Assembly (NCBI RefSeq): GCF_000421105.1
Contig: NZ_ATWF01000002.1
Coordinates: 62,001-126,000, forward strand
Source of the DNA: Limisalsivibrio acetivorans
Lineage (GTDB): Bacteria > Chrysiogenota > Deferribacteres > Deferribacterales > Geovibrionaceae
Length of the DNA: 64,000 bases
Reading direction: 5' to 3'
In this document: piece after piece, positions 1 through 64,000 of the stretch
Numbering within the stretch: position 1 is the first letter of the stretch
Layout of the letters: each line of letters opens with the position of its first letter
The notes under the pieces: generated by a model
The model's input: the letters and a program-made list of their open reading frames with translations, nothing else
What the model was told of the DNA's origin: nothing
The model's database searches: none
Program-made: the position numbers and the translations under genes

Positions 1-1437
1 TTGTACAAGTTTGGAGATGTAATAACCGTAGCCACCTCCGATCCTGAAAACCAGATGGCTATGCAGAAGCTTGAAGAGATATACGGGTGCAAGATAAGCA
101 CCGTCTTCGCCCTACCCGAGGATCTGGAAGATACACTTGAGATCACCTTTCAGGACACCTCCAAGGTTGATGAGTTTGTCAACAAGATCACGGTGGACTC
201 CCTCTTCAAGGGAACCAGCAAAATCACAGCCGGACAGCTCCAGAGGATGGCGGGGGATCAGGCTATTATCGAGCTTGTTCGGGCCGTTATGCTCATCGGA
301 ATCAAAGAAGGGGCGAGTGATATACACATTGAGCCCCAGGAGAAGTTCACCCAGATAAGATACCGAATCGACGGAGTTCTGCAAACACTGCTTAAGCTGG
401 ATCTTGCTGTTCTACCAGGTATTTTGTCCAGACTAAAGGTTATGTCAAACCTGGATATAACCGAAAGAAGGCTCCCTCTGGACGGAAGAGCTGTACTAAA
501 GCTTAAAAACCGCTCCATCGACTTCCGTATATCCACAACACCAAGCATATACGGAGAGAAGGCGGTTCTACGTATCCTTGGTCAAAAGGATTCGCGCTCC
601 GTTCCGTCCCTCACAGACCTCAACTTCTCAAAGTTTATTTACGAAAGACTCAGCAAGATAATGGAAAACCCGAACGGGGTGTTCTTTGTAACCGGACCCA
701 CAGGCTCGGGTAAGACCACAACGCTCTACTCCCTTTTGAAATATCTGAACAGCCCGAATGTCAATATCATGACCATTGAAGACCCTGTGGAGTACCGCCT
801 CCCCGGGCTTACACAGGTGCAGGTGAATCAGGATGTGGGGCTCGGCTTCACAAACGCTCTTCGTTCATTCCTCCGTCAGGATCCTGATATCATCCTAATC
901 GGTGAGATACGGGATATCGAAACAGCCCGAATCTCCGCCCAGGCAGCACTTACTGGTCACCTCGTTCTTGCCACAATGCACACAAACGACTCCATGCAGG
1001 CGATAACAAGGCTCCTTGAGATCGGTGTGCAGCCCTTCCTTGTAGCTCCCTCTATGATAGGAGTAATGTCACAGCGTCTTGTTAGACAGATCTGCGACCA
1101 CTGCAAGGAGCCCTACGAGCTAACACCCGAGGAGATTAACGAGCATTTCAACGACTGGGACGGAGTAACCACCGTAACATTCTATAGAGGAGCCGGATGC
1201 CCGAGATGCCATGGCTCCGGCTACAGGGGACGACTTGCAATCCACGAACTTTTGATAATTAACACAGAGCTGAGAAAGGTTATCGGCGAAGGTGCATCAA
1301 TCCTTGAGATCAAGGACTTCACCAAGAAGATGAACTTTAGAAATCTGCGCTACGATGGCTTCAAGAAGATTCTCCGAGGGCTTACAACCCTTGAGGAGCT
1401 CAATAGGGTAACCATAGCCGAAGACGCACTGGAGTAA
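1..1437 (+). CDS. GspE/PilB-family secretion ATPase, 5' end outside window
   Basis: Hexameric cytoplasmic ATPase that powers a type II secretion system or type IV pilus. Residues (counted from base 1) show Walker A GPTGSGKTT at 232-240, a Walker B/Asp-box stretch DPDIILIGEIRD at 294-305, and the zinc-binding cysteine tetrad C365, C368, C400, C403 typical of GspE/PilB. Only about 90 residues precede the catalytic core. Family members usually have a longer N-terminal MshEN-type domain, so the reading frame, open to base 1, probably starts upstream and the TTG at base 1 is not the true start. A diguanylate cyclase gene follows 11 bases downstream, which fits c-di-GMP control known for some MshEN ATPases. 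GspE versus PilB cannot be decided without the neighbours on the left. Confidence 0.9.
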   Translation: MYKFGDVITVATSDPENQMAMQKLEEIYGCKISTVFALPEDLEDTLEITFQDTSKVDEFVNKITVDSLFKGTSKITAGQLQRMAGDQAIIELVRAVMLIGIKEGASDIHIEPQEKFTQIRYRIDGVLQTLLKLDLAVLPGILSRLKVMSNLDITERRLPLDGRAVLKLKNRSIDFRISTTPSIYGEKAVLRILGQKDSRSVPSLTDLNFSKFIYERLSKIMENPNGVFFVTGPTGSGKTTTLYSLLKYLNSPNVNIMTIEDPVEYRLPGLTQVQVNQDVGLGFTNALRSFLRQDPDIILIGEIRDIETARISAQAALTGHLVLATMHTNDSMQAITRLLEIGVQPFLVAPSMIGVMSQRLVRQICDHCKEPYELTPEEINEHFNDWDGVTTVTFYRGAGCPRCHGSGYRGRLAIHELLIINTELRKVIGEGASILEIKDFTKKMNFRNLRYDGFKKILRGLTTLEELNRVTIAEDALE

Positions 1438-1448
1438 ACCTCTTACCT

Positions 1449-2435
1449 ATGAAGATACTTATAGTTGACGATTCTGATACCTCCCGCATGCTCCTTGAGA
1501 CGATGCTCAGAAATGCGGGCTACGATGATCTGATAATGGCATGCTGCGCCAGAGAGGCGCTCACTATTCTTGGCATTGAAGGGGATGATGAAACCTCAGA
1601 ACCCGATCTTATCCTTATGGATATAGTTATGCCCGACCTCTCCGGCATCGAAACAACAATGCTAATAAAATCCGAGGAGCGCTTCAAGGATATCCCGGTT
1701 ATTATGGTCACCGTAAAGGAGTCCGAAAACAGCCTGGAGGAAGCCTTCGAAGCGGGAGCCATCGATTTTATAAACAAGCCTGTTACTAAAACCGAGCTGG
1801 GCGCCCGTGTGCGGTCTGTTTTGAAGCTGAAGAAGGAAACCGACCGGAGAAAGGCCAGAGAAAGGGAGCTTGAGGAGCTTACCCGAAAGCTTGAAAAGCT
1901 CTCCAACCTGGATGGGCTTACAGGCGTCGCCAACAGAAGAAGCTTCGACGACTTCTTTGAGGAGGAGTGGCTCAGGGGCCTTCGTTCCCAGACCCCCATA
2001 TCCCTGCTAATGATAGATATCGACCATTTCAAGCTTTTTAACGACACCTACGGCCATATGCAGGGTGATGTATGCCTTAAAAGGGTTGCCGGAGCCATAA
2101 ACAAGGCTATCAAAAGACCGGGCGACTTTGTGGCCAGATACGGCGGCGAAGAGTTTGTTGCTATCCTTCCTGATACATCCCTTGAAGGCGCCTGCCACAT
2201 CGCAGATCTGATCATGGACTACGTGGAGGAGCTGAAGATAGAACATGAAAAATCCACAACAAACGATTTTATCACCGTAAGCATCGGCGTTTCCAGCATA
2301 ACGCCACATCGAAGCATAAGCAGGGATACGCTTATTAATACTGCAGATTCAGCTTTATACAGGGCTAAGGAAGCTGGAAGGGGCAGGATTCTCTGCGAGA
2401 ATGTAGCCTCAGATACGAATAATACCCCCTCTTAG
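1449..2435 (+). CDS. PleD-like response regulator with GGDEF diguanylate cyclase domain
   Basis: Soluble two-domain protein of 328 residues: REC domain (about 1-120, phospho-acceptor D58 in LMDIVMPD, conserved K110) and GGDEF domain (about 155-320). The active-site motif is intact (GGEEF 232-236), so it should make c-di-GMP from two GTP. An RPGD motif at 223-226 sits exactly five residues before GGEEF, matching the RxxD inhibitory site used for product inhibition. The gene starts 11 bases after the secretion ATPase stop and is likely co-transcribed. No cognate kinase is adjacent. It is followed by a structured leader that may itself bind c-di-GMP. Confidence 0.93.
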   Translation: MKILIVDDSDTSRMLLETMLRNAGYDDLIMACCAREALTILGIEGDDETSEPDLILMDIVMPDLSGIETTMLIKSEERFKDIPVIMVTVKESENSLEEAFEAGAIDFINKPVTKTELGARVRSVLKLKKETDRRKARERELEELTRKLEKLSNLDGLTGVANRRSFDDFFEEEWLRGLRSQTPISLLMIDIDHFKLFNDTYGHMQGDVCLKRVAGAINKAIKRPGDFVARYGGEEFVAILPDTSLEGACHIADLIMDYVEELKIEHEKSTTNDFITVSIGVSSITPHRSISRDTLINTADSALYRAKEAGRGRILCENVASDTNNTPS

Positions 2436-2453
2436 TGTTGCAACGCCCTATCT

Positions 2454-2539
2454 ACAGGGATAAAATATATAGCTGGAGTTAATAAGCAAAGATAATGGGA
2501 GTACCTTCCTAAACAATCGGCATGGTATCCCATTGCTTA
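2454..2539 (+). promoter_or_regulatory. Structured leader before the subtilase, possible divergent c-di-GMP-I (GEMM) riboswitch
   Basis: A long imperfect hairpin is visible: TAAGC (2483-2487) plus AATGGGA (2494-2500) plus TACC (2502-2505) pair with GGTA (2524-2527), TCCCATT (2528-2534) and GCTTA (2535-2539). Blocks resembling GEMM-I elements occur in the right order: ACAGGG (2454) then an A-run, a small hairpin around 2470-2484, GCAAAG (2486), CCTAAAC (2508) and ATGGTA (2522). The P2 loop is not a clear GNRA and spacings differ from the Vibrio Vc2 example I recall, so riboswitch identity is tentative; a conserved structured leader is the safer reading. It lies 47 bases before the subtilase start. 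Confidence 0.4.
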
Positions 2540-2585
2540 GACAAGCTAAATACGAATTCCGGCACTAAATCCATTGGGGGAAATA

Positions 2586-5180
2586 ATGAACAAAATCTCA
2601 AGACTTACCGTACTCGTAACAGTACTGCTGTTTTGTGCCGCAGCAGCCTACGCTTCGGGGGCACACGTTGTTAACAAATCCTCACTCCTTCTCAAGGCGG
2701 CCAGTAAGGGGAAGGTCCTTATCATCGCCGACTTTGAAGCGGAAAACTACTCAAAACTCGCTAAGACATCCGCATCTTTCGGAACAGCTACTCCATCGGG
2801 CAAGCTTCCAGCAGAAGCTCTTAAGGCTGACGCTGCACTGAAAGCATCTGTTTCAAAAGGAGCGGATGCTGTACTCTCCTCTATATCCGGAACAGACTAT
2901 AATCTGGTTCGCAGATACAGCTTTATCCCTGCCCTGGCCCTTGAGGCATCTGTGGAAACCATCAATGCGCTCGCCAATAATCCCCGGGTAACCTACATAA
3001 AAGAGGATATCCCCCGCCCTCTTCCGCCGGTAACAAAAGTGGATGCACCCACCCTTGCCGATTCTGTCCCGCAGATAAACGCAGATGATGTATGGAACAT
3101 GGGATATACGGGCAAGGACTGGTATGTGGCTATCCTTGACACAGGGATAAGAAGCTCCCACGAATTCTTCACCGGAAAGGATATCGTTGAAGTCTGTTTC
3201 TCATATGAAGGAAACTGCCCCAACGGACAGACATCAATGACAGGTACAGGAGCGGCAGCTCATTACCCCTCAAGCTATGCTGGATACTCCCATGGAACAC
3301 ACGTTGCTGGTATCGCAGCGGGTAAAAAGTCCGATGGTACCATGAGCGGGGTTGCCAAGGATGCAGACATCATCGCCATGCAGGTCTTCTCAATGTTTGA
3401 ACAAGATCAACTCTGTGGTGAGGATCAGGATGGCAACTACAAGGACTGCGTTCTTTCATACAACTCGGATCAAATGCAAGCGCTTAACTGGCTCTACGAG
3501 AATAGAGCAAACTACAGTATCGCCTCAGCAAACCTCAGCCTTGGAGGGGGTCAGTATTCTGAGTTCTGTGATACAAGCAATCCCACCTATAAAAGTATCA
3601 TCGATAACCTTATCTCTGCTGATATTGCTACACTTATCGCCTCAGGAAACGACGGATACTGCGCTTACGTTAACTCACCAGCATGTATCTCCACAGCTAT
3701 CGCTGTGGGCGCTGTTACAAAGCAGGATGTCGAGACCGAGTTCACCAACTCCCACCCCACCATGGTGGATATCTTTGCACCCGGCGCCTCAATACTCTCC
3801 GCAGTACCCACATCGGATACCGACTATGAGGCATGGAACGGAACCTCCATGGCAACACCCCATATAGCCGGTGCATGGGCTCTTTTCAGGGACAGAAACT
3901 CCGGCGCATCCGTAAGCACCATAGAGACCCTGCTTAAGCAGTACGACCAGCCTGTAAACATGCTCTGTGATGAACCTTCGGATGCGGGAAGGGTTGATGT
4001 TCTTGCTGTTGTGAACAACCTCCAACCGGACGTAGACATCTCTGCTCCGTACAACATAGACATAACGATCAATGAAAGCTCCGCATATACAAACACAAGG
4101 GATGTCACATACTCCATAAGCGCACAGGACAACACAGGCGTAACCGGGTACTACATCTCTGAATCGAACACAGAGCCAACGCTTGGAAGCTTCAACTCCG
4201 TTACATCCACTACAAACTATTCCGGCACAGTAAGCGGAACACTCAGTGAAGGTGACGGTCTCAAAACGGTATACGTTTTCTTCCGGGATGCCGAGGGGAA
4301 CATAGGTTTTTCCTCCGACACAATAACCCTGGACACCACAGCACCTGTTGTATCCAGCATTGACCCCGCAGATGGTGCAGTTAATGTATCCAGAGATGTC
4401 AGAATCGAGGTAACATTCAGCGAAACCATAAACGGTGTAACCATTGGAGACAACTCGTTCTTCCTGCAATCGATAACTCCCGTTGCTCACAAAGTATCGC
4501 TCAGCGCAACTTCGCTGAACAGGGCGGATGATTCGGACACATACTACTTCATACCTAATGAAGAGCTCTATTCTGGAACATCTTACAGACTCAGCATAAC
4601 TACCGATATTGAGGATCTGGCAGGCAACAGTATGGCAGAGCTTTTCACCTCATCCTTCACCACCATCGCAAACGTTGAGTCGGAAAACGTCTCCACGGAC
4701 AACGGAACCCTCACGGTTGGCATAGGCGCAGGTGATTTCGCAGGTGCGCCCTACTTTAACGGTGAATCCTACACCATAGAGAACTATGAGGTTATGTACG
4801 ACGGCGGTCTTGAGTTTTCCGTTTATGTATCACCGGGCTCAGCCACCACAGTGACACTCAGCTTCCCCGAGATTCCCGATAATCCCGCACTCTTCAAATG
4901 CGATGGAGGAAGTTGTAGCAAGATAAACTCAGTGTTCTCAGGCAAAACAGCAACCTATACCCTTGTGGACGGAGGTAGCCTCGACGAGGACGGCGCAGAG
5001 AACGGAATCATAGTTGACCCCGTTGTACTCGCCGGCGGCGATGGAAGTGACGACGACGATGATACCGGCTCCGGCGGAGGGGGCGGTGGAGGATGCTCCG
5101 CTGCCGATAACAGCTCAAACGGATTTGCCTGGCTTCTGCTCGCACTTTCCGCTGTTCTTTTCAGAAGAAAGCGTGCATAG
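2586..5180 (+). CDS. Secreted subtilisin-like (S8) serine protease with C-terminal sorting tail
   Basis: Start taken at ATG 2586 because GGGGGAA lies just upstream (2576-2582). The 864-residue precursor has a signal peptide (cut near AYA-SG, residue 24), an inhibitor-I9-like propeptide (about 40-150) and an S8 catalytic domain with D185 (ILDTG), H236 (HGTHVAG), oxyanion N355 (SGND) and S421 (GTSMATP). One or two Ig-like repeats follow (about 480-700; the second starts PADGAVNVS and resembles SbsA Ig-like domains). The end is an acidic DDDDD stretch, a Gly run, C837-S, a hydrophobic helix and RRKRA. This is the layout of CTERM sorting signals (Synergist-, MYXO- or GlyGly-CTERM type), which anchor or process exported proteins. 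The trypsin-like protease at 5602-6819 has the same tail. Likely exported and held at the cell surface. Confidence 0.93.
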   Translation: MNKISRLTVLVTVLLFCAAAAYASGAHVVNKSSLLLKAASKGKVLIIADFEAENYSKLAKTSASFGTATPSGKLPAEALKADAALKASVSKGADAVLSSISGTDYNLVRRYSFIPALALEASVETINALANNPRVTYIKEDIPRPLPPVTKVDAPTLADSVPQINADDVWNMGYTGKDWYVAILDTGIRSSHEFFTGKDIVEVCFSYEGNCPNGQTSMTGTGAAAHYPSSYAGYSHGTHVAGIAAGKKSDGTMSGVAKDADIIAMQVFSMFEQDQLCGEDQDGNYKDCVLSYNSDQMQALNWLYENRANYSIASANLSLGGGQYSEFCDTSNPTYKSIIDNLISADIATLIASGNDGYCAYVNSPACISTAIAVGAVTKQDVETEFTNSHPTMVDIFAPGASILSAVPTSDTDYEAWNGTSMATPHIAGAWALFRDRNSGASVSTIETLLKQYDQPVNMLCDEPSDAGRVDVLAVVNNLQPDVDISAPYNIDITINESSAYTNTRDVTYSISAQDNTGVTGYYISESNTEPTLGSFNSVTSTTNYSGTVSGTLSEGDGLKTVYVFFRDAEGNIGFSSDTITLDTTAPVVSSIDPADGAVNVSRDVRIEVTFSETINGVTIGDNSFFLQSITPVAHKVSLSATSLNRADDSDTYYFIPNEELYSGTSYRLSITTDIEDLAGNSMAELFTSSFTTIANVESENVSTDNGTLTVGIGAGDFAGAPYFNGESYTIENYEVMYDGGLEFSVYVSPGSATTVTLSFPEIPDNPALFKCDGGSCSKINSVFSGKTATYTLVDGGSLDEDGAENGIIVDPVVLAGGDGSDDDDDTGSGGGGGGGCSAADNSSNGFAWLLLALSAVLFRRKRA

Positions 5181-5213
5181 TTAGCAGACAGGTATAGACA
5201 ATGCTTTTTGAAG

Positions 5214-5243
5214 GGCGCCGCTTATTATGGCGGCGCCTTTTTT
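5214..5243 (+). terminator. Rho-independent terminator after subtilase
   Basis: GGCGCCGC (5214-5221), loop TTATTAT, GCGGCGCC (5230-5237), then TTTTTT (5238-5243). Strong GC stem with U-tract. Unusually, the next start codon lies only 13 bases beyond the U-tract. Confidence 0.9.
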
Positions 5244-5256
5244 ATGAGGTATATAA

Positions 5257-5598
5257 ATGCTTCTTAAGAAGAAAAATATTCAGTTCAGAAAAACCGAATA
5301 CGATGGCGTTGAAAGGTGCGTCATATGGACAGCAAACCCAGCAGGGGGTTCCGCATACCTTAAGATGAAGACGGGAGCAAGATTTCCTGAACACACCCAC
5401 CCGGGCAGGGAACAGATACTGCTTCTTGAAGGAAAACTCAGAGTGGGTATGAGCACACTCCGTCCGGGGGATTTCATCCTCACCGAGGCGGGTGAACAGC
5501 ACGATCTTGAGGCGATGGAGGATTCCCTCCTCTTCGTATGCACAGAGAAGGGAATCAATATTATGAAAAAAGAGCCCCTTGTTCAGCAGAGGCCCTGA
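5257..5598 (+). CDS. Small cupin-fold protein
   Basis: A 113-residue single-domain cupin. The metal-binding signature is present: H46-T-H48 and E52 in the first cupin motif, RPGDF at 69-73 opening the second motif, and H82 (EQHD). It resembles the cupins that follow ChrR-type or small dioxygenase-like families; the substrate cannot be read from sequence. GAGGT at 5246-5250 serves as a weak ribosome site. The gene starts right behind a strong terminator with no room for a promoter between, so expression may depend on read-through. It converges on the trypsin-like gene with a 3-base gap. Confidence 0.82.
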   Translation: MLLKKKNIQFRKTEYDGVERCVIWTANPAGGSAYLKMKTGARFPEHTHPGREQILLLEGKLRVGMSTLRPGDFILTEAGEQHDLEAMEDSLLFVCTEKGINIMKKEPLVQQRP

Positions 5599-5601
5599 GC
5601 T

Positions 5602-6819
5602 CTAGCTCAACAGCCTTCTTCTAAAGATGTATAAAAGACCAAAAAGCCCAAGCGATAAGGGTAAGCCACCACCCCCTGCGGAACAACCTCCGCCGCCGCC
5701 ACCGCTGTCATTCTCCGGTTCTCCCTCATAAGAGAGGGTAAAATCCATGGTTCTTACACTTGCGGGGTCTCCGCTCTTTGAGACGGTGAGGATAACATCC
5801 TCTCCATCCTCTACACCGCCGGAGTAACGCAGAAGAAAACCGCAGGATTCCCCTGCAGCAAGGGCAAAGGGGAGTTCGCCGCATGTATCATCCGTAGCAA
5901 AGGATAAGGATGCATTATCGGCCCCTTCTCCGGTGAGAGTTATATTGTCCACATAGGCAAAACCGTAGTTCTCTGACGTGACGGTTATCTCGGCAGGGTG
6001 AAGATTGCCTCTATCCGTGTTGTCGGATGCCACGGTGAAACCGCCCTCCACATGGCTGTGTATCCACTCTATATTGTCCGCCACACTGGCGTATACGCCG
6101 TAATACCCCTCAAGAGCACAGCTGTTCCCCCAGCTCACAACCCCGGCCTGAGCATACTCACCGTTATGATCCCTAACAAACATAGGACCACCGCTGTCAC
6201 CCTGGCAGGCATCCTTCCCCCCTTCGGGGAACCCTGCACAAATCTCGTAACTATATATAATATCTTGATCATAGTCTTCACTGAATACTTCGTTGCAGAC
6301 GGTATTGCTTACAATAGGGAGCTCCACCTGCTTCAGTATATCGGGATAGGTTGTTTCAGGGGGTATTGATGTGTTGCCCCATCCGATAACGGTGCTCTCC
6401 GCTCCCGGCTCTGCAAGTGGTTCTCTGCTGGCAAGGAGCCTTGCCGGTTTCTTTGCTGATTCACCAGATATCTTTATAAGAGCAATGTCCACATAGTCAT
6501 CTTCGGTGTTGTACCCGGGGTGGCAGATAAACTCCTCGACGGCCTGATACTCACCTGTGGGTTCTGCAAGGTTGTATTCCCCAACATAAAGTTCGACATC
6601 TTCCGGCTGATCCCCCTCGCATACACAGTGCCCCGCTGTCAATACCCACCCCGGGGCTATAAGCGTGCCGCCGCAGTACTGATAGCCCCCCGCATAGTTA
6701 ATGGACGTTATACTCTCCCATGTTTTCGGTGCGTCATACCCCCCGATTATGCGGGGTTTATCCGCAGAATAAACCGATAGGGGCAGAAGCAGTATAAATA
6801 CAAGAATAAGTCTCTTCAT
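5602..6819 (-). CDS. Secreted trypsin-like (S1) serine protease with C-terminal sorting tail
   Basis: Precursor of 405 residues with AGGAGG ribosome site five bases before the ATG. Signal peptide 1-19, activation site KPR-IIGG (21-27), catalytic triad H64 (TAGHC), D111 (DIAL), S209 (GDSGGP). D203, six residues before the Ser, matches trypsin D189, and Gly residues at the 216/226 equivalents remain, so cleavage after Lys/Arg is expected. A beta-rich domain (about 265-365, choice-of-anchor-like) follows, then a Gly run, CSAG, a hydrophobic helix and FRRRLLS. That tail has the same Gly/Cys/TM/Arg layout as the subtilase at 2586-5180. The two may form a surface protease set. Confidence 0.93.
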   Translation of the reverse strand: MKRLILVFILLLPLSVYSADKPRIIGGYDAPKTWESITSINYAGGYQYCGGTLIAPGWVLTAGHCVCEGDQPEDVELYVGEYNLAEPTGEYQAVEEFICHPGYNTEDDYVDIALIKISGESAKKPARLLASREPLAEPGAESTVIGWGNTSIPPETTYPDILKQVELPIVSNTVCNEVFSEDYDQDIIYSYEICAGFPEGGKDACQGDSGGPMFVRDHNGEYAQAGVVSWGNSCALEGYYGVYASVADNIEWIHSHVEGGFTVASDNTDRGNLHPAEITVTSENYGFAYVDNITLTGEGADNASLSFATDDTCGELPFALAAGESCGFLLRYSGGVEDGEDVILTVSKSGDPASVRTMDFTLSYEGEPENDSGGGGGGCSAGGGGLPLSLGLFGLLYIFRRRLLS

Positions 6820-6860
6820 CTAATCCTCCTTAACGACTAGCAAATTATAGCACCAGTTGT

Positions 6861-8063
6861 CTATTGTTTCACACCTTTACACAGCCCGAGGGCGGCATCG
6901 GCAATATCCCTTCGCAGCTCATTGATATTTGGATAAAAACCATTCTCATCAAGCCCTGCACTCTGTCTGTTGGTTAGTATAACAACGCTGAGCAGGCATT
7001 CAGGAACAGCAAAAACACTGACCCCCGTGAAGCCCGTATGACCAAATACGCCTGCTGGAGCAGTGCGAAGTTTCAGCGATGATCCCGTCATCATCCAGCC
7101 GTGCCCGTGTCCGTTATTGTCCGGCGTAAGAAACTCCCCCACCGTTCCCTTGTATATGATAACCCTGCCACGATGTACGCCGTTGGTCATCAGGAGACGA
7201 AGCATCGTATCTATATCTTGAGCACACCCGAAAAGCCCCGCATGTCCGGCAACACCTCCGTGGGCGGAGCCTGCATTTGCGTCATTAACAATCCCCGTAA
7301 ACTCACCTATTCTCCATTTACGGAAGCTGTAAGGATCCTCACTACATTTGTAGCCGAATTCATCATCGCTGACCATTCGGTACTCGAAGTCGTTGCCAAA
7401 GGATGTGGATACTATGGGCCCAAGCCCTCTCTCAAGGGGGAGATACCCTGTACATTCAAGCCCGAGGGGCTTATAAAGCTCCCTTTCGATATAGTTATCG
7501 ATACGCTCACCCGTCACAGCCTCAACGATGTAGCCGAGGAGCATAAACCCGAGGTCGCTGTAGTGCCTTTCCGCTCCGGGCTCCCATTTGAGCGGGTATG
7601 ATGAAACATAGCTCTTCGCACCCAGAGGCTCCTCTGCATGATAGTATACTGGTATCCACTGGGCGAGTCCCGCCGTGTGGGTGAGGAGCATCCGGATTGT
7701 AACATTCCGCTTAACCCCTTCCTCAAACTCCGGAATATACCACCATACAGGATCATCAAGCCCAATGAGCCCATCATCCTTAAGAAGCATTATGGCGAAT
7801 GTTGTGGAGAAGACCTTGGTGAGGGATGCCAGATCGAAGATGTGCCGGTGGACTATATAATGCGGTCGGTTAACCCTCCCCGATCTGCCGTATCCTTCGA
7901 GGTGGGCAATTTTACCATCCTTTGAGACCAGAACCACCGCACCACTGAACTTATTATCCTCTATCCCCCTCTTAACTATCGAATCTACACCGGAAATAGC
8001 GGAAAAAGCGGTCTGGAATATAAAAATGCTTAGGAATAAAACAAAAATTATGTTCTTATGCAA
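6861..8063 (-). CDS. Exported serine beta-lactamase/esterase-family hydrolase
   Basis: Penicillin-binding-protein-like serine hydrolase (beta-lactamase family, class C/esterase type). Motifs seen are SLTK (SxxK nucleophile), YSD (YxN position) and HTG (third motif, in FGHTGFTG). I chose the TTG at 8063, which gives a 400-residue protein with an immediate signal peptide (HKNIIFVLFL then cut near AFSA). An upstream in-frame ATG at 8144 lacks a ribosome site and would reach the htpG start. The natural substrate may be a peptide, ester or cell-wall fragment rather than an antibiotic. Divergent from htpG. Confidence 0.82.
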   Translation of the reverse strand: MHKNIIFVLFLSIFIFQTAFSAISGVDSIVKRGIEDNKFSGAVVLVSKDGKIAHLEGYGRSGRVNRPHYIVHRHIFDLASLTKVFSTTFAIMLLKDDGLIGLDDPVWWYIPEFEEGVKRNVTIRMLLTHTAGLAQWIPVYYHAEEPLGAKSYVSSYPLKWEPGAERHYSDLGFMLLGYIVEAVTGERIDNYIERELYKPLGLECTGYLPLERGLGPIVSTSFGNDFEYRMVSDDEFGYKCSEDPYSFRKWRIGEFTGIVNDANAGSAHGGVAGHAGLFGCAQDIDTMLRLLMTNGVHRGRVIIYKGTVGEFLTPDNNGHGHGWMMTGSSLKLRTAPAGVFGHTGFTGVSVFAVPECLLSVVILTNRQSAGLDENGFYPNINELRRDIADAALGLCKGVKQ

Positions 8064-8082
8064 CTTTGACCCCGAAAAACAG

Positions 8083-8110
8083 TTGATCTCAAACGTAACT
8101 ATTGTATATT
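8083..8110 (+). promoter_or_regulatory. Candidate sigma-70 type promoter of htpG
   Basis: TTGATC (8083-8088), 16-base spacer, TATATT (8105-8110), about 37 bases before the htpG ATG. No clear sigma-32 (CTTGAA / CCCCAT) elements were seen. Confidence 0.45.
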
Positions 8111-8146
8111 TTTTTCCGGTTATAGCAATGATTAGAGGAGGCATAT

Positions 8147-10036
8147 ATGGCAGAAACAGTACAATTCAAGGCTGAAGTAAAACAGCTTCTGGATCTTGTG
8201 GTCAATTCCCTTTATTCCCACAAGGAGATCTTTCTCAGAGAGCTTGTGTCCAACGCTTCGGACGCAATAGACAAGCTCCGCTATCTTTCAATCACAGACG
8301 AAAGCCTCGCCGAGGGTGATTCCGACTGGAAGATCAAGATCATCCCCGATGCGGAGAACAAGAGGCTCACCATCAGCGACAACGGTGTCGGCATGAACAA
8401 GGATGACGCCGTGGAGGCGCTTGGAACCATAGCACACTCCGGAACCAAGGAGTTCATCAAGGCTATGCAGTCCAAAGAGGTGCAGGAAAACCCCGAACTC
8501 ATCGGACAGTTCGGTGTGGGCTTCTATTCCGCTTTCATGGCAGCGGACAAGGTCACCGTCGTAAGCCGTAAGGCTGGCGAAGACAAAGGGATCCGCTGGG
8601 AGTCCAACGCCGATGGAACATACACCATCGAAGAGGCGGAAAAACCCTCAAGGGGTACGGACGTTATCCTCGAGATGAAGGAAGATGCCGCCGAATACCT
8701 TGAGGAACACAGGATCCGCTCCATCATAAAGAAATACTCCGACTACATCGAATACCCCGTAACCATGGACGTGGAACGTGAGGTTCCCGTCGAAGGTGAG
8801 GACGAGAAGAAGGAGACGAAGATCGAGGAGGAAACCCTCAACTCGATGAAAGCGGTCTGGCTAAGAAGCAAGGACGAGATCACCGAGGAGGAGTACAACG
8901 AGTTCTATAAGCATATCTCCCACGATTTCACCGACCCCGCAGAGCATATTCACTTTAAGCTTGAAGGAACAACGGAGTTCACCGCCCTGCTCTACATCCC
9001 CCAGAAGGCCCCCTTCGACATACTCTATAAAGACTACAAGGCGGGCCCCGCGCTCTATGTTAAGAAGGTTCAGATCATGGACCACTGCGAGGATCTTCTC
9101 CCCCTCTACCTTCGTTTCGTGAAGGGTGTTGTGGACTCTAGCGACCTTCCGCTGAACATCTCCCGTGAGCTTCTGCAGAACAACCGCATGGTGGAGATAA
9201 TCAAAAAGAACCTTACCAAGAAGGTGCTTGAGAAACTCAAGGATATGAAAGAGAACGATACCGAGAAGTACGAAAGCTTCTACGCCGAGTTCGGTCCTAT
9301 CCTCAAGGAGGGGCTCCACTACGACTTCTCCCGCAAAGAGGAGATCGCTGGTCTTCTGCGTTTCAGCACCACAGATGAGAGCGGTGTGACCGATCTCGAT
9401 TCATACATCCAGAGGATGAAGCCCGATCAGAAGGAGATATACTACATCTCCGGCGGAAGGCATGCAGACCTCCAGAAATCCCCCTATCTCGAAACCTTTA
9501 AGGACAAGGGGTACGAGGTTCTCTTCATGACCGATGAGATCGACGATATAGTCATCCCCGGCCTTGGCCAGTACAAGGAGAAAGAGGTTAAGTCCATCGT
9601 AAAGGGTGATATCGATCTCGGAGAGGACAGCGAGAAGAAGGAAGAGAAGAAGAAGGAGCTCGAAGGGCTTCTCGGTGCGGTTAAGACCCAGCTTGACGAC
9701 AAGGTGAAGGATGTCCGCCTTTCCGGCAGACTCAAGGAGAGCGTATGCTGCCTTGTGGGGGACGACAACGACATGGACCCCAACATGATCCGCATCATGG
9801 AGGCGATGGGACAATCCGTTCCCAAGCCCAAGAAGATCCTTGAGATAAATCCCGACCACGAGCTTTTCGGCGAGATGAAGAAGCTGTATGAGACCGATTC
9901 GGACAGCTCCGTAATATCCGATTACTCAAAGCTCCTCTACAACCTCGCACTAATCCTTGAGGGGAGCCAGCCCGAGGATCCGTCAGTTTTCGCCGGCAGG
10001 ATGAGCGATCTGATGGTAAAGGAGCTCAAAGGCTGA
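8147..10036 (+). CDS. htpG: Chaperone protein HtpG (bacterial Hsp90)
   Basis: ATP-dependent cytosolic chaperone, full length at 629 residues. The GHKL ATPase domain has ELVSNASDAIDK, the DNGVGM motif and GQFGVGFYSAFM glycine-rich lid; the middle domain contains the catalytic-loop stretch SRELLQ; the C-terminal dimerisation domain is complete. AGAGGAGG lies just before the ATG. A monocistronic unit is suggested by its own promoter and the terminator at 10067-10091. Confidence 0.98.
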   Translation: MAETVQFKAEVKQLLDLVVNSLYSHKEIFLRELVSNASDAIDKLRYLSITDESLAEGDSDWKIKIIPDAENKRLTISDNGVGMNKDDAVEALGTIAHSGTKEFIKAMQSKEVQENPELIGQFGVGFYSAFMAADKVTVVSRKAGEDKGIRWESNADGTYTIEEAEKPSRGTDVILEMKEDAAEYLEEHRIRSIIKKYSDYIEYPVTMDVEREVPVEGEDEKKETKIEEETLNSMKAVWLRSKDEITEEEYNEFYKHISHDFTDPAEHIHFKLEGTTEFTALLYIPQKAPFDILYKDYKAGPALYVKKVQIMDHCEDLLPLYLRFVKGVVDSSDLPLNISRELLQNNRMVEIIKKNLTKKVLEKLKDMKENDTEKYESFYAEFGPILKEGLHYDFSRKEEIAGLLRFSTTDESGVTDLDSYIQRMKPDQKEIYYISGGRHADLQKSPYLETFKDKGYEVLFMTDEIDDIVIPGLGQYKEKEVKSIVKGDIDLGEDSEKKEEKKKELEGLLGAVKTQLDDKVKDVRLSGRLKESVCCLVGDDNDMDPNMIRIMEAMGQSVPKPKKILEINPDHELFGEMKKLYETDSDSSVISDYSKLLYNLALILEGSQPEDPSVFAGRMSDLMVKELKG

Positions 10037-10066
10037 ACATAAAACACAACTGATATATTCAACAGA

Positions 10067-10091
10067 GGGAGCCTGCGGGCTCCCTTTTTTT
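10067..10091 (+). terminator. Rho-independent terminator of htpG
   Basis: GGGAGCC (10067-10073), loop TGCG, GGCTCCC (10078-10084), followed by seven T. Confidence 0.92.
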
Positions 10092-10161
10092 CCGCCTTCT
10101 TGTGCACGTTTCTTGCTATTTACCTCCTGCGGGTTCTTCTCATAAGTGAAAGGAGGAAAAA

Positions 10162-10791
10162 ATGAACATAAACTCTGTAACCGCAGGGGAGGCTACCAAG
10201 CTGTTCGGCAGCCGAAACAAGGGTGTGAACGATGAATTCTCACGTGCTCTGGACAAAAGACTGGACGAGATAAGGAGCACTCAGGAAAGGATCAAATCGA
10301 AGCACGGCTCCTTCCATAAACCGATCACAATGCCCAATTCAGGCGGGAAAGCCATAACTCTCGAAAGTATCGCAGACAGAACAAAGCTTCTGGAGAGTGT
10401 TTTCAAGGAAACACTTGGCGATATCCTCAAGGATAGAGGTATCGACACCTCCACACCCTTTGAGCTTCGCACTGGAAGAAACGGAGGGGTAACCGTCACA
10501 GGTGAACACCCCCAGAAGGATCAGATAAACAAGATCTTCGAGGACTACCCCGATCTTGAAAACCTCTTCAGAGGCATCTCCTCAAACCACCACCTGATGG
10601 CCGCCGCCGAGGCATCGGAGCAGTTCCGCAACGACTATGCGGTTAATCCCGTTTCCGCTGTTATGAAGCACTCATACCTTTTTGACGGTTCGTTGAAAAT
10701 CGATGTCTGGCTCAGGATCACCGAGGATGGTTTCACATGGGATACTGAGACCGAAGGTACCAACGAAGCTAAAGATACCAAAGCGGTTTGA
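10162..10791 (+). CDS. Conserved-looking hypothetical protein (209 aa)
   Basis: AAAGGAGG lies eight bases before the ATG, and codon use matches neighbours, so this is a real gene. The product is soluble and without signal peptide. The N-terminal part is charged and helical (LDKRLDEIRSTQERIKSK, about 27-44), and a middle segment has TGRNGGVTVTGEHPQKDQI (about 105-123). The short-linker/globular layout is vaguely like flagellar or axial-structure accessory proteins, but I do not recognise a family and no flagellar genes flank it. Function unknown. Confidence 0.75.
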   Translation: MNINSVTAGEATKLFGSRNKGVNDEFSRALDKRLDEIRSTQERIKSKHGSFHKPITMPNSGGKAITLESIADRTKLLESVFKETLGDILKDRGIDTSTPFELRTGRNGGVTVTGEHPQKDQINKIFEDYPDLENLFRGISSNHHLMAAAEASEQFRNDYAVNPVSAVMKHSYLFDGSLKIDVWLRITEDGFTWDTETEGTNEAKDTKAV

Positions 10792-10796
10792 TATAC

Positions 10797-10824
10797 TTGA
10801 CACTCCCCGGACAGAATCTATAAT
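10797..10824 (+). promoter_or_regulatory. Near-perfect sigma-70 promoter before the CsgG-like lipoprotein gene
   Basis: TTGACA (10797-10802), 16-base spacer, TATAAT (10819-10824): both hexamers are consensus. It lies 30 bases before the TTG start at 10855. Confidence 0.85.
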
Positions 10825-10854
10825 AGAACAGATTCTTCACCGGGGAGGTTTACA

Positions 10855-11850
10855 TTGCGTGTTCTTTTACTGGCTCTGCTTATTCTTGCCGCTGCATGCA
10901 CACCCAGGGTAAAAACATCCGTTCTTCTCCCTGCGAACTTCCCCCACGCCGCAGAGCCTAAAACCGTTGCGGTTATGCCCTTTTCCGGCAATATGGGTGC
11001 GCAGGCTTCCGTTGCTCTCGAATCTGCCCTATCCTCTGTAAAGGTTGACGGACGTGAATACTTCACCATTGTAGACAGGGTCGCCCTCCAGAATATCGTG
11101 GACGAACAGAACCTTGCTATCTCCGGTCTTACGGAGAGCGGCGACCTCATGCGTGTTGGCGCACTGACCGGCGCAGAGGGAATATACACGGGCTACGCCT
11201 ACTTCGACACCGAAACCAGCCACTTCCACAGAAAAGTAACAAGATGCGCACAACGGGATAAGGATAACAAATGTGTCCAGTGGGGGGAGTACAACGAACC
11301 CTGCACAAGGGTGAGCGTATCCGTATCACTGAACCCGAGGCTTACGGATGTAAGCACAGGAAGGGTGCTCTTCTCATACAAATACACCAAAAACAGATCC
11401 GCAGAAAAATGTGCCTCCGACACCTACTACTCCCTCCCCTCCTCCAGCGAACTAAAGAACAGAGCTCTCAACGCCATGATAAACGAGTTTATAACCGATG
11501 TTGCACCGCACACCGTTGTAATTGAGATTAAGCTCATGAAATCACCCGCACCGGAGGACAAAAAGGCAGAAGAACTGCTCAAGGCGGGGATCAGCTTCGC
11601 AGAAGAGAACCGGATGGATAGAGCATGCAGGCTCTGGCGGGAGGCGGAGGTTATCGGCAGAAGCGCCGCACTCCTGCACAATATTGGAGTATGCGAGGAG
11701 ACAGAGGGAAACTACAATGAGGCTCTGAACTACTACAACTCTGCGGACAGGATGCTTATGGAGCCGGAAGATATTCTGAATGAATCTCTGAGAAGGATTA
11801 AAAACAGGCTGAGAGAGGTTGAGGAGCTTGAGGCTCAGCTGGCCAAATAA
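10855..11850 (+). CDS. CsgG-like outer-membrane lipoprotein with C-terminal TPR repeats
   Basis: Starts at TTG 10855 with GGGGAGG six bases upstream. Lipoprotein signal peptide with Cys at residue 15 (LILAAAC). Residues about 35-225 resemble the CsgG/curli-assembly fold (AVMPFSG, then DRVALQNIVDEQ and GALTGAEGIYTGY). About 235-331 contain two TPR-like helix pairs (LLHNIGVCEETEGNYNEAL). CsgG relatives form or support outer-membrane secretion pores, but many lipoproteins of this class are unassigned and no curli genes are nearby. Transcribed from a consensus promoter, so probably abundant. Confidence 0.8.
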   Translation: MRVLLLALLILAAACTPRVKTSVLLPANFPHAAEPKTVAVMPFSGNMGAQASVALESALSSVKVDGREYFTIVDRVALQNIVDEQNLAISGLTESGDLMRVGALTGAEGIYTGYAYFDTETSHFHRKVTRCAQRDKDNKCVQWGEYNEPCTRVSVSVSLNPRLTDVSTGRVLFSYKYTKNRSAEKCASDTYYSLPSSSELKNRALNAMINEFITDVAPHTVVIEIKLMKSPAPEDKKAEELLKAGISFAEENRMDRACRLWREAEVIGRSAALLHNIGVCEETEGNYNEALNYYNSADRMLMEPEDILNESLRRIKNRLREVEELEAQLAK

Positions 11851-12260
11851 CGCTCCCACTCTTCCTTGAAAATATCGGGTATGCCTATGAGCTTTCCAGT
11901 TTTCAGGTTAACAAAAGCTCCCGACTGCTCTCCACGGAAATGAAGCTTAGTACCTACGTATATCTCCATGGTGATAAACCATCTGAGCCTGTCCAGACCG
12001 GAGATCCACATAAGAGCCTCCGGCTCATCACCTATTCTAAGGGGTCTTTTGTAATGAGCCTGGGTCTTATTAACCACGGGACCTATGCAGAGCTCAACTT
12101 GCTTTGAAAGTGGATAATGCTCAATGAGCATATCGTTACGAAGATCCTCCATCCAGCGGATGTAGACAATGTTGCTCACAACGCCTGCGAAATCGATATC
12201 ATAACTGCGTATTTCGGGTTTCCGTGATATCCCGAAGGGCTTTGAAGTTATATCGGTCAT
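11835..12260 (-). CDS. Acyl-CoA thioesterase, 4HBT/YbgC hotdog family
   Basis: Single hotdog-fold protein of 141 residues. The signature DIDFAGVVSNIVYIRWMED matches the YbgC/4-hydroxybenzoyl-CoA thioesterase pattern (Asp, Gly, then a Tyr/Trp helix). Expected to hydrolyse acyl-CoA in the cytoplasm; chain preference cannot be read. Its start overlaps the stop of the upstream exonuclease gene by four bases, so the pair is translationally coupled. It converges on the lipoprotein gene with a 16-base 3' overlap. Confidence 0.88.
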   Translation of the reverse strand: MTDITSKPFGISRKPEIRSYDIDFAGVVSNIVYIRWMEDLRNDMLIEHYPLSKQVELCIGPVVNKTQAHYKRPLRIGDEPEALMWISGLDRLRWFITMEIYVGTKLHFRGEQSGAFVNLKTGKLIGIPDIFKEEWERYLAS

Positions 12261-12919
12261 CCTCTGTCACCAACACTGCTCTCCTCTCTGGAGGAACACT
12301 CCTCCTCTTCAAACTGGCGGTAGTCGGTATCATCCTCAACCACTTTGGGATAGAGCTTCAGGCAGACCCAGGCATCCGTGGCGGCATAAACCCTCTGTTT
12401 GCGGGTGAGCTCAGACCTTGCCCAGTTCGTCTTCTGCATCGTTTTAACCAGCTTCATACCGAGGTATCTTGCCGCAAGGCTCCTTGCACCGAACTGGATT
12501 ATCCCTTTAGCGGAGGCCATCTCACCGAGGTCGATAAAACCGCCTTCATCAAAGGTGTTCAATTCCTTAAGCTTCTTTATGTCATCCCTTATTCCGATCC
12601 CGACCTTCTTCGTATCCTCCGATTCCAAAAGATCTTTCATAGCAGAGGATATGCCGGTGGTGCCAAGCTGAAAAAGGTAAGCCTTATGCTCTGTGGATAG
12701 CTGTAGGAGTGAGACGGGATACATTACACCCTTCCTAAAGGAGGGGCGGCTTTCTGTATCGAAGCCTATCATTTCATGCTTCATAAGCACAGAAGCACAC
12801 CTTTCGGCCTCCTGCTCAGTTCGCACAGTAACGATATCACCCTTAAAGCGAAGCGCCGGCAGGGAGGCGATATATTCCCTGCTCATTCTGTTTATCATTG
12901 GTTTCACTGTTCGTTCCAT
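12257..12919 (-). CDS. DEDD-family 3'-5' exonuclease (RNase D-like)
   Basis: A 220-residue single exonuclease domain. Exo I motif D54-T-E56 (GFDTES), Exo II region GIGIRDDIKKL and Exo III region YAATDAW are present, as in RNase D and the DNA polymerase I proofreading domain. There is no HRDC domain, so it is a short stand-alone form; RNA or DNA substrate is undecided. The start is uncertain: ATG codons at residues 1, 8 and 12 all lack a good ribosome site. Operon with the downstream thioesterase (ATGA overlap). Confidence 0.88.
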   Translation of the reverse strand: MERTVKPMINRMSREYIASLPALRFKGDIVTVRTEQEAERCASVLMKHEMIGFDTESRPSFRKGVMYPVSLLQLSTEHKAYLFQLGTTGISSAMKDLLESEDTKKVGIGIRDDIKKLKELNTFDEGGFIDLGEMASAKGIIQFGARSLAARYLGMKLVKTMQKTNWARSELTRKQRVYAATDAWVCLKLYPKVVEDDTDYRQFEEEECSSREESSVGDRG

Positions 12920-13026
12920 CGGTGTTTTTATAACATCATAAGTTTATTTCGTAAACAACTCCCTTCGCCATCGCCAAACTCTTCACCCATTATGCAGGAT
13001 ATGATCACAAAACCTAATTCTGGTGA

Positions 13027-13055
13027 TTTACAATTTTGCACAAATATTCTATTCT
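13027..13055 (+). promoter_or_regulatory. Candidate promoter for the REC-domain gene
   Basis: TTTACA (13027-13032), 17-base spacer, TATTCT (13050-13055), 37 bases before the ATG at 13092. Confidence 0.4.
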
Positions 13056-13091
13056 TTTTTACAAGAATACAACAAAGAGGGCTGGATATTT

Positions 13092-14138
13092 ATGGAAAGA
13101 ACACGTCTGCTGATTGTGGATGATGAAAGCATTGTAATCGACCTCTATAAGGGGCTTTTCAAAAATCTTCAGGGCACTACCCTTGATAGTGCGTCGAACG
13201 GGAAAGACGCCGTCGAACTGGCCAGACAGAACAAGCCCGATGTGGTCATCATGGATTTCCGAATGCCCCAGATGAACGGCCTCGAAGCAACAAAACAGAT
13301 CGTAATGATGCACCCTGAAACCATCGTTGTTATGACCACTGCAGAGGACGACGAAGAGCTGGAAGAAGAGATGCTTATGATCGGTGCGGTATCCTTCATC
13401 CGAAAGCCTGTAAACCTTAAGCTCCTCAAATTCACCGTGGGCAACTTCCTGGAGATTGCCAGAGCCAGAAAGTCCTCACCCCAGAAGGCTCAACCGGACC
13501 AAAACGATGAAAAACAAAAGGATGTAACCGTCCATGAAGAGCCCGAGGCTACCCCCGCAGAACAGCACGAGGCTACCGAAGCGCCTATAGAAGAACAGGA
13601 AAACGCTGAGCTTGATGATGTTCAAAGCAGGATGATAAGCTCTGATACGGTGAAGGTAACACCGCAGGAGTTCCTCGATTCCCTCAGTGAGGATATGCAG
13701 GAGGACATAGAGGACCTGGATGACAAACTGGATCTCGTAAGCTCTGTGGTCAATGATCTGCACCTGCACAACACCAGAGAAAACCAGCTCGCCGCCGCCT
13801 CTGCCTTCCAGGCGCTTGCCAAGGTGCTGAACATGTTCAGAGAGTTTCCCACACTGTCATACTCGCTCAACAATGTTTCATCCTTCATAAACAGCATAGA
13901 TCCCGAAACCTTCACTGGTGCGGCAAAGACAAGGCTTGTCCACACCTTAAGCGACTTCGAGCAGGAGCTTTACACATGGAAGAGGAAGGTATTCGACGAA
14001 CGAACAGCGGAGGATATCCACTTCAACGATATAACCTTCCTGAGCTTCAGCCTCCAGCTGGACTCCATCTTCGCAGATGAAAACGTGTACGCATCCGACG
14101 ATGACGGAACCAGCTACGGAGACGTGGAGCTCTTCTAA
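13092..14138 (+). CDS. Response regulator with long uncharacterised C-terminal domain
   Basis: Start set at ATG 13092 (MERTRLLIVDDE); an upstream extension would encode a poor N-terminus through the promoter. REC domain 1-120 with D10/D11 and phospho-acceptor D55 (VIMDFRMP). A Glu/Pro/Ala-rich linker follows (about 135-185), then a helical domain of about 160 residues (EFLDSLSEDMQEDIEDLDDKLD onward) that I do not recognise. Output is therefore probably protein-protein. No partner kinase adjoins; it converges with yedF (3-base gap). Confidence 0.85.
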   Translation: MERTRLLIVDDESIVIDLYKGLFKNLQGTTLDSASNGKDAVELARQNKPDVVIMDFRMPQMNGLEATKQIVMMHPETIVVMTTAEDDEELEEEMLMIGAVSFIRKPVNLKLLKFTVGNFLEIARARKSSPQKAQPDQNDEKQKDVTVHEEPEATPAEQHEATEAPIEEQENAELDDVQSRMISSDTVKVTPQEFLDSLSEDMQEDIEDLDDKLDLVSSVVNDLHLHNTRENQLAAASAFQALAKVLNMFREFPTLSYSLNNVSSFINSIDPETFTGAAKTRLVHTLSDFEQELYTWKRKVFDERTAEDIHFNDITFLSFSLQLDSIFADENVYASDDDGTSYGDVELF

Positions 14139-14141
14139 GAA

Positions 14142-14723
14142 CTATATACGGATAAGCTTGTCCGCTTTAAACATTTTGGTCATAACAGTATGAGCATCGG
14201 CGATCTTCCCCGCCCTCAGGTTGTCTGCAATGCCGAAATGCTCAAGGCATGTTCCACAGCAAAGCACCTCAACCCCCATATCCTCAAGCTCCTTGAGTAC
14301 TGCAACGGTATCCTCATCGGAAACAGCCATACGCACCGAGGTGTTCACAAGGATAAGAGTCTCGGGGATGCTGTCCATATTCTTAACGTTGCCGAGGAAG
14401 CCCTTCATAAGCTTGCGCCCCAGTGTCTCGTCCTCAGCGCCAAGACATTCCCCTGATATATGCAGAACGATGCTCTCAGAACTTTCGGTAAGGACCTCAT
14501 CGATGGAACACTCGTATCCCTTAACGATCTCAACCCTCCAGTTGTCCCCCTCCTGAACATTTTTGCAGGTGAAACCCTGGCTCTCTGCGAAGTTTTTAAC
14601 ATTAACCGAGGATGTAGAGTTATCCACAATAACGGTAACAACACCCTCCTCTATACTTTCCAATGCTTCCTTTGCCATAATCACAGGTTCAGGGCAAAGT
14701 TTTCCTCTGGCATCTACCTTCAT
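14142..14723 (-). CDS. yedF: YedF, sulfurtransferase-like selenium metabolism protein
   Basis: GGAGGAGAA precedes ATG 14723, giving 193 residues. The N-terminal TusA-like domain has the CPxP motif at C10-P-E-P13; the C-terminal DsrE/F-like domain carries CCGTCLEHFGI with several cysteines. This two-domain form (TIGR03527-type) is known to co-occur with selenium-using genomes and is thought to handle selenium or sulfur during selenophosphate supply. It supports the selenoprotein call at 52399-52752. No selD, selA or selB is in the window. Confidence 0.9.
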   Translation of the reverse strand: MKVDARGKLCPEPVIMAKEALESIEEGVVTVIVDNSTSSVNVKNFAESQGFTCKNVQEGDNWRVEIVKGYECSIDEVLTESSESIVLHISGECLGAEDETLGRKLMKGFLGNVKNMDSIPETLILVNTSVRMAVSDEDTVAVLKELEDMGVEVLCCGTCLEHFGIADNLRAGKIADAHTVMTKMFKADKLIRI

Positions 14724-14864
14724 TTCTCCTCCATAAATTGTCAAATATTTGCAAAATCACACTGATTACACAAACATTAACCGTATGTTCAATGTAAACG
14801 ATTGAAGCTGTCCGAATATAAGTGTAGAATTATATTGATTATTTAATAATATTTAAAGAGAGAC

Positions 14865-16814
14865 ATGACAAGAAAAACAACGGAGCTGGTCCAGCTTATA
14901 TCAAACATACTTGCAGGAACTGTTGCGGGATTCATCACTCTCGTATCCTCTTCGGCCTTCCAAAAAACGCTGATAGGTGCGAATGTTTTTGCGTTTAAGG
15001 GCTATATTATCCCCGCCGTATTCGGCATCATAGCCGGCGCTTTGACAGGTTACCTGTACAATCTGAGCACCAAAAATGCACGGGCTATTCAAGAAAAGAA
15101 CATATTTCTCGAACATGAAATTGCGGAGAGGCTTAAAACCGAAAAGGAGCTTATTAAGATCTCCGCCGCCGTTGAGCAGAGCCCCGTCATGGTTGTTATA
15201 ACCGATGAAAACGGCATTATTGAGTACGTAAACCCCGCCTTCGAGAACATCACAGGCTTCACTATCAACGACAAGATAGGCAATATACCCTGCATCCTCA
15301 GCAATGTTTGCGAACAAAATAATATAGAACATGAGGTTCTGAGGATCGTAAAAGAGCAGGATACATGGCGTGGAGATATTAAAAACAGAAAGAAAAGCGG
15401 CGAGGAATACTGGGAATCCGCAACGGTTTCCTCTGTTAAGAACAAATCTGGAAGTATAACAAACTACGTAATCATAAAAGAGGATATAACAGAGAAAAAA
15501 GCAGCGGAGGATCTCCTTAACTTTCAGGCATACCACGATCCCCTCACATCCCTGCCTAACAGAAACTCTCTGGAAAAGCGGCTTTCAGCCATAGAGGCAG
15601 AAAAAGACGGTGAACCGAACCAAGCGGCGCTCATTTATCTCGATATAGATAACTTCAAGGATCTGAACGACAGTCTCGGTCACGAGCTGGGGGATATGAT
15701 CATAAAAGAGGTCTCCGAAAGGCTGGTTTCCATGTTCGATGAACAGTACGAGGTCTTCCGCTGGGACGGGGTAGAGTTCATCATACTACTCAGAAACATG
15801 AGCACCGCAAAGCTCAGCAGCTTCGCCACTAATATCCTGAACAGCCTCTCAAACAGGATATCCATAAACGGCCATGAAATCCACCTCACATGCTCCGCCG
15901 GCATGGCCTCCTGCCCAAGAGACACAGATGAACCGATAAACCTTGTCAAACTCGCCGATCTTGCCCTTAGCAGCAACAGAAAGGAACCTAGAAATACATA
16001 CACATTCTACCGGAGTGAGATGAGCGTTCAGGTGAATAAGCGACTCGAGCTTGAGAATATGCTCCACTCCGCCCTTGAGAATAACGAGTTTACACTCTAT
16101 TACCAGCCCAAGATCGATATGCGTATGAACGCCGTATACGGAACAGAGGCACTCTGCCGATGGAATAACCCGAAAAAGGGATTCATGCCCCCGGGTGAAT
16201 TTATCCCTGTGGCTGAGCAGAGCGGGCTTATAACATACCTTGGTGAAAAGGTTTTCGATATGGCCTGCTCCCAGGCAAAGGATTGGAAGGATAGCGGATT
16301 TGACTACGGCTCGATCTCCGTAAACATATCACCCATACAGTTCACATCCAAAAACTTCACCAAGTCCATTGTGGACACAGTCCACCTATACGGCATAAAT
16401 CCCGCAACCATTGAGCTGGAAATAACCGAAACCGTGCTGATGGATAACTTTGAATATGCGTCCAAACTCCTCCATGAACTGAACGAGGCGGGCTTCCCCA
16501 TTTCCATAGACGATTTTGGAACGGGCTACTCGTCCCTCGGCTACCTTAAGAACCTCCCCATCGCAAACATAAAGATAGACCGTTCATTCATAACCGGCGT
16601 TCCTGCGGATTCCAGCAACGCTTCCATAGTCTCTGCCATCGTAAAAATGGCGGAAAGCCTGAACCTTAAGACAGTGGCCGAAGGTGTTGAAACCAAGGAA
16701 CAGCTGGAGTTTCTCCTGTCAGTAAACTGCGATCTTCACCAGGGATATTTCTTCTCCCGCCCTGTGCCCCCCTCCGAGATAAAAAACACATACTCGACAC
16801 TTTTGACAGTTTAA
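14865..16814 (+). CDS. Membrane PAS-GGDEF-EAL protein with degenerate GGDEF, likely c-di-GMP phosphodiesterase
   Basis: Membrane protein of 649 residues: two N-terminal TM helices (about 12-34 and 43-65), PAS (about 100-205), GGDEF (about 222-385) and EAL (about 400-645). The cyclase motif is changed to W-DGVEF (301-305), missing the first Gly and the Asp, so it should not make c-di-GMP; such domains often bind GTP to regulate the EAL. The EAL domain looks catalytic: E428-A-L, ITETVLMDN, IDDFGTGYSSL and AEGVET. Expected role is lowering c-di-GMP in response to a signal at the PAS. Not obviously in an operon. Confidence 0.92.
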   Translation: MTRKTTELVQLISNILAGTVAGFITLVSSSAFQKTLIGANVFAFKGYIIPAVFGIIAGALTGYLYNLSTKNARAIQEKNIFLEHEIAERLKTEKELIKISAAVEQSPVMVVITDENGIIEYVNPAFENITGFTINDKIGNIPCILSNVCEQNNIEHEVLRIVKEQDTWRGDIKNRKKSGEEYWESATVSSVKNKSGSITNYVIIKEDITEKKAAEDLLNFQAYHDPLTSLPNRNSLEKRLSAIEAEKDGEPNQAALIYLDIDNFKDLNDSLGHELGDMIIKEVSERLVSMFDEQYEVFRWDGVEFIILLRNMSTAKLSSFATNILNSLSNRISINGHEIHLTCSAGMASCPRDTDEPINLVKLADLALSSNRKEPRNTYTFYRSEMSVQVNKRLELENMLHSALENNEFTLYYQPKIDMRMNAVYGTEALCRWNNPKKGFMPPGEFIPVAEQSGLITYLGEKVFDMACSQAKDWKDSGFDYGSISVNISPIQFTSKNFTKSIVDTVHLYGINPATIELEITETVLMDNFEYASKLLHELNEAGFPISIDDFGTGYSSLGYLKNLPIANIKIDRSFITGVPADSSNASIVSAIVKMAESLNLKTVAEGVETKEQLEFLLSVNCDLHQGYFFSRPVPPSEIKNTYSTLLTV

Positions 16815-16846
16815 ACAGTTGCAATAGTATAACCTATTATTATATT
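16803..16846 (+). promoter_or_regulatory. Tandem candidate promoters before cas6
   Basis: TTGACA (16803-16808) with TAGTAT (16825-16830) at 16 bases, and TTGCAA (16819-16824) with TATATT (16841-16846) at 16 bases. The first -35 sits inside the end of the GGDEF-EAL gene. Both point to the Cas6-like gene, leaving a leader of about 85-100 bases. Confidence 0.5.
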
Positions 16847-16938
16847 GTAATTAAGAGAAACAAAAATACACAATGCACTGTTTATGAAATGCTTAATGCC
16901 ACTTTAGGCTGTAGTTCTGAACAGAAAAGGGGCTTAAT

Positions 16939-17775
16939 ATGCTTTTGAGAGTATCCCTCGAAACCCCGGTAGTCCCGGTGATTTTCAGACACAGGCTGTC
17001 TGATATTATTAAGTACTATGCCGATGCAGGGGCAGTTGCCACTGCCGTACCCCACTCAGAGAATGCTGCAAAGTTCTTTACCTTTAATCTGGCCTTCTCC
17101 AGAGATTACTCCCAAAAAGGGAGGATTACCCTTGCCGAAGGGCATGATGTTTACGACACCATATTCCTCGTTCCGCAGGGTAACGAATCCAAGCTGTATA
17201 TCAGCAATCCCGATGAAACTTTCATAAGAAACCTAGCAGCAGGTATTGATTCTGCTGAGTCGTTGAAGCTCAGCATCAATGACCAGATGTTCGTTGACGG
17301 CAGGGAGCTTGATTATCCTGTCAAAGAGGTAAGTCTCCTCAGCAAGCCACCGGAGCAGGATAATTCATCGGAGATTCTTCTACACACCCATTCACCCATG
17401 CTTCTGGAATCAGGGAAGAAGAATAAGCCGATAATCCCCGATATTGAGGATTCCGCCTCCACTATTACTGTTTCGAACGAGCAGTATTCCGAAAGACTTG
17501 AGATTATCTCATCACTTCGTATCTTCTCTTTTACAGGCAGATACCCGAGAAAATCTTTAATATTTGAGCCTGTGAATATGCGCAAAACTGTGATTAAACA
17601 TACCCTTGAGCGTTTCCGGAATAAAACCGGCAAAAGCCTTATGATGCTCACAGGTGTCACAGGCACATTCAAGATGAAAGGGGATATGGAGGATATTCAG
17701 CTGCTCACAGAGATGGGCTTCGGAATAAGAACAACGCAAGGGTTCGGAATGGCCGGAGCAGCAAGGGGAGCCTAA
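16939..17775 (+). CDS. cas6: Cas6-like CRISPR RNA endoribonuclease, stand-alone
   Basis: A 278-residue protein with the Cas6 (RAMP) plan. The N-terminal ferredoxin-like half has FTFNLAF (64-70 region), then a helix and strand like PDETFIRNLAAGI; the C-terminal half ends in the diagnostic glycine-rich loop, VTGTFKMKGDMEDIQLL then MGFGIRTTQGFGM. Cas6 cuts pre-crRNA within repeats; a catalytic His candidate lies near the N-terminus (FRHRLSD). GGGG lies six bases before the ATG. No repeat array or other cas gene is in the window, so it is either an orphan serving an array elsewhere or a repurposed RNA-binding protein. It converges with the CheB-CheR gene (4-base overlap). Confidence 0.75.
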   Translation: MLLRVSLETPVVPVIFRHRLSDIIKYYADAGAVATAVPHSENAAKFFTFNLAFSRDYSQKGRITLAEGHDVYDTIFLVPQGNESKLYISNPDETFIRNLAAGIDSAESLKLSINDQMFVDGRELDYPVKEVSLLSKPPEQDNSSEILLHTHSPMLLESGKKNKPIIPDIEDSASTITVSNEQYSERLEIISSLRIFSFTGRYPRKSLIFEPVNMRKTVIKHTLERFRNKTGKSLMMLTGVTGTFKMKGDMEDIQLLTEMGFGIRTTQGFGMAGAARGA

Positions 17776-20700
17776 GAACTCCCCTCAAGGGGTATGGAGA
17801 CCTTAACGAAGAAACCATCATCATTGGTGCAGTCTACCTTTCCGTCCATATCCAGCTCAAGCTTCCTAATAGATGTATAGAGCGTTGTGGCCGTATCCAC
17901 ACCTTCTATGCTCTTCTTTATCTCATCAAGATCCTCGGAGCCAAGATTAACGGAATCGGTTCCGATACTAAGCTCTGCGGAGCCGCCACCGGACTTCAGT
18001 TTGATTATTATATCCGTATCGGTGTCTGCAAACATTACAAAACGCCTGAATAGCTCATACAGCATTGATCGGTATACGCTGTCCGTGCCAAAAATACATA
18101 GCTCATCCCCTGCAGAACCATCGGAGATAAACTGCTCACCCTTCTCCAGAACTCGCTCAAAGCTCTCCTCACCAAGGTTATAATGGACCACAAACCTAAA
18201 ACTCTTGAGCTGTTCAGAAACCACCTCCAGAACATCCTCCAAACCTTTGAGGGCGGAGAAACTGGTTTTCTTGTCAGAGATCTTATAGAATTTTCTGTAG
18301 CTTTCCATTGTGGAATGCAGCTTATCAATATGCCCCGCTGCCTTTTCGGCCGCTTCTGGTATATTCTCTAACTCACCGTTTCTGGCCAGCTGCTCCATGT
18401 AGCCCACCAAAAGACTTATGGCGTTCAGGGGCTGTTTCCAGCGGTGGCTTATACTGCTTATCATATCACCAAGACCTTCAAAGTGAGAGTTCTGGTGCTG
18501 GGCGCTTTCGTCACGAACCTGCTTATCCACCTCTGTATCGATACGGTCCTGAATGCCCTCGTTAAGGTCGGTGAGCTTCTTCTGTGTTTCCATAAAGTTT
18601 GTTACATCTTCCAGAGTGAAGACAACACTGTCTATCTGGCCACTCTTGAAAACAGGTGAGCCGTTTATCCTGAGATAAACCTGGCTTCCGTCCGACGGGC
18701 GTGTTATGCGCTCCTCCATCCCATAGATCGATTCACCACTTTTCATTATCCGCACAAAGGGAAGGTCATCGTCCTTAACCTCTTTCCCGTTGTAATTACC
18801 GCTCTCCCACTCCTCGGAGTTGTATCTCATAGACATAATCTCGTCTCTGGAAAGACCAAGAATCTCCTCGGAACGCTCGTTTGCGAAGATGATAGCACCG
18901 TGTTTATCCACAACTGTAATGCCCGAAGGGCTCGTATCCATCACGGTCGAGATAAACTCCTTCTCTCTTGAAAGCTCATCGGTGAGCCTGTTCTGCTTTG
19001 TTACATCAAGGAAGGCAAGGATTATTCCTTCCACCTCCTCCCTGCTGGAGTAGTACGGAAAAACATGCAGGACATAAACACTCTCTTCGGTACTGAACTC
19101 ACGCTCAACCTTGTCCCCTCTGAGTGCTTTAGCGATAATTTGGCTAAGCCCCTGCAACTCAAACTTTGTTCCCAGCGTTTTATAGTAATGGCCGATATTT
19201 CTGGTGCTTATATCATAGAGCATAGCTGTGGATGGAGAAAAACGTTTGACCTTGAGTTCCTTATCAAGAACAAGGAATGGAAACTCTATACTGCTGAGTA
19301 TGTTTTCAAGATCCGTGTTCGCCTCAGCAAGCTCACTGGTCTTAACCTGCAGCTCTTCGTTTACGGTAATAAGCTCCTCATTGGTGCTCTGAAGTTCCTC
19401 GTTTGAGGTCTCCAGCTCTTCATTGGTGCTCTGCAGTTCTTCATTGGAGGCGTGGAGCTCTTCATTAAGCGCCTGAAGCTCCTCATTCGTGGTTTCAAGC
19501 TCCTCTATAACCGTTTGCAGGTGCTCCTTATTGGCCGCAAGCTCCTGCTCAAGCTCCTGAACCCTCTCGCTGTCGCCAGAACTAGCCTCAACACCTTCGG
19601 TTTTGTCCGAACCGGAACTTTCCCTTCTAAAGCATACGAGATAACCTTCCGCATCGCTCCCATTCTGGTTCATAACGGGAATAACTATAACGGCGAAACT
19701 AAGTTCGTTTTCATCCTCGTTAAGCCTGATCGTGCGGCTTTTGAGAACAACCTTCTCCTTCATAGATTTATGGAGCATACCCCTGAGCTCTAGGTTTATC
19801 TCCTCCCGTGCCATCCGGAAAAGGTTGAATGATGCCTCACCGGGGGTGAATTTAAGATAGGGGCTTACATCTCCGAAGATGTGCAGGATAGTTTGATCCT
19901 CGCTCACAAGGACACTGTCCGGAGCGAAGTTATCAAGGAGTACCTTATACATCCTGTCTGTCATGGTGGTTTTCTTTGTATCCATTCCCTTTGATTTCTG
20001 GGGTACGTATGCCTGAGTTTTCGATCCAGGAACCACATGAACAGGGAACTCACTCTTAACTGGCTTCTTCCTGTATATCTTCCATTTTTTGCTGACCGTA
20101 GAGAAGAGATCAGCATTCTGGCCGATGCTTTCGGATTTCCCGAGGAAAAGATACCCTTCTGAGTTAAGAGAATAATGGAACATAGGAAAGATCCGTTTCT
20201 GGAGGCTGGCAGTAAAGTATATGAGCATATTCCTGCAGGTTATGAGATCGAGGTTGGAGAAGGGGGGATCCTTTACTATATCCTGCCTGGCGAAGATCAC
20301 CATCTCCCTGATGAACTTCGCAACCCTGTAATTGTTCTCTTCCTGTATGAAGTATTTATCAAGAATACCTTCGTCAACACCCGCAACCGCCGCCTCGGAA
20401 TAGAGGGCCTTCCTGGCATGGGAAAGGGCATCGTTATCTATATCTGTCCCGAAAATCTGTATATTGTATTCGTATATTGATGATTTGAGGCACTCGGCAA
20501 AGAGGATGGCGATGGAATAGGCCTCCTCACCGGTGGCGCAGCCGGGAACCCAAACACGCACATGCTTCTCTTCCCGCTTATCCTCCACCAGTGTGCAGAT
20601 ATGGTTTCTAAGCTCCTCATAGGCATCGCCATCGCGGAAGAATGACGTAACAGAGATGAGGAAGTTTTTGAGAAGAACCTCAACCTCTTTGGGATTCTTG

Positions 20701-21500
20701 TTAAGAACCTCAAGGTACTCCTCCAGGGTGGATAGCTTAAGAGCTGTAATACGCCTCTCAATACGCCTGCACAGAGTGCTGGACTTGTACTCGGAGAAAT
20801 CGCACCCTGTACTGTTCTGTACAATTCGAAGGAGCCGACCTAGTTCTGTGAGGGAATCCTCTTCGCTGGAGCGTATGAAAACGCTGCCGGGCTTGCGGAA
20901 GATGTCATCAAGCTCCTGTCCAATATATTCAGGTTTCACAACGATATCGACACACCCCGTCTCCATAGCGGCATGGGGCATACCGTTATACTTTGCGCTC
21001 TCCTCGTCCTGCACCATAACCAGACCGCCGGAGGCCTTCACAGCACGAACTCCGTGGGCACCGTCTGTACCCGTTCCGGAGAGAATAATCGCCACAGCGT
21101 TCTCCTCAATGTCATCCGCAAGGGATTCCAGAAACTTGTCTATGGATGGCTTTGGTCCGATAAGTGATGTGGGTTTTCTGAGCTCTATACAGCCGTTTCT
21201 TACAAAGATATCTTTATTGGGAGGGGTTATATATACCGTATCTTTCTGAAGTTTCTCCCCGTTTTTTGCCTCAACAACCTCAACGGAGGAGTTCTTACTC
21301 AACAACGAAACAAGCATACTGCGGTGCTGGGGGGAAAGGTGCTGAGCAACCACATAGCTCAATTTGCTGTTTTTTGGAAGGCCTGCAACCATACTGCGCA
21401 GTGCTTCAAGTCCACCTGCAGAAGCTCCAATGCCTACAATAAACAGTTCTGAATGTGAAACATCCTTTATCTTATCGCCGTTAACAGCATCACCCGTCAT
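17772..21500 (-). CDS. CheB-CheR fusion with coiled coil, two PAS domains and degenerate histidine-kinase module
   Basis: Start set at ATG 21500 because AGGAG lies upstream; 1242 residues. CheB methylesterase domain (about 15-200) keeps S27 (GASAGG), H54 (AQHL) and D146 (GTGTDG). CheR methyltransferase domain (about 215-470) has the SAM motif GCATGEEAYS near 318. A long coiled coil of repeated NEELQ-type heptads (about 647-723) leads to two PAS domains (about 740-985) and an H-box SHRWKQPLNA (His near 1018). The following ATPase region lacks recognisable N and G boxes, so kinase activity is doubtful. Such fusions are thought to adjust chemoreceptor-like or kinase signalling by methylation. 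Last gene of the LuxP operon (45-base gap). Confidence 0.92.
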   Translation of the reverse strand: MTGDAVNGDKIKDVSHSELFIVGIGASAGGLEALRSMVAGLPKNSKLSYVVAQHLSPQHRSMLVSLLSKNSSVEVVEAKNGEKLQKDTVYITPPNKDIFVRNGCIELRKPTSLIGPKPSIDKFLESLADDIEENAVAIILSGTGTDGAHGVRAVKASGGLVMVQDEESAKYNGMPHAAMETGCVDIVVKPEYIGQELDDIFRKPGSVFIRSSEEDSLTELGRLLRIVQNSTGCDFSEYKSSTLCRRIERRITALKLSTLEEYLEVLNKNPKEVEVLLKNFLISVTSFFRDGDAYEELRNHICTLVEDKREEKHVRVWVPGCATGEEAYSIAILFAECLKSSIYEYNIQIFGTDIDNDALSHARKALYSEAAVAGVDEGILDKYFIQEENNYRVAKFIREMVIFARQDIVKDPPFSNLDLITCRNMLIYFTASLQKRIFPMFHYSLNSEGYLFLGKSESIGQNADLFSTVSKKWKIYRKKPVKSEFPVHVVPGSKTQAYVPQKSKGMDTKKTTMTDRMYKVLLDNFAPDSVLVSEDQTILHIFGDVSPYLKFTPGEASFNLFRMAREEINLELRGMLHKSMKEKVVLKSRTIRLNEDENELSFAVIVIPVMNQNGSDAEGYLVCFRRESSGSDKTEGVEASSGDSERVQELEQELAANKEHLQTVIEELETTNEELQALNEELHASNEELQSTNEELETSNEELQSTNEELITVNEELQVKTSELAEANTDLENILSSIEFPFLVLDKELKVKRFSPSTAMLYDISTRNIGHYYKTLGTKFELQGLSQIIAKALRGDKVEREFSTEESVYVLHVFPYYSSREEVEGIILAFLDVTKQNRLTDELSREKEFISTVMDTSPSGITVVDKHGAIIFANERSEEILGLSRDEIMSMRYNSEEWESGNYNGKEVKDDDLPFVRIMKSGESIYGMEERITRPSDGSQVYLRINGSPVFKSGQIDSVVFTLEDVTNFMETQKKLTDLNEGIQDRIDTEVDKQVRDESAQHQNSHFEGLGDMISSISHRWKQPLNAISLLVGYMEQLARNGELENIPEAAEKAAGHIDKLHSTMESYRKFYKISDKKTSFSALKGLEDVLEVVSEQLKSFRFVVHYNLGEESFERVLEKGEQFISDGSAGDELCIFGTDSVYRSMLYELFRRFVMFADTDTDIIIKLKSGGGSAELSIGTDSVNLGSEDLDEIKKSIEGVDTATTLYTSIRKLELDMDGKVDCTNDDGFFVKVSIPLEGSS

Positions 21501-21545
21501 CTCTGATATCTCCTGATACATTATAGCATATTCAAAACGTTTGGT

Positions 21546-24500
21546 TTAGTCCGGAGTGCTTACCTTAACCTTTACCTGCTTTTCCCACTCACTCAGAAAC
21601 TCTTCGAACTCATCCGCCGGCACAGGCCTGCTGAAGAAGTAACCCTGTGCAAGCTCGCACTCCATCTCGTTCAATAACCGGACATGCTCTGCGCTCTCAA
21701 CACCTTCCGCCACAACGGAGATGTTCAGGTTATGGGCAAGCTGAACAACTGTCCGCACAATCGCCCTGCTGTCCTCATCATTCTCTATATTCATAATAAA
21801 GCTTTTGTCAATTTTCAGTGTATCGATGGGTATTTCCGTGAGATACCCGATGGAGCTGAAGCCCGTTCCGAAGTCATCGATGGCGAATGTAAGCCCTACG
21901 GAGTGGAGCTTATCAAGGATCTCCCTTGTTCTGGCAGGGTCCTCCATGATCATACTCTCGGTGATCTCCATCTCCAGCATTGAAGGGTCTATGCCGATAT
22001 CATCCACAACATCCTTTACCGAAGAATATAGATCCTTCTGGTTAAACTGTTTCATGGAAAGGTTAACGGCGAGGTTCAAGCCAGTGAAACCCATCGAGTG
22101 CCAACGCTTAAGATCCTCGCAAGCCTTCTTAAGAACCCAGTGTCCGATGGGTATGATAAGCCCCGTTTCCTCGGCAATGGGTATAAACTGATCGGGGTAC
22201 ACTTTGCCCAGCTCTGGGTTTTCCCACCTGATCAGCGCTTCCATACCTACCAGCTCCATAGTTTTGAGATTAATCTTCGGCTGATAGTGTATCCGGAATT
22301 CATCGTGATCCAAAGCTCTGTTGAGCTTAGTCTCTATCATAAGATGTTCCTTCGCCTTATCGTTGAAATCAGTGGTGTATACCTGCAACATCCCACGCCC
22401 CTTGGATTTTGCCCTATACATTGCGGCATCGGCATTCTTCACTAGGATAAATATATCCTCGCCGTCTTCGGGGTAAAAGCTCAAGCCTGCGCTGGATTTA
22501 AGAAACAGCTCATACTCATCCACATGGAAGGGCTTTTCGAGCTGTCGCATGATGTTGTGGGAGATTGTAACAGCCCTCCCCTTATCGGTAATATCTTCGA
22601 TGATAACCGTGTACTCATCCCCGCCGAGACGGCTTACAGTCATGCTCTCGCCCACAGTATTCAGTATCCGCTCACCTATCTTCTGCAGAAGGATATCGCC
22701 GATATTATGACCGAGTGTGTCGTTAACGTTCTTAAAACGGTCCATATCAAGGGTAAGCAGACCGATAAATGTACCGTTTCGCTTCGCTCTGCCGATGGCC
22801 ATACCAAGCCGGTCGTGAAAAAGGTAGCGGTTCGGGAGGCTGGTAAGCGGATCGTAATGCGCCTGATACTTTATCTGCTCCTCGTACTTCTTACGCTCGG
22901 TTATGTCGTGCATAACCCCTATGTAGTGGGTAACCCTTCCGTCCCCATCCGTAATACTCGATATATTAAGAAGCGCAGGATATAGCTCTCCATTCTTCCT
23001 TCTGTTCCATATCTCACCCTGCCATTTACCGTCCCTTCTGAGTTTTTCCCACATCTCTCGGTAGAACGAGGAGGTGTGTCTGCCCGATTTGAGTATACTG
23101 GTTCTGGAGCCTAGAGCCTCCTCCTCGGAATACCCGGTAATTGAGGTAAAAGCACTGTTGATGCTTAGGACAATTCCCTTTGTGTTGGTTATATAAATAG
23201 CCTCAATGGTGTTTTCAAAAACCTTGGAAGCGAGAAGCAGCTTCTCCTCGGAGGATTTTCTATCGGTAATATCGATACCCTGGAGAACTACCCCGTAAAC
23301 CTTTTCCTCATCCTTAACATTGGAAAGACTCCATAGTATGTAGCGAAGCTCACCGGTTCCGATATTTTTAACGATGCTTTCAAAGTTTGAGAGCGGTTCA
23401 GTATTTCGCACTGAGTTCGCAAGGAGCTCCTTAAGCTTTTCTCCAGTGAGGCAAGGAAAGATAACCTCTATCCCTCTGCCCATGGCATCCTCTGTCTGGA
23501 TCCCCGTAAGGGCCTCCATAGACTTGTTGTAAAGCACTATATTGTTGTCTGCATCCCATGCAATGAGAGGGGCCTTTGCGAAATTCATGAAATTACCAAG
23601 GTAGGCCTCCGTCTCCCGGAGGTTGTGATTTAGCTCCTCAAGGGCTGCGGCAACAGTATTAAACTCCTTTATGGCGGTGGGTTCAAAGGGCTTGAGATAC
23701 CTTAGATTCGATACCTCGTGGGCGTAATCCACGAGGGAGTTGACGGAGCGTTTCATAACCCTTTGGAAGATGTAAACCGTTATTAGGGTCATACATACGA
23801 TGATAAGAACAATGGTGAATGCCCTCTTCAGTATCCCTTTACGCAGGTAGCTGAGGGATGAATCGGGCAGCTCCTGATAAACGAAGAGGGGAGCCTCCGA
23901 TCCGTTTATGCTGAGCCTCTGGCAGTAGCCTATCACACTCCCCTCAAGGTCCTCTATCCCTCCGTTACGGCACACCTCTACTGCTCTTGCAGGGTTCTCA
24001 ATACTGCTGTGGCTCGCAACCATCTGCCCCTGCCAGACGAATGCTGAAGCATCTATACCAGCATCTTGGGCGGCATTTATCAGCAGGCCGGAGTTTCCGT
24101 TCAGTATCCTTCCCGTATATATATGCCCAAGGACCCTTCCCGATTCCTCCTCAACGGACTGGATACCCCCAAGAATTACATGGAGATATCCCTCTCTGTC
24201 GGTAAGGGGTGCTGCATGTATGGTGCTTTCGCCGTCCTCGGAGACATTACCTTGTGCAACATAGCGCACAACTGGGGATGTGTCGAAGAAGGGGGAGCTG
24301 GCATCTATTATAGTTTTTCCATCCACACTCGAATATATCAGAATATCCGCCGAATCACCCAAAGCGGAGTCGTAGAAGTCCACAAGCTTTCTCTTAAGCT
24401 CAGAAGTGTCACTCATCTCCTGGAGTTCAAGCACATCACGAAGGCTGAAACGAATATCCTTAAGTATCTTACTGGTACTCTCTATCTCCTCTTTAAGGAT

Positions 24501-24668
24501 TATTTTGATAATCCCATGGTTTCTCTGGAGAATTTTGAGGAGCTCCTGCCTAACTGCAACGCTTGAATCCGCACTGCTCCATAGTATTATTACAACAGAT
24601 AGGAATATGGAGAATGCCAGCATAAATCCGCCAAGGTAAAGTGATAACCTGTATGATCTCCCCTTCAT
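21546..24668 (-). CDS. LuxQ-like periplasmic sensor fused to PAS-PAS-GGDEF-EAL
   Basis: Start at ATG 24668 (GGAG upstream), two bases after the luxP-like stop; 1040 residues. TM1 8-30, periplasmic domain 31-280, TM2 about 282-302, HAMP-like linker, PAS (about 355-470), PAS (about 480-600), GGDEF (about 610-770), EAL (about 785-1030). The cyclase motif is GGDEY at 682-686, close to intact, without an RxxD I-site; EAL has E810-A-L, EMEITES, DDFGTGFSS and AEGVES. The periplasmic stretch SGRVLGHIYTGRIL (176-189) resembles LuxQ's TGEVLGFSFNAVVL as I remember it. With the LuxP homologue next door, the protein is inferred to convert AI-2 binding into a change in c-di-GMP. Confidence 0.88.
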   Translation of the reverse strand: MKGRSYRLSLYLGGFMLAFSIFLSVVIILWSSADSSVAVRQELLKILQRNHGIIKIILKEEIESTSKILKDIRFSLRDVLELQEMSDTSELKRKLVDFYDSALGDSADILIYSSVDGKTIIDASSPFFDTSPVVRYVAQGNVSEDGESTIHAAPLTDREGYLHVILGGIQSVEEESGRVLGHIYTGRILNGNSGLLINAAQDAGIDASAFVWQGQMVASHSSIENPARAVEVCRNGGIEDLEGSVIGYCQRLSINGSEAPLFVYQELPDSSLSYLRKGILKRAFTIVLIIVCMTLITVYIFQRVMKRSVNSLVDYAHEVSNLRYLKPFEPTAIKEFNTVAAALEELNHNLRETEAYLGNFMNFAKAPLIAWDADNNIVLYNKSMEALTGIQTEDAMGRGIEVIFPCLTGEKLKELLANSVRNTEPLSNFESIVKNIGTGELRYILWSLSNVKDEEKVYGVVLQGIDITDRKSSEEKLLLASKVFENTIEAIYITNTKGIVLSINSAFTSITGYSEEEALGSRTSILKSGRHTSSFYREMWEKLRRDGKWQGEIWNRRKNGELYPALLNISSITDGDGRVTHYIGVMHDITERKKYEEQIKYQAHYDPLTSLPNRYLFHDRLGMAIGRAKRNGTFIGLLTLDMDRFKNVNDTLGHNIGDILLQKIGERILNTVGESMTVSRLGGDEYTVIIEDITDKGRAVTISHNIMRQLEKPFHVDEYELFLKSSAGLSFYPEDGEDIFILVKNADAAMYRAKSKGRGMLQVYTTDFNDKAKEHLMIETKLNRALDHDEFRIHYQPKINLKTMELVGMEALIRWENPELGKVYPDQFIPIAEETGLIIPIGHWVLKKACEDLKRWHSMGFTGLNLAVNLSMKQFNQKDLYSSVKDVVDDIGIDPSMLEMEITESMIMEDPARTREILDKLHSVGLTFAIDDFGTGFSSIGYLTEIPIDTLKIDKSFIMNIENDEDSRAIVRTVVQLAHNLNISVVAEGVESAEHVRLLNEMECELAQGYFFSRPVPADEFEEFLSEWEKQVKVKVSTPD

Positions 24669-24670
24669 AT

Positions 24671-25762
24671 TCACTCCGAGTACCTGAAAGCACGGATCTT
24701 CTTTTCCATGATCTTCTCCGCAGGGTCATCGGAGAAAAGCACGCTGAAATCACCAGAATATATGAGAGGTACCTCTTCACCTCTGCCTTGTATGTCCATC
24801 TTTACGGCCTCCGCCATAGCTACGCCGTTATCATCGTTCATTCGCATTACTGTCAGAGTTATCCTCCCGTCCATCAATGCCTTCAGCTCCACAGTGCCGC
24901 CACCCCAGCCGTTCACAACGACCTCGCCGGATAAACCGGCATCGGATACGGCCTCCGCCGCTCCCACTGCAATATCAGTAGCACAGCAGAATATGAGTCC
25001 GGTATCAGGGTGTTTGCTGAGTATCTCCTTTGTAGCATTGTAGGATTTTTTCTGTGAGAAACCCGTATAGAAGAGTTCCTCCGGCTCATTCCTCTCACCA
25101 TTATGGCGGTAATCCTCTAAAAAGCCGCCCCCTCTGAGCTCGCTGACACTCCCCATAGAGCCATAAAGAACAGAATACTTAGTGTCATGGGGGAGCATCC
25201 TCCGCAGAGCTCCGGCGAGGATCGAGGAGCCGGTGTAGTGGTCGAAACCCACATATATAAAGGGCTGGTAGTTCTGCCATTCTCTCAAAGGGGTAGTCAG
25301 ATTTTGGATAATGACCTTTGGTTTTTCTCTTGGAAGTATCCTTGAGAGAAGCTTTCTTATCTGGGGATCATCGGCGGATACAACCAGGTAGTCCACATCC
25401 CTCTTTACGGCCTCTGCTATCTGCTTCGCCTGAAGACGGATATCACCCGAAGGTCTGCTGTAGTATGTAAAGAGATCATAGTTCACACGAAGCTCCCTGA
25501 GTCTCGCCTCAAAGGAGCTTACACTCCTGAGCCAGTATTCAGAGCTTTGGAGTGCAGGATAAACAACTGCGATGCGGACCGGCTTTATATTCGTCCTCTC
25601 CATGGGAATGCCCGGGAGTCTCACCTGTTCTGAGAATCTATCAAAAAGAGCTGCCTGCTCTGGATGAATTGAGAAATACTCGGGAATTGTCCAGTATGTT
25701 CTGGCATATGCAGAGAGGGCAAACATCAAGAGTGTTATGGTTAGAAGAAACCTTCTCAGCAC
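24671..25762 (-). CDS. luxP: LuxP-like periplasmic autoinducer-2 binding protein
   Basis: Start is GTG 25762, preceded by a GGGGAGG-rich site and overlapping the response-regulator stop by seven bases; 363 residues with signal peptide (cut near AYA-R, residue 20). It is a LuxP/LsrB-type periplasmic binding fold and follows Vibrio LuxP closely along its length. All borate-AI-2 contacts I recall from LuxP (Q77, S79, W82, N159, R215, T266, D267, W289, R310) have matches here: Q72, S74, W77, N154, R210, T262, D263, W286, R307. Long shared stretches include QPFIYVGFDH and TVMRMNDD. Expected to bind AI-2 and contact the periplasmic domain encoded next. No luxS is in the window. Confidence 0.9.
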   Translation of the reverse strand: MLRRFLLTITLLMFALSAYARTYWTIPEYFSIHPEQAALFDRFSEQVRLPGIPMERTNIKPVRIAVVYPALQSSEYWLRSVSSFEARLRELRVNYDLFTYYSRPSGDIRLQAKQIAEAVKRDVDYLVVSADDPQIRKLLSRILPREKPKVIIQNLTTPLREWQNYQPFIYVGFDHYTGSSILAGALRRMLPHDTKYSVLYGSMGSVSELRGGGFLEDYRHNGERNEPEELFYTGFSQKKSYNATKEILSKHPDTGLIFCCATDIAVGAAEAVSDAGLSGEVVVNGWGGGTVELKALMDGRITLTVMRMNDDNGVAMAEAVKMDIQGRGEEVPLIYSGDFSVLFSDDPAEKIMEKKIRAFRYSE

Positions 25763-26136
25763 TCCCCTCCCCTCCCCATACAAAGTTCGTTTACTTTATC
25801 AAGAAGGTCCTTCACTATAAGTGGTTTCACAAAGTAACCCTCAACACCGATCTCCTCGGACTTTATACGATCCTCCTCCTCAATGGAGGCGGTAACCACT
25901 ATCAAATCAATATCCGGGTATTTATTCTTAATGTGCTTCATCATCTCGATACCATCGCATACGGGCATCTTAAGATCGGTGATAACAAGATCAGGCCGGA
26001 ACTCCTCCGCAGCGTTTATCCCCTCTTCACCGTCATATGCAACGCAAACACTTTCATGTTTCCTTATAAGTCTTGTTTTCAGGGCCTCGGCAACCCCTGT
26101 TTCATCCTCAACAATGAGTATACGGTAGTTGCTCAT
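25756..26136 (-). CDS. Single-domain response regulator (CheY-like)
   Basis: REC domain only, 126 residues: acidic E10/D11, phospho-acceptor D54 (VITDLKMP) and the conserved Lys in FVKPL. It has no output domain, so it should act by binding partners or passing phosphate on. Its start overlaps the kinase stop by four bases and its stop overlaps the luxP-like GTG by seven, so kinase, regulator and AI-2 binding protein are translationally coupled. Confidence 0.93.
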   Translation of the reverse strand: MSNYRILIVEDETGVAEALKTRLIRKHESVCVAYDGEEGINAAEEFRPDLVITDLKMPVCDGIEMMKHIKNKYPDIDLIVVTASIEEEDRIKSEEIGVEGYFVKPLIVKDLLDKVNELCMGRGGEC

Positions 26137-27404
26137 AGCTCTGCTCCTTTAAGGACTATGGTAACAGAAGCTCCCTCATCCCGGTTCTCTGCGGTTATAT
26201 TGCCGTCCATATAGTTTTCCAGCAGGACCCTGCTGATGTAAAGCCCCATGCCTGTGCCTCTTCCCATGTGCTTTGTGGTGAAATAGGGCTCGAAAATTCT
26301 TTCCATTTGACCTTCGGGAATACCGACGCCGTTATCGGAGATAATCATGCGTATATCGGTATTCTCCCTTACAACGCCTATATCTATTCTACCTATAAAA
26401 CCTGGTTCTGTCTCCCTTCTCTCCTGAATCGATTCGTAGGAGTTCTGCACCATATTTGTCACAGCCTGCTTAAAGTGGGACTTGTACCCCTTAGCAAGAT
26501 AATCCCTCCCCTTAAGACGCTCCACGGAATCGGGTGTTTTTGTGAAATCTGAGGGTTCACACTCGATACCGTTAACAGAATATGTAATGAAGTCGCTGTA
26601 TATCTTGGGACTGAATATATGAAAAACCTCGCCGAGGATCTCCCCAATGGTGAAATACTCCTCTTCATAGGAGGGGCGAAAATAGTTTCTGAAATCATCA
26701 ATGGTTCTGGATAGATACATGATCTGCTCAAGGGCTGTATCGCAGAACTCCCTCATGAGCTCTTCGTTCATATCCCCCTCTTCGTAGGTATCCTGCAGAT
26801 CCTGTATAATTATTCCGGCTGCAGTGAGGGGCTGGCGCCACTGGTGTGCGAGGGCGTTTATCATATTCTCAATTGCCGCAAGCTTTGTGTGCTCTGCAAA
26901 GGCAAGCTCTTGGGCCCTTCTCTCCTCAATACCCTTAATTACACTCCGCTCGAGACTCCGGGTCAGCTCTTCCAGCATGCTGTTCTTCTCTCGAAGCGAG
27001 CTTTCCAGCATGATACTCCTTGTAACATTTCGGCATACCCCCATAACGGCATCCGGCGCACCTTCACTTCGGATAAGGGAACACCTGCAGTCCACATAGA
27101 TCTCCCCACCATCTTTGGTTAAAACAGGGAAGGTGAGCTGGGCTGACTTTTCTGTATAACGCAGTTCTTCATAAACCGACATAAGACGTTCGCTGTCTTT
27201 CCGGTTCAGGATCTTCTCCCGCCAGTTATCTCCGGACAGCTCGTCGAAGGAATAGCCTGTCACCTGCAGAGCGTAGTTGTTAGCAAAAAGGAGCCCGCCA
27301 TTCAGCTCAAAGATAATAACAATAACATCGGCAGACTGTATAATTCCGTCGCTGACCTGCCTGCAAAGTCGGCATCTGTCTACATTACAATAATCAGAGC
27401 TCAT
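26133..27404 (-). CDS. Soluble PAS sensor histidine kinase
   Basis: A 423-residue kinase with no TM segment. A short Cys cluster (C6, C11, C14) opens the protein and could bind metal or sense redox. PAS domain about 20-130, coiled linker, H-box ALAHQWRQPLTAA (H187), and an intact HATPase with DNGVGIP and the GRGTGMGLY lid. Expected to phosphorylate the single-domain regulator encoded next. First gene of a five-gene minus-strand operon that ends in the CheB-CheR fusion; the ATG has AAGG upstream. Confidence 0.92.
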   Translation of the reverse strand: MSSDYCNVDRCRLCRQVSDGIIQSADVIVIIFELNGGLLFANNYALQVTGYSFDELSGDNWREKILNRKDSERLMSVYEELRYTEKSAQLTFPVLTKDGGEIYVDCRCSLIRSEGAPDAVMGVCRNVTRSIMLESSLREKNSMLEELTRSLERSVIKGIEERRAQELAFAEHTKLAAIENMINALAHQWRQPLTAAGIIIQDLQDTYEEGDMNEELMREFCDTALEQIMYLSRTIDDFRNYFRPSYEEEYFTIGEILGEVFHIFSPKIYSDFITYSVNGIECEPSDFTKTPDSVERLKGRDYLAKGYKSHFKQAVTNMVQNSYESIQERRETEPGFIGRIDIGVVRENTDIRMIISDNGVGIPEGQMERIFEPYFTTKHMGRGTGMGLYISRVLLENYMDGNITAENRDEGASVTIVLKGAEL

Positions 27405-27465
27405 ATAAACCTTCTAGATAGTGCATATTAATAATTATAACAGTAGTCTGCACCTAATACAAAAC

Positions 27466-28308
27466 TCACTTGCGTGCATTACGTATAAGGATAAGCCTGT
27501 AGGATTTATACTCGCTGAAATGTTCGGAGTTCCTCAGGCCTTTCAGATATTTATGCTCTATTTTATTAATTTTTTTCTTGAATTTCCATTTCACGAATTT
27601 TGACAAGATCGAAGATTTCTGCTCCATGTAGATAAAGATAAGGTTCCAGAAAGGTTTTCCCACCTCCTCCATGAGCTCGTTAACAAGATCCATAGTGGGG
27701 GCGGTTTCTGCTGTAATATCATCATCCCGTACAATATCCAGGGGTTTTTCGGCAAGCTTTTTGTAGAACTTCCCCATCCTGTGCCCACCGCCTATTACGC
27801 ATTTGCCCGGCACATCCTTCTTGAAGAAGTCACAGATGAGTATACAGCCTCCGGGATTAAGAAGGCCTAGCGCCTTGTCGAAAACACGCTCAAGGTCCAT
27901 ATACTGGAAGCTCTCACTAAAAAGTATGAGATCGTAGGTCTTATCGATCTCCGCCTCCTCAAACAGCGAGGGGTATATCACATAGTCGTCTCCCATAAGC
28001 TCCCTTGCATACTCTGACAAAACATCGCTTGGAGAAACACCCTCCACAGAGTAACCCTCATCCTTGAGCCTTCGGGAGTTCTTGCCTATACCGCACCCGA
28101 CATCGAGCACACTCACAACCCCTTCGGGTATTGCAGAAACAAGGTTATCCGTATAAGCCTCCTGAGCCTCTTTAAGGTTTTCCTTATTAACCTCGAGTCC
28201 GCTCCAGAAACCGTAATGCAGGTGGTCCGAACCGAGGAAGTACCGCCCCATTATAATCCCAAGCTCAAGCCCTGCTTCCCTCGTATCTATCTTTTTACCG
28301 CCGGCCAT
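27466..28308 (-). CDS. Class I SAM-dependent methyltransferase
   Basis: GGGGAAAAATT precedes ATG 28308, giving 280 residues. The SAM-binding motif I is VLDVGCGIGKNSRRL, followed by motif II-like DLILFSESFQYM and post-motif LLNPGG. The fold is like UbiE/CfaB-type small-molecule methyltransferases; the substrate is unknown. It sits upstream of the LuxP operon on the same strand, 61 bases away, but its own stop is before that operon's start, so co-transcription is possible and unproven. Confidence 0.85.
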   Translation of the reverse strand: MAGGKKIDTREAGLELGIIMGRYFLGSDHLHYGFWSGLEVNKENLKEAQEAYTDNLVSAIPEGVVSVLDVGCGIGKNSRRLKDEGYSVEGVSPSDVLSEYARELMGDDYVIYPSLFEEAEIDKTYDLILFSESFQYMDLERVFDKALGLLNPGGCILICDFFKKDVPGKCVIGGGHRMGKFYKKLAEKPLDIVRDDDITAETAPTMDLVNELMEEVGKPFWNLIFIYMEQKSSILSKFVKWKFKKKINKIEHKYLKGLRNSEHFSEYKSYRLILIRNARK

Positions 28309-28500
28309 AATTTTTCCCCTTATAATGATTTGCAAAACAGTCTTAATCATAGCATCTCAAGCGGTGCTCATACAGCAGAAATCCCTAATAGGCTGATAAA
28401 AACAATAATCCCAGCTAGTCTGTAGGTAATAAAGCGACCGCCGATTCCTTTTGTTCCTTTTTTTCAATAAAGCATGCTAGTATTTATGATGAGGAAATCA

Positions 28501-31500
28501 ATGAAAGATATGATTAAGCTTTTGTCAGATATAATCGCTTCCATACCCATGGAGGCGGCAGTAATACATAGCAACACGATCGCCGGGACAAATACCTTTT
28601 TTAAAGAATCCTTCCCCGAGGTATCAAAGACCGCCAACAGCCCTTCGGGTATGCTCAATGCCATCTTTCTTTGCCGGGATGAACACATCTTCAGCACCCT
28701 CAAGGAGAAAGGGGAGATTATACTCCCTCAAAAAAGCGATCCCGGCATTATATGGAGGATTACCATCGGCCCGGTGGCGGATGATCTATATACAATCTAC
28801 CTCAAAAAGCTTTCCAGATTCAAAAATATCGAATCCCTTGAGGAAGTAGAGGAGTACATAACGGATATTGTCTGGGAGTGCGACAGCAGATTAAGGATAA
28901 CATATGTCAGTGGAAGCGTTGAAAAACACCTTGGCTACACCCCTGCGCAGCTGAGAAAAAAGACGATACGTGAGCTCCTCCCCCCAAAAAGCTACGTAAA
29001 GGCGCTAAGTCTGCTCCAGAAAATGACATCCACAGGGACAAACTCGGAGATTATAACGGTTTTCACAGCTAAGAATGGTGAGAAAAGAACCTTTCGCGTC
29101 AAATCATGGCCGGCCTACAACACATCGGGTGAAAACTCCGGTTTCAGGGGTGTTTGCACAGATATAACATCAAAAACCGAAGCAGAAACAACCCTATCCG
29201 TATACAAGCGCAGGCTGAACGAAGCCCTCTCCACCCAGTCTTTGATACTCGAAAACAGCCCGGTGGGCATAGCCTTCGTGGTTCACGGGAGATTCAGCTG
29301 GGTAAATAAGCATTTTACTGAAATATTCGGCACTGACAAAGACTTGAGAGGGGAACATGCCTCTGTGATATTCGAGTCGATGGAAAGCTACGAGGATTTT
29401 GCGAAAGAGGCGGAGCGCTGTATCGATAGAGGATTCTTTGACGTTGCCCGCAGGATGAAAAGGGTCAGCGGAGAGGCCTTCTGGTGCAGGATGACTGGGA
29501 GAACAGCATCCAGAGACAACACCGAACGGGGGAGTATCTGGATACTGGAAAACGTTAACGAGTACAAGAGAAACCGTGACAAAATACTCCGGCAGGAAAA
29601 GCTCATAAGCTCTATCCTCGATTCTCTTCCTGATATCGTATATATCAAGAACACGGAAGGAGAATACATAGAGGCAAATCCCGCATTCAAGGACTTCTTC
29701 CAAACACCATTCAGACCGGGAACCACCGATTTTGACTATTTCAGTGATGAAAACGCAAAAAAGATAATCGAAAACGACAAGCTTGTACTCGAAAACGGCT
29801 CAATACTCCAGTTCGAGGAAAGGGCATTCGATAAGGATGGAAATGAGCGTATCTTCGATACCCTGAAAACCCCCTACAAGGACGAAAACGGCACGATAAT
29901 AGGCATTCTGGGGATAAGCAGGGATGTTACCAGCAAATCAAAGGCGGAGCGTGCCCTTCTCGAAAGCGAAAGCAGGTACAGAAAGGTTATCGAGCTTGCC
30001 GGGGACGCCATATTCATCGCTGAAACCGAAACCGGAATAATAACCGATGCAAACCTGAAAGCGCAGGAGCTCCTGGGTAGAGAAAGGGAGGAAATAATCG
30101 GTATGCATCAGACCATGCTCCACCCTGAAAGCGACAGGGACAAGATACGTATCGGTTTCAAAGATGATGCAAAGGCAATGGGCTCAAGGATGCCCAACGT
30201 TAATATACTGCACAAGAACGGCGAGATTGTTCCGGTAGAGATAGCCAGCAGTGTCTTTTACGAAAAGGGCTCGAAGTATATAATCGGCATCTTCCGGGAT
30301 ATGCGAGAGCGAAACAGGTCGAGGGAGCTTCTCAGGGTTCGTGACAGGCTCATGAGCGGCCTTGCTGCCACAGTTAACACCCTCCTCCACGGCCACGAGG
30401 ATTTCAGCAACAATGTAAACAAGGCTCTAAGCAAAATCGGAGGAAGCACCGATTCGGATAAGGTCTGTATCTTCATGCTCAAGGATGAGGGATACACCTT
30501 CAAAAGAGAGTTTTACTGGCGTGCCTACAGAGAGGCCCCCCAGTCTGATAAAGAGATAGATATAATCGAAAAGGGTGGATACCTCGCAAACGCACTGGAG
30601 GCAGGTGAATCACTCCAGATATCCAAAGATGAGCAGGGTGTTGTCGAAACCTTTCTGAAAGCAATAAAAGCTGAAACCGCCATGCTGACACCCCTAATAA
30701 TCAATAAAAAGTTCCGGGGCTTTATAGTCTTCTGCAGCAACAGCAGCCAAAGGGAATGGAGCGCCACCGTTTCTTCTGTTCAAAAAACCGCCGCAGACAG
30801 CTTCTGCTCTGCATTTGAGCAGGAAGAGATATTCAAAGAGCTTAAGGAGGCCGTACAGCGTTCCGAAGAGCTCCGTGAGATCGCAGAAAAAGCCAGAAAG
30901 GAAGCTGAAACAGCCAATATGGCAAAAAGCGAATTCCTAGCAAACATGAGCCACGAGATAAGAACACCCATGAACGGCGTTCTCGGGATGGTGGATCTCC
31001 TCCTTGAAACGGAGCTTACATCTGAACAGAGGAGCTTTGGAAAAACAATATCCGAATCCGCATCTGCACTCCTCACCGTAATAAACGATATACTCGACTT
31101 CTCAAAGATCGAATCGGGCAAGATGGATCTTAACCCGTCGCCCTTCATACTAAAGGATGTTGTAGATGAGGTTTCAAGGCTCCTCGGATTCAAAGCGTCG
31201 CAGAAGGGTATTAATCTCAGCATAGAATACGCAGATAACATACCGAGTGTTCTTCTCGGCGATTCCGCAAGGATACGGCAGGTTCTCATGAACCTTGTGG
31301 GAAATGCTGTCAAGTTCACGGAAAAGGGGCACGTAAAGATTCGCGTACAGGGGGAACTGAGCAAAAAAAACCTCGCCATGCTAACAGTTTATGTCGAGGA
31401 TACGGGGCTTGGCATCCCTCCGGCCTATCTCGAAAATATCTTCGACAAGTTTACCCAGGTGGACACATCCGGCACAAGGAAGTTTGAAGGAACAGGGCTT

Positions 31501-33159
31501 GGACTGGCCATCACCAAGAAGCTTGTGAACATGATGGGGGGCTCCATAAACGTAAAAAGCACTCTGGGGGAAGGAACTACATTCTGCTTCACCCTGAACC
31601 TGCCGGTTGTACAGAGCGATGATGAGGGGAAGGCCCTCTCCTGCCACACGGTTGTTTGGTCTTCGGACAGGAAAACCGCCGACGAGATACACTCGATCCT
31701 TTCATCGGAGGGTCTCGCCGTTTCACTCTGCTCAACATGTGAAGAGGCTGAAGAGGAACTGAAGGACACCGAGAGTAAACGTGTTTTGCTGATCACTGAT
31801 TCTCAAATATACTCCGCCCACCGGGAGACCATACTGGAATCGGTCCATGGACGGCTGGAGTGTATGCTTCTTACCGAAATGGAGGAAACGCTGAACAGTT
31901 ACTGCATAAACGACGGCAACGTGTCCGCCTGCCTGGATAAACCCTTCACACGGGAAACGCTCCTCCAGCTTTCGGAGAAACTACTCGGTATAAAAACATC
32001 GCTTAACAAAGGGGATGAGAAGTTCGAGGGGAACCTGAATATCTTCGTTCTCCTTGTAGAGGATAATCCTGTAAACAAACGGGTGGCCGAATCACTACTC
32101 TCCAATCTCGGCTGCAGGTATGAAACAGCAGAAAACGGTAAAGAGGCTTTGAAGCTGGCCGGTAAAAACGATTACGATGCAGTCCTTATGGATTGCCAGA
32201 TGCCTGTTATGGACGGGTATGAGGCAAGTATGAAAATCCGGGAGATTAAGGGGAAGCGCGGCGACGTTCCCATAATCGCCATGACAGCAAACGCCATGAA
32301 GAGCGACAGGGATAAATGCTTCCGCTCCGGTATGAATGATTTCATCACAAAACCCGTAAAGCTCCAGCTCCTCTCAGAGGTTCTAAGGAGATACCGACCC
32401 GAAGCATTCGCAGCCTCCGCTAAGGATATATTGATAATAGAGGACGATCCTGAAAGTGCTCGGATAGTTGAAAGAACAGCCCGGGACATCTTCCCGAATT
32501 CGCCAGTACGCAAGGTTGCCGATGGAATAGAGGGATGCACAGCCATAGGTTCAAGACCACCCGATGTCGTTGTTCTGGACCTAATGATTCCAGGCACAGA
32601 CGGCGTAGGCGTCGTGCGCTTCATAAAGCAGAATAAGCTATACAGAACCACCCGGATAATCGTAACAACCGGTCTCGAACACGATGACAGCATGGTGGAA
32701 TCTGTTCGTCAGGCCGGGGTTGATGCCGTTATTATAAAGCCTATACGAATATCAGACCTCAAGAAGGCGCTCTGCCTCTCCGGTGGAATAACCTATGAGG
32801 AAAACACAGATAAGGAGCGACTGCTCACCCTGAACAAAAACCGCATTGACGAATGGACAGATGGGGACGGTGAATCGGCTAGGGAGCTGTGCAAAACCTT
32901 CGATGAGGATATGTCCATTCTATTGAAAAATATAGGTAACAGCCTGGAACGGGGTGAGTTTGGCATGGCAGCAGAAACAGCCGGAAAGCTGATGTTCACC
33001 GCAGAGCGAATTGGGGCGGATATTCTCGCATCACTCTGCGAGGAATTCACCTATGCCGCAACATCGGATAATAACATCCACTCAGGGGACCTATACCTGC
33101 GTATAGAATCGGAAGCAGGCGCACTAAGAAGAAAGCTCCACGAAGAGGGATGGCTATAG
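28501..33159 (+). CDS. Large soluble hybrid histidine kinase (PAS x4, GAF, kinase, REC x3, degenerate HPt)
   Basis: GAGG at 28491-28494 favours ATG 28501, giving 1552 residues. Order: four PAS-like domains (about 100-600), GAF (about 610-780), coiled coil, HisKA with H818 ([12 protein letters not shown]), HATPase (NAVKF, DTGLGIP, GTGLGL), a degenerate REC (about 1065-1170), REC with D1231 ([11 protein letters not shown]), REC with D1360 ([11 protein letters not shown]), and an HPt-like end (about 1450-1552). In the HPt the normal His of HTLKGSA is a Gly ([13 protein letters not shown]), so final phosphotransfer must use another HPt. No TM helix is present. Not in an evident operon. Confidence 0.93.
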
Positions 33160-33885
33160 CTCCAGGGAAAGAAGATCCTCGGCACGCATAAACAAAGTTC
33201 CATCCTCCTCCCAGCGCTCGGGAAGCTCACCAGTTTCGGGGTATATATGGCTGAGAAGAACCTTCTTAACGTTCCTCCCTTTCACAGCGCACTTGACCTC
33301 CTCGAGGTTCATATGCCCCTCAAGGGGTTCCTCACTGCTGCAGCCGCAGTCCGCCACGAAAAGATCTGCATCCTGGGCGTAGTCTCCAAGTTCATCGAAG
33401 TATCCCGTATCTCCGGTATAGACAACCTTACGCCCGTTCCACTCAATGGCTATCCCCGATGACTGCCCCGTATGCTCAACGGGGAAAACTGTATAGCCGA
33501 AGGGGCCCTTCCTCCCCTCTTCATCCTCTGATATCTCAAGACCGCATTCGGGGTCTATCCAACTCCCCATGATGTCCCTGAAACCTTGGGTCCAGAATAT
33601 AAGACCGGGAAAGCCGAAGAGCTGAAAAGGCTTCTCCCTCTCCATATGCTTGTTTTTGAGCGCAAAAAGGATATGAATAATCCCAAGGCTGTGGTCGGGG
33701 TGACTATGGGATATAAATGCGGAATCCACCTCATTCGCCAGTGTTCCCGCTTTTGAAAGACGGTCCATAACAGAAAAACCTGCGTCCAAAAGGAGCGTAT
33801 ACCCTTCATCCTCAAGGAGGTAGCATGCTGAGGCCCTGTTTTGATACTGAATCGCTGTACCGCTTCCTAAAACTGTAAACTTCAT
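33154..33885 (-). CDS. Metallo-beta-lactamase-fold hydrolase, RNase Z-like
   Basis: A 243-residue MBL-fold protein beginning [10 protein letters not shown], as in RNase Z/ElaC relatives. Metal ligands are H60, H62, D64 and H65 (SHSHPDH), a later His in VEHTGQS, Asp in YTGDTGY and His in LLSHIYP. It lacks the long flexible arm of true tRNase Z, so it may be a phosphodiesterase or related hydrolase rather than a tRNA 3' processor. Its 3' end overlaps the hybrid kinase gene by six bases (convergent). Confidence 0.85.
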
Positions 33886-34029
33886 AGTTTAGAATCACTC
33901 CGGTTCAAAAAATTTATCATAATGGGGTAACCCATCAACATAAAGGATACATGAATCGGAGGCCTTTGTCTAATCCGGCTGGGGCTGAGCAACTCTCTGC
34001 ACGAAACATATATTATTGATGTACAATGA

Positions 34030-34329
34030 TTATTCATCCATCAGTCGGACATTAAACACCTTCGAAAGATCAAGCTCACTCAGGAGTTCCTCAAGCCGTT
34101 TAGTCCCCACATAAACATGCATCTCAACCCTGTCCACATTAATAACCTTAAGCATAAAGCCGATAAGCGAGGATGTTATGGACATGGAATCAACTATCTT
34201 CATCTCTATGCACTCGATACCATTATCCACCATATACTGCAGTGCGGACTTAATCTCAAGATAGTCATCAATACTCTTAATCCCACCTTCGATAACAAGC
34301 TCGTTTCCCTTAACCTCGGCATTTACCAT
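34030..34329 (-). CDS. STAS-like anti-sigma-factor antagonist
   Basis: A 99-residue protein with the small alpha/beta STAS layout. The phosphorylatable loop is represented by SITSSLIGFML, with S53/S54 at the position of the SpoIIAA serine, although the usual DSSG is lost. It starts two bases after the REC-PP2C-ATPase gene on the same strand, the classic arrangement of HsbR/HsbA or SypE/SypA partner switches. Expected to be phosphorylated by the ATPase domain and dephosphorylated by the PP2C domain of its neighbour and then to bind an unknown target (sigma antagonist, or a diguanylate cyclase as with HsbA/HsbD). Confidence 0.75.
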   Translation of the reverse strand: MVNAEVKGNELVIEGGIKSIDDYLEIKSALQYMVDNGIECIEMKIVDSMSITSSLIGFMLKVINVDRVEMHVYVGTKRLEELLSELDLSKVFNVRLMDE

Positions 34330-34331
34330 CG

Positions 34332-36050
34332 CTAACCTCCAAAGGTGACTGTATCACCCTTCTTCATCATCATAATAAAAGTAACCTCGTTGCCCTCTGA
34401 GTTAAAATAAAGTTCGCCGGCAACTTCTGTAACAACCTTTAAGCCCCTGCCGGAGAAGGTTCCGGTTGAGCCTTTAAGAATATTCTCTATACTGAAACCC
34501 TCCCCCTGATCAACAACTGTGGCACAAACGGGGGTGTTTCTATTCTCCTCATATCCTGAAACTCGCAGGCTTATTATTTTATCGCAGTTTCTCTCCCTTT
34601 CAAGAACAAAAGAATCGAACTCACCCTCACCCACCAGCCGCTCCTTCATGGCGGAACCAATGGCAAGGTTACCGTGCTCATGGGCATTAAGAAGTATCTC
34701 TGTGAGTGCTGCGGCAAACTCCTCAGTACCCCGCACACTGTAGCCCTTGTCTAGAAGCATCGATGAAACAAGACCGGTAAGCTCGCCAATATCGCTGATC
34801 CTTGAGGGTACCTCAAAATTTTCGCTCCAGTCAAAGTCCTCACTAGTATGCTTCTTAACAAACAGCACGGTGCAGTCATCCTCAAAAACCTTTCCGCTTA
34901 TACCGAGTCTGCTGTCCATCTCAGTAAGGCTTCTGGCAGAGCAGAGGGATTCCTCAATAATTCGGGCGTTGTTCCCCTTCAAAGCCCAGTCCGTATCGGT
35001 GAGACCGTCGGTATAAACGATGAGACTGTGCACATCCCCAAGGGAAAAGCGGCTGTAGTTTATCTCTCTGGTATGCTTTGTAATCGGGGGATTCCCACTC
35101 TTAGGTGTTTCGCAGGCTCCCACCCTCCTTATGAACATCTTAGGCATGGAAAACCTTGCTGTATCTAGGGTTTCATTATCGAAATCAAAGAGCAGGAAAG
35201 AGCCGCAGAGGATCTCTTCCGGTAGAAGATACTTCTTAATATAGTCCATAAACTCATCAATCAGCATTTGAAGAGAAAACCCTTCACCCTCCATCTCATC
35301 CACAAGATGGTTCAGCATGGAGACTGTCATAACCGTTGTTACAGAGGCAGAAACCCCTTTTCCCATGGCATCCACCACAAAGGCAAAGACCCGGTTTCCG
35401 TTTAGGCGTCTTATGCCGTAGCTGTCACCGCAGAGTATATCAACGGATCTGTGAAACACGGAGAAGAGCCATTCACGCCCTGATTTATCCACCAGCTTGC
35501 GTGAGCCCAGATCGTTCTTTATTATATGAAGCTCTTTCTTTTTGGCCTGCTCCTGCTGGCGTGAATGATACTTCTCTCTATATTGCAGAAGCTCGATCTC
35601 CTGATTCTTCGCCTTATCCTTAAGATTCTCAAGAATAAGATGCTTAGCGCAGGCCTCCACAGCCTCAGCAATCCTCTGATACTGAAAAGGCTTGGTTACA
35701 AACTGGGTTATCCCCATGTTAATCGCTTTGATTAGAAAGTCCGCATCGTTCATGGCGGTTATCATGATAACTGGTATAGAAGGGTTCTCTTTGCGTATCT
35801 CACCAACCAGCTCAAGCCCGGTCATTTCGGGCATGCTGTGGTCTGTGAGCACCATATCGATATCCTCACGGGTGAAAATCTCCAGAGCCTCGCATCCGTC
35901 ACGTGCAGGGAAAACGTTTCGGAAGGTTCGCTCAAGCAGACGCTTAAGGAATTCCAATGTTGTTGGAACGTCCTCAACGATAAGTATAGACAATCCGCCA
36001 AGTACATCGGCTGTATCCGGGTCTTTAAGTCTGTCTATGATGCCTGCCAT
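34332..36050 (-). CDS. REC-PP2C (SpoIIE)-HATPase partner-switch regulator
   Basis: Start set at ATG 36050 (a GTG 12 bases earlier is possible); 572 residues. REC domain (about 20-140, D70 in LTDHSMPEM), coiled linker, SpoIIE-type PP2C phosphatase (about 200-400: FVDAMGKGVSAS, VYTDGLTD, DDCTVLFV) and RsbW-like anti-sigma kinase (about 430-572: EILLNAHEHGNLA, VDQGEGF, GRGLKVV). This architecture matches HsbR and SypE. Phosphorylation of the REC is expected to set the kinase/phosphatase balance on the STAS protein encoded two bases downstream. Confidence 0.9.
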   Translation of the reverse strand: MAGIIDRLKDPDTADVLGGLSILIVEDVPTTLEFLKRLLERTFRNVFPARDGCEALEIFTREDIDMVLTDHSMPEMTGLELVGEIRKENPSIPVIMITAMNDADFLIKAINMGITQFVTKPFQYQRIAEAVEACAKHLILENLKDKAKNQEIELLQYREKYHSRQQEQAKKKELHIIKNDLGSRKLVDKSGREWLFSVFHRSVDILCGDSYGIRRLNGNRVFAFVVDAMGKGVSASVTTVMTVSMLNHLVDEMEGEGFSLQMLIDEFMDYIKKYLLPEEILCGSFLLFDFDNETLDTARFSMPKMFIRRVGACETPKSGNPPITKHTREINYSRFSLGDVHSLIVYTDGLTDTDWALKGNNARIIEESLCSARSLTEMDSRLGISGKVFEDDCTVLFVKKHTSEDFDWSENFEVPSRISDIGELTGLVSSMLLDKGYSVRGTEEFAAALTEILLNAHEHGNLAIGSAMKERLVGEGEFDSFVLERERNCDKIISLRVSGYEENRNTPVCATVVDQGEGFSIENILKGSTGTFSGRGLKVVTEVAGELYFNSEGNEVTFIMMMKKGDTVTFGG

Positions 36051-36122
36051 ATTTGCCACCACCAGTGAGTAGGAAATGTTTAAGGTCTTTGGGAGCTAAA
36101 GAATAACAATTATATCTTATCA

Positions 36123-36140
36123 TCAATTATCAATTATCAA
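36123..36140. repeat. Short tandem TCAATTA repeat in intergenic region
   Basis: TCAATTA occurs at 36123-36129 and 36130-36136 with a partial third copy. It lies between the divergent partner-switch and DMT genes. On the minus strand it reads as repeated TTGATAA, followed by TATAAT (36114-36109). It could be a regulator site; nothing confirms this. Confidence 0.35.
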
Positions 36141-36167
36141 ACTAAAAGATGTGAAATCTACATATTT

Positions 36168-36196
36168 TTGACGGCTTAATAGAGGTTGACTATTCG
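36168..36196 (+). promoter_or_regulatory. Candidate promoter for the DMT transporter and tpx
   Basis: TTGACG (36168-36173), 17-base spacer, TATTCG (36191-36196), 27 bases before the ATG at 36223. Confidence 0.4.
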
Positions 36197-36222
36197 GTCA
36201 GCGAGGAGTAGTACATTTATCA

Positions 36223-37188
36223 ATGAATAAGCCCACAAATGAAACAGCTGGCGTTCTTATTATGCTCCTCGCCTCCGCTCTCTTTGCAACGATGGGATAT
36301 TTTGTAAAGAGGCTTGGCGAAACCCACGGAACCGGCGAGATCGTATTTTTCAGAAATCTTATAGCCCTTATGGTGCTCCTCCCCGGCATACTGATGCACC
36401 GTAGTGAGATAAAGGGGGGCAGACCTTTTCTGCTGGCATTAAGGGGCTTATTCGGTTTTGCGGCTCTTTTTGCATATTTTCATACCATAACAATAATCCC
36501 CCTAGCCACAGCAGCTACTTTTATGAAAACAGCTCCTCTCTTTACAGCCTTACTTGCGTGGATATTCCTCAAGGAGAAGAGTGATCCGAAGATTTGGTTC
36601 AGTGTGGTTGCCGGCTTTATAGGCATAATGCTTATCCTTGATCCCGGAAGCGGTGTTCACATAACCGGAGCGCTACTCGGTCTTTTCGCCGGTTTTATGG
36701 CTGCCTCAGCATACACCTCTATCCGCCAGCTCCGTTCCCACTATCCGCCGAGCGTCATCGTTGCATCCTTTGCGGTTTTTGGTGTGATTGGACCCTCCAT
36801 TATTTATGCGGGGGGCGATTTTGGAATAATCTCACAAAATTTTCACAGGATGCTCTTCCACTCAATGCCCGGCGGGATAGAATGGTTTTTCGTTCTAGCA
36901 GTTGGCCTTCTTGCCACAATATCCCAGTACCTCATGACAAAGGCGTATGCTCTAGGCAGAGCCTCTGTTATAGCGACTTCCAGCTATTCCAGCCTTGTTT
37001 TTGCCTCCATCGCAGGATACATGGCGGGGGATGCTTTACCTGACATTTCGGATATTTGTGGTATAATTCTCGTAGCTCTAAGCGGAATAATCGTTGGAGT
37101 AAGCACCAGAAATGGAGGAAAGAATGGAACGAAAAGAAGCAGTAACAATGAAGGGGAACCCCCTCACACTGGTCGGGCCCGAGCTTAA
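36223..37188 (+). CDS. EamA/DMT-family membrane transporter
   Basis: Inner-membrane protein of 321 residues with about ten TM helices arranged as two EamA repeats (first begins GVLIMLLASALFATMGYF; second after LKEKSDPKIWF). Drug/metabolite exporter superfamily; substrate unknown. The last TM ends near GIIVGVS, and the remaining 25 or so residues (RNGGKNGTKRSS onward) run over the start of tpx, a 65-base overlap that looks like loss of the ancestral stop codon. Confidence 0.88.
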   Translation: MNKPTNETAGVLIMLLASALFATMGYFVKRLGETHGTGEIVFFRNLIALMVLLPGILMHRSEIKGGRPFLLALRGLFGFAALFAYFHTITIIPLATAATFMKTAPLFTALLAWIFLKEKSDPKIWFSVVAGFIGIMLILDPGSGVHITGALLGLFAGFMAASAYTSIRQLRSHYPPSVIVASFAVFGVIGPSIIYAGGDFGIISQNFHRMLFHSMPGGIEWFFVLAVGLLATISQYLMTKAYALGRASVIATSSYSSLVFASIAGYMAGDALPDISDICGIILVALSGIIVGVSTRNGGKNGTKRSSNNEGEPPHTGRARA

Positions 37189-37624
37189 GCCCGGTGATAA
37201 AGCCCCGGCGTTCACAGCATCCGCACAGGATCTCTCGCCCGTAACCCTCGACAGCTTCAAAGGCAAGAAAAAGGTTTTCAGCGTAACACCTTCCCTTGAT
37301 ACTCCCGTTTGCGACATGCAACTTCGCAAATTTAATCAGGATATTGCAACTATGGATAACGTAGAGGTCATTAATGTCAGCATGGACCTCCCCTTTGCGA
37401 TCAAACGTTTCTGCACCACAGCAGGCGTTGAAAACGCTGTGGCTGTAAGCGACTATAAGGACGCATCCTTCGGTGAAGCTTACGGTGTTCTCATTAAGGA
37501 ACTCAGGCTCCTCGCAAGGGCTGTTTTCATCGTGGATGAGAACGATACGGTTGTATATGCCGAATACGTCCCCGAAGCAACGGACCACCCCAACTACGAT
37601 GCAGTGGTTGCGGCTCTTAAGTAA
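37124..37624 (+). CDS. tpx: Thiol peroxidase Tpx (atypical 2-Cys peroxiredoxin)
   Basis: GGAGGA sits six bases before ATG 37124, deciding this start over the ATG at 37112; 166 residues, the usual length. Peroxidatic C63 in PSLDTPVCDMQ and resolving C97 in KRFCTTAG match Tpx (E. coli C61/C95). Reduces hydrogen and organic peroxides using thioredoxin. The ribosome site and start lie inside the end of the DMT transporter frame, so the two are co-transcribed. A terminator follows at 37650-37676. Confidence 0.95.
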   Translation: MERKEAVTMKGNPLTLVGPELKPGDKAPAFTASAQDLSPVTLDSFKGKKKVFSVTPSLDTPVCDMQLRKFNQDIATMDNVEVINVSMDLPFAIKRFCTTAGVENAVAVSDYKDASFGEAYGVLIKELRLLARAVFIVDENDTVVYAEYVPEATDHPNYDAVVAALK

Positions 37625-37649
37625 AAATTCGAAAAGTTCGATTAAGTCT

Positions 37650-37676
37650 AAAAGGGGGGTAATTCCCCCTTTTTTT
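37650..37676 (+). terminator. Rho-independent terminator of tpx
   Basis: AAAAGGGGGG, short loop TAATT, CCCCC followed by seven T (37670-37676). Confidence 0.88.
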
Positions 37677-37730
37677 GTTTCCTAAAGGTGTATAATAGTA
37701 AATATCATTATTATCTTACGGAGCCAAAAT

Positions 37731-39371
37731 ATGAGAGTATTAATAGTCACTATCGCATTGCTTGTTTCCGTTTCGCTGGCAAACGCCCGTACGGTCGGGG
37801 ACGTACTGGACGAAACGGTTGAGCAGCAGGGACGCTCCATGGGGGCTACTCAACAGCAGATCGGTGAGATCCAGAACGCCGTAAAGGGTGCCATACCCAA
37901 GGGGTTCAGTGATGATGGATGGACAATTCTGGCCCCCTTTGAGAATGTTTATCTCCCAGCCGTTAATGTTCCAAAAACAAACAAAAGCGTTACCCTGTGG
38001 ATGACCCCCGATCAGCTCAACAAGATAGACAAGAGCAAACCCGAATCCTTTGGAGGAAGCCTGAGAAGCTACAGAGCTTTTGTGGGCAGAGGGACTCAGG
38101 GTACAGCCTATGTATTACTAAAGAGGATTTTCAGCAAGGTTGAGCTTAAGGTCTCCCAAACCATTCCATCAGAAGGGCTAGTCGTAAACCCGGTTATCAC
38201 CGGCTACAGGTTCAAACTGAACGCCGGTCTTATGGGATCTCTATCCTATAAGCTTGATATGACTATGAACGTATACAACAACGGAGTATTATTAAGCAAA
38301 GATGCCTATTCTCTGGACTGGTTCAAGGGACCGGAGAAGTACCACGCAATATCGGACAAGGCGTACTCCAAGAATGCAGAGGTCGCCTTCGCCAAGCTTT
38401 TCGCCAAAACCCAGAATCAACTATACTCATACGCCCAGTCAGCCCCCGATACACAGACAGCATCCGCAGAGACAGCCGAAGGCATGGAGATGGACGTGGA
38501 TAAGGTTGAGCTCGCCTCTCTGAGCTGGGATGACTATAAAGAACACTCGCCAAACATGACAAAGCAGGAGAGGGATATGGCCAGAACATTCCTCGCCTTT
38601 GACAAAGCTTATAAAGATAGTAGAACGGATGATCAGGCGGAACTTCTAAGCGAGATGAGAGGCTTTGTTTCATCAAACAACATAGAGCCCGCCAGCAGAG
38701 AGATGCTTCTGGCTGAGATAAAATCTAGAATGGCTATGCGTGAGGTTCAGCAGAAGGGCATAAACGACTTCGATGATGATATCTACAACTTCGCTGGCGA
38801 TAACACAGGCCTTGTGCTTGATGTAGCGGAGGTTGTACCCGATGTCGCCAAAACTGGCGTGTTGATTGCCGGATGCTCAAACCCCGTAACATGCACGGCA
38901 CTTCTAGGAACCATGGCCAGCTATGAAACGGCAGAAAAGGTTGCAAAGGTAACAGGGAGCGCATCTGCGGAGTATTTCAGCGGAAGCGGCGAACTGGACA
39001 AGGCGGCATGGGAGGGAACCAAGACCTTCATAGCTGATTATGCAGGCGGAAAGATTACCAAAGCCTTCTCAACATCCGTTGTATCCAAATACTCAGGCAG
39101 ACAGGCTAAAAGGGTTCTGGATGTTGCGCAGAAACGGGGCTACAGCGAAGACCTCTCAAGGTATATCGCCGGACAGGCTTTCGTAAAGAACGCGGATAAG
39201 GTTCTCCCCTCAGTAGAGAAATCCTCCGGGATTCTCATAGGTAAAGGTACGGACTATATGGTCAAAACCGCCGATGAGATGAGGAAAAACTACAATAAGC
39301 TCCAAAAGAAATCCAAACCTGCTTCCAAATCGGAAACCGCACCCGATTTCACCAGCATGAAGAAGATGTGA
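37731..39371 (+). CDS. Exported protein of unknown function (546 aa)
   Basis: Clear signal peptide (MRVLIVTIALLVSVSLANA, cut near residue 19) and ACGGAG ribosome site. The mature protein has a beta-rich N-terminal half (about 45-210), an Asp/Glu-rich helical middle (KQERDMARTFLAFDKAYKD, about 280-300), a weakly hydrophobic Ala/Val segment (TGVLIAGCSNPVTCTALLG, about 380-400, resembling a pore-forming or colicin-like helical hairpin) and a Lys-rich end. I do not recognise a family. It forms an operon with the lipoprotein gene seven bases downstream, suggesting a periplasmic or surface pair. TATAAT at 37691-37696 may be its -10 box. Confidence 0.72.
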   Translation: MRVLIVTIALLVSVSLANARTVGDVLDETVEQQGRSMGATQQQIGEIQNAVKGAIPKGFSDDGWTILAPFENVYLPAVNVPKTNKSVTLWMTPDQLNKIDKSKPESFGGSLRSYRAFVGRGTQGTAYVLLKRIFSKVELKVSQTIPSEGLVVNPVITGYRFKLNAGLMGSLSYKLDMTMNVYNNGVLLSKDAYSLDWFKGPEKYHAISDKAYSKNAEVAFAKLFAKTQNQLYSYAQSAPDTQTASAETAEGMEMDVDKVELASLSWDDYKEHSPNMTKQERDMARTFLAFDKAYKDSRTDDQAELLSEMRGFVSSNNIEPASREMLLAEIKSRMAMREVQQKGINDFDDDIYNFAGDNTGLVLDVAEVVPDVAKTGVLIAGCSNPVTCTALLGTMASYETAEKVAKVTGSASAEYFSGSGELDKAAWEGTKTFIADYAGGKITKAFSTSVVSKYSGRQAKRVLDVAQKRGYSEDLSRYIAGQAFVKNADKVLPSVEKSSGILIGKGTDYMVKTADEMRKNYNKLQKKSKPASKSETAPDFTSMKKM

Positions 39372-39378
39372 GGCCGTT

Positions 39379-40272
39379 ATGACTATAAAACGATTAGCAG
39401 TAATTACAGCAATGCTTTATATACTCGGCTGTGCACAGTCAACAGTGCAGAATCAGCCCTCTCCAACCCCTGAACCTGTTGAACCGTCTGTTTCTGATAT
39501 TCAGCCGAAAGCTGAGTCGGATGAGGATTTTGAGAGGAACATAACCATGGCGGACCTCCGCCCCGACCTCCTCTCTGTGGTTCTTGGAATCTACCGTGAG
39601 ATGAAGTTCCCCGAAAGCACAGAGCAATACGGCGTATACTTCGAACAGCCCCTCCTCATGGAGACAGAGCCGGAGCTTGATGGATATTCACTTGCAAAGG
39701 TTTTAATCACCCGTGATGTACAGGCGGACACCGATCCACTTCACCGGAAGGTAAGCGGTGAGCTGAGGGTTATCGACACGGAGTTCCGGGAGAAATACTT
39801 CGCATTTAATGCGGAATACGTTGTGGGAACGGGCGGAACGCTCGTACTCTCCTCTGCGGCGGTTCCAGTATACGGCAAATACAGCAACGTACGGTTCTTC
39901 GTGGTTGAGGCTAAGAAAACACCCCCTCTAAAATACCTTAAGGATGCGGATTACGATGAGCTCTTCGAAATGGTTTCGGAGAATGCCATGACCGAGGAGG
40001 AGCTTAAGAAAATCGACAGCTTCGGAGAATACAAGATATTTGCCTTCGATATGGTGAAGGATGCCGATTCAGCCGAGCTTTCTATCTATACAGATGCCTC
40101 TCTCGGCATGGCTGTAACATCCTTCTCACACAGTGGTAACACAAACGGCTGGAAGTTTGCCATGGCGGAGGGTGAATTCCTCTTCAACTCTGCACCAGAA
40201 TTCAAAATGTACGGGGTAATTGAGAGTGGAGGTGCACAGAGGAACGGGGGCTCTATAACCTCGAGTTTCTGA
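39379..40272 (+). CDS. Lipoprotein of unknown function (297 aa)
   Basis: Lipoprotein signal peptide ending LYILGC (lipid Cys at 18), then a Pro/Glu-rich tether (QPSPTPEPVEP) and a globular beta-rich domain. No known motif seen. It starts seven bases after the exported 546-residue protein with TGAGG as ribosome site, so the two are probably co-expressed and may work together at the envelope. It converges with rarD (12-base gap). Confidence 0.75.
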   Translation: MTIKRLAVITAMLYILGCAQSTVQNQPSPTPEPVEPSVSDIQPKAESDEDFERNITMADLRPDLLSVVLGIYREMKFPESTEQYGVYFEQPLLMETEPELDGYSLAKVLITRDVQADTDPLHRKVSGELRVIDTEFREKYFAFNAEYVVGTGGTLVLSSAAVPVYGKYSNVRFFVVEAKKTPPLKYLKDADYDELFEMVSENAMTEEELKKIDSFGEYKIFAFDMVKDADSAELSIYTDASLGMAVTSFSHSGNTNGWKFAMAEGEFLFNSAPEFKMYGVIESGGAQRNGGSITSSF

Positions 40273-40284
40273 ATAACCGGATAA

Positions 40285-41172
40285 TCATGTTCTTGGGGTG
40301 GTTCGCCGCCCCCTTATGCTATCCAGTGAATAAAGAAGCAGTCCCGACCATATGCAGATGAAAGTAACCTTATGGGCCGCTGTAAATGGCTCATGATAAA
40401 CGAACACACCGAGCAGAAACGATACCGTTGGCGCTGTGTACTGTAGAAAACCCACCGTTATGAGACGTAGCCGTTTCACTGTGAATGCGAACCCGAGAAG
40501 GGGCATCGATGTAACCAGCCCGCCCGCTATCAGCAACATGTCGGTAGATACCGAAAGGTTTGTGAACGCTCCCCCCTCCCCCAGATAGATAAGATATATC
40601 CCCACAGGAACGGATATTACCGCCGTCTCCACCAGCAGACCGGGGATAGGCTTTGCATCCGCCTTCTTGCGCACAGCTCCGTATATTGCAAAAGTAAAAG
40701 CAAGGATAAGGGATGCGGCGGGGAGCCTGCCGTAATGCAGGGCAAGGTTTGCAACACCGGCAAAGGCAAGACAAACCGCTATCACCTGAGCCCTTGACAT
40801 ACGCTCCCGGAAGAAGATAAAGCCTATCAGCACACTCACAAGGGGATTGATGTAATAACCAAGGCTGGTTTCCAGTATACGCTCTGAGTTAACCGCCCAG
40901 ATGTAGGTTCCCCAGTTCAGGCTGATTATTGTGGATGTCGCCAGCAGGATAAGGACGGTTCGGGGCCTGCTAAGAAGCTCCGCAACCTCGCCGTGTCTGC
41001 GCTGGATAACGATAAGAAGTGCAAGGAAGAAAACAGACCAGACGATCCTGTGACACAGGATCTCAAAGCTGGGCACATGCTCAAGCTGTTTCCAGAATAC
41101 GGGGGTCAAACCCCAGAAGATGTAGGTAGCGAGGCCGGTTAGAAAGCCGGCCCCTGCGGTATCACTTCTCAC
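40285..41172 (-). CDS. rarD: RarD-like EamA-family permease
   Basis: Ten-TM membrane protein of 295 residues. The N-terminal signature YIFWGLTPVFWKQLEHV and the HRIVWS motif are typical of RarD (first described with chloramphenicol sensitivity; true substrate unsettled). Starts at GTG 41172, overlapping the carbonic anhydrase stop by 11 bases, so translation is coupled to that gene. Last gene of the yajQ-carbonic anhydrase-rarD cluster. Confidence 0.9.
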   Translation of the reverse strand: MRSDTAGAGFLTGLATYIFWGLTPVFWKQLEHVPSFEILCHRIVWSVFFLALLIVIQRRHGEVAELLSRPRTVLILLATSTIISLNWGTYIWAVNSERILETSLGYYINPLVSVLIGFIFFRERMSRAQVIAVCLAFAGVANLALHYGRLPAASLILAFTFAIYGAVRKKADAKPIPGLLVETAVISVPVGIYLIYLGEGGAFTNLSVSTDMLLIAGGLVTSMPLLGFAFTVKRLRLITVGFLQYTAPTVSFLLGVFVYHEPFTAAHKVTFICIWSGLLLYSLDSIRGRRTTPRT

Positions 41173-41791
41173 TATCTATCAGTTCGAAATACCCTGAATC
41201 GAAGTTGTAGTTGAATACCTCGCCGGTGGGAATTACGTAATACCATCCGTATATAGCTATCTTCCCGGCTTCGTGGCGTTCTTTTACAAAGGGATATGTG
41301 TAGAGCCGCTTCATCTGCTCTGTGACATTCATCTGCTCGACCATCCACTCCCGCTCCGTTTCATCACCACCGGAGATCTCATCCACCTGCTTCATAACGT
41401 CACGGCCGAGATCCAGCCAGCGGTTAACCCTGGGAACATCCTTAAGGGTTTCCGGTTCGGCATAAAGTGCGGCGCACCCTCCGCAGTTCGAATGCCCGCA
41501 GACTATGATATTCTCCACGTTAAGCACGTTAACTGCGTATTCGATGGCAGCGGTGGTGGAAACATATTCACCTGTAGCCCTGTACGGCGGAACAAAATTT
41601 GCGATATTCCGAACAACAAAGAGCTCACCAGGGAGGGTTTTTGTCACCAGATTCGGAACAACACGGGAATCGGAACAGCCAATGAAGAGGGTGTGGGGCT
41701 TCTGACCTGTCCCCAGCTCCTCAAAGAGCTCCTTCCTCTCCTCATAATCCTCACTACGAAACTTGATAACGCCATCGAACAACCTTTTCAT
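41162..41791 (-). CDS. Beta-class carbonic anhydrase
   Basis: Interconverts CO2 and bicarbonate in the cytoplasm; 209 residues. The zinc site and catalytic dyad are complete: C39, D41, R43 (GCSDSRV) and H100, C103 (CGHSNCGGC). It supplies bicarbonate for carboxylases; in anaerobes it may also serve CO2 fixation. It lies 10 bases after yajQ and is coupled to rarD downstream. Confidence 0.95.
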   Translation of the reverse strand: MKRLFDGVIKFRSEDYEERKELFEELGTGQKPHTLFIGCSDSRVVPNLVTKTLPGELFVVRNIANFVPPYRATGEYVSTTAAIEYAVNVLNVENIIVCGHSNCGGCAALYAEPETLKDVPRVNRWLDLGRDVMKQVDEISGGDETEREWMVEQMNVTEQMKRLYTYPFVKERHEAGKIAIYGWYYVIPTGEVFNYNFDSGYFELIDSEK

Positions 41792-41801
41792 AACGCACCC
41801 C

Positions 41802-42293
41802 CTAGCTTTTCATGTTTACAAACTGTAGCGGTACACCAAGATCCGCCTGCTTCATCATCTGGATAACTTCCTGGAGATCATCGATCTTTTTGCCCTGTAC
41901 ACGAACCTTATCGTCCATGATGGAGCCCTGAACCTTCATCTTGGCATCCTTAATCATCTTGACGATCTTCTTGCCGGTATCCTTGTCTATACCTTCCTGC
42001 ACCTCTGCAGTGAACTTGAGCTGTCCCTTGCTTGTGGGCTCCGGCTCGCTGTAGCTGAGGCATGCGGGATCGATATTCCTCTTAACAAATGCACCGACGA
42101 GCATCTCTTTAAGCGCCTTAACCTTCATATCATCGCTGGTAACAAGGCTTATCTTCTTATCCTTCTTGTTAAGCTCGACCTCGGTGTTTGTGCCCCTGAA
42201 ATCGTAACGGTTTGAAACCTCCTTAATGAGGTTGTTTACCGCATTGTCCAGTTCCTGGGCATCCACTTCACTGACTATATCAAAAGAAGCCAT
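41802..42293 (-). CDS. yajQ: YajQ-family cyclic-di-GMP/nucleotide-binding protein
   Basis: 163 residues, standard length, beginning MASFDIVSEVD and containing RYDFRGT and DDKVRVQGKKIDDLQ. YajQ homologues bind c-di-GMP in some bacteria (e.g. Xanthomonas) and act through transcription factors; elsewhere they bind tRNA or nucleotides. Adds to the c-di-GMP content of this window. First gene of the cluster with carbonic anhydrase and rarD. Confidence 0.95.
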   Translation of the reverse strand: MASFDIVSEVDAQELDNAVNNLIKEVSNRYDFRGTNTEVELNKKDKKISLVTSDDMKVKALKEMLVGAFVKRNIDPACLSYSEPEPTSKGQLKFTAEVQEGIDKDTGKKIVKMIKDAKMKVQGSIMDDKVRVQGKKIDDLQEVIQMMKQADLGVPLQFVNMKS

Positions 42294-42370
42294 ATTATTT
42301 CCTCCATAATTGTTTAATAGTTATACATTGTACTAATTTTCCCGTCTTATGGCAAGCTGAGCAGAATAAC

Positions 42371-43849
42371 TCAGGCGGAGAAGCCCCTTGTCATGCTCAC
42401 AGCCTTCTCCCAGCCGGACACAAGTCGGTTCCTCGTTTTATCATCCAGCGCAGGGTTGAACTCCCTCTCGTAGCTCCAGAGTTTCTTGATGTCATCAAGG
42501 GATGAATAGGCTCCGGTGCGAAGGCCTGCAAGGAATGCCGCACCGAGTGCAGTTGTTTCGATAACAGCAGGCTTCTGCACATCAAGCCCTGTAATATCCG
42601 AAAGGAAGGAGAGCATCCATCCGCTTGCCGCCATTCCGCCGTCTACCCTGAGCTTTCTGGGCGTATCGGCACCGTCCGCCGCCATGCTGTCGAGAAGATC
42701 CGATGTCTGGTAGCACACCGATTCGAGCACAGCCCTTGATATCTCCGCAGGGCCCGTATCGAGCCTTAGCCCGAAGAATGCACCCTTTGCCGCCGGATCC
42801 CAGTGGGGTGCACCCAAGCCTGTAAATGCGGGAACCATGTACACTCCGCCACTGCTCTTTATGGAGCGTGCAAGCAGATCCGCCTCCTCGGAGCTTTCTA
42901 TGATACCGAGGGTATCCCTCAGCCACTTCACAGCCGCACCTGCCACGAAGATCGCCCCCTCCATGGCATAGGTAACCTCTCCGTTTATGCTGTATGCGAT
43001 GGTTGTGAGAAGCCTGTTTCTGGACTTAACGGCTGTATCCCCTGTATTGAGGACAAGGAACCCCCCTGTACCGTAGGTGCATTTCATCATCCCCGGGTCG
43101 AAGCATGCCTGCCCCACCATGGCGGCGTGCTGATCCCCTACGGCGGAGTATATAGGTATCTCCCTGCCGAAGAGCTTTTTAGCAGTTCTGCCGAAATCAT
43201 CGGAGCTGTCCTTAACCTCGGGGAGGAGGGAACGGGGTATATCGAATAGAGTGAGGAGCTCGTCATCCCAGTCACCCTTGTGTATGTTATAAAGGAGTGT
43301 GCGTGAGGCGTTGGTGGCATCGGTGGCGTGAACAGAGCCGCCGGTAAGTCTCCATATGAGAAAGCTGTCCACCGTACCAAAGGCAAGCTCACCACGCTCG
43401 GCTCTCTCCCTTGCACCCTCCACATTGTCGAGAATCCACTTAACCTTTGAGCCGGAGAAATAAGGATCGAGCAGAAGCCCGCTTCGGGAAGTTACAGTAA
43501 CCTCGGAGCCCTCCTTACGCATACTTCGGCACAGCTCCGCCGTACGCCTGTCCTGCCATACTATGGCGGGATAAACGGGCTCACCCGTCTTTCTGTCCCA
43601 AACAACGGCCGTTTCACGCTGGTTCGTAATCCCGGCGGCATCGGGTTCAGGATACTCCTTCAAAACCTCACGGCACACGTCATAGACCGTTCCCCATATA
43701 TTCTCAGGGTCATGCTCCACAAGGCCGTCCGCAGGGTAGTACTGCCTTATGTCCTTCTGGGCAACCTTCAGGATATTTCCTTCGTAGTCAAAGATAATCG
43801 CTCTGCTGCTGGTTGTTCCCTGATCAATGGAGAGTATATATCCATCCAT
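42371..43849 (-). CDS. glpK: Glycerol kinase
   Basis: GGAGG precedes ATG 43849, giving 492 residues. FGGY-family sugar kinase with N-terminal phosphate loop SIDQGTTSSRA, substrate region TNQRETAVVWD and C-terminal AFTGLGAPHWDPAA and RVDGGMA. Forms glycerol 3-phosphate from glycerol and ATP. No glpF or glpD adjoins. It lies directly downstream of the degP terminator, so it must have its own promoter within about 20 bases or rely on read-through. Confidence 0.97.
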   Translation of the reverse strand: MDGYILSIDQGTTSSRAIIFDYEGNILKVAQKDIRQYYPADGLVEHDPENIWGTVYDVCREVLKEYPEPDAAGITNQRETAVVWDRKTGEPVYPAIVWQDRRTAELCRSMRKEGSEVTVTSRSGLLLDPYFSGSKVKWILDNVEGARERAERGELAFGTVDSFLIWRLTGGSVHATDATNASRTLLYNIHKGDWDDELLTLFDIPRSLLPEVKDSSDDFGRTAKKLFGREIPIYSAVGDQHAAMVGQACFDPGMMKCTYGTGGFLVLNTGDTAVKSRNRLLTTIAYSINGEVTYAMEGAIFVAGAAVKWLRDTLGIIESSEEADLLARSIKSSGGVYMVPAFTGLGAPHWDPAAKGAFFGLRLDTGPAEISRAVLESVCYQTSDLLDSMAADGADTPRKLRVDGGMAASGWMLSFLSDITGLDVQKPAVIETTALGAAFLAGLRTGAYSSLDDIKKLWSYEREFNPALDDKTRNRLVSGWEKAVSMTRGFSA

Positions 43850-43871
43850 GTGCAAACCTCCGTATCGATAC

Positions 43872-43902
43872 AAAAAAGGCGGGCCTTGAGAAAAGCCCGC
43901 CT
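43872..43902 (-). terminator. Rho-independent terminator of the rpoE-degP operon
   Basis: On the minus strand: AGGCGGGC (43902-43895), ten-base loop, GCCCGCCT (43884-43877), then T-rich tract to 43872. Confidence 0.92.
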
Positions 43903-43938
43903 GTTTATCTACATATTACCCTTTAGTTATATGGGTGT

Positions 43939-45306
43939 CTACTCCTTGTCGAAGGCAATGAACTTGCCATTACCTCTGCTGAGAACCTTAAGGAACACCA
44001 CATCACCCTTCTCCACCTTCTTGAACTTACCGTAGAAGGAGCTGGGGCTGTTTACGGATTCCCTGTTTATCCAAAGGATGATGTCACCGTTGCGAAGCCC
44101 CGCCTCGTAGGCGTTTGACTTCTGGTCCACATCCTTAACAAGGACTCCGCCGCTGATATTGAACCTCTGCATCATCTCATCGTTCAGCTCGGTCACGATT
44201 ATTGGTGCATCCTCGCTGGGCTTCTCGGGAGCTGATGCGGAATCATCGCCCCTTGTGCCGAGGGTAACGTCTATATCCATCTCTTTGCCGTCACGAACCA
44301 CTGTAACCTCAACGGTTTTGCCCGGATCGTAGGCACCGATGGTGTTGATAAGCTCTCTGTTGCTGGCGATCTTCTTGCCGTCTATGGCGATAACAACGTC
44401 GCCGGCTCTTATCCCTGCTTTCTCTGCGGGGTCACCCTCTACCACATCGGCAATGAGTGCGCCCTCATCATTCTCAAGGCCGAGACCCTCTGCAAGCTTC
44501 TCATCAAGGGGCTGAACAGAAACGCCAAGCCATCCTCGCTCCACCTTGCCTGTCTTAAGCTTGGGAAGGAGCTCCTTCATCATATTAACGGGGATGGCAA
44601 AGCCAAGCCCCTGTCCGCTGGGGATGATAGCGGTGTTGATACCGACAACCTCACCCTTAATATTAAGGAGAGGACCGCCTGAGTTTCCAGGGTTAATGGA
44701 GGCATCGGTCTGCATGAAGTTATCATAGGGACCTGAGCCGAGAGCCCTGCCCTTTGCACTGATTATCCCCGCAGTAACCGTCCACTCAAGTCCGAGGGGG
44801 TTTCCGATGGCGATAACCCAGTCGCCAATCTCTGAATCATCGGAGTTGGCAAGCTTAAGTGGCGAGAGCTCAACACCTTTGGGATCGATACTTATGAGTG
44901 CGAGGTCTGTGAGGGGATCCTTCCCGATAACCTCCGCCTCAAACTCATGCTCATCGTTGAGCTTTACAATAATTTCGTCCGCACCCTCAACAACGTGGTT
45001 GTTGGTTACGATCAGTCCTTCCTTGTCTATGACAAATCCGGAACCGAGGGATGAGGACTTGTACTCACGCTCACCACCGTTCCCCTGCCCGGGGAGCTGA
45101 TCCCCGAAGAAACGGCGGAAAAACTCATCCTGAAACATATCGGGGGTTTTTCTTTTAACGATCTTAGTCGTCGAGATGTTTACAACACCCGATTTTGTAT
45201 TTTTAACGACTTCGGAAAAGGAGTCCGGAGCCATCTGAAATGCTGAAACAGCGCTTGCCGCAAAGATAATCATAACGGCTAAGATTACATTAGTCTTCTT
45301 TCTCAT
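43939..45306 (-). CDS. degP: Periplasmic Do/DegP-MucD family serine protease
   Basis: 455-residue precursor with signal peptide (cut near VSA-F, residue 22). Trypsin-like domain with H104 (TNNHVV), D134 (LTDLAL) and S209 (NPGNSGGP), followed by two PDZ domains (about 255-345 and 365-450). Degrades or refolds damaged envelope proteins. Fourth gene of the sigma-E cluster, its start overlapping the rseB-like stop by 17 bases, exactly as mucD follows algU-mucA-mucB in Pseudomonas. GGAGG lies upstream of the ATG. Confidence 0.95.
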   Translation of the reverse strand: MRKKTNVILAVMIIFAASAVSAFQMAPDSFSEVVKNTKSGVVNISTTKIVKRKTPDMFQDEFFRRFFGDQLPGQGNGGEREYKSSSLGSGFVIDKEGLIVTNNHVVEGADEIIVKLNDEHEFEAEVIGKDPLTDLALISIDPKGVELSPLKLANSDDSEIGDWVIAIGNPLGLEWTVTAGIISAKGRALGSGPYDNFMQTDASINPGNSGGPLLNIKGEVVGINTAIIPSGQGLGFAIPVNMMKELLPKLKTGKVERGWLGVSVQPLDEKLAEGLGLENDEGALIADVVEGDPAEKAGIRAGDVVIAIDGKKIASNRELINTIGAYDPGKTVEVTVVRDGKEMDIDVTLGTRGDDSASAPEKPSEDAPIIVTELNDEMMQRFNISGGVLVKDVDQKSNAYEAGLRNGDIILWINRESVNSPSSFYGKFKKVEKGDVVFLKVLSRGNGKFIAFDKE

Positions 45307-46021
45307 TCTTCACTTTCCTCCCGGATTCAAAGGTTTCAATAACTTTCTCCATCTGCTCGAAGGGTATGGTGCCGACAACTGTATACAGCAAATCACCGGA
45401 CTTCTTCCTTAGCACATAGTTCCCGTAGAGAACCCTTTTATTATCTTCCAGTTCCAGCTCTGTTTTCTTCGTAAAAACAGAAAACTTGTTCAAACCGTCA
45501 CTAAAAAGGTAATGACTGGAGCCATCCTTAAAAGTTCGCCGAAAAACAGTGCCGAAACCGAGCAGTGTGTCATCTTCTTCATAGGAGATCGAGGCGTGCT
45601 TGGGGGCATCCGGCCTGTGGACATCATTATTGCCCTCGAAGCTGTAGGCATAGACAAGACGTCCACTGGTATCGTAGACTTCCCTGCGCAGGACGGTCTT
45701 ATGGGCCTCATCAACTACAATAACATGCCTGAACCTATCTTTCACCGTAGGCTCAAGCTCATACTGAACAACGGTTCTGTTGTTGTACTTCAGGCCGTAC
45801 TGAATGTAGATGTTGTAGAACTCCTTCCGCACACGCTTTAGTTCAAAGAAGCTTTCCTTCAGTCTGGACGCAAGGGTATGGAGCTTTGACTGCCTGTTCT
45901 CAAGATTGTCCAGTAGAAATGAAGTGTAAGCCTCTTCGTCCACAGCAATTTTGAAATACACCTTCGGCTCTGCCAGAGCTGTAAGGGGTATCAGCAGAAG
46001 GAGAAGAAGAAGGCTTCTCAT
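45290..46021 (-). CDS. RseB/MucB-like periplasmic regulator of sigma-E
   Basis: Exported 243-residue protein (signal peptide 1-17). The sequence is diverged, but the C-terminal segment (TVVGTIPFEQMEKVIETF) and the middle (VLRREVYDTSGRLVYAYSF) match the MucB/RseB pattern, and the gene lies between the anti-sigma and degP genes. RseB binds the periplasmic part of RseA and releases it on envelope stress. ATGA overlap with the anti-sigma gene. Confidence 0.75.
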   Translation of the reverse strand: MRSLLLLLLLIPLTALAEPKVYFKIAVDEEAYTSFLLDNLENRQSKLHTLASRLKESFFELKRVRKEFYNIYIQYGLKYNNRTVVQYELEPTVKDRFRHVIVVDEAHKTVLRREVYDTSGRLVYAYSFEGNNDVHRPDAPKHASISYEEDDTLLGFGTVFRRTFKDGSSHYLFSDGLNKFSVFTKKTELELEDNKRVLYGNYVLRKKSGDLLYTVVGTIPFEQMEKVIETFESGRKVKNEKED

Positions 46022-46470
46022 CGGTCGTAGTTCACAACCCCGATTTGAGCCGTGCCGGCTTCGGTGTAGCTGCTGTCAACATGCTCGAAAACATACTTTT
46101 CAAGCATCTCGTTCCCTTTCGCAAGTTGAGGTTCATTGTTGAAAGAGTTTGCGGCGGCCAGAGCTATAAGCCCTGCAGCGATAACAGCAGCCGCAGCGGC
46201 AGGCTTAACGAGACGAAGTCGTCCCTTTTGCTCTTTCGGAGCTGCCTCCTGTTCTTTATTGATACTGCCCATGATTGAGGCGGTGAAATCCACCTCTTCG
46301 GCAGAGGAATAGGCATCCTTGATCATTGAGCCGAGTTTATAGCTCTCGGTGAGCTCCGCCTTACACGAGGTACATTTCTTAAGATGTGCCTCCAGAGCGG
46401 CGGACTCTAAGGACGAGCACTCGGAATCAATGTAGGCTGAAATATTCTTACGATGTCTTGTACAATCCAT
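46018..46470 (-). CDS. Membrane anti-sigma factor with zinc finger (RseA-like)
   Basis: 150 residues. N-terminal zinc-binding anti-sigma (ZAS) motif HxxxCxxC at H29, C33, C36, with C3/H6 as possible extra ligands; one TM helix about 92-112 (Ala-rich); short periplasmic tail. Holds the ECF sigma factor at the membrane. Its start overlaps the rpoE stop by 23 bases. Typical RseA lacks the zinc finger, so this is a ZAS-type variant in the sigma-E operon. Confidence 0.9.
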   Translation of the reverse strand: MDCTRHRKNISAYIDSECSSLESAALEAHLKKCTSCKAELTESYKLGSMIKDAYSSAEEVDFTASIMGSINKEQEAAPKEQKGRLRLVKPAAAAAVIAAGLIALAAANSFNNEPQLAKGNEMLEKYVFEHVDSSYTEAGTAQIGVVNYDR

Positions 46471-47023
46471 CTGCTAGCCCCTGTTTTATTAGTCTCTCTT
46501 TGATTATTGCCCTTGCATTAAAAAGCCTGCTTCTCACCGTGCCGAGGGGGATATTGAGCATCTCCGAGATCTCCTCGTAGCTCATATCCTCCACCTCACG
46601 AAGGAGAACAACCACCCTGAGCCTGTCCGGCAGGGCCTCCACAAACTGGCGGACGTACCTTCTCATCTCTTCCTTCAGGGAGAACTCCTCGGGGGTTTCA
46701 CCGCCGGCGATGTTCTCGAAGAAGTTGGTATCATCCTCGTCGTTCTCAACATCCAGAACCCGCTTCTCCTTTTCGAAGTGGTTCAGGGCGAGGTTAAGGG
46801 CGATCCTTTTAAGCCAGGGATAAAACTGCGCATGGTTTTTAAGGGTATCAAGCTTCTGAAAACCCCGCATAAAGCTTTCCTGCACTATATCTTCGGCCAG
46901 TTCCCTGTTCTTGACCATATTAAAAGCCGTTGCAAAAAGTTTGGACTGATGCTTCCTAATCAGCAGTTCATAGCTGGAGCTGTCTCCACCCAGAACCTTT
47001 GCAACGATCTGCGAATCTCCCAT
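46448..47023 (-). CDS. rpoE: ECF sigma factor, RpoE/AlgU-like
   Basis: 191 residues with sigma region 2 (AEDIVQESFMRGF, FYPWLKRIALNLALNHF) and region 4 (LPDRLRVVVLLREVEDMSYEEISEMLNIPLGTVRSRL split over the helix-turn-helix). AGGAGG lies seven bases before the ATG. First gene of the rpoE-rseA-rseB-degP operon. Expected to drive envelope-stress genes, probably including its own operon. Confidence 0.95.
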   Translation of the reverse strand: MGDSQIVAKVLGGDSSSYELLIRKHQSKLFATAFNMVKNRELAEDIVQESFMRGFQKLDTLKNHAQFYPWLKRIALNLALNHFEKEKRVLDVENDEDDTNFFENIAGGETPEEFSLKEEMRRYVRQFVEALPDRLRVVVLLREVEDMSYEEISEMLNIPLGTVRSRLFNARAIIKERLIKQGLADGLYKTS

Positions 47024-47042
47024 TTACGGTTCCTCCTGTTTA

Positions 47043-47071
47043 TGAGGATAGCCGGAGTGCATGAAAAGTTC
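47043..47071 (-). promoter_or_regulatory. Possible ECF-type autoregulatory promoter of rpoE
   Basis: Minus strand GAACTT (47071-47066) matches the sigma-E -35 box; 17 bases later TCCTCA (47048-47043) is a weak -10 match. It lies 20 bases before the rpoE ATG. The rest of the 270-base gap (47024-47293) shows no other clear element. Confidence 0.35.
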
Positions 47072-47293
47072 GTAGAAAAATGACCATTTTCTGCAATCCG
47101 GTTATTCATAATAATATTTTAGTTGAAAACAGCTCCCTCTGCAATACACTTAAAAGGTCAGGATATTTTACAAGGAAACCCTTTACCACGCCCCCGGTTT
47201 TCTGTAATAAATGGAACTCTCTCAACATCTACTTAAGATATATCATTCTTTTACACAGTAAAGGGGTGAACAAAATCTACCAATACGGAGAAC

Positions 47294-48298
47294 ATGATGA
47301 AGAAGATTATTGTAATACTCGCTGTTGTCGCCGCCGCTGCGGCAGGGGCTTATTTCGGTGCCCAGTCCTATTTCGAGAAAAAGGTTGTGCAGGAGCTTAA
47401 CTCCTTCGTACAGATGGCGGGTGTTGACGACGAGGTGGAGTACTCTTCCATCAGCGTAAACCCCATCAGCAGAGAGGGGCTTATCAAGGATGTTCGTGTT
47501 TCGGATGGCTCAAACTTCGTCGATATCAAACAGCTCCGCTTTAATATCGTTGACTACACCTCAACCATCGAGGGTATCCGCCTTGAGAACCTCGGTCAGT
47601 CCATACTCATAGACAGAATCAATGTCCTCGAATACAAAACCGAAGGGAAATACCCCCAGAAGACACATATAACAGTGGACAACTTTAAGATTCCCCTTAA
47701 CTCCACACCTGCAGCCATGAAGTCCCTCGAGATGGACGAGCTTGTCATGGATATGGAGATCAAGACCGATTCAGACTACGAGGAGATGATGTATGAATAC
47801 GAGGTGTTCAACATCGATGTGGAAGGTTTCACAGAGTTTAAGAGCAACTTCACCTTCGGAGATATAGACATAAAAAGCTACGAGAAATACAGCGATATGC
47901 CCCCCGAAGAGCTTCAGAACAATCAGGAATTCTCCAACAAGATCTCTCAGGATATCAGCAATATGAAGCTTTACAACATGAGCATATCCCTTGAGGACAC
48001 CGGGATCATCGAAAAGATCATAACCGAGCGGAGCAAGGCTGAGGATATCGAATTTGATGAAGCGAGGGAAGAGATCGTTGAAGAACTCACAGAGATACAG
48101 GAGAGAGCCGCATCTGATTTCGAGAAAAACGCCCTCGATTCGGCGCTCACTATACTGAAGGACGAGAATAACAGATACATAATCGATATTAACCCCGCAC
48201 AGCCCATCTCCATGCAGGAGCTGGTGATGCTCACGATGACAAACAGCACCCTCGGCCCCATAGCCGAGCAGCTTAATATGAGCATCCGGGCGGAGTAG
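47294..48298 (+). CDS. Membrane-anchored DUF945/YdgA-like protein
   Basis: 334 residues with an N-terminal signal anchor (IIVILAVVAAAAAGAYFG) and a large periplasmic part. The layout (anchor, EYSSISVNPISREGLIKDVRV, then alternating beta strands) resembles the YdgA/DUF945 family, which has no firm function in envelope biology. Starts at ATG 47294 or 47297. Divergent from rpoE. Confidence 0.65.
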   Translation: MMKKIIVILAVVAAAAAGAYFGAQSYFEKKVVQELNSFVQMAGVDDEVEYSSISVNPISREGLIKDVRVSDGSNFVDIKQLRFNIVDYTSTIEGIRLENLGQSILIDRINVLEYKTEGKYPQKTHITVDNFKIPLNSTPAAMKSLEMDELVMDMEIKTDSDYEEMMYEYEVFNIDVEGFTEFKSNFTFGDIDIKSYEKYSDMPPEELQNNQEFSNKISQDISNMKLYNMSISLEDTGIIEKIITERSKAEDIEFDEAREEIVEELTEIQERAASDFEKNALDSALTILKDENNRYIIDINPAQPISMQELVMLTMTNSTLGPIAEQLNMSIRAE

Positions 48299-48363
48299 GA
48301 AGGGCTTATAAAGTCGGTTGTGACAAATCATTAATCAGGCTCAGCTTTGCATGCTGATAGTTG

Positions 48364-48392
48364 TTGACATAAAAGCTGATGCCTGTTATATC
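48364..48392 (+). promoter_or_regulatory. Promoter of tRNA-Ser (and SRP RNA)
   Basis: TTGACA (48364-48369), 17-base spacer, TATATC (48387-48392), 14 bases before the tRNA 5' end. Confidence 0.7.
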
Positions 48393-48406
48393 TCTTTTTC
48401 ACTTAT

Positions 48407-48495
48407 GGAGAGGTGTCCGAGCCCGGCTGAAGGAGCACGACTGGAACTCGTGTGTGCGTTTACGCGTACCGAGGGTTCGAATCCCTCCCTCTCCG
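48407..48495 (+). tRNA. tRNA-Ser (anticodon GGA)
   Basis: Acceptor stem GGAGAGG (48407-48413) pairs with CCTCTCC (48488-48494), discriminator G. Anticodon GGA in ACTGGAACT, a long class II variable arm, and T-arm GGGTTCGAATCCC are present. CCA is not encoded. Confidence 0.97.
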
Positions 48496-48515
48496 TTTTA
48501 TATGCTTTTAAGAGT

Positions 48516-48624
<109 letters not shown>

Positions 48625-48656
48625 AGTTTTAAAATACCTTACTTCCGGAGTATCAA

Positions 48657-50567
48657 ATGCTTACCAGCTTCAGAAAATCAAAGAAAGTAACCCAGTTTGC
48701 TCTGTGGTTCATCATCATCGCCTTTATTGTGACGATATTCTTCGTTTGGGGTGTCGGCTCACAGCAGGCGGATGCGAATTACTTCATGAGAGTGAACGGA
48801 CAAAAGGTTACCTATGACGAGTACCTCTCAACCCTCGAAAGAACCAGAAACTATTTCAAAGGTATATTCGGCGACAACTTCGACAGTGTCGCACAGGGCG
48901 CTGAACTTGAAAAGCAGGTGCTCAATGATCTTATAAACAGATACATCCTTATGCAGGAGGCGGAGGAAAACGGTGTCCCCGTCTCCGATGAAGAGGTTCT
49001 GCAGCTTGTTATGCAGATACCCGCCTTCCAGAAAAATGGACAGTTCGACAGGGATACTTATCAAACCCTCCTCGCGAGAAACAGGATGACTCCCCAGGAG
49101 TTTGAGGCGATGCTTAAGGTAGACCACACCGTGAGCAAGATGCAGAGCCTTATATCTTCCGCTGTGGCTGTAAGCGATGCAGAGATCGAAAAAGAATATA
49201 TATACAGAAAAACAAGGGCTTCCATTGAATACATGATGCTCGATGCAGACGACTTTGCCCACAGGGTTAAGCCCGAGCAGGAGGTTCTTGAGGAATACTT
49301 CCACCTGAACAGTGAAGCATACAGAATCCCCCAGAAGAGAAAGGTTAAGTATGTTGAATTCGACCCCACCGATTTCAAGAGTGAGGTTGAAATAACCAAT
49401 GAAGAGATCGAAACATATTACATAAAGAACAAGGACCAGTTCTACCAGCCCGAGAAGGTTCAGGCGAGACACATCCTCTTCCTCATCGAGGACTGGAACG
49501 ACAAGGAAAACGTTGAGAAAAACCTTGAGAAGGCAAACAGGGTCCTCAAGGAGCTTGAGGAGGGTGCAGAGTTCGCCGAGCTGGCAAAGAAATACTCTGC
49601 CGATTCCTCCGCCCAGAACGGCGGCGATCTTGGATACTTCACAAGGGGACAGATGGTTCCCGAATTCGAGGAAGCTGCATTCAATCTGGAGCCGGGCGAG
49701 GTCAGCGGTATCGTAAAGACCATGTACGGCTACCATATAATCAAGGTTGAGGATAAGGTCGAGGAATACGACCCCACCCTTGACGAGGTTAAGGGAATCA
49801 TCGCAAAGTCCCTCGAGTCCGACAAACTGCTCAGCAAATTCAAGGACAGGGTCTTTGAGATATACACAGAGGTCGTAAAGGCATCCAACCTTACAGCATA
49901 CAACGACACGGCAGAGAAGAAGCTCGATATTGAAGAAACAGGATATTTCTCCCAGGATCAGGTTGTTGATCCCATATCAGGCAACCCCGAAGCAATTAAA
50001 GCTATCTTTGGACTCGCTCAGTCCGAGGTAAGCCAGGTTACCGATATCATGGGCAAAAAGTATATCTTCGAGGTTGTGGATATACAGGAAGCCAGAGTTC
50101 CTGAGTTCAGCGAAGTCAGAAACGAAGTCAGAGAGGACTACATAGCAGAACAGGCCCTTGATATCGCAAAGGAAGAAGCGGAGAACGCCATCGCCGAAGG
50201 AAGCATGGAAGCAGCGGCTGAGAAGCTTAATCTCACCTATAGCACGACGCCCAAGTTCTTCAGAAACGACTCCATACCCGGAATCGGCATGAACCTTGAG
50301 CTTATGGACAGCGCATTCTCCAACGAGCCCGGCACTTTCCTTGAGCAGCCCTTTGTGAACGGTGGAAACGTCTTCATCGTAAGGGTTAAGGAGCATGAGG
50401 CCCCCGATATGGACCTCCTTGCGGACTCCAGGGATGAGATCGAAACCTCCATTTATTCCGTCAAGTCGGAAACAGCCCTTAACTCCTATCTGGATTCAAA
50501 GAGGGAGAAGGCAGAGATTGAGATAAACCCGAGATACTCAGCGATTAAGAAGCTACTGGAAGATTGA
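48657..50567 (+). CDS. ppiD: PpiD/SurA-type membrane-anchored periplasmic peptidyl-prolyl isomerase
   Basis: 636 residues: short cytoplasmic start, single TM anchor (LWFIIIAFIVTIFFVWG, about 16-33), SurA_N-like chaperone domain (about 40-170), a parvulin domain (about 265-365, ARHILFLI and GGDLGYFTRGQMVPEFEEAAF) and a second, degenerate one (about 420-530). Assists folding of exported proteins at the inner membrane exit. Follows the SRP RNA gene, a natural functional neighbour, and ends in a strong terminator. Confidence 0.92.
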   Translation: MLTSFRKSKKVTQFALWFIIIAFIVTIFFVWGVGSQQADANYFMRVNGQKVTYDEYLSTLERTRNYFKGIFGDNFDSVAQGAELEKQVLNDLINRYILMQEAEENGVPVSDEEVLQLVMQIPAFQKNGQFDRDTYQTLLARNRMTPQEFEAMLKVDHTVSKMQSLISSAVAVSDAEIEKEYIYRKTRASIEYMMLDADDFAHRVKPEQEVLEEYFHLNSEAYRIPQKRKVKYVEFDPTDFKSEVEITNEEIETYYIKNKDQFYQPEKVQARHILFLIEDWNDKENVEKNLEKANRVLKELEEGAEFAELAKKYSADSSAQNGGDLGYFTRGQMVPEFEEAAFNLEPGEVSGIVKTMYGYHIIKVEDKVEEYDPTLDEVKGIIAKSLESDKLLSKFKDRVFEIYTEVVKASNLTAYNDTAEKKLDIEETGYFSQDQVVDPISGNPEAIKAIFGLAQSEVSQVTDIMGKKYIFEVVDIQEARVPEFSEVRNEVREDYIAEQALDIAKEEAENAIAEGSMEAAAEKLNLTYSTTPKFFRNDSIPGIGMNLELMDSAFSNEPGTFLEQPFVNGGNVFIVRVKEHEAPDMDLLADSRDEIETSIYSVKSETALNSYLDSKREKAEIEINPRYSAIKKLLED

Positions 50568-50582
50568 TATAAAATTCCCAAG

Positions 50583-50611
50583 GGCCCGCTTTTGAAGCGG
50601 GCCTTTTTTTT
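50583..50611 (+). terminator. Rho-independent terminator of ppiD
   Basis: GGCCCGCTT (50583-50591), loop TTG, AAGCGGGCC (50595-50603), then eight T. Confidence 0.93.
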
Positions 50612-50656
50612 ATCCCCGATTATGGTAGTATTATAGTGAGCTTACTAACGAACTCC

Positions 50657-51157
50657 ATGAGGCTTTCTATGAAAAACCGATACCCCATTCCCGGAAGGGA
50701 AGAGCTTAACTCCCTCTCAAGGCATATCCCCGATATTGAAACCGATTCGCTCAACACTCTCTTCGACATGGTATACACCATGGAGAACCTAAGCCTCCAC
50801 CTGGAGGCATTCTTTCATGATTACGGACTCTCACCCAGCCGCTTCACCCTGCTTAGCACCCTGAGCGACAGCGGCGGAAGCATGCTCCCCCATGAGATCG
50901 CCACTTCGATGGGCTTGAGAAAACCCACCGTCACAGGTCTGTTAATGAGGCTCAGGCGTGAGGGTTATATCACATCCGTACCTATGAAGGAGGATGGGAG
51001 GAAAAAGGTGGTAAGCCTGTCAGAAAAGGGGCGTGAGACGGTGAACCGCATACTCCCCGAATACTACGCATACCTTGGAAGGGTCATAGGTGTGCAGGAT
51101 AAGAAGACACTCCGTGCAATGCGCATCGTTCTTTCGGGAATCAATGCAAGGCTCTAA
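50657..51157 (+). CDS. MarR-family transcriptional regulator
   Basis: Winged helix-turn-helix dimer, 166 residues from ATG 50657 (ATG 50669 is equally possible; the GTG at 50636 would lie in a TATTAT promoter-like box). Recognition helix region MGLRKPTVTGLLMRLRREGY and wing EDGRKKVVSLSEKG are clear. Convergent with an MFS transporter one base away, its likely but unproven target. Confidence 0.9.
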   Translation: MRLSMKNRYPIPGREELNSLSRHIPDIETDSLNTLFDMVYTMENLSLHLEAFFHDYGLSPSRFTLLSTLSDSGGSMLPHEIATSMGLRKPTVTGLLMRLRREGYITSVPMKEDGRKKVVSLSEKGRETVNRILPEYYAYLGRVIGVQDKKTLRAMRIVLSGINARL

Positions 51158-51158
51158 G

Positions 51159-52373
51159 CTATGAGGAGCCCTTTCTAAGCAGTTCACTCTTTGTAACGCT
51201 TGCAAAGGCTCTGAGTGATGGCCACGCAAGGAGAACAACAAAGAGGAAAAGAGCCAGAGCTGTTGGGCGGAGACCCTGGGAATCCGTAATAAGCCCGAAG
51301 AACGGCACTGCAGAGGCGATGCTTACGCTGTCCGCAAAGGAGCGTATGGAAACCGCCGTTGCCCTGTGGTGGGAGTGAACACGGTCGTTAAAAAGCCTGT
51401 TGAAGAAGGGGAGCGCAAACCCGAAGGCCGCCTCACAGAGGATAAACGCCAGAATTACCATAAAAGCGGAAGTGTTAAGTACGATACCGAGGAAAGATAC
51501 TGCGGGTAGCAGTATAAGCAGACGGAGGAGCTTTTGTCCCCCAAGATTGTTTTCTACTATGTGGGAGTAGTTTGCCGAAACTCCTGAGATGAAGAGCCCA
51601 CCCGCATACACAACACCGAACATAGCGACCTCAATACCTGACTCTTCCATAAAGAACTGGTGATACTGAAAAAAGACCTGATTTGCGATAAGTATGGATA
51701 CATGAAGAGCCATAAGGAGTACCAGCTCCTTACTCCGCAGGATATACAGCCCAGTCTCCCAGAAATGGCGGAAATGCCCAGGCAGATGCTCCCGCTCAGT
51801 AGATTCCGGCTCATATAGAAACAGCGCAACAACACCGGAGATTGCAGAGAAAACGGCAGAGAAGGCGAACACGCTTTTCATACCGTAGCCATATACCATT
51901 GTCATAAAGAGGCTTCCAATAACATAGCCGAAGGTATAAAAAGCCCACTTCGAACCGAAGAATTTGTTGAACTCCCCTTCCCTCCCCATAATCTTGAGGG
52001 TGTCGTATATAAGAGCCTCGTCACTACCCGATACGCACGCCTCCGAAGCACCAACGAGGAAAACACCAAGCCACAGCACGGCGAAGTTCCCTCCGTATCC
52101 GGTCATTAGAGTTCCTGCTGTCAGTATAATCGAGGCAAAGACCATGGAGAAACGTCTGCCTAGCTTGTCCGCCATGACACCACTCGGGAGCTCGAGTGCC
52201 AGCATACCGATAAAGAAACCACTTGTCAGAAAAGAGATTTCTGTAAAGGAATATCCAAGATTTCTATAGTGCAGAAAGAGAACGGGGATGTATGCACGAA
52301 CTCCGAAGAGCAGAGCATAACCACGCACAATGTTAAGGTTGGCAGAAAGCCTTCTGCCGGAGAATGAAGCCAT
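51159..52373 (-). CDS. Major facilitator superfamily transporter
   Basis: 404 residues, about 12 TM helices, with MFS motif A as GVMADKLGRR between TM2 and TM3 and a repeat-like loop in the second half. Resembles drug/metabolite exporters; substrate unknown. The gene is not joined to the selenoprotein upstream (25-base gap, same strand), so it may be the last gene transcribed from the pur operon or independent. Confidence 0.88.
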   Translation of the reverse strand: MASFSGRRLSANLNIVRGYALLFGVRAYIPVLFLHYRNLGYSFTEISFLTSGFFIGMLALELPSGVMADKLGRRFSMVFASIILTAGTLMTGYGGNFAVLWLGVFLVGASEACVSGSDEALIYDTLKIMGREGEFNKFFGSKWAFYTFGYVIGSLFMTMVYGYGMKSVFAFSAVFSAISGVVALFLYEPESTEREHLPGHFRHFWETGLYILRSKELVLLMALHVSILIANQVFFQYHQFFMEESGIEVAMFGVVYAGGLFISGVSANYSHIVENNLGGQKLLRLLILLPAVSFLGIVLNTSAFMVILAFILCEAAFGFALPFFNRLFNDRVHSHHRATAVSIRSFADSVSIASAVPFFGLITDSQGLRPTALALFLFVVLLAWPSLRAFASVTKSELLRKGSS

Positions 52374-52398
52374 TAATCACCAGATAGCAAGGGTGGGC

Positions 52399-52752
52399 TC
52401 AGCCCGCTTCCTGCAGCCTCTCCTTAACCCTCTTAACGATCTCCGCAGGGTCTTTAACGCCCCAGCAGAGAGCTCTTTCATTGAGGGTTATATAAGGGAG
52501 TGGGAGCCTGTTCTCAACGATATTAGAAACATCGTTGATGAACTCCAGGACCTCCGGAGTGGATACATCCACATAGCCGAAATCCACATTGGCAGAGCCG
52601 AACTCCGCCGATAACAGGGCATCAAGCTTGTAACTCAAGTCCTCGTAGGGGTCATCGGATACCCCACAGCCTGTGGGGAAATACGAGGGGTTTCAGCCGG
52701 AGACAAACTCCATGCTTGTGCCGAAGAGCCTTACAATAAGTACGTTATCCAT
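52399..52752 (-). CDS. Predicted selenoprotein, YuzD-like thioredoxin fold (in-frame UGA = Sec20)
   Basis: Reading from ATG 52752 (GAGGA seven bases upstream, three bases after purF) the frame meets one TGA at 52695-52693 and then continues 97 codons without a stop. The product is 117 residues: beta1 VLIVRLFG, Sec20 in VSGU, C29 in PTGCG, helix, YVDVSTPEV, cis-Pro region LPLPYITLN and a C-terminal helix. The plan resembles YuzD (DUF1462), where this loop carries a CxxC. A hairpin directly behind the UGA fits a bacterial SECIS, and yedF in this window supports selenium use. Ordinary gene calls would give only a TTG-started fragment from 52638. A pseudogene with a stop is the alternative. Confidence 0.8.
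52641..52688 (-). promoter_or_regulatory. Putative bacterial SECIS element
   Basis: Behind the UGA: outer stem CCTCGTA (52688-52682) with TACGAGG (52647-52641), inner stem CCCCACA (52678-52672), loop GGC, TGTGGGG (52668-52662). The loop starts with G and lies 21 bases after the UGA, within the range usual for bacterial SECIS. Confidence 0.72.
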
Positions 52753-52755
52753 AAA

Positions 52756-54153
52756 TCATTCCTCAAACTTAGGGTTATCCCCGTCTCCGCTTCTGCTTAA
52801 GGTGGGGTAGTCACCGCTGAAGCACGCCTTGCAGAAGCTTCCGCCCCCTGCGCACTCCTCGAGGCAATCGAGGCTTATATAGCCCAGTGTGTCCGCTGTG
52901 ACAAACTTGCGGATCTCCTCAGTTGTATGACTCGAGGCCACGAGTTCCTTACGGGTGGGGGTATCTATACCGTAAAAGCAGGGGTATTTGGTAGGGGGTG
53001 AACATATACGGAAGTGCACCTCCAAAGCCCCAGCCTCACGGAGCATCTTAACTATCTTGCGGCTGGTAGTTCCCCTTACGATGGAATCATCCACCACAAC
53101 AATCCTCTTACCTTTTATTATATCCTTCACAGGGTTCAGTTTTATCTTAACCCCGAAATGCCGGATAGACTGGGAGGGCTCGATAAAGGTTCTTCCCACG
53201 TAATGGTTTCTTATAAGCCCCATTTCAAGGGGTATCCCGCTCTCCTCCGCATAGCCGAGGGTTGCCACAACTCCGGAATCGGGAACGGGAACAACGATAT
53301 CCGCATCTGCGGGCTGTTCCTTGGCGAGTCTTTTGCCCATCTCCTTGCGAACCTCGTAAACGTTGCGTCCGAAGAGATAGGAATCGGGTCTGGCGAAGTA
53401 TATATGTTCGAATATGCAGGGCATCGCTTTCTTCTTCTTGAAGGGGAAGCGTGACTCCATACCTGTTTCGTCTATGATAATCATCTCGCCCGGCTCGATC
53501 TCCCTTATGAACTCGGCACCGATAAGGTCGAGGGCAACGGTTTCGGATACAAGGATATATCCGTTAGCAAGCTTACCAAGGATAAGAGGGCGTATGCCGA
53601 GGGGGTCTCGAACGCCTATCATCTTCTCCTTGGTCATCATAAGGAGTGAATAGGCCCCTTTCAGCTTCTTGAGGGAATCTGTAAGCGACTCGACAAGCTC
53701 ATCCCTTCCGCTCTTTGCCACGAGGTGCACAAGTACTTCGGTGTCGGAGCTTGTGTTGAATATAGCACCGTTGCGGACAAGCTCGTTGCGTAGCTCATCG
53801 GCATTCACGATGTTTCCGTTGTGGGCAACGGCAACGGGACCTGCGTTTATCTCAACACAGAAGGGCTGAACGTTCCTGACGTGGCTCTCACCCGTGGTGG
53901 AATAGCGGTTGTGACCAATTGCAATATCCCCGGGCAGCTTATCTATAACGTCCGCACTGAATATATCCGCCACAAGACCGAGCCCCCTTTCGTAATGGAT
54001 CTGCTCCCTGTCGGAAACCGCGATGCCGGCTCCCTCCTGTCCCCTGTGCTGCAGGGAATATAACGAAAGATATACAAGGTTCGCAGCGTCCTTACTCCCG
54101 TATACACCGGCAACGCCGCATTCGTCGTGGAATTTATCCTGATCCAGAATCAT
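52756..54153 (-). CDS. purF: Amidophosphoribosyltransferase PurF
   Basis: First step of purine synthesis (PRPP and glutamine to phosphoribosylamine). Start at ATG 54153, four-base overlap with purL; 465 residues. A short propeptide precedes the catalytic C12 ([11 protein letters not shown]), as in the Bacillus type. The Fe-S cluster cysteines are present (CIFEH, CFYG, and [11 protein letters not shown] near the end). PRPP loop [12 protein letters not shown]. Member of purSQLF. Confidence 0.97.
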
Positions 54154-56375
54154 TCGCTCATCCATCTGCCGATGGTTTCGGCATGTATTTCACGAGCTTC
54201 GGCTGTCTCGGTTTTTACGACAGTCCTTCCGCTGTGCTTTATTACTATATGGTTTCCGCCGGTTTTGCCAATGGATTTTATGCTCAGGTTATGCTTCTGA
54301 GCAAGCCTTTCAAAGGCCTCGGTCTTCATCCCCGATACCTCGACAATGACACGTCCGTGGTTTTCGCCAAAAAGCAAATCAGCGGTTTCAAGGTCTTCCT
54401 CAAGGTCCACCCTGAACCCCCGAACCTCTTCGCCGAAGGCCATCTCGGCTAGAGCTACGGCTATTCCGCCGTCGGATACATCGTGGGCGGAGAGGGCAAG
54501 CTCATTCTCAGCGGCCTCCACCATGAAGTCTATGAGCTTCTTCTCATGCTCAAGGTCGACCTTTGGGGGCATCCCCTTCTCGACACCGTGGATAACGCTC
54601 AAATACTCGCTTCCGCCGATATCTCCCGTGTTTGTACCGAGGAGATAGATATGTGAATCATCGCTCTTGAATCTGCTCTGGAGCCTTTTTTCAAGGTCAT
54701 CTATCACACCGACCATAACGATGGTGGGTGTCGGGTAGACAGCCTGTCCCTCCGTCTCGTTGTAGAGGGATACATTCCCGCTCACTACGGGTGTCTCAAG
54801 GGTCCCGGCAGCCTCAGCCATACCCTCAACTGCGCCAACGAACTGCCACATTATATCGGGCTTTTCAGGGTTGCCGAAGTTGAGGCAGTTTGTGAGAGCC
54901 CTCGGTCTGGCACCGGATACGGCAACGTTCCTAGCTGATTCCGCCACGGCCGCCTTCCCCCCTTCGAAGGGGTCGAGCCTGCAGTAGCGGCTGTTGCAGT
55001 CGCTCGATATAGCGATGCCCTTTCCACTATCCTTCACACGGAGAACCGCAGCATCGCTCCCAGGGAGTACGGCTGTATTCACACGAACCATATGGTCATA
55101 CTGCTCCCAGACCCATTTTTTGCTGGCTATGTTGGGGCTTTCGAGGAGCTTGAGGAGTATCTTTTTGTTGGAGAGAGTGTTCTCCACCTTAACAGGGGCG
55201 TTCAGTTCATCCATATAATCGGGGCGGGCATAGGGTCTGTCGTATTTGGGGGCCTCGCTGGAAAGTGGTGCGGCGGGTATGCATGCCACTTCCTCACCCT
55301 GCCATGTGAGCCTTACGTTGCCGTCTGCGGCAACCCTTCCTATGACAGCCGCCTCAAGATCCCACTTATCGAAGATCTCACGAACCTTATCCTCGCACCC
55401 CTTGCGAACCACCATAAGCATGCGCTCCTGGGATTCGGAGAGCATTATCTCGTATGGGGTCATACCATCCTCACGGACGGGTACTTTATCTAGATCTAGG
55501 ACAACTCCGGACTGTGCGCCCATCTCAAAGGATGAGCTTGTTAGCCCTGCTGCGCCCATATCCTGAATGCCCACAACCCAGTCGTGCTTCATAAGCTCAA
55601 GGCACGCCTCAAGGAGAAGCTTCTCCTTAAAGGGATCGCCAATCTGGACGTTGGGGCGTTTTGATTCACTCTCGGAGCTGAACTCCTCACTCGCCATGGT
55701 GGCGCCATGGATGCCGTCCTTTCCGGTTCTCGCACCCACATATATTACCGGGTTCCCCTCACCTTCCGCCTTTGCGAGGAAAATCTTATCCTTCTTCACA
55801 ATGCCGAGGGAGAAGGCGTTCACAAGGGGGTTCCCCCTGTATGAGGGGTTAAAGAACACCTCACCGCCAACAGTAGGAACGCCGAAGCAGTTGCCGTAAT
55901 GGGAAATACCCGAAACGACCCCTTCGAATATGCTTCTGGTTTTATCGTTGTCTATGGTTCCGAAGCGCAAGGAGTTCATGGCGGCAACGGGTCTTGCGCC
56001 CATGGTGAAAACATCACGCATGATACCGCCTACGCCCGTGGCTGCACCCTGAAAGGGTTCAATATATGAGGGATGGTTGTGGCTCTCCACCTTGAAGCAG
56101 GCGCAGATATCGCCGTCCACTTCGATTATTCCGGCGTTCTCGCCGGGGCCCTGGACAACCCAGTCAGCCTTGGTGGGGAGCTTGGCAAGGTGCAGGCGGC
56201 TGCTTTTATAACTGCAGTGCTCACTCCACATGGCGGAGAATACGCCGAGCTCGATATAGTTCGGCTCTCTGCCGAGGATCTCCTTAGCCCTCAGAAATTC
56301 ATCGTCTTTCAGACCCATGCCCCGGGCCGCTTCCGCCGTTACAGGCGGGTATTTAAATGTATCGTACATGCTCAT
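54150..56375 (-). CDS. purL: Phosphoribosylformylglycinamidine synthase subunit PurL
   Basis: Small-type PurL (741 residues) that works with PurQ and PurS to make FGAM. ATP-binding and AIRS-type domains are seen ([43 protein letters not shown]). ATGA overlaps on both sides with purQ and purF. Confidence 0.98.
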
Positions 56376-57073
56376 AAAACACCGCTGAGAGTTTTCTTTA
56401 TGGATTCAAAGAGGTAGTAGCCGTGGTTCGTCTCCATGAAATCCTCCGCACACCTTTCCGGATGAGGCATCATTCCAAGGACGTTCCCACCCTTGTTCAT
56501 GATCCCCGCTATATTGTTCAGGCTTCCGTTGGGGTTCCCTTCTGCTGAGGCCTCTCCGTTGTCGTCGCAGTAGCGGAAAACTATGCGGTTATTCGCCTCA
56601 AGCTCATTGAGGGTGGCCTCATCGGCGTAGTAGTTGCCGTCCATATGGGCTATGGGAATGCTGACGATCTCCCCGTCCACGTATCTTGTGGTATATGGTG
56701 TGTCCGCATTGTCCACACGGAGATTAACGTACCTGCTTATGAACTTGAGGGAACGGTTGCGCATGAGCACGCCCGGCAGAAGGCCGGTTTCGGTGAGTAC
56801 CTGAAAACCGTTGCATATCCCGAGGACATGCCCCCCCTTGTCGGCGAATTCGGCAACACTCTCGATAATGGGGGAAAGCTTGGCTATGGCTCCACTGCGC
56901 AGATAGTCGCCGTAGGAGAATCCGCCGGGCAGGACAACAAGGTCTATACCGGAAAGGTCGGTGTCCTTATGCCAGAGAAAGGCGGTGTCCACATCCAAAA
57001 CGTGCTTGAGGATGTGGTAACAGTCATGGTCGCAGTTGGAACCGGGAAAAACAACAACTCCCGCTTTCATCAT
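56372..57073 (-). CDS. purQ: FGAM synthase glutaminase subunit PurQ
   Basis: Class I glutamine amidotransferase, 233 residues, supplying ammonia to PurL. Nucleophile Cys in [10 protein letters not shown]; His/Glu of the triad in [12 protein letters not shown] overlap with purS and purL. Confidence 0.97.
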
Positions 57074-57312
57074 CTGTCCCCATCTGTTTCTATGCTGAAT
57101 TCTTCAATTATGGGATTTGAAAGGACCTTGTCAGAGATTTCAGCTATCTTTTCCTCAAGATTCTCGGTTTCATCCACCTCGATCTCAAAGAATTTTCCCA
57201 CACGGACATCCTTAACGAAATCGTGTCCCAGCCTGCGCACAGAGCCGAGGATAGTCTGACCCTGGGGGTCTAAAACACCGGACTTGAGCTTTACATAAAC
57301 CTTAACTTTCAT
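57070..57312 (-). CDS. purS: FGAM synthase subunit PurS
   Basis: 80-residue bridging subunit of the PurSLQ complex, normal size, with KSGVLDPQGQTI and GKFFEIEVDE. First gene of the operon, with CGGAG seven bases before the ATG. Confidence 0.96.
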   Translation of the reverse strand: MKVKVYVKLKSGVLDPQGQTILGSVRRLGHDFVKDVRVGKFFEIEVDETENLEEKIAEISDKVLSNPIIEEFSIETDGDR

Positions 57313-57365
57313 TATTTACTCCGAAATTTATATGGAAAGATATTAATAACCGGGAAAACATGAAA

Positions 57366-57394
57366 GGTATAGCATGATGCCACATTAATGTCAT
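57366..57394 (-). promoter_or_regulatory. Candidate promoter of the pur operon
   Basis: Minus strand ATGACA (57394-57389), 17-base spacer, TATACC (57371-57366), about 54 bases before purS. No purine riboswitch or clear PurR palindrome was seen between it and purS. Confidence 0.5.
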
Positions 57395-57409
57395 CGTTAA
57401 ATAGGAGAA

Positions 57410-57439
57410 AAACCGAAAACGGGGGATTTTTACTCCCCC
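57410..57439 (-). terminator. Rho-independent terminator overlapping the end of the GntR gene
   Basis: Minus strand GGGGGA (57439-57434), seven-base loop containing the TAA stop, TCCCCC (57426-57421), then a T-rich tract (GTTTTCGG). Confidence 0.65.
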
Positions 57440-58104
57440 TGCGCCTCTCTTACGGGAACCCTCGAACGGATGAAGTTCCAGCCGTTCATGATGTGCTTTT
57501 CCACCAGCTCCTCGACCTTATCCTCATCCTCGTTCTCAAAGGCCTCGATGATGCTGATGTGCTCCTCATTTACCTGCTTTGTCCTCCCCATCTCGGTGAA
57601 GGAATAGACAGTGGCACGTTTGAACTGCTGTTGAAGCCCTTCCAGAATTCGAATAAGACGTTCGTTTCCGCAGTTGTTTATGAAGATATCGTGGAATTCG
57701 GAGTTCCAGTTCACCATGTTCGTAACCTTGGTGCTGCCCTCCTTCACCTTCTGTGCGAGCTCCTTCATCCTCTCAATGTCCGCATCGCTTACTTTGCTTA
57801 CGGAGAGCCTTGCAGCGAGGGATTCAAGGCGGATCTTAATGACGAAAATGTCATCAATGTCCTTATCGGTGATCTGGGTTACGATGGCGCCACGGCGGGG
57901 GATAATCTCTATAAAACCCTCCATCTCAAGGAGGCGCAGAGCCTCACGTATGGGGGTGCGGCTGATGCCGAGCTGTTCAGAAAGCTTAGGCTCAACAAGC
58001 CTTTCGCCGGGCTTAATAACGCCCTTCATTATATTGGAGCGGATCGTTTCCGCAATCTTTTCGCTTAATGGTGTGTTGTCGATATTTATGTCTTTTACAC
58101 CCAA
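57430..58104 (-). CDS. GntR-family regulator, FCD subfamily (copy 1)
   Basis: 224 residues from TTG 58104 (GGAG nine bases upstream). N-terminal winged helix LGISRTPIREALRLLEMEGF; C-terminal all-helical FCD ligand domain with the metal-type residues in NSEFHDIF, NEEHISII and VEKHIMNGW. FCD regulators respond to small organic acids (lactate, gluconate, fatty acyl) and usually repress. Close paralogue of the gene 20 bases upstream; the pair probably arose by duplication. Confidence 0.92.
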   Translation of the reverse strand: MGVKDINIDNTPLSEKIAETIRSNIMKGVIKPGERLVEPKLSEQLGISRTPIREALRLLEMEGFIEIIPRRGAIVTQITDKDIDDIFVIKIRLESLAARLSVSKVSDADIERMKELAQKVKEGSTKVTNMVNWNSEFHDIFINNCGNERLIRILEGLQQQFKRATVYSFTEMGRTKQVNEEHISIIEAFENEDEDKVEELVEKHIMNGWNFIRSRVPVREAQGE

Positions 58105-58124
58105 TTTATAATCTCCGGTCTAAA

Positions 58125-58793
58125 CTATTTATTGTTGATGTTTGACTTAAGGAATTCCCAGGCATTCTCAATATGCCACCGAACCTTCATTTCCACGAGC
58201 TCGGGATCCTTTGAGGCAAAGGCCTCTATGATCTCGTTATGCTCAGCCACAGCCTTCTTCGCCCTCTCCGGATTCGAAACCAGAACGGTCTTGAGCCTCT
58301 GGAAGTTTTTGGAGAGTCCGTCCAGAATCTCGAGGATCTTCTGGTTTTCGGAGGCCATAATAAAAATATTATGAAAGTCTATGTTGTATTTGAGATATTC
58401 ATCCATAACATTGGGATTTTCATAGGCAATATCGCTAAATTTCTGGTTAATCTTGCGAAGGCGTTCGATGTCCTTTTCTTTAAGATTCTCCGTTGCCTGC
58501 CTTGCGGCGAGCCCTTCGAGGCTGGCCTTAACGGCGTATATATCGTCTATATCCTTGATGGTAAGGGCTTTCACAACGGCTCCCTTTCGGGGTACGATCT
58601 CAATAAAACCTTCTGTTTCGAGCTGGCGTAAAGCTTCCCGGATGGGTGTTCGGCTTATGCCAAGGCTTTTAGCCAGTTTTGGTTCAACAAGACGCTCACC
58701 ATCCTCGTGAACGCCTTTTATAATATCCGCTCTGATTTTATCGGCAATCTTTTCTCTGAGCGGCTTGCTCTCTAGCAATGTGTCCTGTTTCAC
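58125..58793 (-). CDS. GntR-family regulator, FCD subfamily (copy 2)
   Basis: 222 residues from GTG 58793 with AGGAG six bases upstream. Same winged helix (LGISRTPIREALRQLETEGF) and FCD domain (YNIDFHNIF, AEHNEII, VRWHIENAW). Very similar to copy 1 in the DNA-binding half, so both may share operator preference while sensing different ligands. No target metabolic genes lie beside them. Confidence 0.92.
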   Translation of the reverse strand: MKQDTLLESKPLREKIADKIRADIIKGVHEDGERLVEPKLAKSLGISRTPIREALRQLETEGFIEIVPRKGAVVKALTIKDIDDIYAVKASLEGLAARQATENLKEKDIERLRKINQKFSDIAYENPNVMDEYLKYNIDFHNIFIMASENQKILEILDGLSKNFQRLKTVLVSNPERAKKAVAEHNEIIEAFASKDPELVEMKVRWHIENAWEFLKSNINNK

Positions 58794-58926
58794 TGCCGGC
58801 TCCTGAACAACTTTTTAGACGAATAAATCCGCCAACCGGCCGGGCAACCCCGGCGAACCGCCAAAAGCGGTGGACAAAATAACAAATCACTTTAAATATA
58901 AGTAATCGAACACGTTTAACACATAA

Positions 58927-58945
58927 ACTGTATTCTGTATACAGT
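58927..58945. promoter_or_regulatory. Palindrome, possible GntR/FCD operator
   Basis: CTGTATACAG (58935-58944) is a perfect 10-base palindrome, overlapped by inverted ACTGTAT/ATACAGT. FCD regulators often use TnGT-N-ACnA-like sites centred on GTATAC, which fits autoregulation of the adjacent gntR pair. Confidence 0.4.
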
Positions 58946-59119
58946 ATTCATTCTATCCATTTTTTCCACCCTAGTCAAACCAAACGTTATCTTAATGCAA
59001 GTTTTATATAGATAAAGTTTTGTTAACAGTGACTCATATGGGCATATGCTCTGTAAAGTGCCTGTGGAGCAGTGTTTAGGCGATTGGAAATACCAATAAT
59101 ATTTTTCGATTATTTGATA

Positions 59120-59147
59120 TTGCACAGTTTCTACGCTATGGCATAAT
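59120..59147 (+). promoter_or_regulatory. Promoter of HAD gene, start site near the ATG
   Basis: TTGCAC (59120-59125), 16-base spacer, CATAAT (59142-59147). The expected transcription start (about 59153-59155) falls on the ATG at 59154, and there is no ribosome site upstream. Confidence 0.55.
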
Positions 59148-59153
59148 ATTGGC

Positions 59154-59849
59154 ATGAAAAAGAAACTCCTTGTCTTCGACATAGACGGAACCCTTTGTGA
59201 GATTAACTCTCCAGCCCCTTATTCCACCAGTGAAATACTGCGAAAGCTTTCGAAAAAGCATTATCTGGCAGTAGCTTCCGGTAAGCCTGCGTGCTATATA
59301 TCCGGTCTTGTACGTCAGTTGGGCATACCTGAGGCGGCCATAATTGGAGAGAATGGCGGAACTGTCTCTGTGGATGGATATTTCCCACCCAGCGATCAGT
59401 ATATAGCCCCTGTAAGCGAGGAGACGAAGAACCGTCTCGAACTGATAAAAACGGCGTATATATCAAAATTCGGCAACAAGTGCTGGATCCAGCCCAATGT
59501 AACAAATATAACAATGTTTCCATTTGACATGGGTCTAATAGGTCAATTTCACGATCTCGCCCGCACCCTTGAGAGCGAAACCATTCTGGCATATTACCAC
59601 AGCGACTGCGTGGATTTTGTACCGAAGGGGACGAACAAGGGAACGGGTGTTGCAGTTCTTGCGGAGAAGTTTGGCCTGAGCGAAACGGATATATGGGTTT
59701 TCGGCGACGGCGCCAACGATTTCGAGATGTTCAGATACGCCGGAAACACTGTCTGCGTGGGGAATAACGACGAACTCGCAAAGCACGCTGATCACCGGGT
59801 CGAATCACCGGATCACATGGCAGAGTTTTTAGAGGAGAGGTTTCAGTAG
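59154..59849 (+). CDS. HAD-superfamily (Cof/type IIB) phosphatase
   Basis: 231 residues with HAD motif I FDIDGTL (nucleophile and acid Asp), motif II SGKP, motif III Lys region KGTNKGTGV and motif IV GDGANDFEMF, with a IIB cap between. Resembles phosphoglycolate/sugar-phosphate phosphatases; substrate undetermined. Possibly translated from a leaderless mRNA. Its 3' end overlaps the yefM remnant on the other strand. Confidence 0.9.
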   Translation: MKKKLLVFDIDGTLCEINSPAPYSTSEILRKLSKKHYLAVASGKPACYISGLVRQLGIPEAAIIGENGGTVSVDGYFPPSDQYIAPVSEETKNRLELIKTAYISKFGNKCWIQPNVTNITMFPFDMGLIGQFHDLARTLESETILAYYHSDCVDFVPKGTNKGTGVAVLAEKFGLSETDIWVFGDGANDFEMFRYAGNTVCVGNNDELAKHADHRVESPDHMAEFLEERFQ

Positions 59850-60011
59850 AACCCTCCCCTCCTCGTACTCTCTGATACTCTTAAGCAACTGTCTGCGGTT
59901 TTCAGGATTATTGAGGAGGTATGCCGTCTCAGCATGCCCTCTCATTTCGGAGAGGGGATAGTCATAATATTGAGAGGGTTCAGTGAAATGATATAGTCTT
60001 TTTTTATACAT
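59829..60011 (-). pseudogene. Remnant of a YefM/Phd-type antitoxin
   Basis: The last 39 residues (from HAETAYLLNNPENRRQLLKS onward) match the C-terminal part of YefM (ETAYLLRSPxNARRL as I recall it), but the DNA-binding N-terminal half is missing and replaced by unrelated sequence, and no YoeB/RelE toxin lies beside it. Most likely a decayed toxin-antitoxin locus next to an acquired gene. A functional short peptide is less likely. Confidence 0.6.
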
Positions 60012-60026
60012 ATCAGAAACCTATTC

Positions 60027-61346
60027 TCAATGGTATATCATCTTAACTAATAATGCTGCTCGTTTAACTCTCTCACCGAAGGGATGAGTACTATTAGTTC
60101 TCATCATTTTAACTTCATTCTTTATTTCATCAACATAACTATCTGGATATTTTCTTATATTGGGAGTCTCTATTTGATGCGAACTATTTAGATATATATT
60201 TGAATTTTGACCTTTAGTTATTGAGTACACATTCAACATTGCTTCAACTTTTTTTATTTCAAATGAAATAGCCCCATCATCAAGATCTTCATCTTTAAAC
60301 AATGTTGTCAAGATGAGATCAGGTCCGGTGTTTCCTGATATGTAATCATCAAACATTTCCCTCTCAAATAGGTACAAATAACTAAGGACAGGAATAAGCA
60401 TAACAATATTATGATCCTTGAAATTGCTAATATCGAGTGCTCTCTCACATAATGCAAGGTATTGAACAATATCTCTTAACTCAATTTCTGAGTTAGTGAC
60501 TATTCTCTTCAGTAAAACACTATAATGACTATAAGGTGCTAGATTTTCACTGCCTTTCACTGTCTTCTTTTCTTCAATAAAAGTATCTTTATCTCCACTG
60601 TATAGCTCATACTCTAAATCAATAAATCTTCTCAAATAAACTTCAGAGTTGAAGTCATTTCCATACAGACCTCTTATACAATTACAAAGCTGTTTCTTAT
60701 CAATAGCTAAAACGAAAATGATCCCCTCAACTTCAAATAAATGCTTTATTCTTTCCAAAAATTCAACGGCATATGTAGGCCTACAGCGGTCGAGTTCATC
60801 AATAAAGAAAATCAGTGGAAAATCAGAAGAGATTCTATCGGCAATCTTCTTTAAACATAACTTGAAATCCTTAGTTGCTCCTTTAATGTTTTCATATTCC
60901 TTAATATATGAGTCACCTTCATTTTCAGTTATTGCCTTTAGCATTTCTTCATCAAACACACCCTTAGAATATACTTTTGCTAAATGCGATAAGGCTCTAG
61001 TAATAATTAGCTTTGCCTTTGTATATATCTCTTCGAGCAGTTCTTTATCCTTATCACCCAGTAAACCCTCAAACTGTGAATAAAACTCTCCAAGTAAAAC
61101 GATTATCGGATCCTCAGCATAGTCAGTTTCCCAGGCACTGAAATAGACACTTTTATATTCCTTCTTATCCAAATGCTTCTTCCAGAGTTTCATAAACGTA
61201 GTCTTTCCTGAACCCCAGGGTGATGAGATGGAAAGAACATACGGAGTTGTTGTATTCTCAATAACCCCTGTAAGAGTTTCGATCTCAAGTTCACGATTTA
61301 GCAGGTCAGTAAAATTATCACTAAGAGCATCCGGCTCACGACTCAT
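60027..61346 (-). CDS. KAP-family P-loop NTPase, AT-rich and probably acquired
   Basis: GAGGTG six bases before ATG 61346 sets a 439-residue product. Walker A SPWGSGKTTF (43-51), Walker B IDELDRCRP (D183, E184, D186, R187), and a preceding SVYFSAWETD stretch are characteristic of KAP NTPases (e.g. phage T7 exclusion protein PifA and many defence loci). The TM helices inserted in some KAP proteins are not evident, so it is probably cytosolic. The gene is visibly more AT-rich than its surroundings and lies between a toxin-antitoxin remnant and rnpB, suggesting horizontal transfer. Role may be phage defence. Confidence 0.85.
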   Translation of the reverse strand: MSREPDALSDNFTDLLNRELEIETLTGVIENTTTPYVLSISSPWGSGKTTFMKLWKKHLDKKEYKSVYFSAWETDYAEDPIIVLLGEFYSQFEGLLGDKDKELLEEIYTKAKLIITRALSHLAKVYSKGVFDEEMLKAITENEGDSYIKEYENIKGATKDFKLCLKKIADRISSDFPLIFFIDELDRCRPTYAVEFLERIKHLFEVEGIIFVLAIDKKQLCNCIRGLYGNDFNSEVYLRRFIDLEYELYSGDKDTFIEEKKTVKGSENLAPYSHYSVLLKRIVTNSEIELRDIVQYLALCERALDISNFKDHNIVMLIPVLSYLYLFEREMFDDYISGNTGPDLILTTLFKDEDLDDGAISFEIKKVEAMLNVYSITKGQNSNIYLNSSHQIETPNIRKYPDSYVDEIKNEVKMMRTNSTHPFGERVKRAALLVKMIYH

Positions 61347-61434
61347 AAACACACCTCGACTATATTCACACATCGAGTACATTATAATATTAATTTTACG
61401 GGATTTCAAGATACGTTAAGGAAAATAAAATAAA

Positions 61435-61805
61435 CCAGCAAGCAGGCCTATAAGCCGGATCCTGTACCGCTTTATGAAAGCGGCGGCGGTCATTTCTCTA
61501 GGCTGTACGTTGCCGCACAGCTCAAGCGGTTCACCCGTGAGCATCGGGCGGGCAGCCCTACTACGCTCACCTATTTAACCTTGCACCGGATGGGGTTTAC
61601 CCTGCCCCCCGAAGTCACCCCCGGGAGCGGTGGGCTCTTACTCCACCATTCCACCCTTACCACGCCCATAACGGACGGGCGGTCTCTTTTCTGCGGCACT
61701 TTCCCTGCCTCACGACAGGTCGGCGTTACCGACCATCCTGCCCTTTGGTGTCCGGACTTTCCTCCCGTGCATAACGCACCGGCGGCCGCCCGGCCTGCTT
61801 GCTGG
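61435..61805 (-). ncRNA. rnpB: RNase P RNA (type A)
   Basis: Minus strand begins CCAGCAAGCAGGCCGGGCGG and contains GAGGAAAGTCCGGAC; the 3' part has the universal GGATCCGGCTTATAGGCC region, and both ends pair (P1). The size of about 370 bases fits type A. It processes tRNA 5' ends. Confidence 0.97.
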
Positions 61806-61830
61806 ATCGTCTGAAAAAATACACCCCTAT

Positions 61831-62493
61831 TCAGCTTTCTGCAACACCTTTACGCTCACATATCTCCGCCAATACGCATTCACCACATTTCGGACTGCGC
61901 TTTAAACACACAGTCGCCGCATGCTCCACAATCTCGCCGTGGTACATGCCGTAAAGCTCTGCATCCGGCTCAATATTATCCATAAACATCCGCTGATACT
62001 CGCCGTACTTCTTCGATTCCAATATGCCAAGCCTCGTAAACACCCTCATAGTATAGGCGTCTACCACAAACACAGGAAACCCGGCACCGTACAGAAGGAT
62101 CGAATCACACGTCTCCTCGCCAACACCCTTCAAATCCAAAAGCATCTCTCGGGCTCTTTCCGCTGGATATTCAGCCAAACCACTTATGGTTCCACCGGGT
62201 AGATCTAATATAAACCTGCTGAGGATAACAAGACGCTCCGCCTTCTGATTAAAATAGCCCGAAGGTCTGATGCACTCCTTTAAGAACTCATAATCCGCCG
62301 ACAAAACAGCCTCCGGCGACATCAACCCCCCATCCTTCATACCGGCTATTGCCTTCTCAACATTGCGCCAGTTCGTGTTCTGGGTGAGTATAGCACCGCA
62401 AGCCATCTCAAAATCAGTATCAGCCGGCCACCACTTCAAGTGTATGTATCGTTCCGCCAGCCTGCGGTGTACATCAAGCAAAAGCTCTTGCAT
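61831..62493 (-). CDS. Endonuclease III-like DNA glycosylase with [4Fe-4S] cluster
   Basis: AAGGGAG before ATG 62493 selects this start (220 residues). HhH-GPD fold with LTQNTNWRNVEKAI, hairpin LKGVGEETCDSILLY and catalytic Asp in VVDAYT; the cluster cysteines lie in CLKRSPKCGECVLAEIC. The position of the canonical Endo III catalytic Lys is occupied by Glu or Thr (GVGEETC), a pattern seen in MagIII/HP602-type 3-methyladenine glycosylases, so base excision of alkylated purines is more likely than of oxidised pyrimidines. Confidence 0.88.
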   Translation of the reverse strand: MQELLLDVHRRLAERYIHLKWWPADTDFEMACGAILTQNTNWRNVEKAIAGMKDGGLMSPEAVLSADYEFLKECIRPSGYFNQKAERLVILSRFILDLPGGTISGLAEYPAERAREMLLDLKGVGEETCDSILLYGAGFPVFVVDAYTMRVFTRLGILESKKYGEYQRMFMDNIEPDAELYGMYHGEIVEHAATVCLKRSPKCGECVLAEICERKGVAES

Positions 62494-62522
62494 GGAAACT
62501 CCCTTTCTCATATCATTTCAAT

Positions 62523-62882
62523 ATGGAACCACTATCACAGTTTAACCGGGACATCAACGAGATGAAAGCCGATACACTCAGCCGATACGGAAAACGGCTT
62601 GAGGAGGCAGAAAGGATGCTAGAGGCGGAAAAAAACTTCAATCAGCGTCAGCATGCTATACTCTCCCGAATGAAAAAAGAGATGGAGGGCAGAATAAAGC
62701 GCAAGAAGCGTAAAACCTACGAATGCCTTATTGAGCGTATCCAGAAAAAGCTGTCCAAAAGCACCCAAAAGATTATGGAGCTTGAAAAGCTCAAAAAGAA
62801 ATATATGGATGAATACAAAACCCAAAGGGAACACCTGAACCTGACCGACCACTCCTTCATTGACAGCTACTACAACAAGTAG
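62523..62882 (+). CDS. Small Lys/Glu-rich coiled-coil protein (119 aa)
   Basis: Divergent from the glycosylase gene. Almost entirely helical and highly charged (KKEMEGRIKRKKRKTYECLI, KIMELEKLKKKYMDEY), with no signal peptide. No family recognised; similar in character to small FliJ-like or nucleoid-associated coiled-coil proteins, but nothing around it supports either. No clear ribosome site before the ATG. Confidence 0.55.
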   Translation: MEPLSQFNRDINEMKADTLSRYGKRLEEAERMLEAEKNFNQRQHAILSRMKKEMEGRIKRKKRKTYECLIERIQKKLSKSTQKIMELEKLKKKYMDEYKTQREHLNLTDHSFIDSYYNK

Positions 62883-62951
62883 CAACCTGAATAAACCCTG
62901 TAACTTTTTATGGAATTGACCGATTATATATAAAATAACTGGAGGTGCGGC

Positions 62952-63176
62952 ATGGATATTAAACTCATACCCGCCGTGGCCGCCCTCAGGGTGGAGCACA
63001 AGAGCAGGAAAGATACACCTAATAGAAAATTTTTCCGCATTTCAGGCCGGATAGAGAGCGTGCGCCCTGCCGGACAGGGAGAGAATGGAAATACGATCAT
63101 AACAATCTCCACCGATGAACCTACGGCTAGAATAGCTGATATCAAGGGACTTGATGCTCTGCTGACAAACGGTTAA
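62952..63176 (+). CDS. Small hypothetical protein (74 aa)
   Basis: TGGAGG lies seven bases before the ATG, which supports a real gene. Acidic/basic mixed, soluble, with RISGRIESVRP and ITISTDEPTARIADIKGL suggesting a small beta-barrel such as an OB-like fold; this is only a guess from strand pattern. Function unknown. Confidence 0.6.
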   Translation: MDIKLIPAVAALRVEHKSRKDTPNRKFFRISGRIESVRPAGQGENGNTIITISTDEPTARIADIKGLDALLTNG

Positions 63177-63189
63177 CACCCTGAAATAA

Positions 63190-63212
63190 AAGAAGCCGGC
63201 GTCCTGCCGGCT
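63190..63212 (-). terminator. Terminator of the DMT transporter
   Basis: AGCCGGC (63212-63206 on the minus strand), loop of five, GCCGGCT (63200-63194), followed on the minus strand by TCTTTTATTT. It may also serve the small plus-strand gene, weakly. Confidence 0.65.
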
Positions 63213-63271
63213 CTTGCGAGATCCATCTCAACAGCGTGGTTGTTCCACTACTTGAACTCTATAGTAACAAG

Positions 63272-64000
63272 TTACATGCCAATTCTGATCAGGACGATCC
63301 CGGCCATAATTATCAATGTTGCGATCACTTTAGGCAATCCCGCACGCTCCTTATAGAGCAGTACACCGAGGATCAAAGCAAAGATCGCATTCACCTGACG
63401 TATCGCCGCCGCATAGGAAACTTCTACCATAGTCAGCCCGTAGCGGAAACTTGTGAACGATACAAAGACAACTATACCCGCCGTGGTGAAAAGTTTCCAT
63501 TCCCTTTTGATAAAGTCCATCCTGAAAGGCTTATAGCGCAGTGAATATGCAAACAGCCAAGACGTCATAAAGAAGCAGAGGGAGTAGGTGTAAAGGATAA
63601 AATTGCCTATGGTGACGCCACCCTTGTCCGCCATGGCACCAAACGAATAGGAGAATGCCGCCAAAAGGGCATATAAAGGCCCCTTGCCGAACTGGATCCC
63701 GATCCCCTTATGCGTATTAAGCAGAAGCGCACCGACTATCGTAACAACAATGCCCGCAAAGCCTGTTAAGGATATCTGCTCGCCAAAGAACATAGTCGCC
63801 CAAAGTACTATGAATAGGGGCGAAGAGGTCGTTATGGGGTATATATCCGACACATCGCTGTAATGATACGCCGTTGACAGGAATAGATGGTATAAGGAAA
63901 AGAACAACCCGCCAGCAGCGGCATAAAGCACTGCATCTAAATCGAAATACATATAATTTCGAAATAAAACAGGGTACATTGCGCTGAAAAAAAGGAAGTT
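63272..64000 (-). CDS. EamA/DMT-family transporter, 5' end outside window
   Basis: The minus-strand frame stays open to base 64000, so the first part of the gene lies beyond the edge. About nine TM helices remain, including DVSDIYPITTSSPLFIVLWA and VSYAAAIRQVNAIFALILG, typical of the second half of EamA transporters. Substrate unknown. Paralogue of the DMT gene at 36223 and rarD in family only. Confidence 0.88.
   Translation of the reverse strand, partial: NFLFFSAMYPVLFRNYMYFDLDAVLYAAAGGLFFSLYHLFLSTAYHYSDVSDIYPITTSSPLFIVLWATMFFGEQISLTGFAGIVVTIVGALLLNTHKGIGIQFGKGPLYALLAAFSYSFGAMADKGGVTIGNFILYTYSLCFFMTSWLFAYSLRYKPFRMDFIKREWKLFTTAGIVVFVSFTSFRYGLTMVEVSYAAAIRQVNAIFALILGVLLYKERAGLPKVIATLIIMAGIVLIRIGM

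Follow-up and report, generated by a model that had tools for sequence, protein, structure and literature searches.

A predicted YuzD-like selenoprotein encoded directly behind purF in Deferribacterota

Directly behind purF, in the 64,000-nucleotide stretch of Limisalsivibrio acetivorans DNA analysed here (the window), an ATG opens a reading frame which meets a TGA at its codon 20 and then stays open for 97 codons. Is this TGA an ordinary stop, or is it decoded as selenocysteine (Sec)? The preliminary description of the locus, made from the letters alone, took the frame for a hidden selenoprotein gene. Standard gene calling returns only a TTG-started ORF of 79 amino acids after the TGA, and ordinary gene finders would cut the frame in half.

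The frame and its operon

The features of the operon end are as follows.

52399–52752, minus strand: gene predicted to encode a YuzD-like protein of 117 residues with a thioredoxin fold and Sec at position 20 (U20; below, the Sec gene), with homologues bearing TGA at the equivalent codon in 19 of the 51 genomes of the phylum
52693–52695, minus strand: putative Sec codon TGA (codon 20), shared by all main-family homologues, its flanking conserved codons varying synonymously
52761–52764, minus strand: Shine-Dalgarno-like GAGG within the 3' end of purF, recognized by consensus only
52756–54165, minus strand: purF, amidophosphoribosyltransferase, directly upstream of the Sec gene (purQ-purL-purF-Sec gene order, 14 loci of relatives)
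54150–56375, minus strand: purL (same gene order)
56372–57073, minus strand: purQ (same gene order)

The start codon (52752–52750, minus strand) is separated by three bases from the purF stop, which ends at 52756, and GAGG (52764–52761) lies eight bases before it; the frame closes with a TGA at 52401–52399. The coordinates thus agree with the location given in the preliminary description, as well as with its ribosome site, its single TGA at codon 20 and the 97 open codons that follow; the strand, which it did not state, is the minus strand. Translated with U20, the product is MDNVLIVRLFGTSMEFVSGUNPSYFPTGCGVSDDPYEDLSYKLDALLSAEFGSANVDFGYVDVSTPEVLEFINDVSNIVENRLPLPYITLNERALCWGVKDPAEIVKRVKERLQEAG and carries the motif SGUNPSYFPTGCG.

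Conservation and decoding of the UGA codon

The search for homologues, covering 60 genomes (the organism's own and those of relatives), yielded 20 genes in 19 genomes, each with an internal TGA. In the alignment, all 20 TGAs fall on codon 20, where TAA, TAG or a Cys codon never occurs; the expectation of "Cys or UGA" at this codon was fulfilled by UGA in all the homologues and by Cys in none. Residues invariant in the family include F10, G11, S18, G19, U20, P22, S23, G28, C29, G30, D34, P35 and Y36, and nearly all variation in the conserved codons flanking the TGA is synonymous. After the TGA, invariant Pro22 is spelled by four codons, Ser23 by three, Pro35 by four and Tyr36 by two, and the mean pS amounts to 0.66 vs. 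a mean pN of 0.23. Since the invariant residues vary silently, the region just after the TGA is inferred to be translated in the frame of the Sec gene. Hence, the selenoprotein-gene criterion of a conserved in-frame UGA with coding conservation on both flanks is met.

Were the TGA a real stop, the locus would consist of a 19-residue leader or remnant and an unrelated or separately started ORF, or else represent a pseudogene. The TTG-started ORF returned by standard gene calling is in line with this possibility. However, the identical TGA is retained in homologues across families, with the protein conserved on both its sides; codons 22–30, which precede every possible start, are conserved at the protein level, and their changes are silent; and the excess of pS over pN lies downstream of the TGA. 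Furthermore, two homologues (L019 and L032) possess no ATG, GTG or TTG between the TGA and the final stop; therefore, the downstream half is not a separate gene. In these two homologues, a product starting only after the TGA, which the preliminary description had named among the findings that would refute it, is excluded. A genuine stop at codon 20 is thus scarcely credible.

Selenocysteine insertion at UGA20 would require a recoding signal, for which a hairpin following the codon is the candidate:

52662–52678, minus strand: bacterial SECIS-like hairpin CCCCACAGGCTGTGGGG with a 7-bp stem and a GGC loop (52671–52669), supported by covariation, folding energy and the bSECIS criteria
52666–52668, minus strand: codon of the invariant Cys29, the proposed resolving residue, inside the hairpin

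Published criteria for bSECIS elements comprise a loop of 3–9 nt, an upper stem of 4–16 bp, a G at loop position 1 or 2, a spacing of 16–37 nt and a minimum free energy of at most −7.5 kcal/mol (PMC13188914). All of them are satisfied (loop of 3 nt, 7 bp, G first, 21 nt, −11.1 kcal/mol). Across the family, a 7-bp stem capped by GGC or GGU recurs at the equivalent offset, its loop beginning 21 nt downstream of the TGA. In 18 sequences, the outermost stem pair (18–34) is unbroken throughout (CG in 8, UA in 7, UG in 2, GU in 1), while the pair 22–30 is GC in 8, AU in 4 and broken in 6, all six with the Ser codon TCA; two outer stem pairs are lost in L026. The covariation score of the stem, 0.285, compares with 0.163 in shuffles and was reached by none of the 500; slid controls gave 0.06–0.16. 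The two-tier architecture initially described was retained only in part: its upper stem, loop and spacing hold, but no conservation of the lower helix was found in the family. Taken alone, the hairpin is weak evidence, because 5 of the 2,241 TGA triplets in the window are followed at that offset by an equally good hairpin whose loop has a G among its first two bases. It is the comparative evidence, and not the hairpin alone, by which the predicted Sec gene is made real.

The host genome encodes the machinery for Sec decoding. It harbors selB (274.9 bits; cut-off, 242), selA adjoining selB (above its cut-off, E 6e-165), selD (above its cut-off, E 1e-98, and carrying an in-frame TGA of its own) and a tRNA-Sec gene, selC, with the anticodon tca (63.6 bits; found by the Rfam model and by ARAGORN). 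All four genes for which a search had been proposed are therefore present, and the selenoprotein-gene criterion of a host encoding SelA, SelB, SelD and tRNA-Sec is met. The selenium-metabolism gene noted earlier at about 14.1 kb of the window was confirmed as well:

14142–14744, minus strand: yedF, selenium-metabolism protein (TIGR03527, 193.9 bits, E = 2.4e-57, above the NCBIfam cut-off)

Across the phylum Deferribacterota, the Sec gene was found in 19 of 51 genomes and selB in 20 of them. Both occur together in 17 genomes, the gene alone in 2, selB alone in 3 and neither in 29 (Fisher p = 1.1e-8). The two gene-bearing genomes without a selB match are drafts (G026, 92% complete, and G030, 87% complete), so that the missing selB is most simply explained by assembly gaps.

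This co-occurrence bears on another possibility, i.e., that the TGA is read as a different residue (Trp, or by near-cognate suppression) and the hairpin merely stimulates readthrough. Such readthrough would likewise keep the frame open, but it is very unlikely in view of the tracking of selB by the gene, the complete set of selA, selB, selC and selD, the fit of the hairpin to the bSECIS model and the position of residue 20, which adjoins the redox motif position of the thioredoxin fold. Moreover, TGA serves as an ordinary stop elsewhere here, e.g., in purF and at the 3' end of the Sec gene itself. Selenocysteine decoding of UGA20 is strongly supported on comparative grounds, in the absence of expression, 75Se or peptide data. 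Accomplished by SelB and tRNA-Sec, it would be directed by the hairpin whose loop begins 21 nt downstream.

Fold and predicted redox chemistry

The AlphaFold2 model, built from nine aligned sequences, has a mean pLDDT of 74 and displays a thioredoxin-like topology (strand–helix–strand–helix–strand–strand–helix). The Sec loop (residues 16–32, holding U20 and C29) has a pLDDT below 50, so the geometry of the active site is not given by the model. The structure 1xg8 (SA0798 of Staphylococcus aureus, a YuzD/DUF1462 protein) was the top match by both Foldseek (E 4.6e-4) and VIA-align, with Z 10.7 over 104 residues and an rmsd of 3.8, followed by ordinary thioredoxins with Z of about 9–10. The family sequence profile also ranked 1xg8 first (E = 0.006). 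DUF1462 (PF07315), an accepted family of the thioredoxin clan (PMC3091736), was matched by 16 of 18 members at E up to 1, with a best value of 1.3e-5. The organism's own protein scored 15 bits against PF07315, whose curated cut-off is 25; one relative attained 25.7 bits in the genome scan and the others remained below. A thioredoxin fold nearest to YuzD/DUF1462, as suspected from the start, is thus supported by a model of moderate confidence together with sequence profiles. A match to DUF3502, given by one member only (E 0.016–0.029), was rejected as chance-level.

Differences from YuzD were noted as well. The Sec protein shares about 27% identity with the 1xg8 fragment used, the letters of which were obtained via a Bacillus YuzD-like query, the query itself not being evidence. 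While 1xg8 has ICASC, the Sec family has FVSGU at the equivalent site and hence no CxxC. In the MAFFT alignment, U20 falls on the second Cys of CASC; this correspondence is approximate, since hhalign against the 1xg8 fragment spanned residues 40–99 only. Another difference is an insertion, PSYFPxGCGxxDDP, which in the Sec family bears the distant invariant Cys29.

Based on these features, a redox cycle can be proposed. Sec20, placed ahead of the first long helix, would be the likely nucleophile, attacking a sulfur or selenium species in oxidised form, such as a disulfide. Cys29, whose invariance accords with its earlier suggested role as the redox partner of U20, would resolve the intermediate to a Sec20–Cys29 selenenylsulfide, to be reopened by a cellular thiol system acting as reductant. 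Such a selenol–thiol oxidoreductase is regarded as probable, although the cycle is inferred and its substrate is unknown.

A divergent relative is encoded elsewhere in the same genome, outside the window (C2:132625-132975, minus strand; loci L037 and L063). About 30% identical, it carries an in-frame TGA aligned to U20 in the motif CTSGUMP and a hairpin at the equivalent offset but no Cys29, and constitutes a second candidate selenoprotein. Another genome of the same family (G009 C5:152571-152867; L067 1489-1809) contains a relative of this paralogue with TGA in the equivalent column and the motif CEAGUMP.

Distribution, novelty and possible roles

Named records with the Sec gene include Seleniivibrio, Denitrovibrio and Calditerrivibrio. 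The gene is absent from the rest of the 385-genome sample, about 334 genomes of which lie outside the phylum, and no relatives of it were found in the plasmid and viral collections. When 84,980 species genomes were scanned with the organism's own protein as a single sequence, nothing matched, because the short peptide patterns used were overly specific; a profile scan of the same genomes succeeded where the single-sequence scan had not. So far as found, the family appears to be restricted to Deferribacterota.

The order purQ-purL-purF-Sec gene was encountered in all 14 of the larger loci of gene-bearing genomes. One draft, G011, features two similar loci of this kind (C7:5744-6088 and C16:29583-29927), which may reflect a strain mixture in the assembly and not a duplication. 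Two genomes of the taxonomic order, G015 and G016, possess selB without a Sec gene behind purF, so presumably they use Sec in other proteins. No Cys-replaced or degenerate copy was detected behind purF by a six-frame profile search with stops masked in ten gene-lacking relatives, i.e., three Geovibrio-like genomes, three other Sec-negative ones from f6, G048, G014 and the selB-bearing G015 and G016.

Its fixed site behind purF hints that the gene is co-expressed with those for purine synthesis. Another possibility is that the protein acts as a dedicated PurF partner, protecting, e.g., the catalytic Cys or a probable Fe–S cluster of PurF. Apart from the position of the gene directly behind purF in every locus inspected, this function would suit the PurF encoded here, in which a propeptide-like segment precedes DECG and the C-terminus is rich in Cys, features resembling the Fe–S type of Bacillus subtilis PurF. 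However, three close, Geovibrio-like relatives without selB (inferred to be probably Geovibrio) keep a PurF 80% identical, with nothing like the Sec gene behind it, so the Sec protein is not needed for PurF function, and synteny may mean co-expression only. A dedicated partnership is accordingly viewed as unlikely, without affecting the assignment as a selenoprotein. A role in the redox upkeep of PurF or in a step of sulfur or selenium handling is perhaps conceivable, but remains a guess.

The family does not seem to have been described. Among the 119 families of prokaryotic selenoproteins compiled in a 2026 review, neither DUF1462/YuzD nor a matching Sec motif occurs (Table 1 of the review); NCBIfam release 20.0 contains no model for the family. 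With subscription papers excluded, no report of YuzD/DUF1462 as a selenoprotein was found, in agreement with the preliminary description, nor any paper on Deferribacteres selenoproteins naming this gene. Known thioredoxin-fold selenoproteins (Trx, Grx, SELENOW-like, thioredoxin-like Sec.1/Sec.2 and Uxx-star) are likewise small, with a single Sec located in what is presumed to be a redox loop. Still, their models gave no meaningful E-value for the Sec family (best, Uxx-star, 0.13), and its motif SGUxPSYFPxGCG (U-x8-C) differs from the UxxC, CxxU, CxU and UxC of the review table. Judged from sequence, with the same experimental data lacking, it is nearly certain that the gene encodes a true selenoprotein of a new family. 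None of the three conditions named at the outset as refuting it (no selB/selC in the genome, homologues lacking Cys or Sec at codon 20, a product starting only after the TGA) is met.

Differing in this respect too from the known thioredoxin-fold selenoproteins, the Sec family has no Cys orthologue that could be found: none occurs in the 51 phylum genomes or the 385 sampled ones, and a Cys-spelled motif pattern run on the 84,980 species genomes retrieved only 8 loci, all Sec-coding. The presence of Cys-containing homologues, a usual supporting criterion and not a definition, is thus not met, though the distant YuzD has CASC. According to a 2025 paper, all known selenoproteins by now seem to have Cys-containing homologues, and the method of that paper may filter out families lacking them (PMC12013277). 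Glycine reductase selenoprotein A, long thought to have none (PMC12013277), resembles the Sec family in this supposed lack; it is unrelated, and Cys homologues have since been reported for it. An obligately selenium-dependent branch of YuzD-like proteins, Sec-only and lost whole together with Sec decoding, is considered somewhat more likely than not.

These results suggest that a conserved Sec gene may be systematically truncated by annotation in the phylum. They would lengthen the list of selenoprotein families by one that occurs in several taxonomic families of a single phylum; those who compile this list depend for the most part on Cys homologues to recognize new members. Since the gene is small, its operon position fixed and its relatives present in cultured genera, labelling and deletion tests are practical. 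Lacking a Cys orthologue, the family may serve as a direct test case of why some proteins must use selenium.
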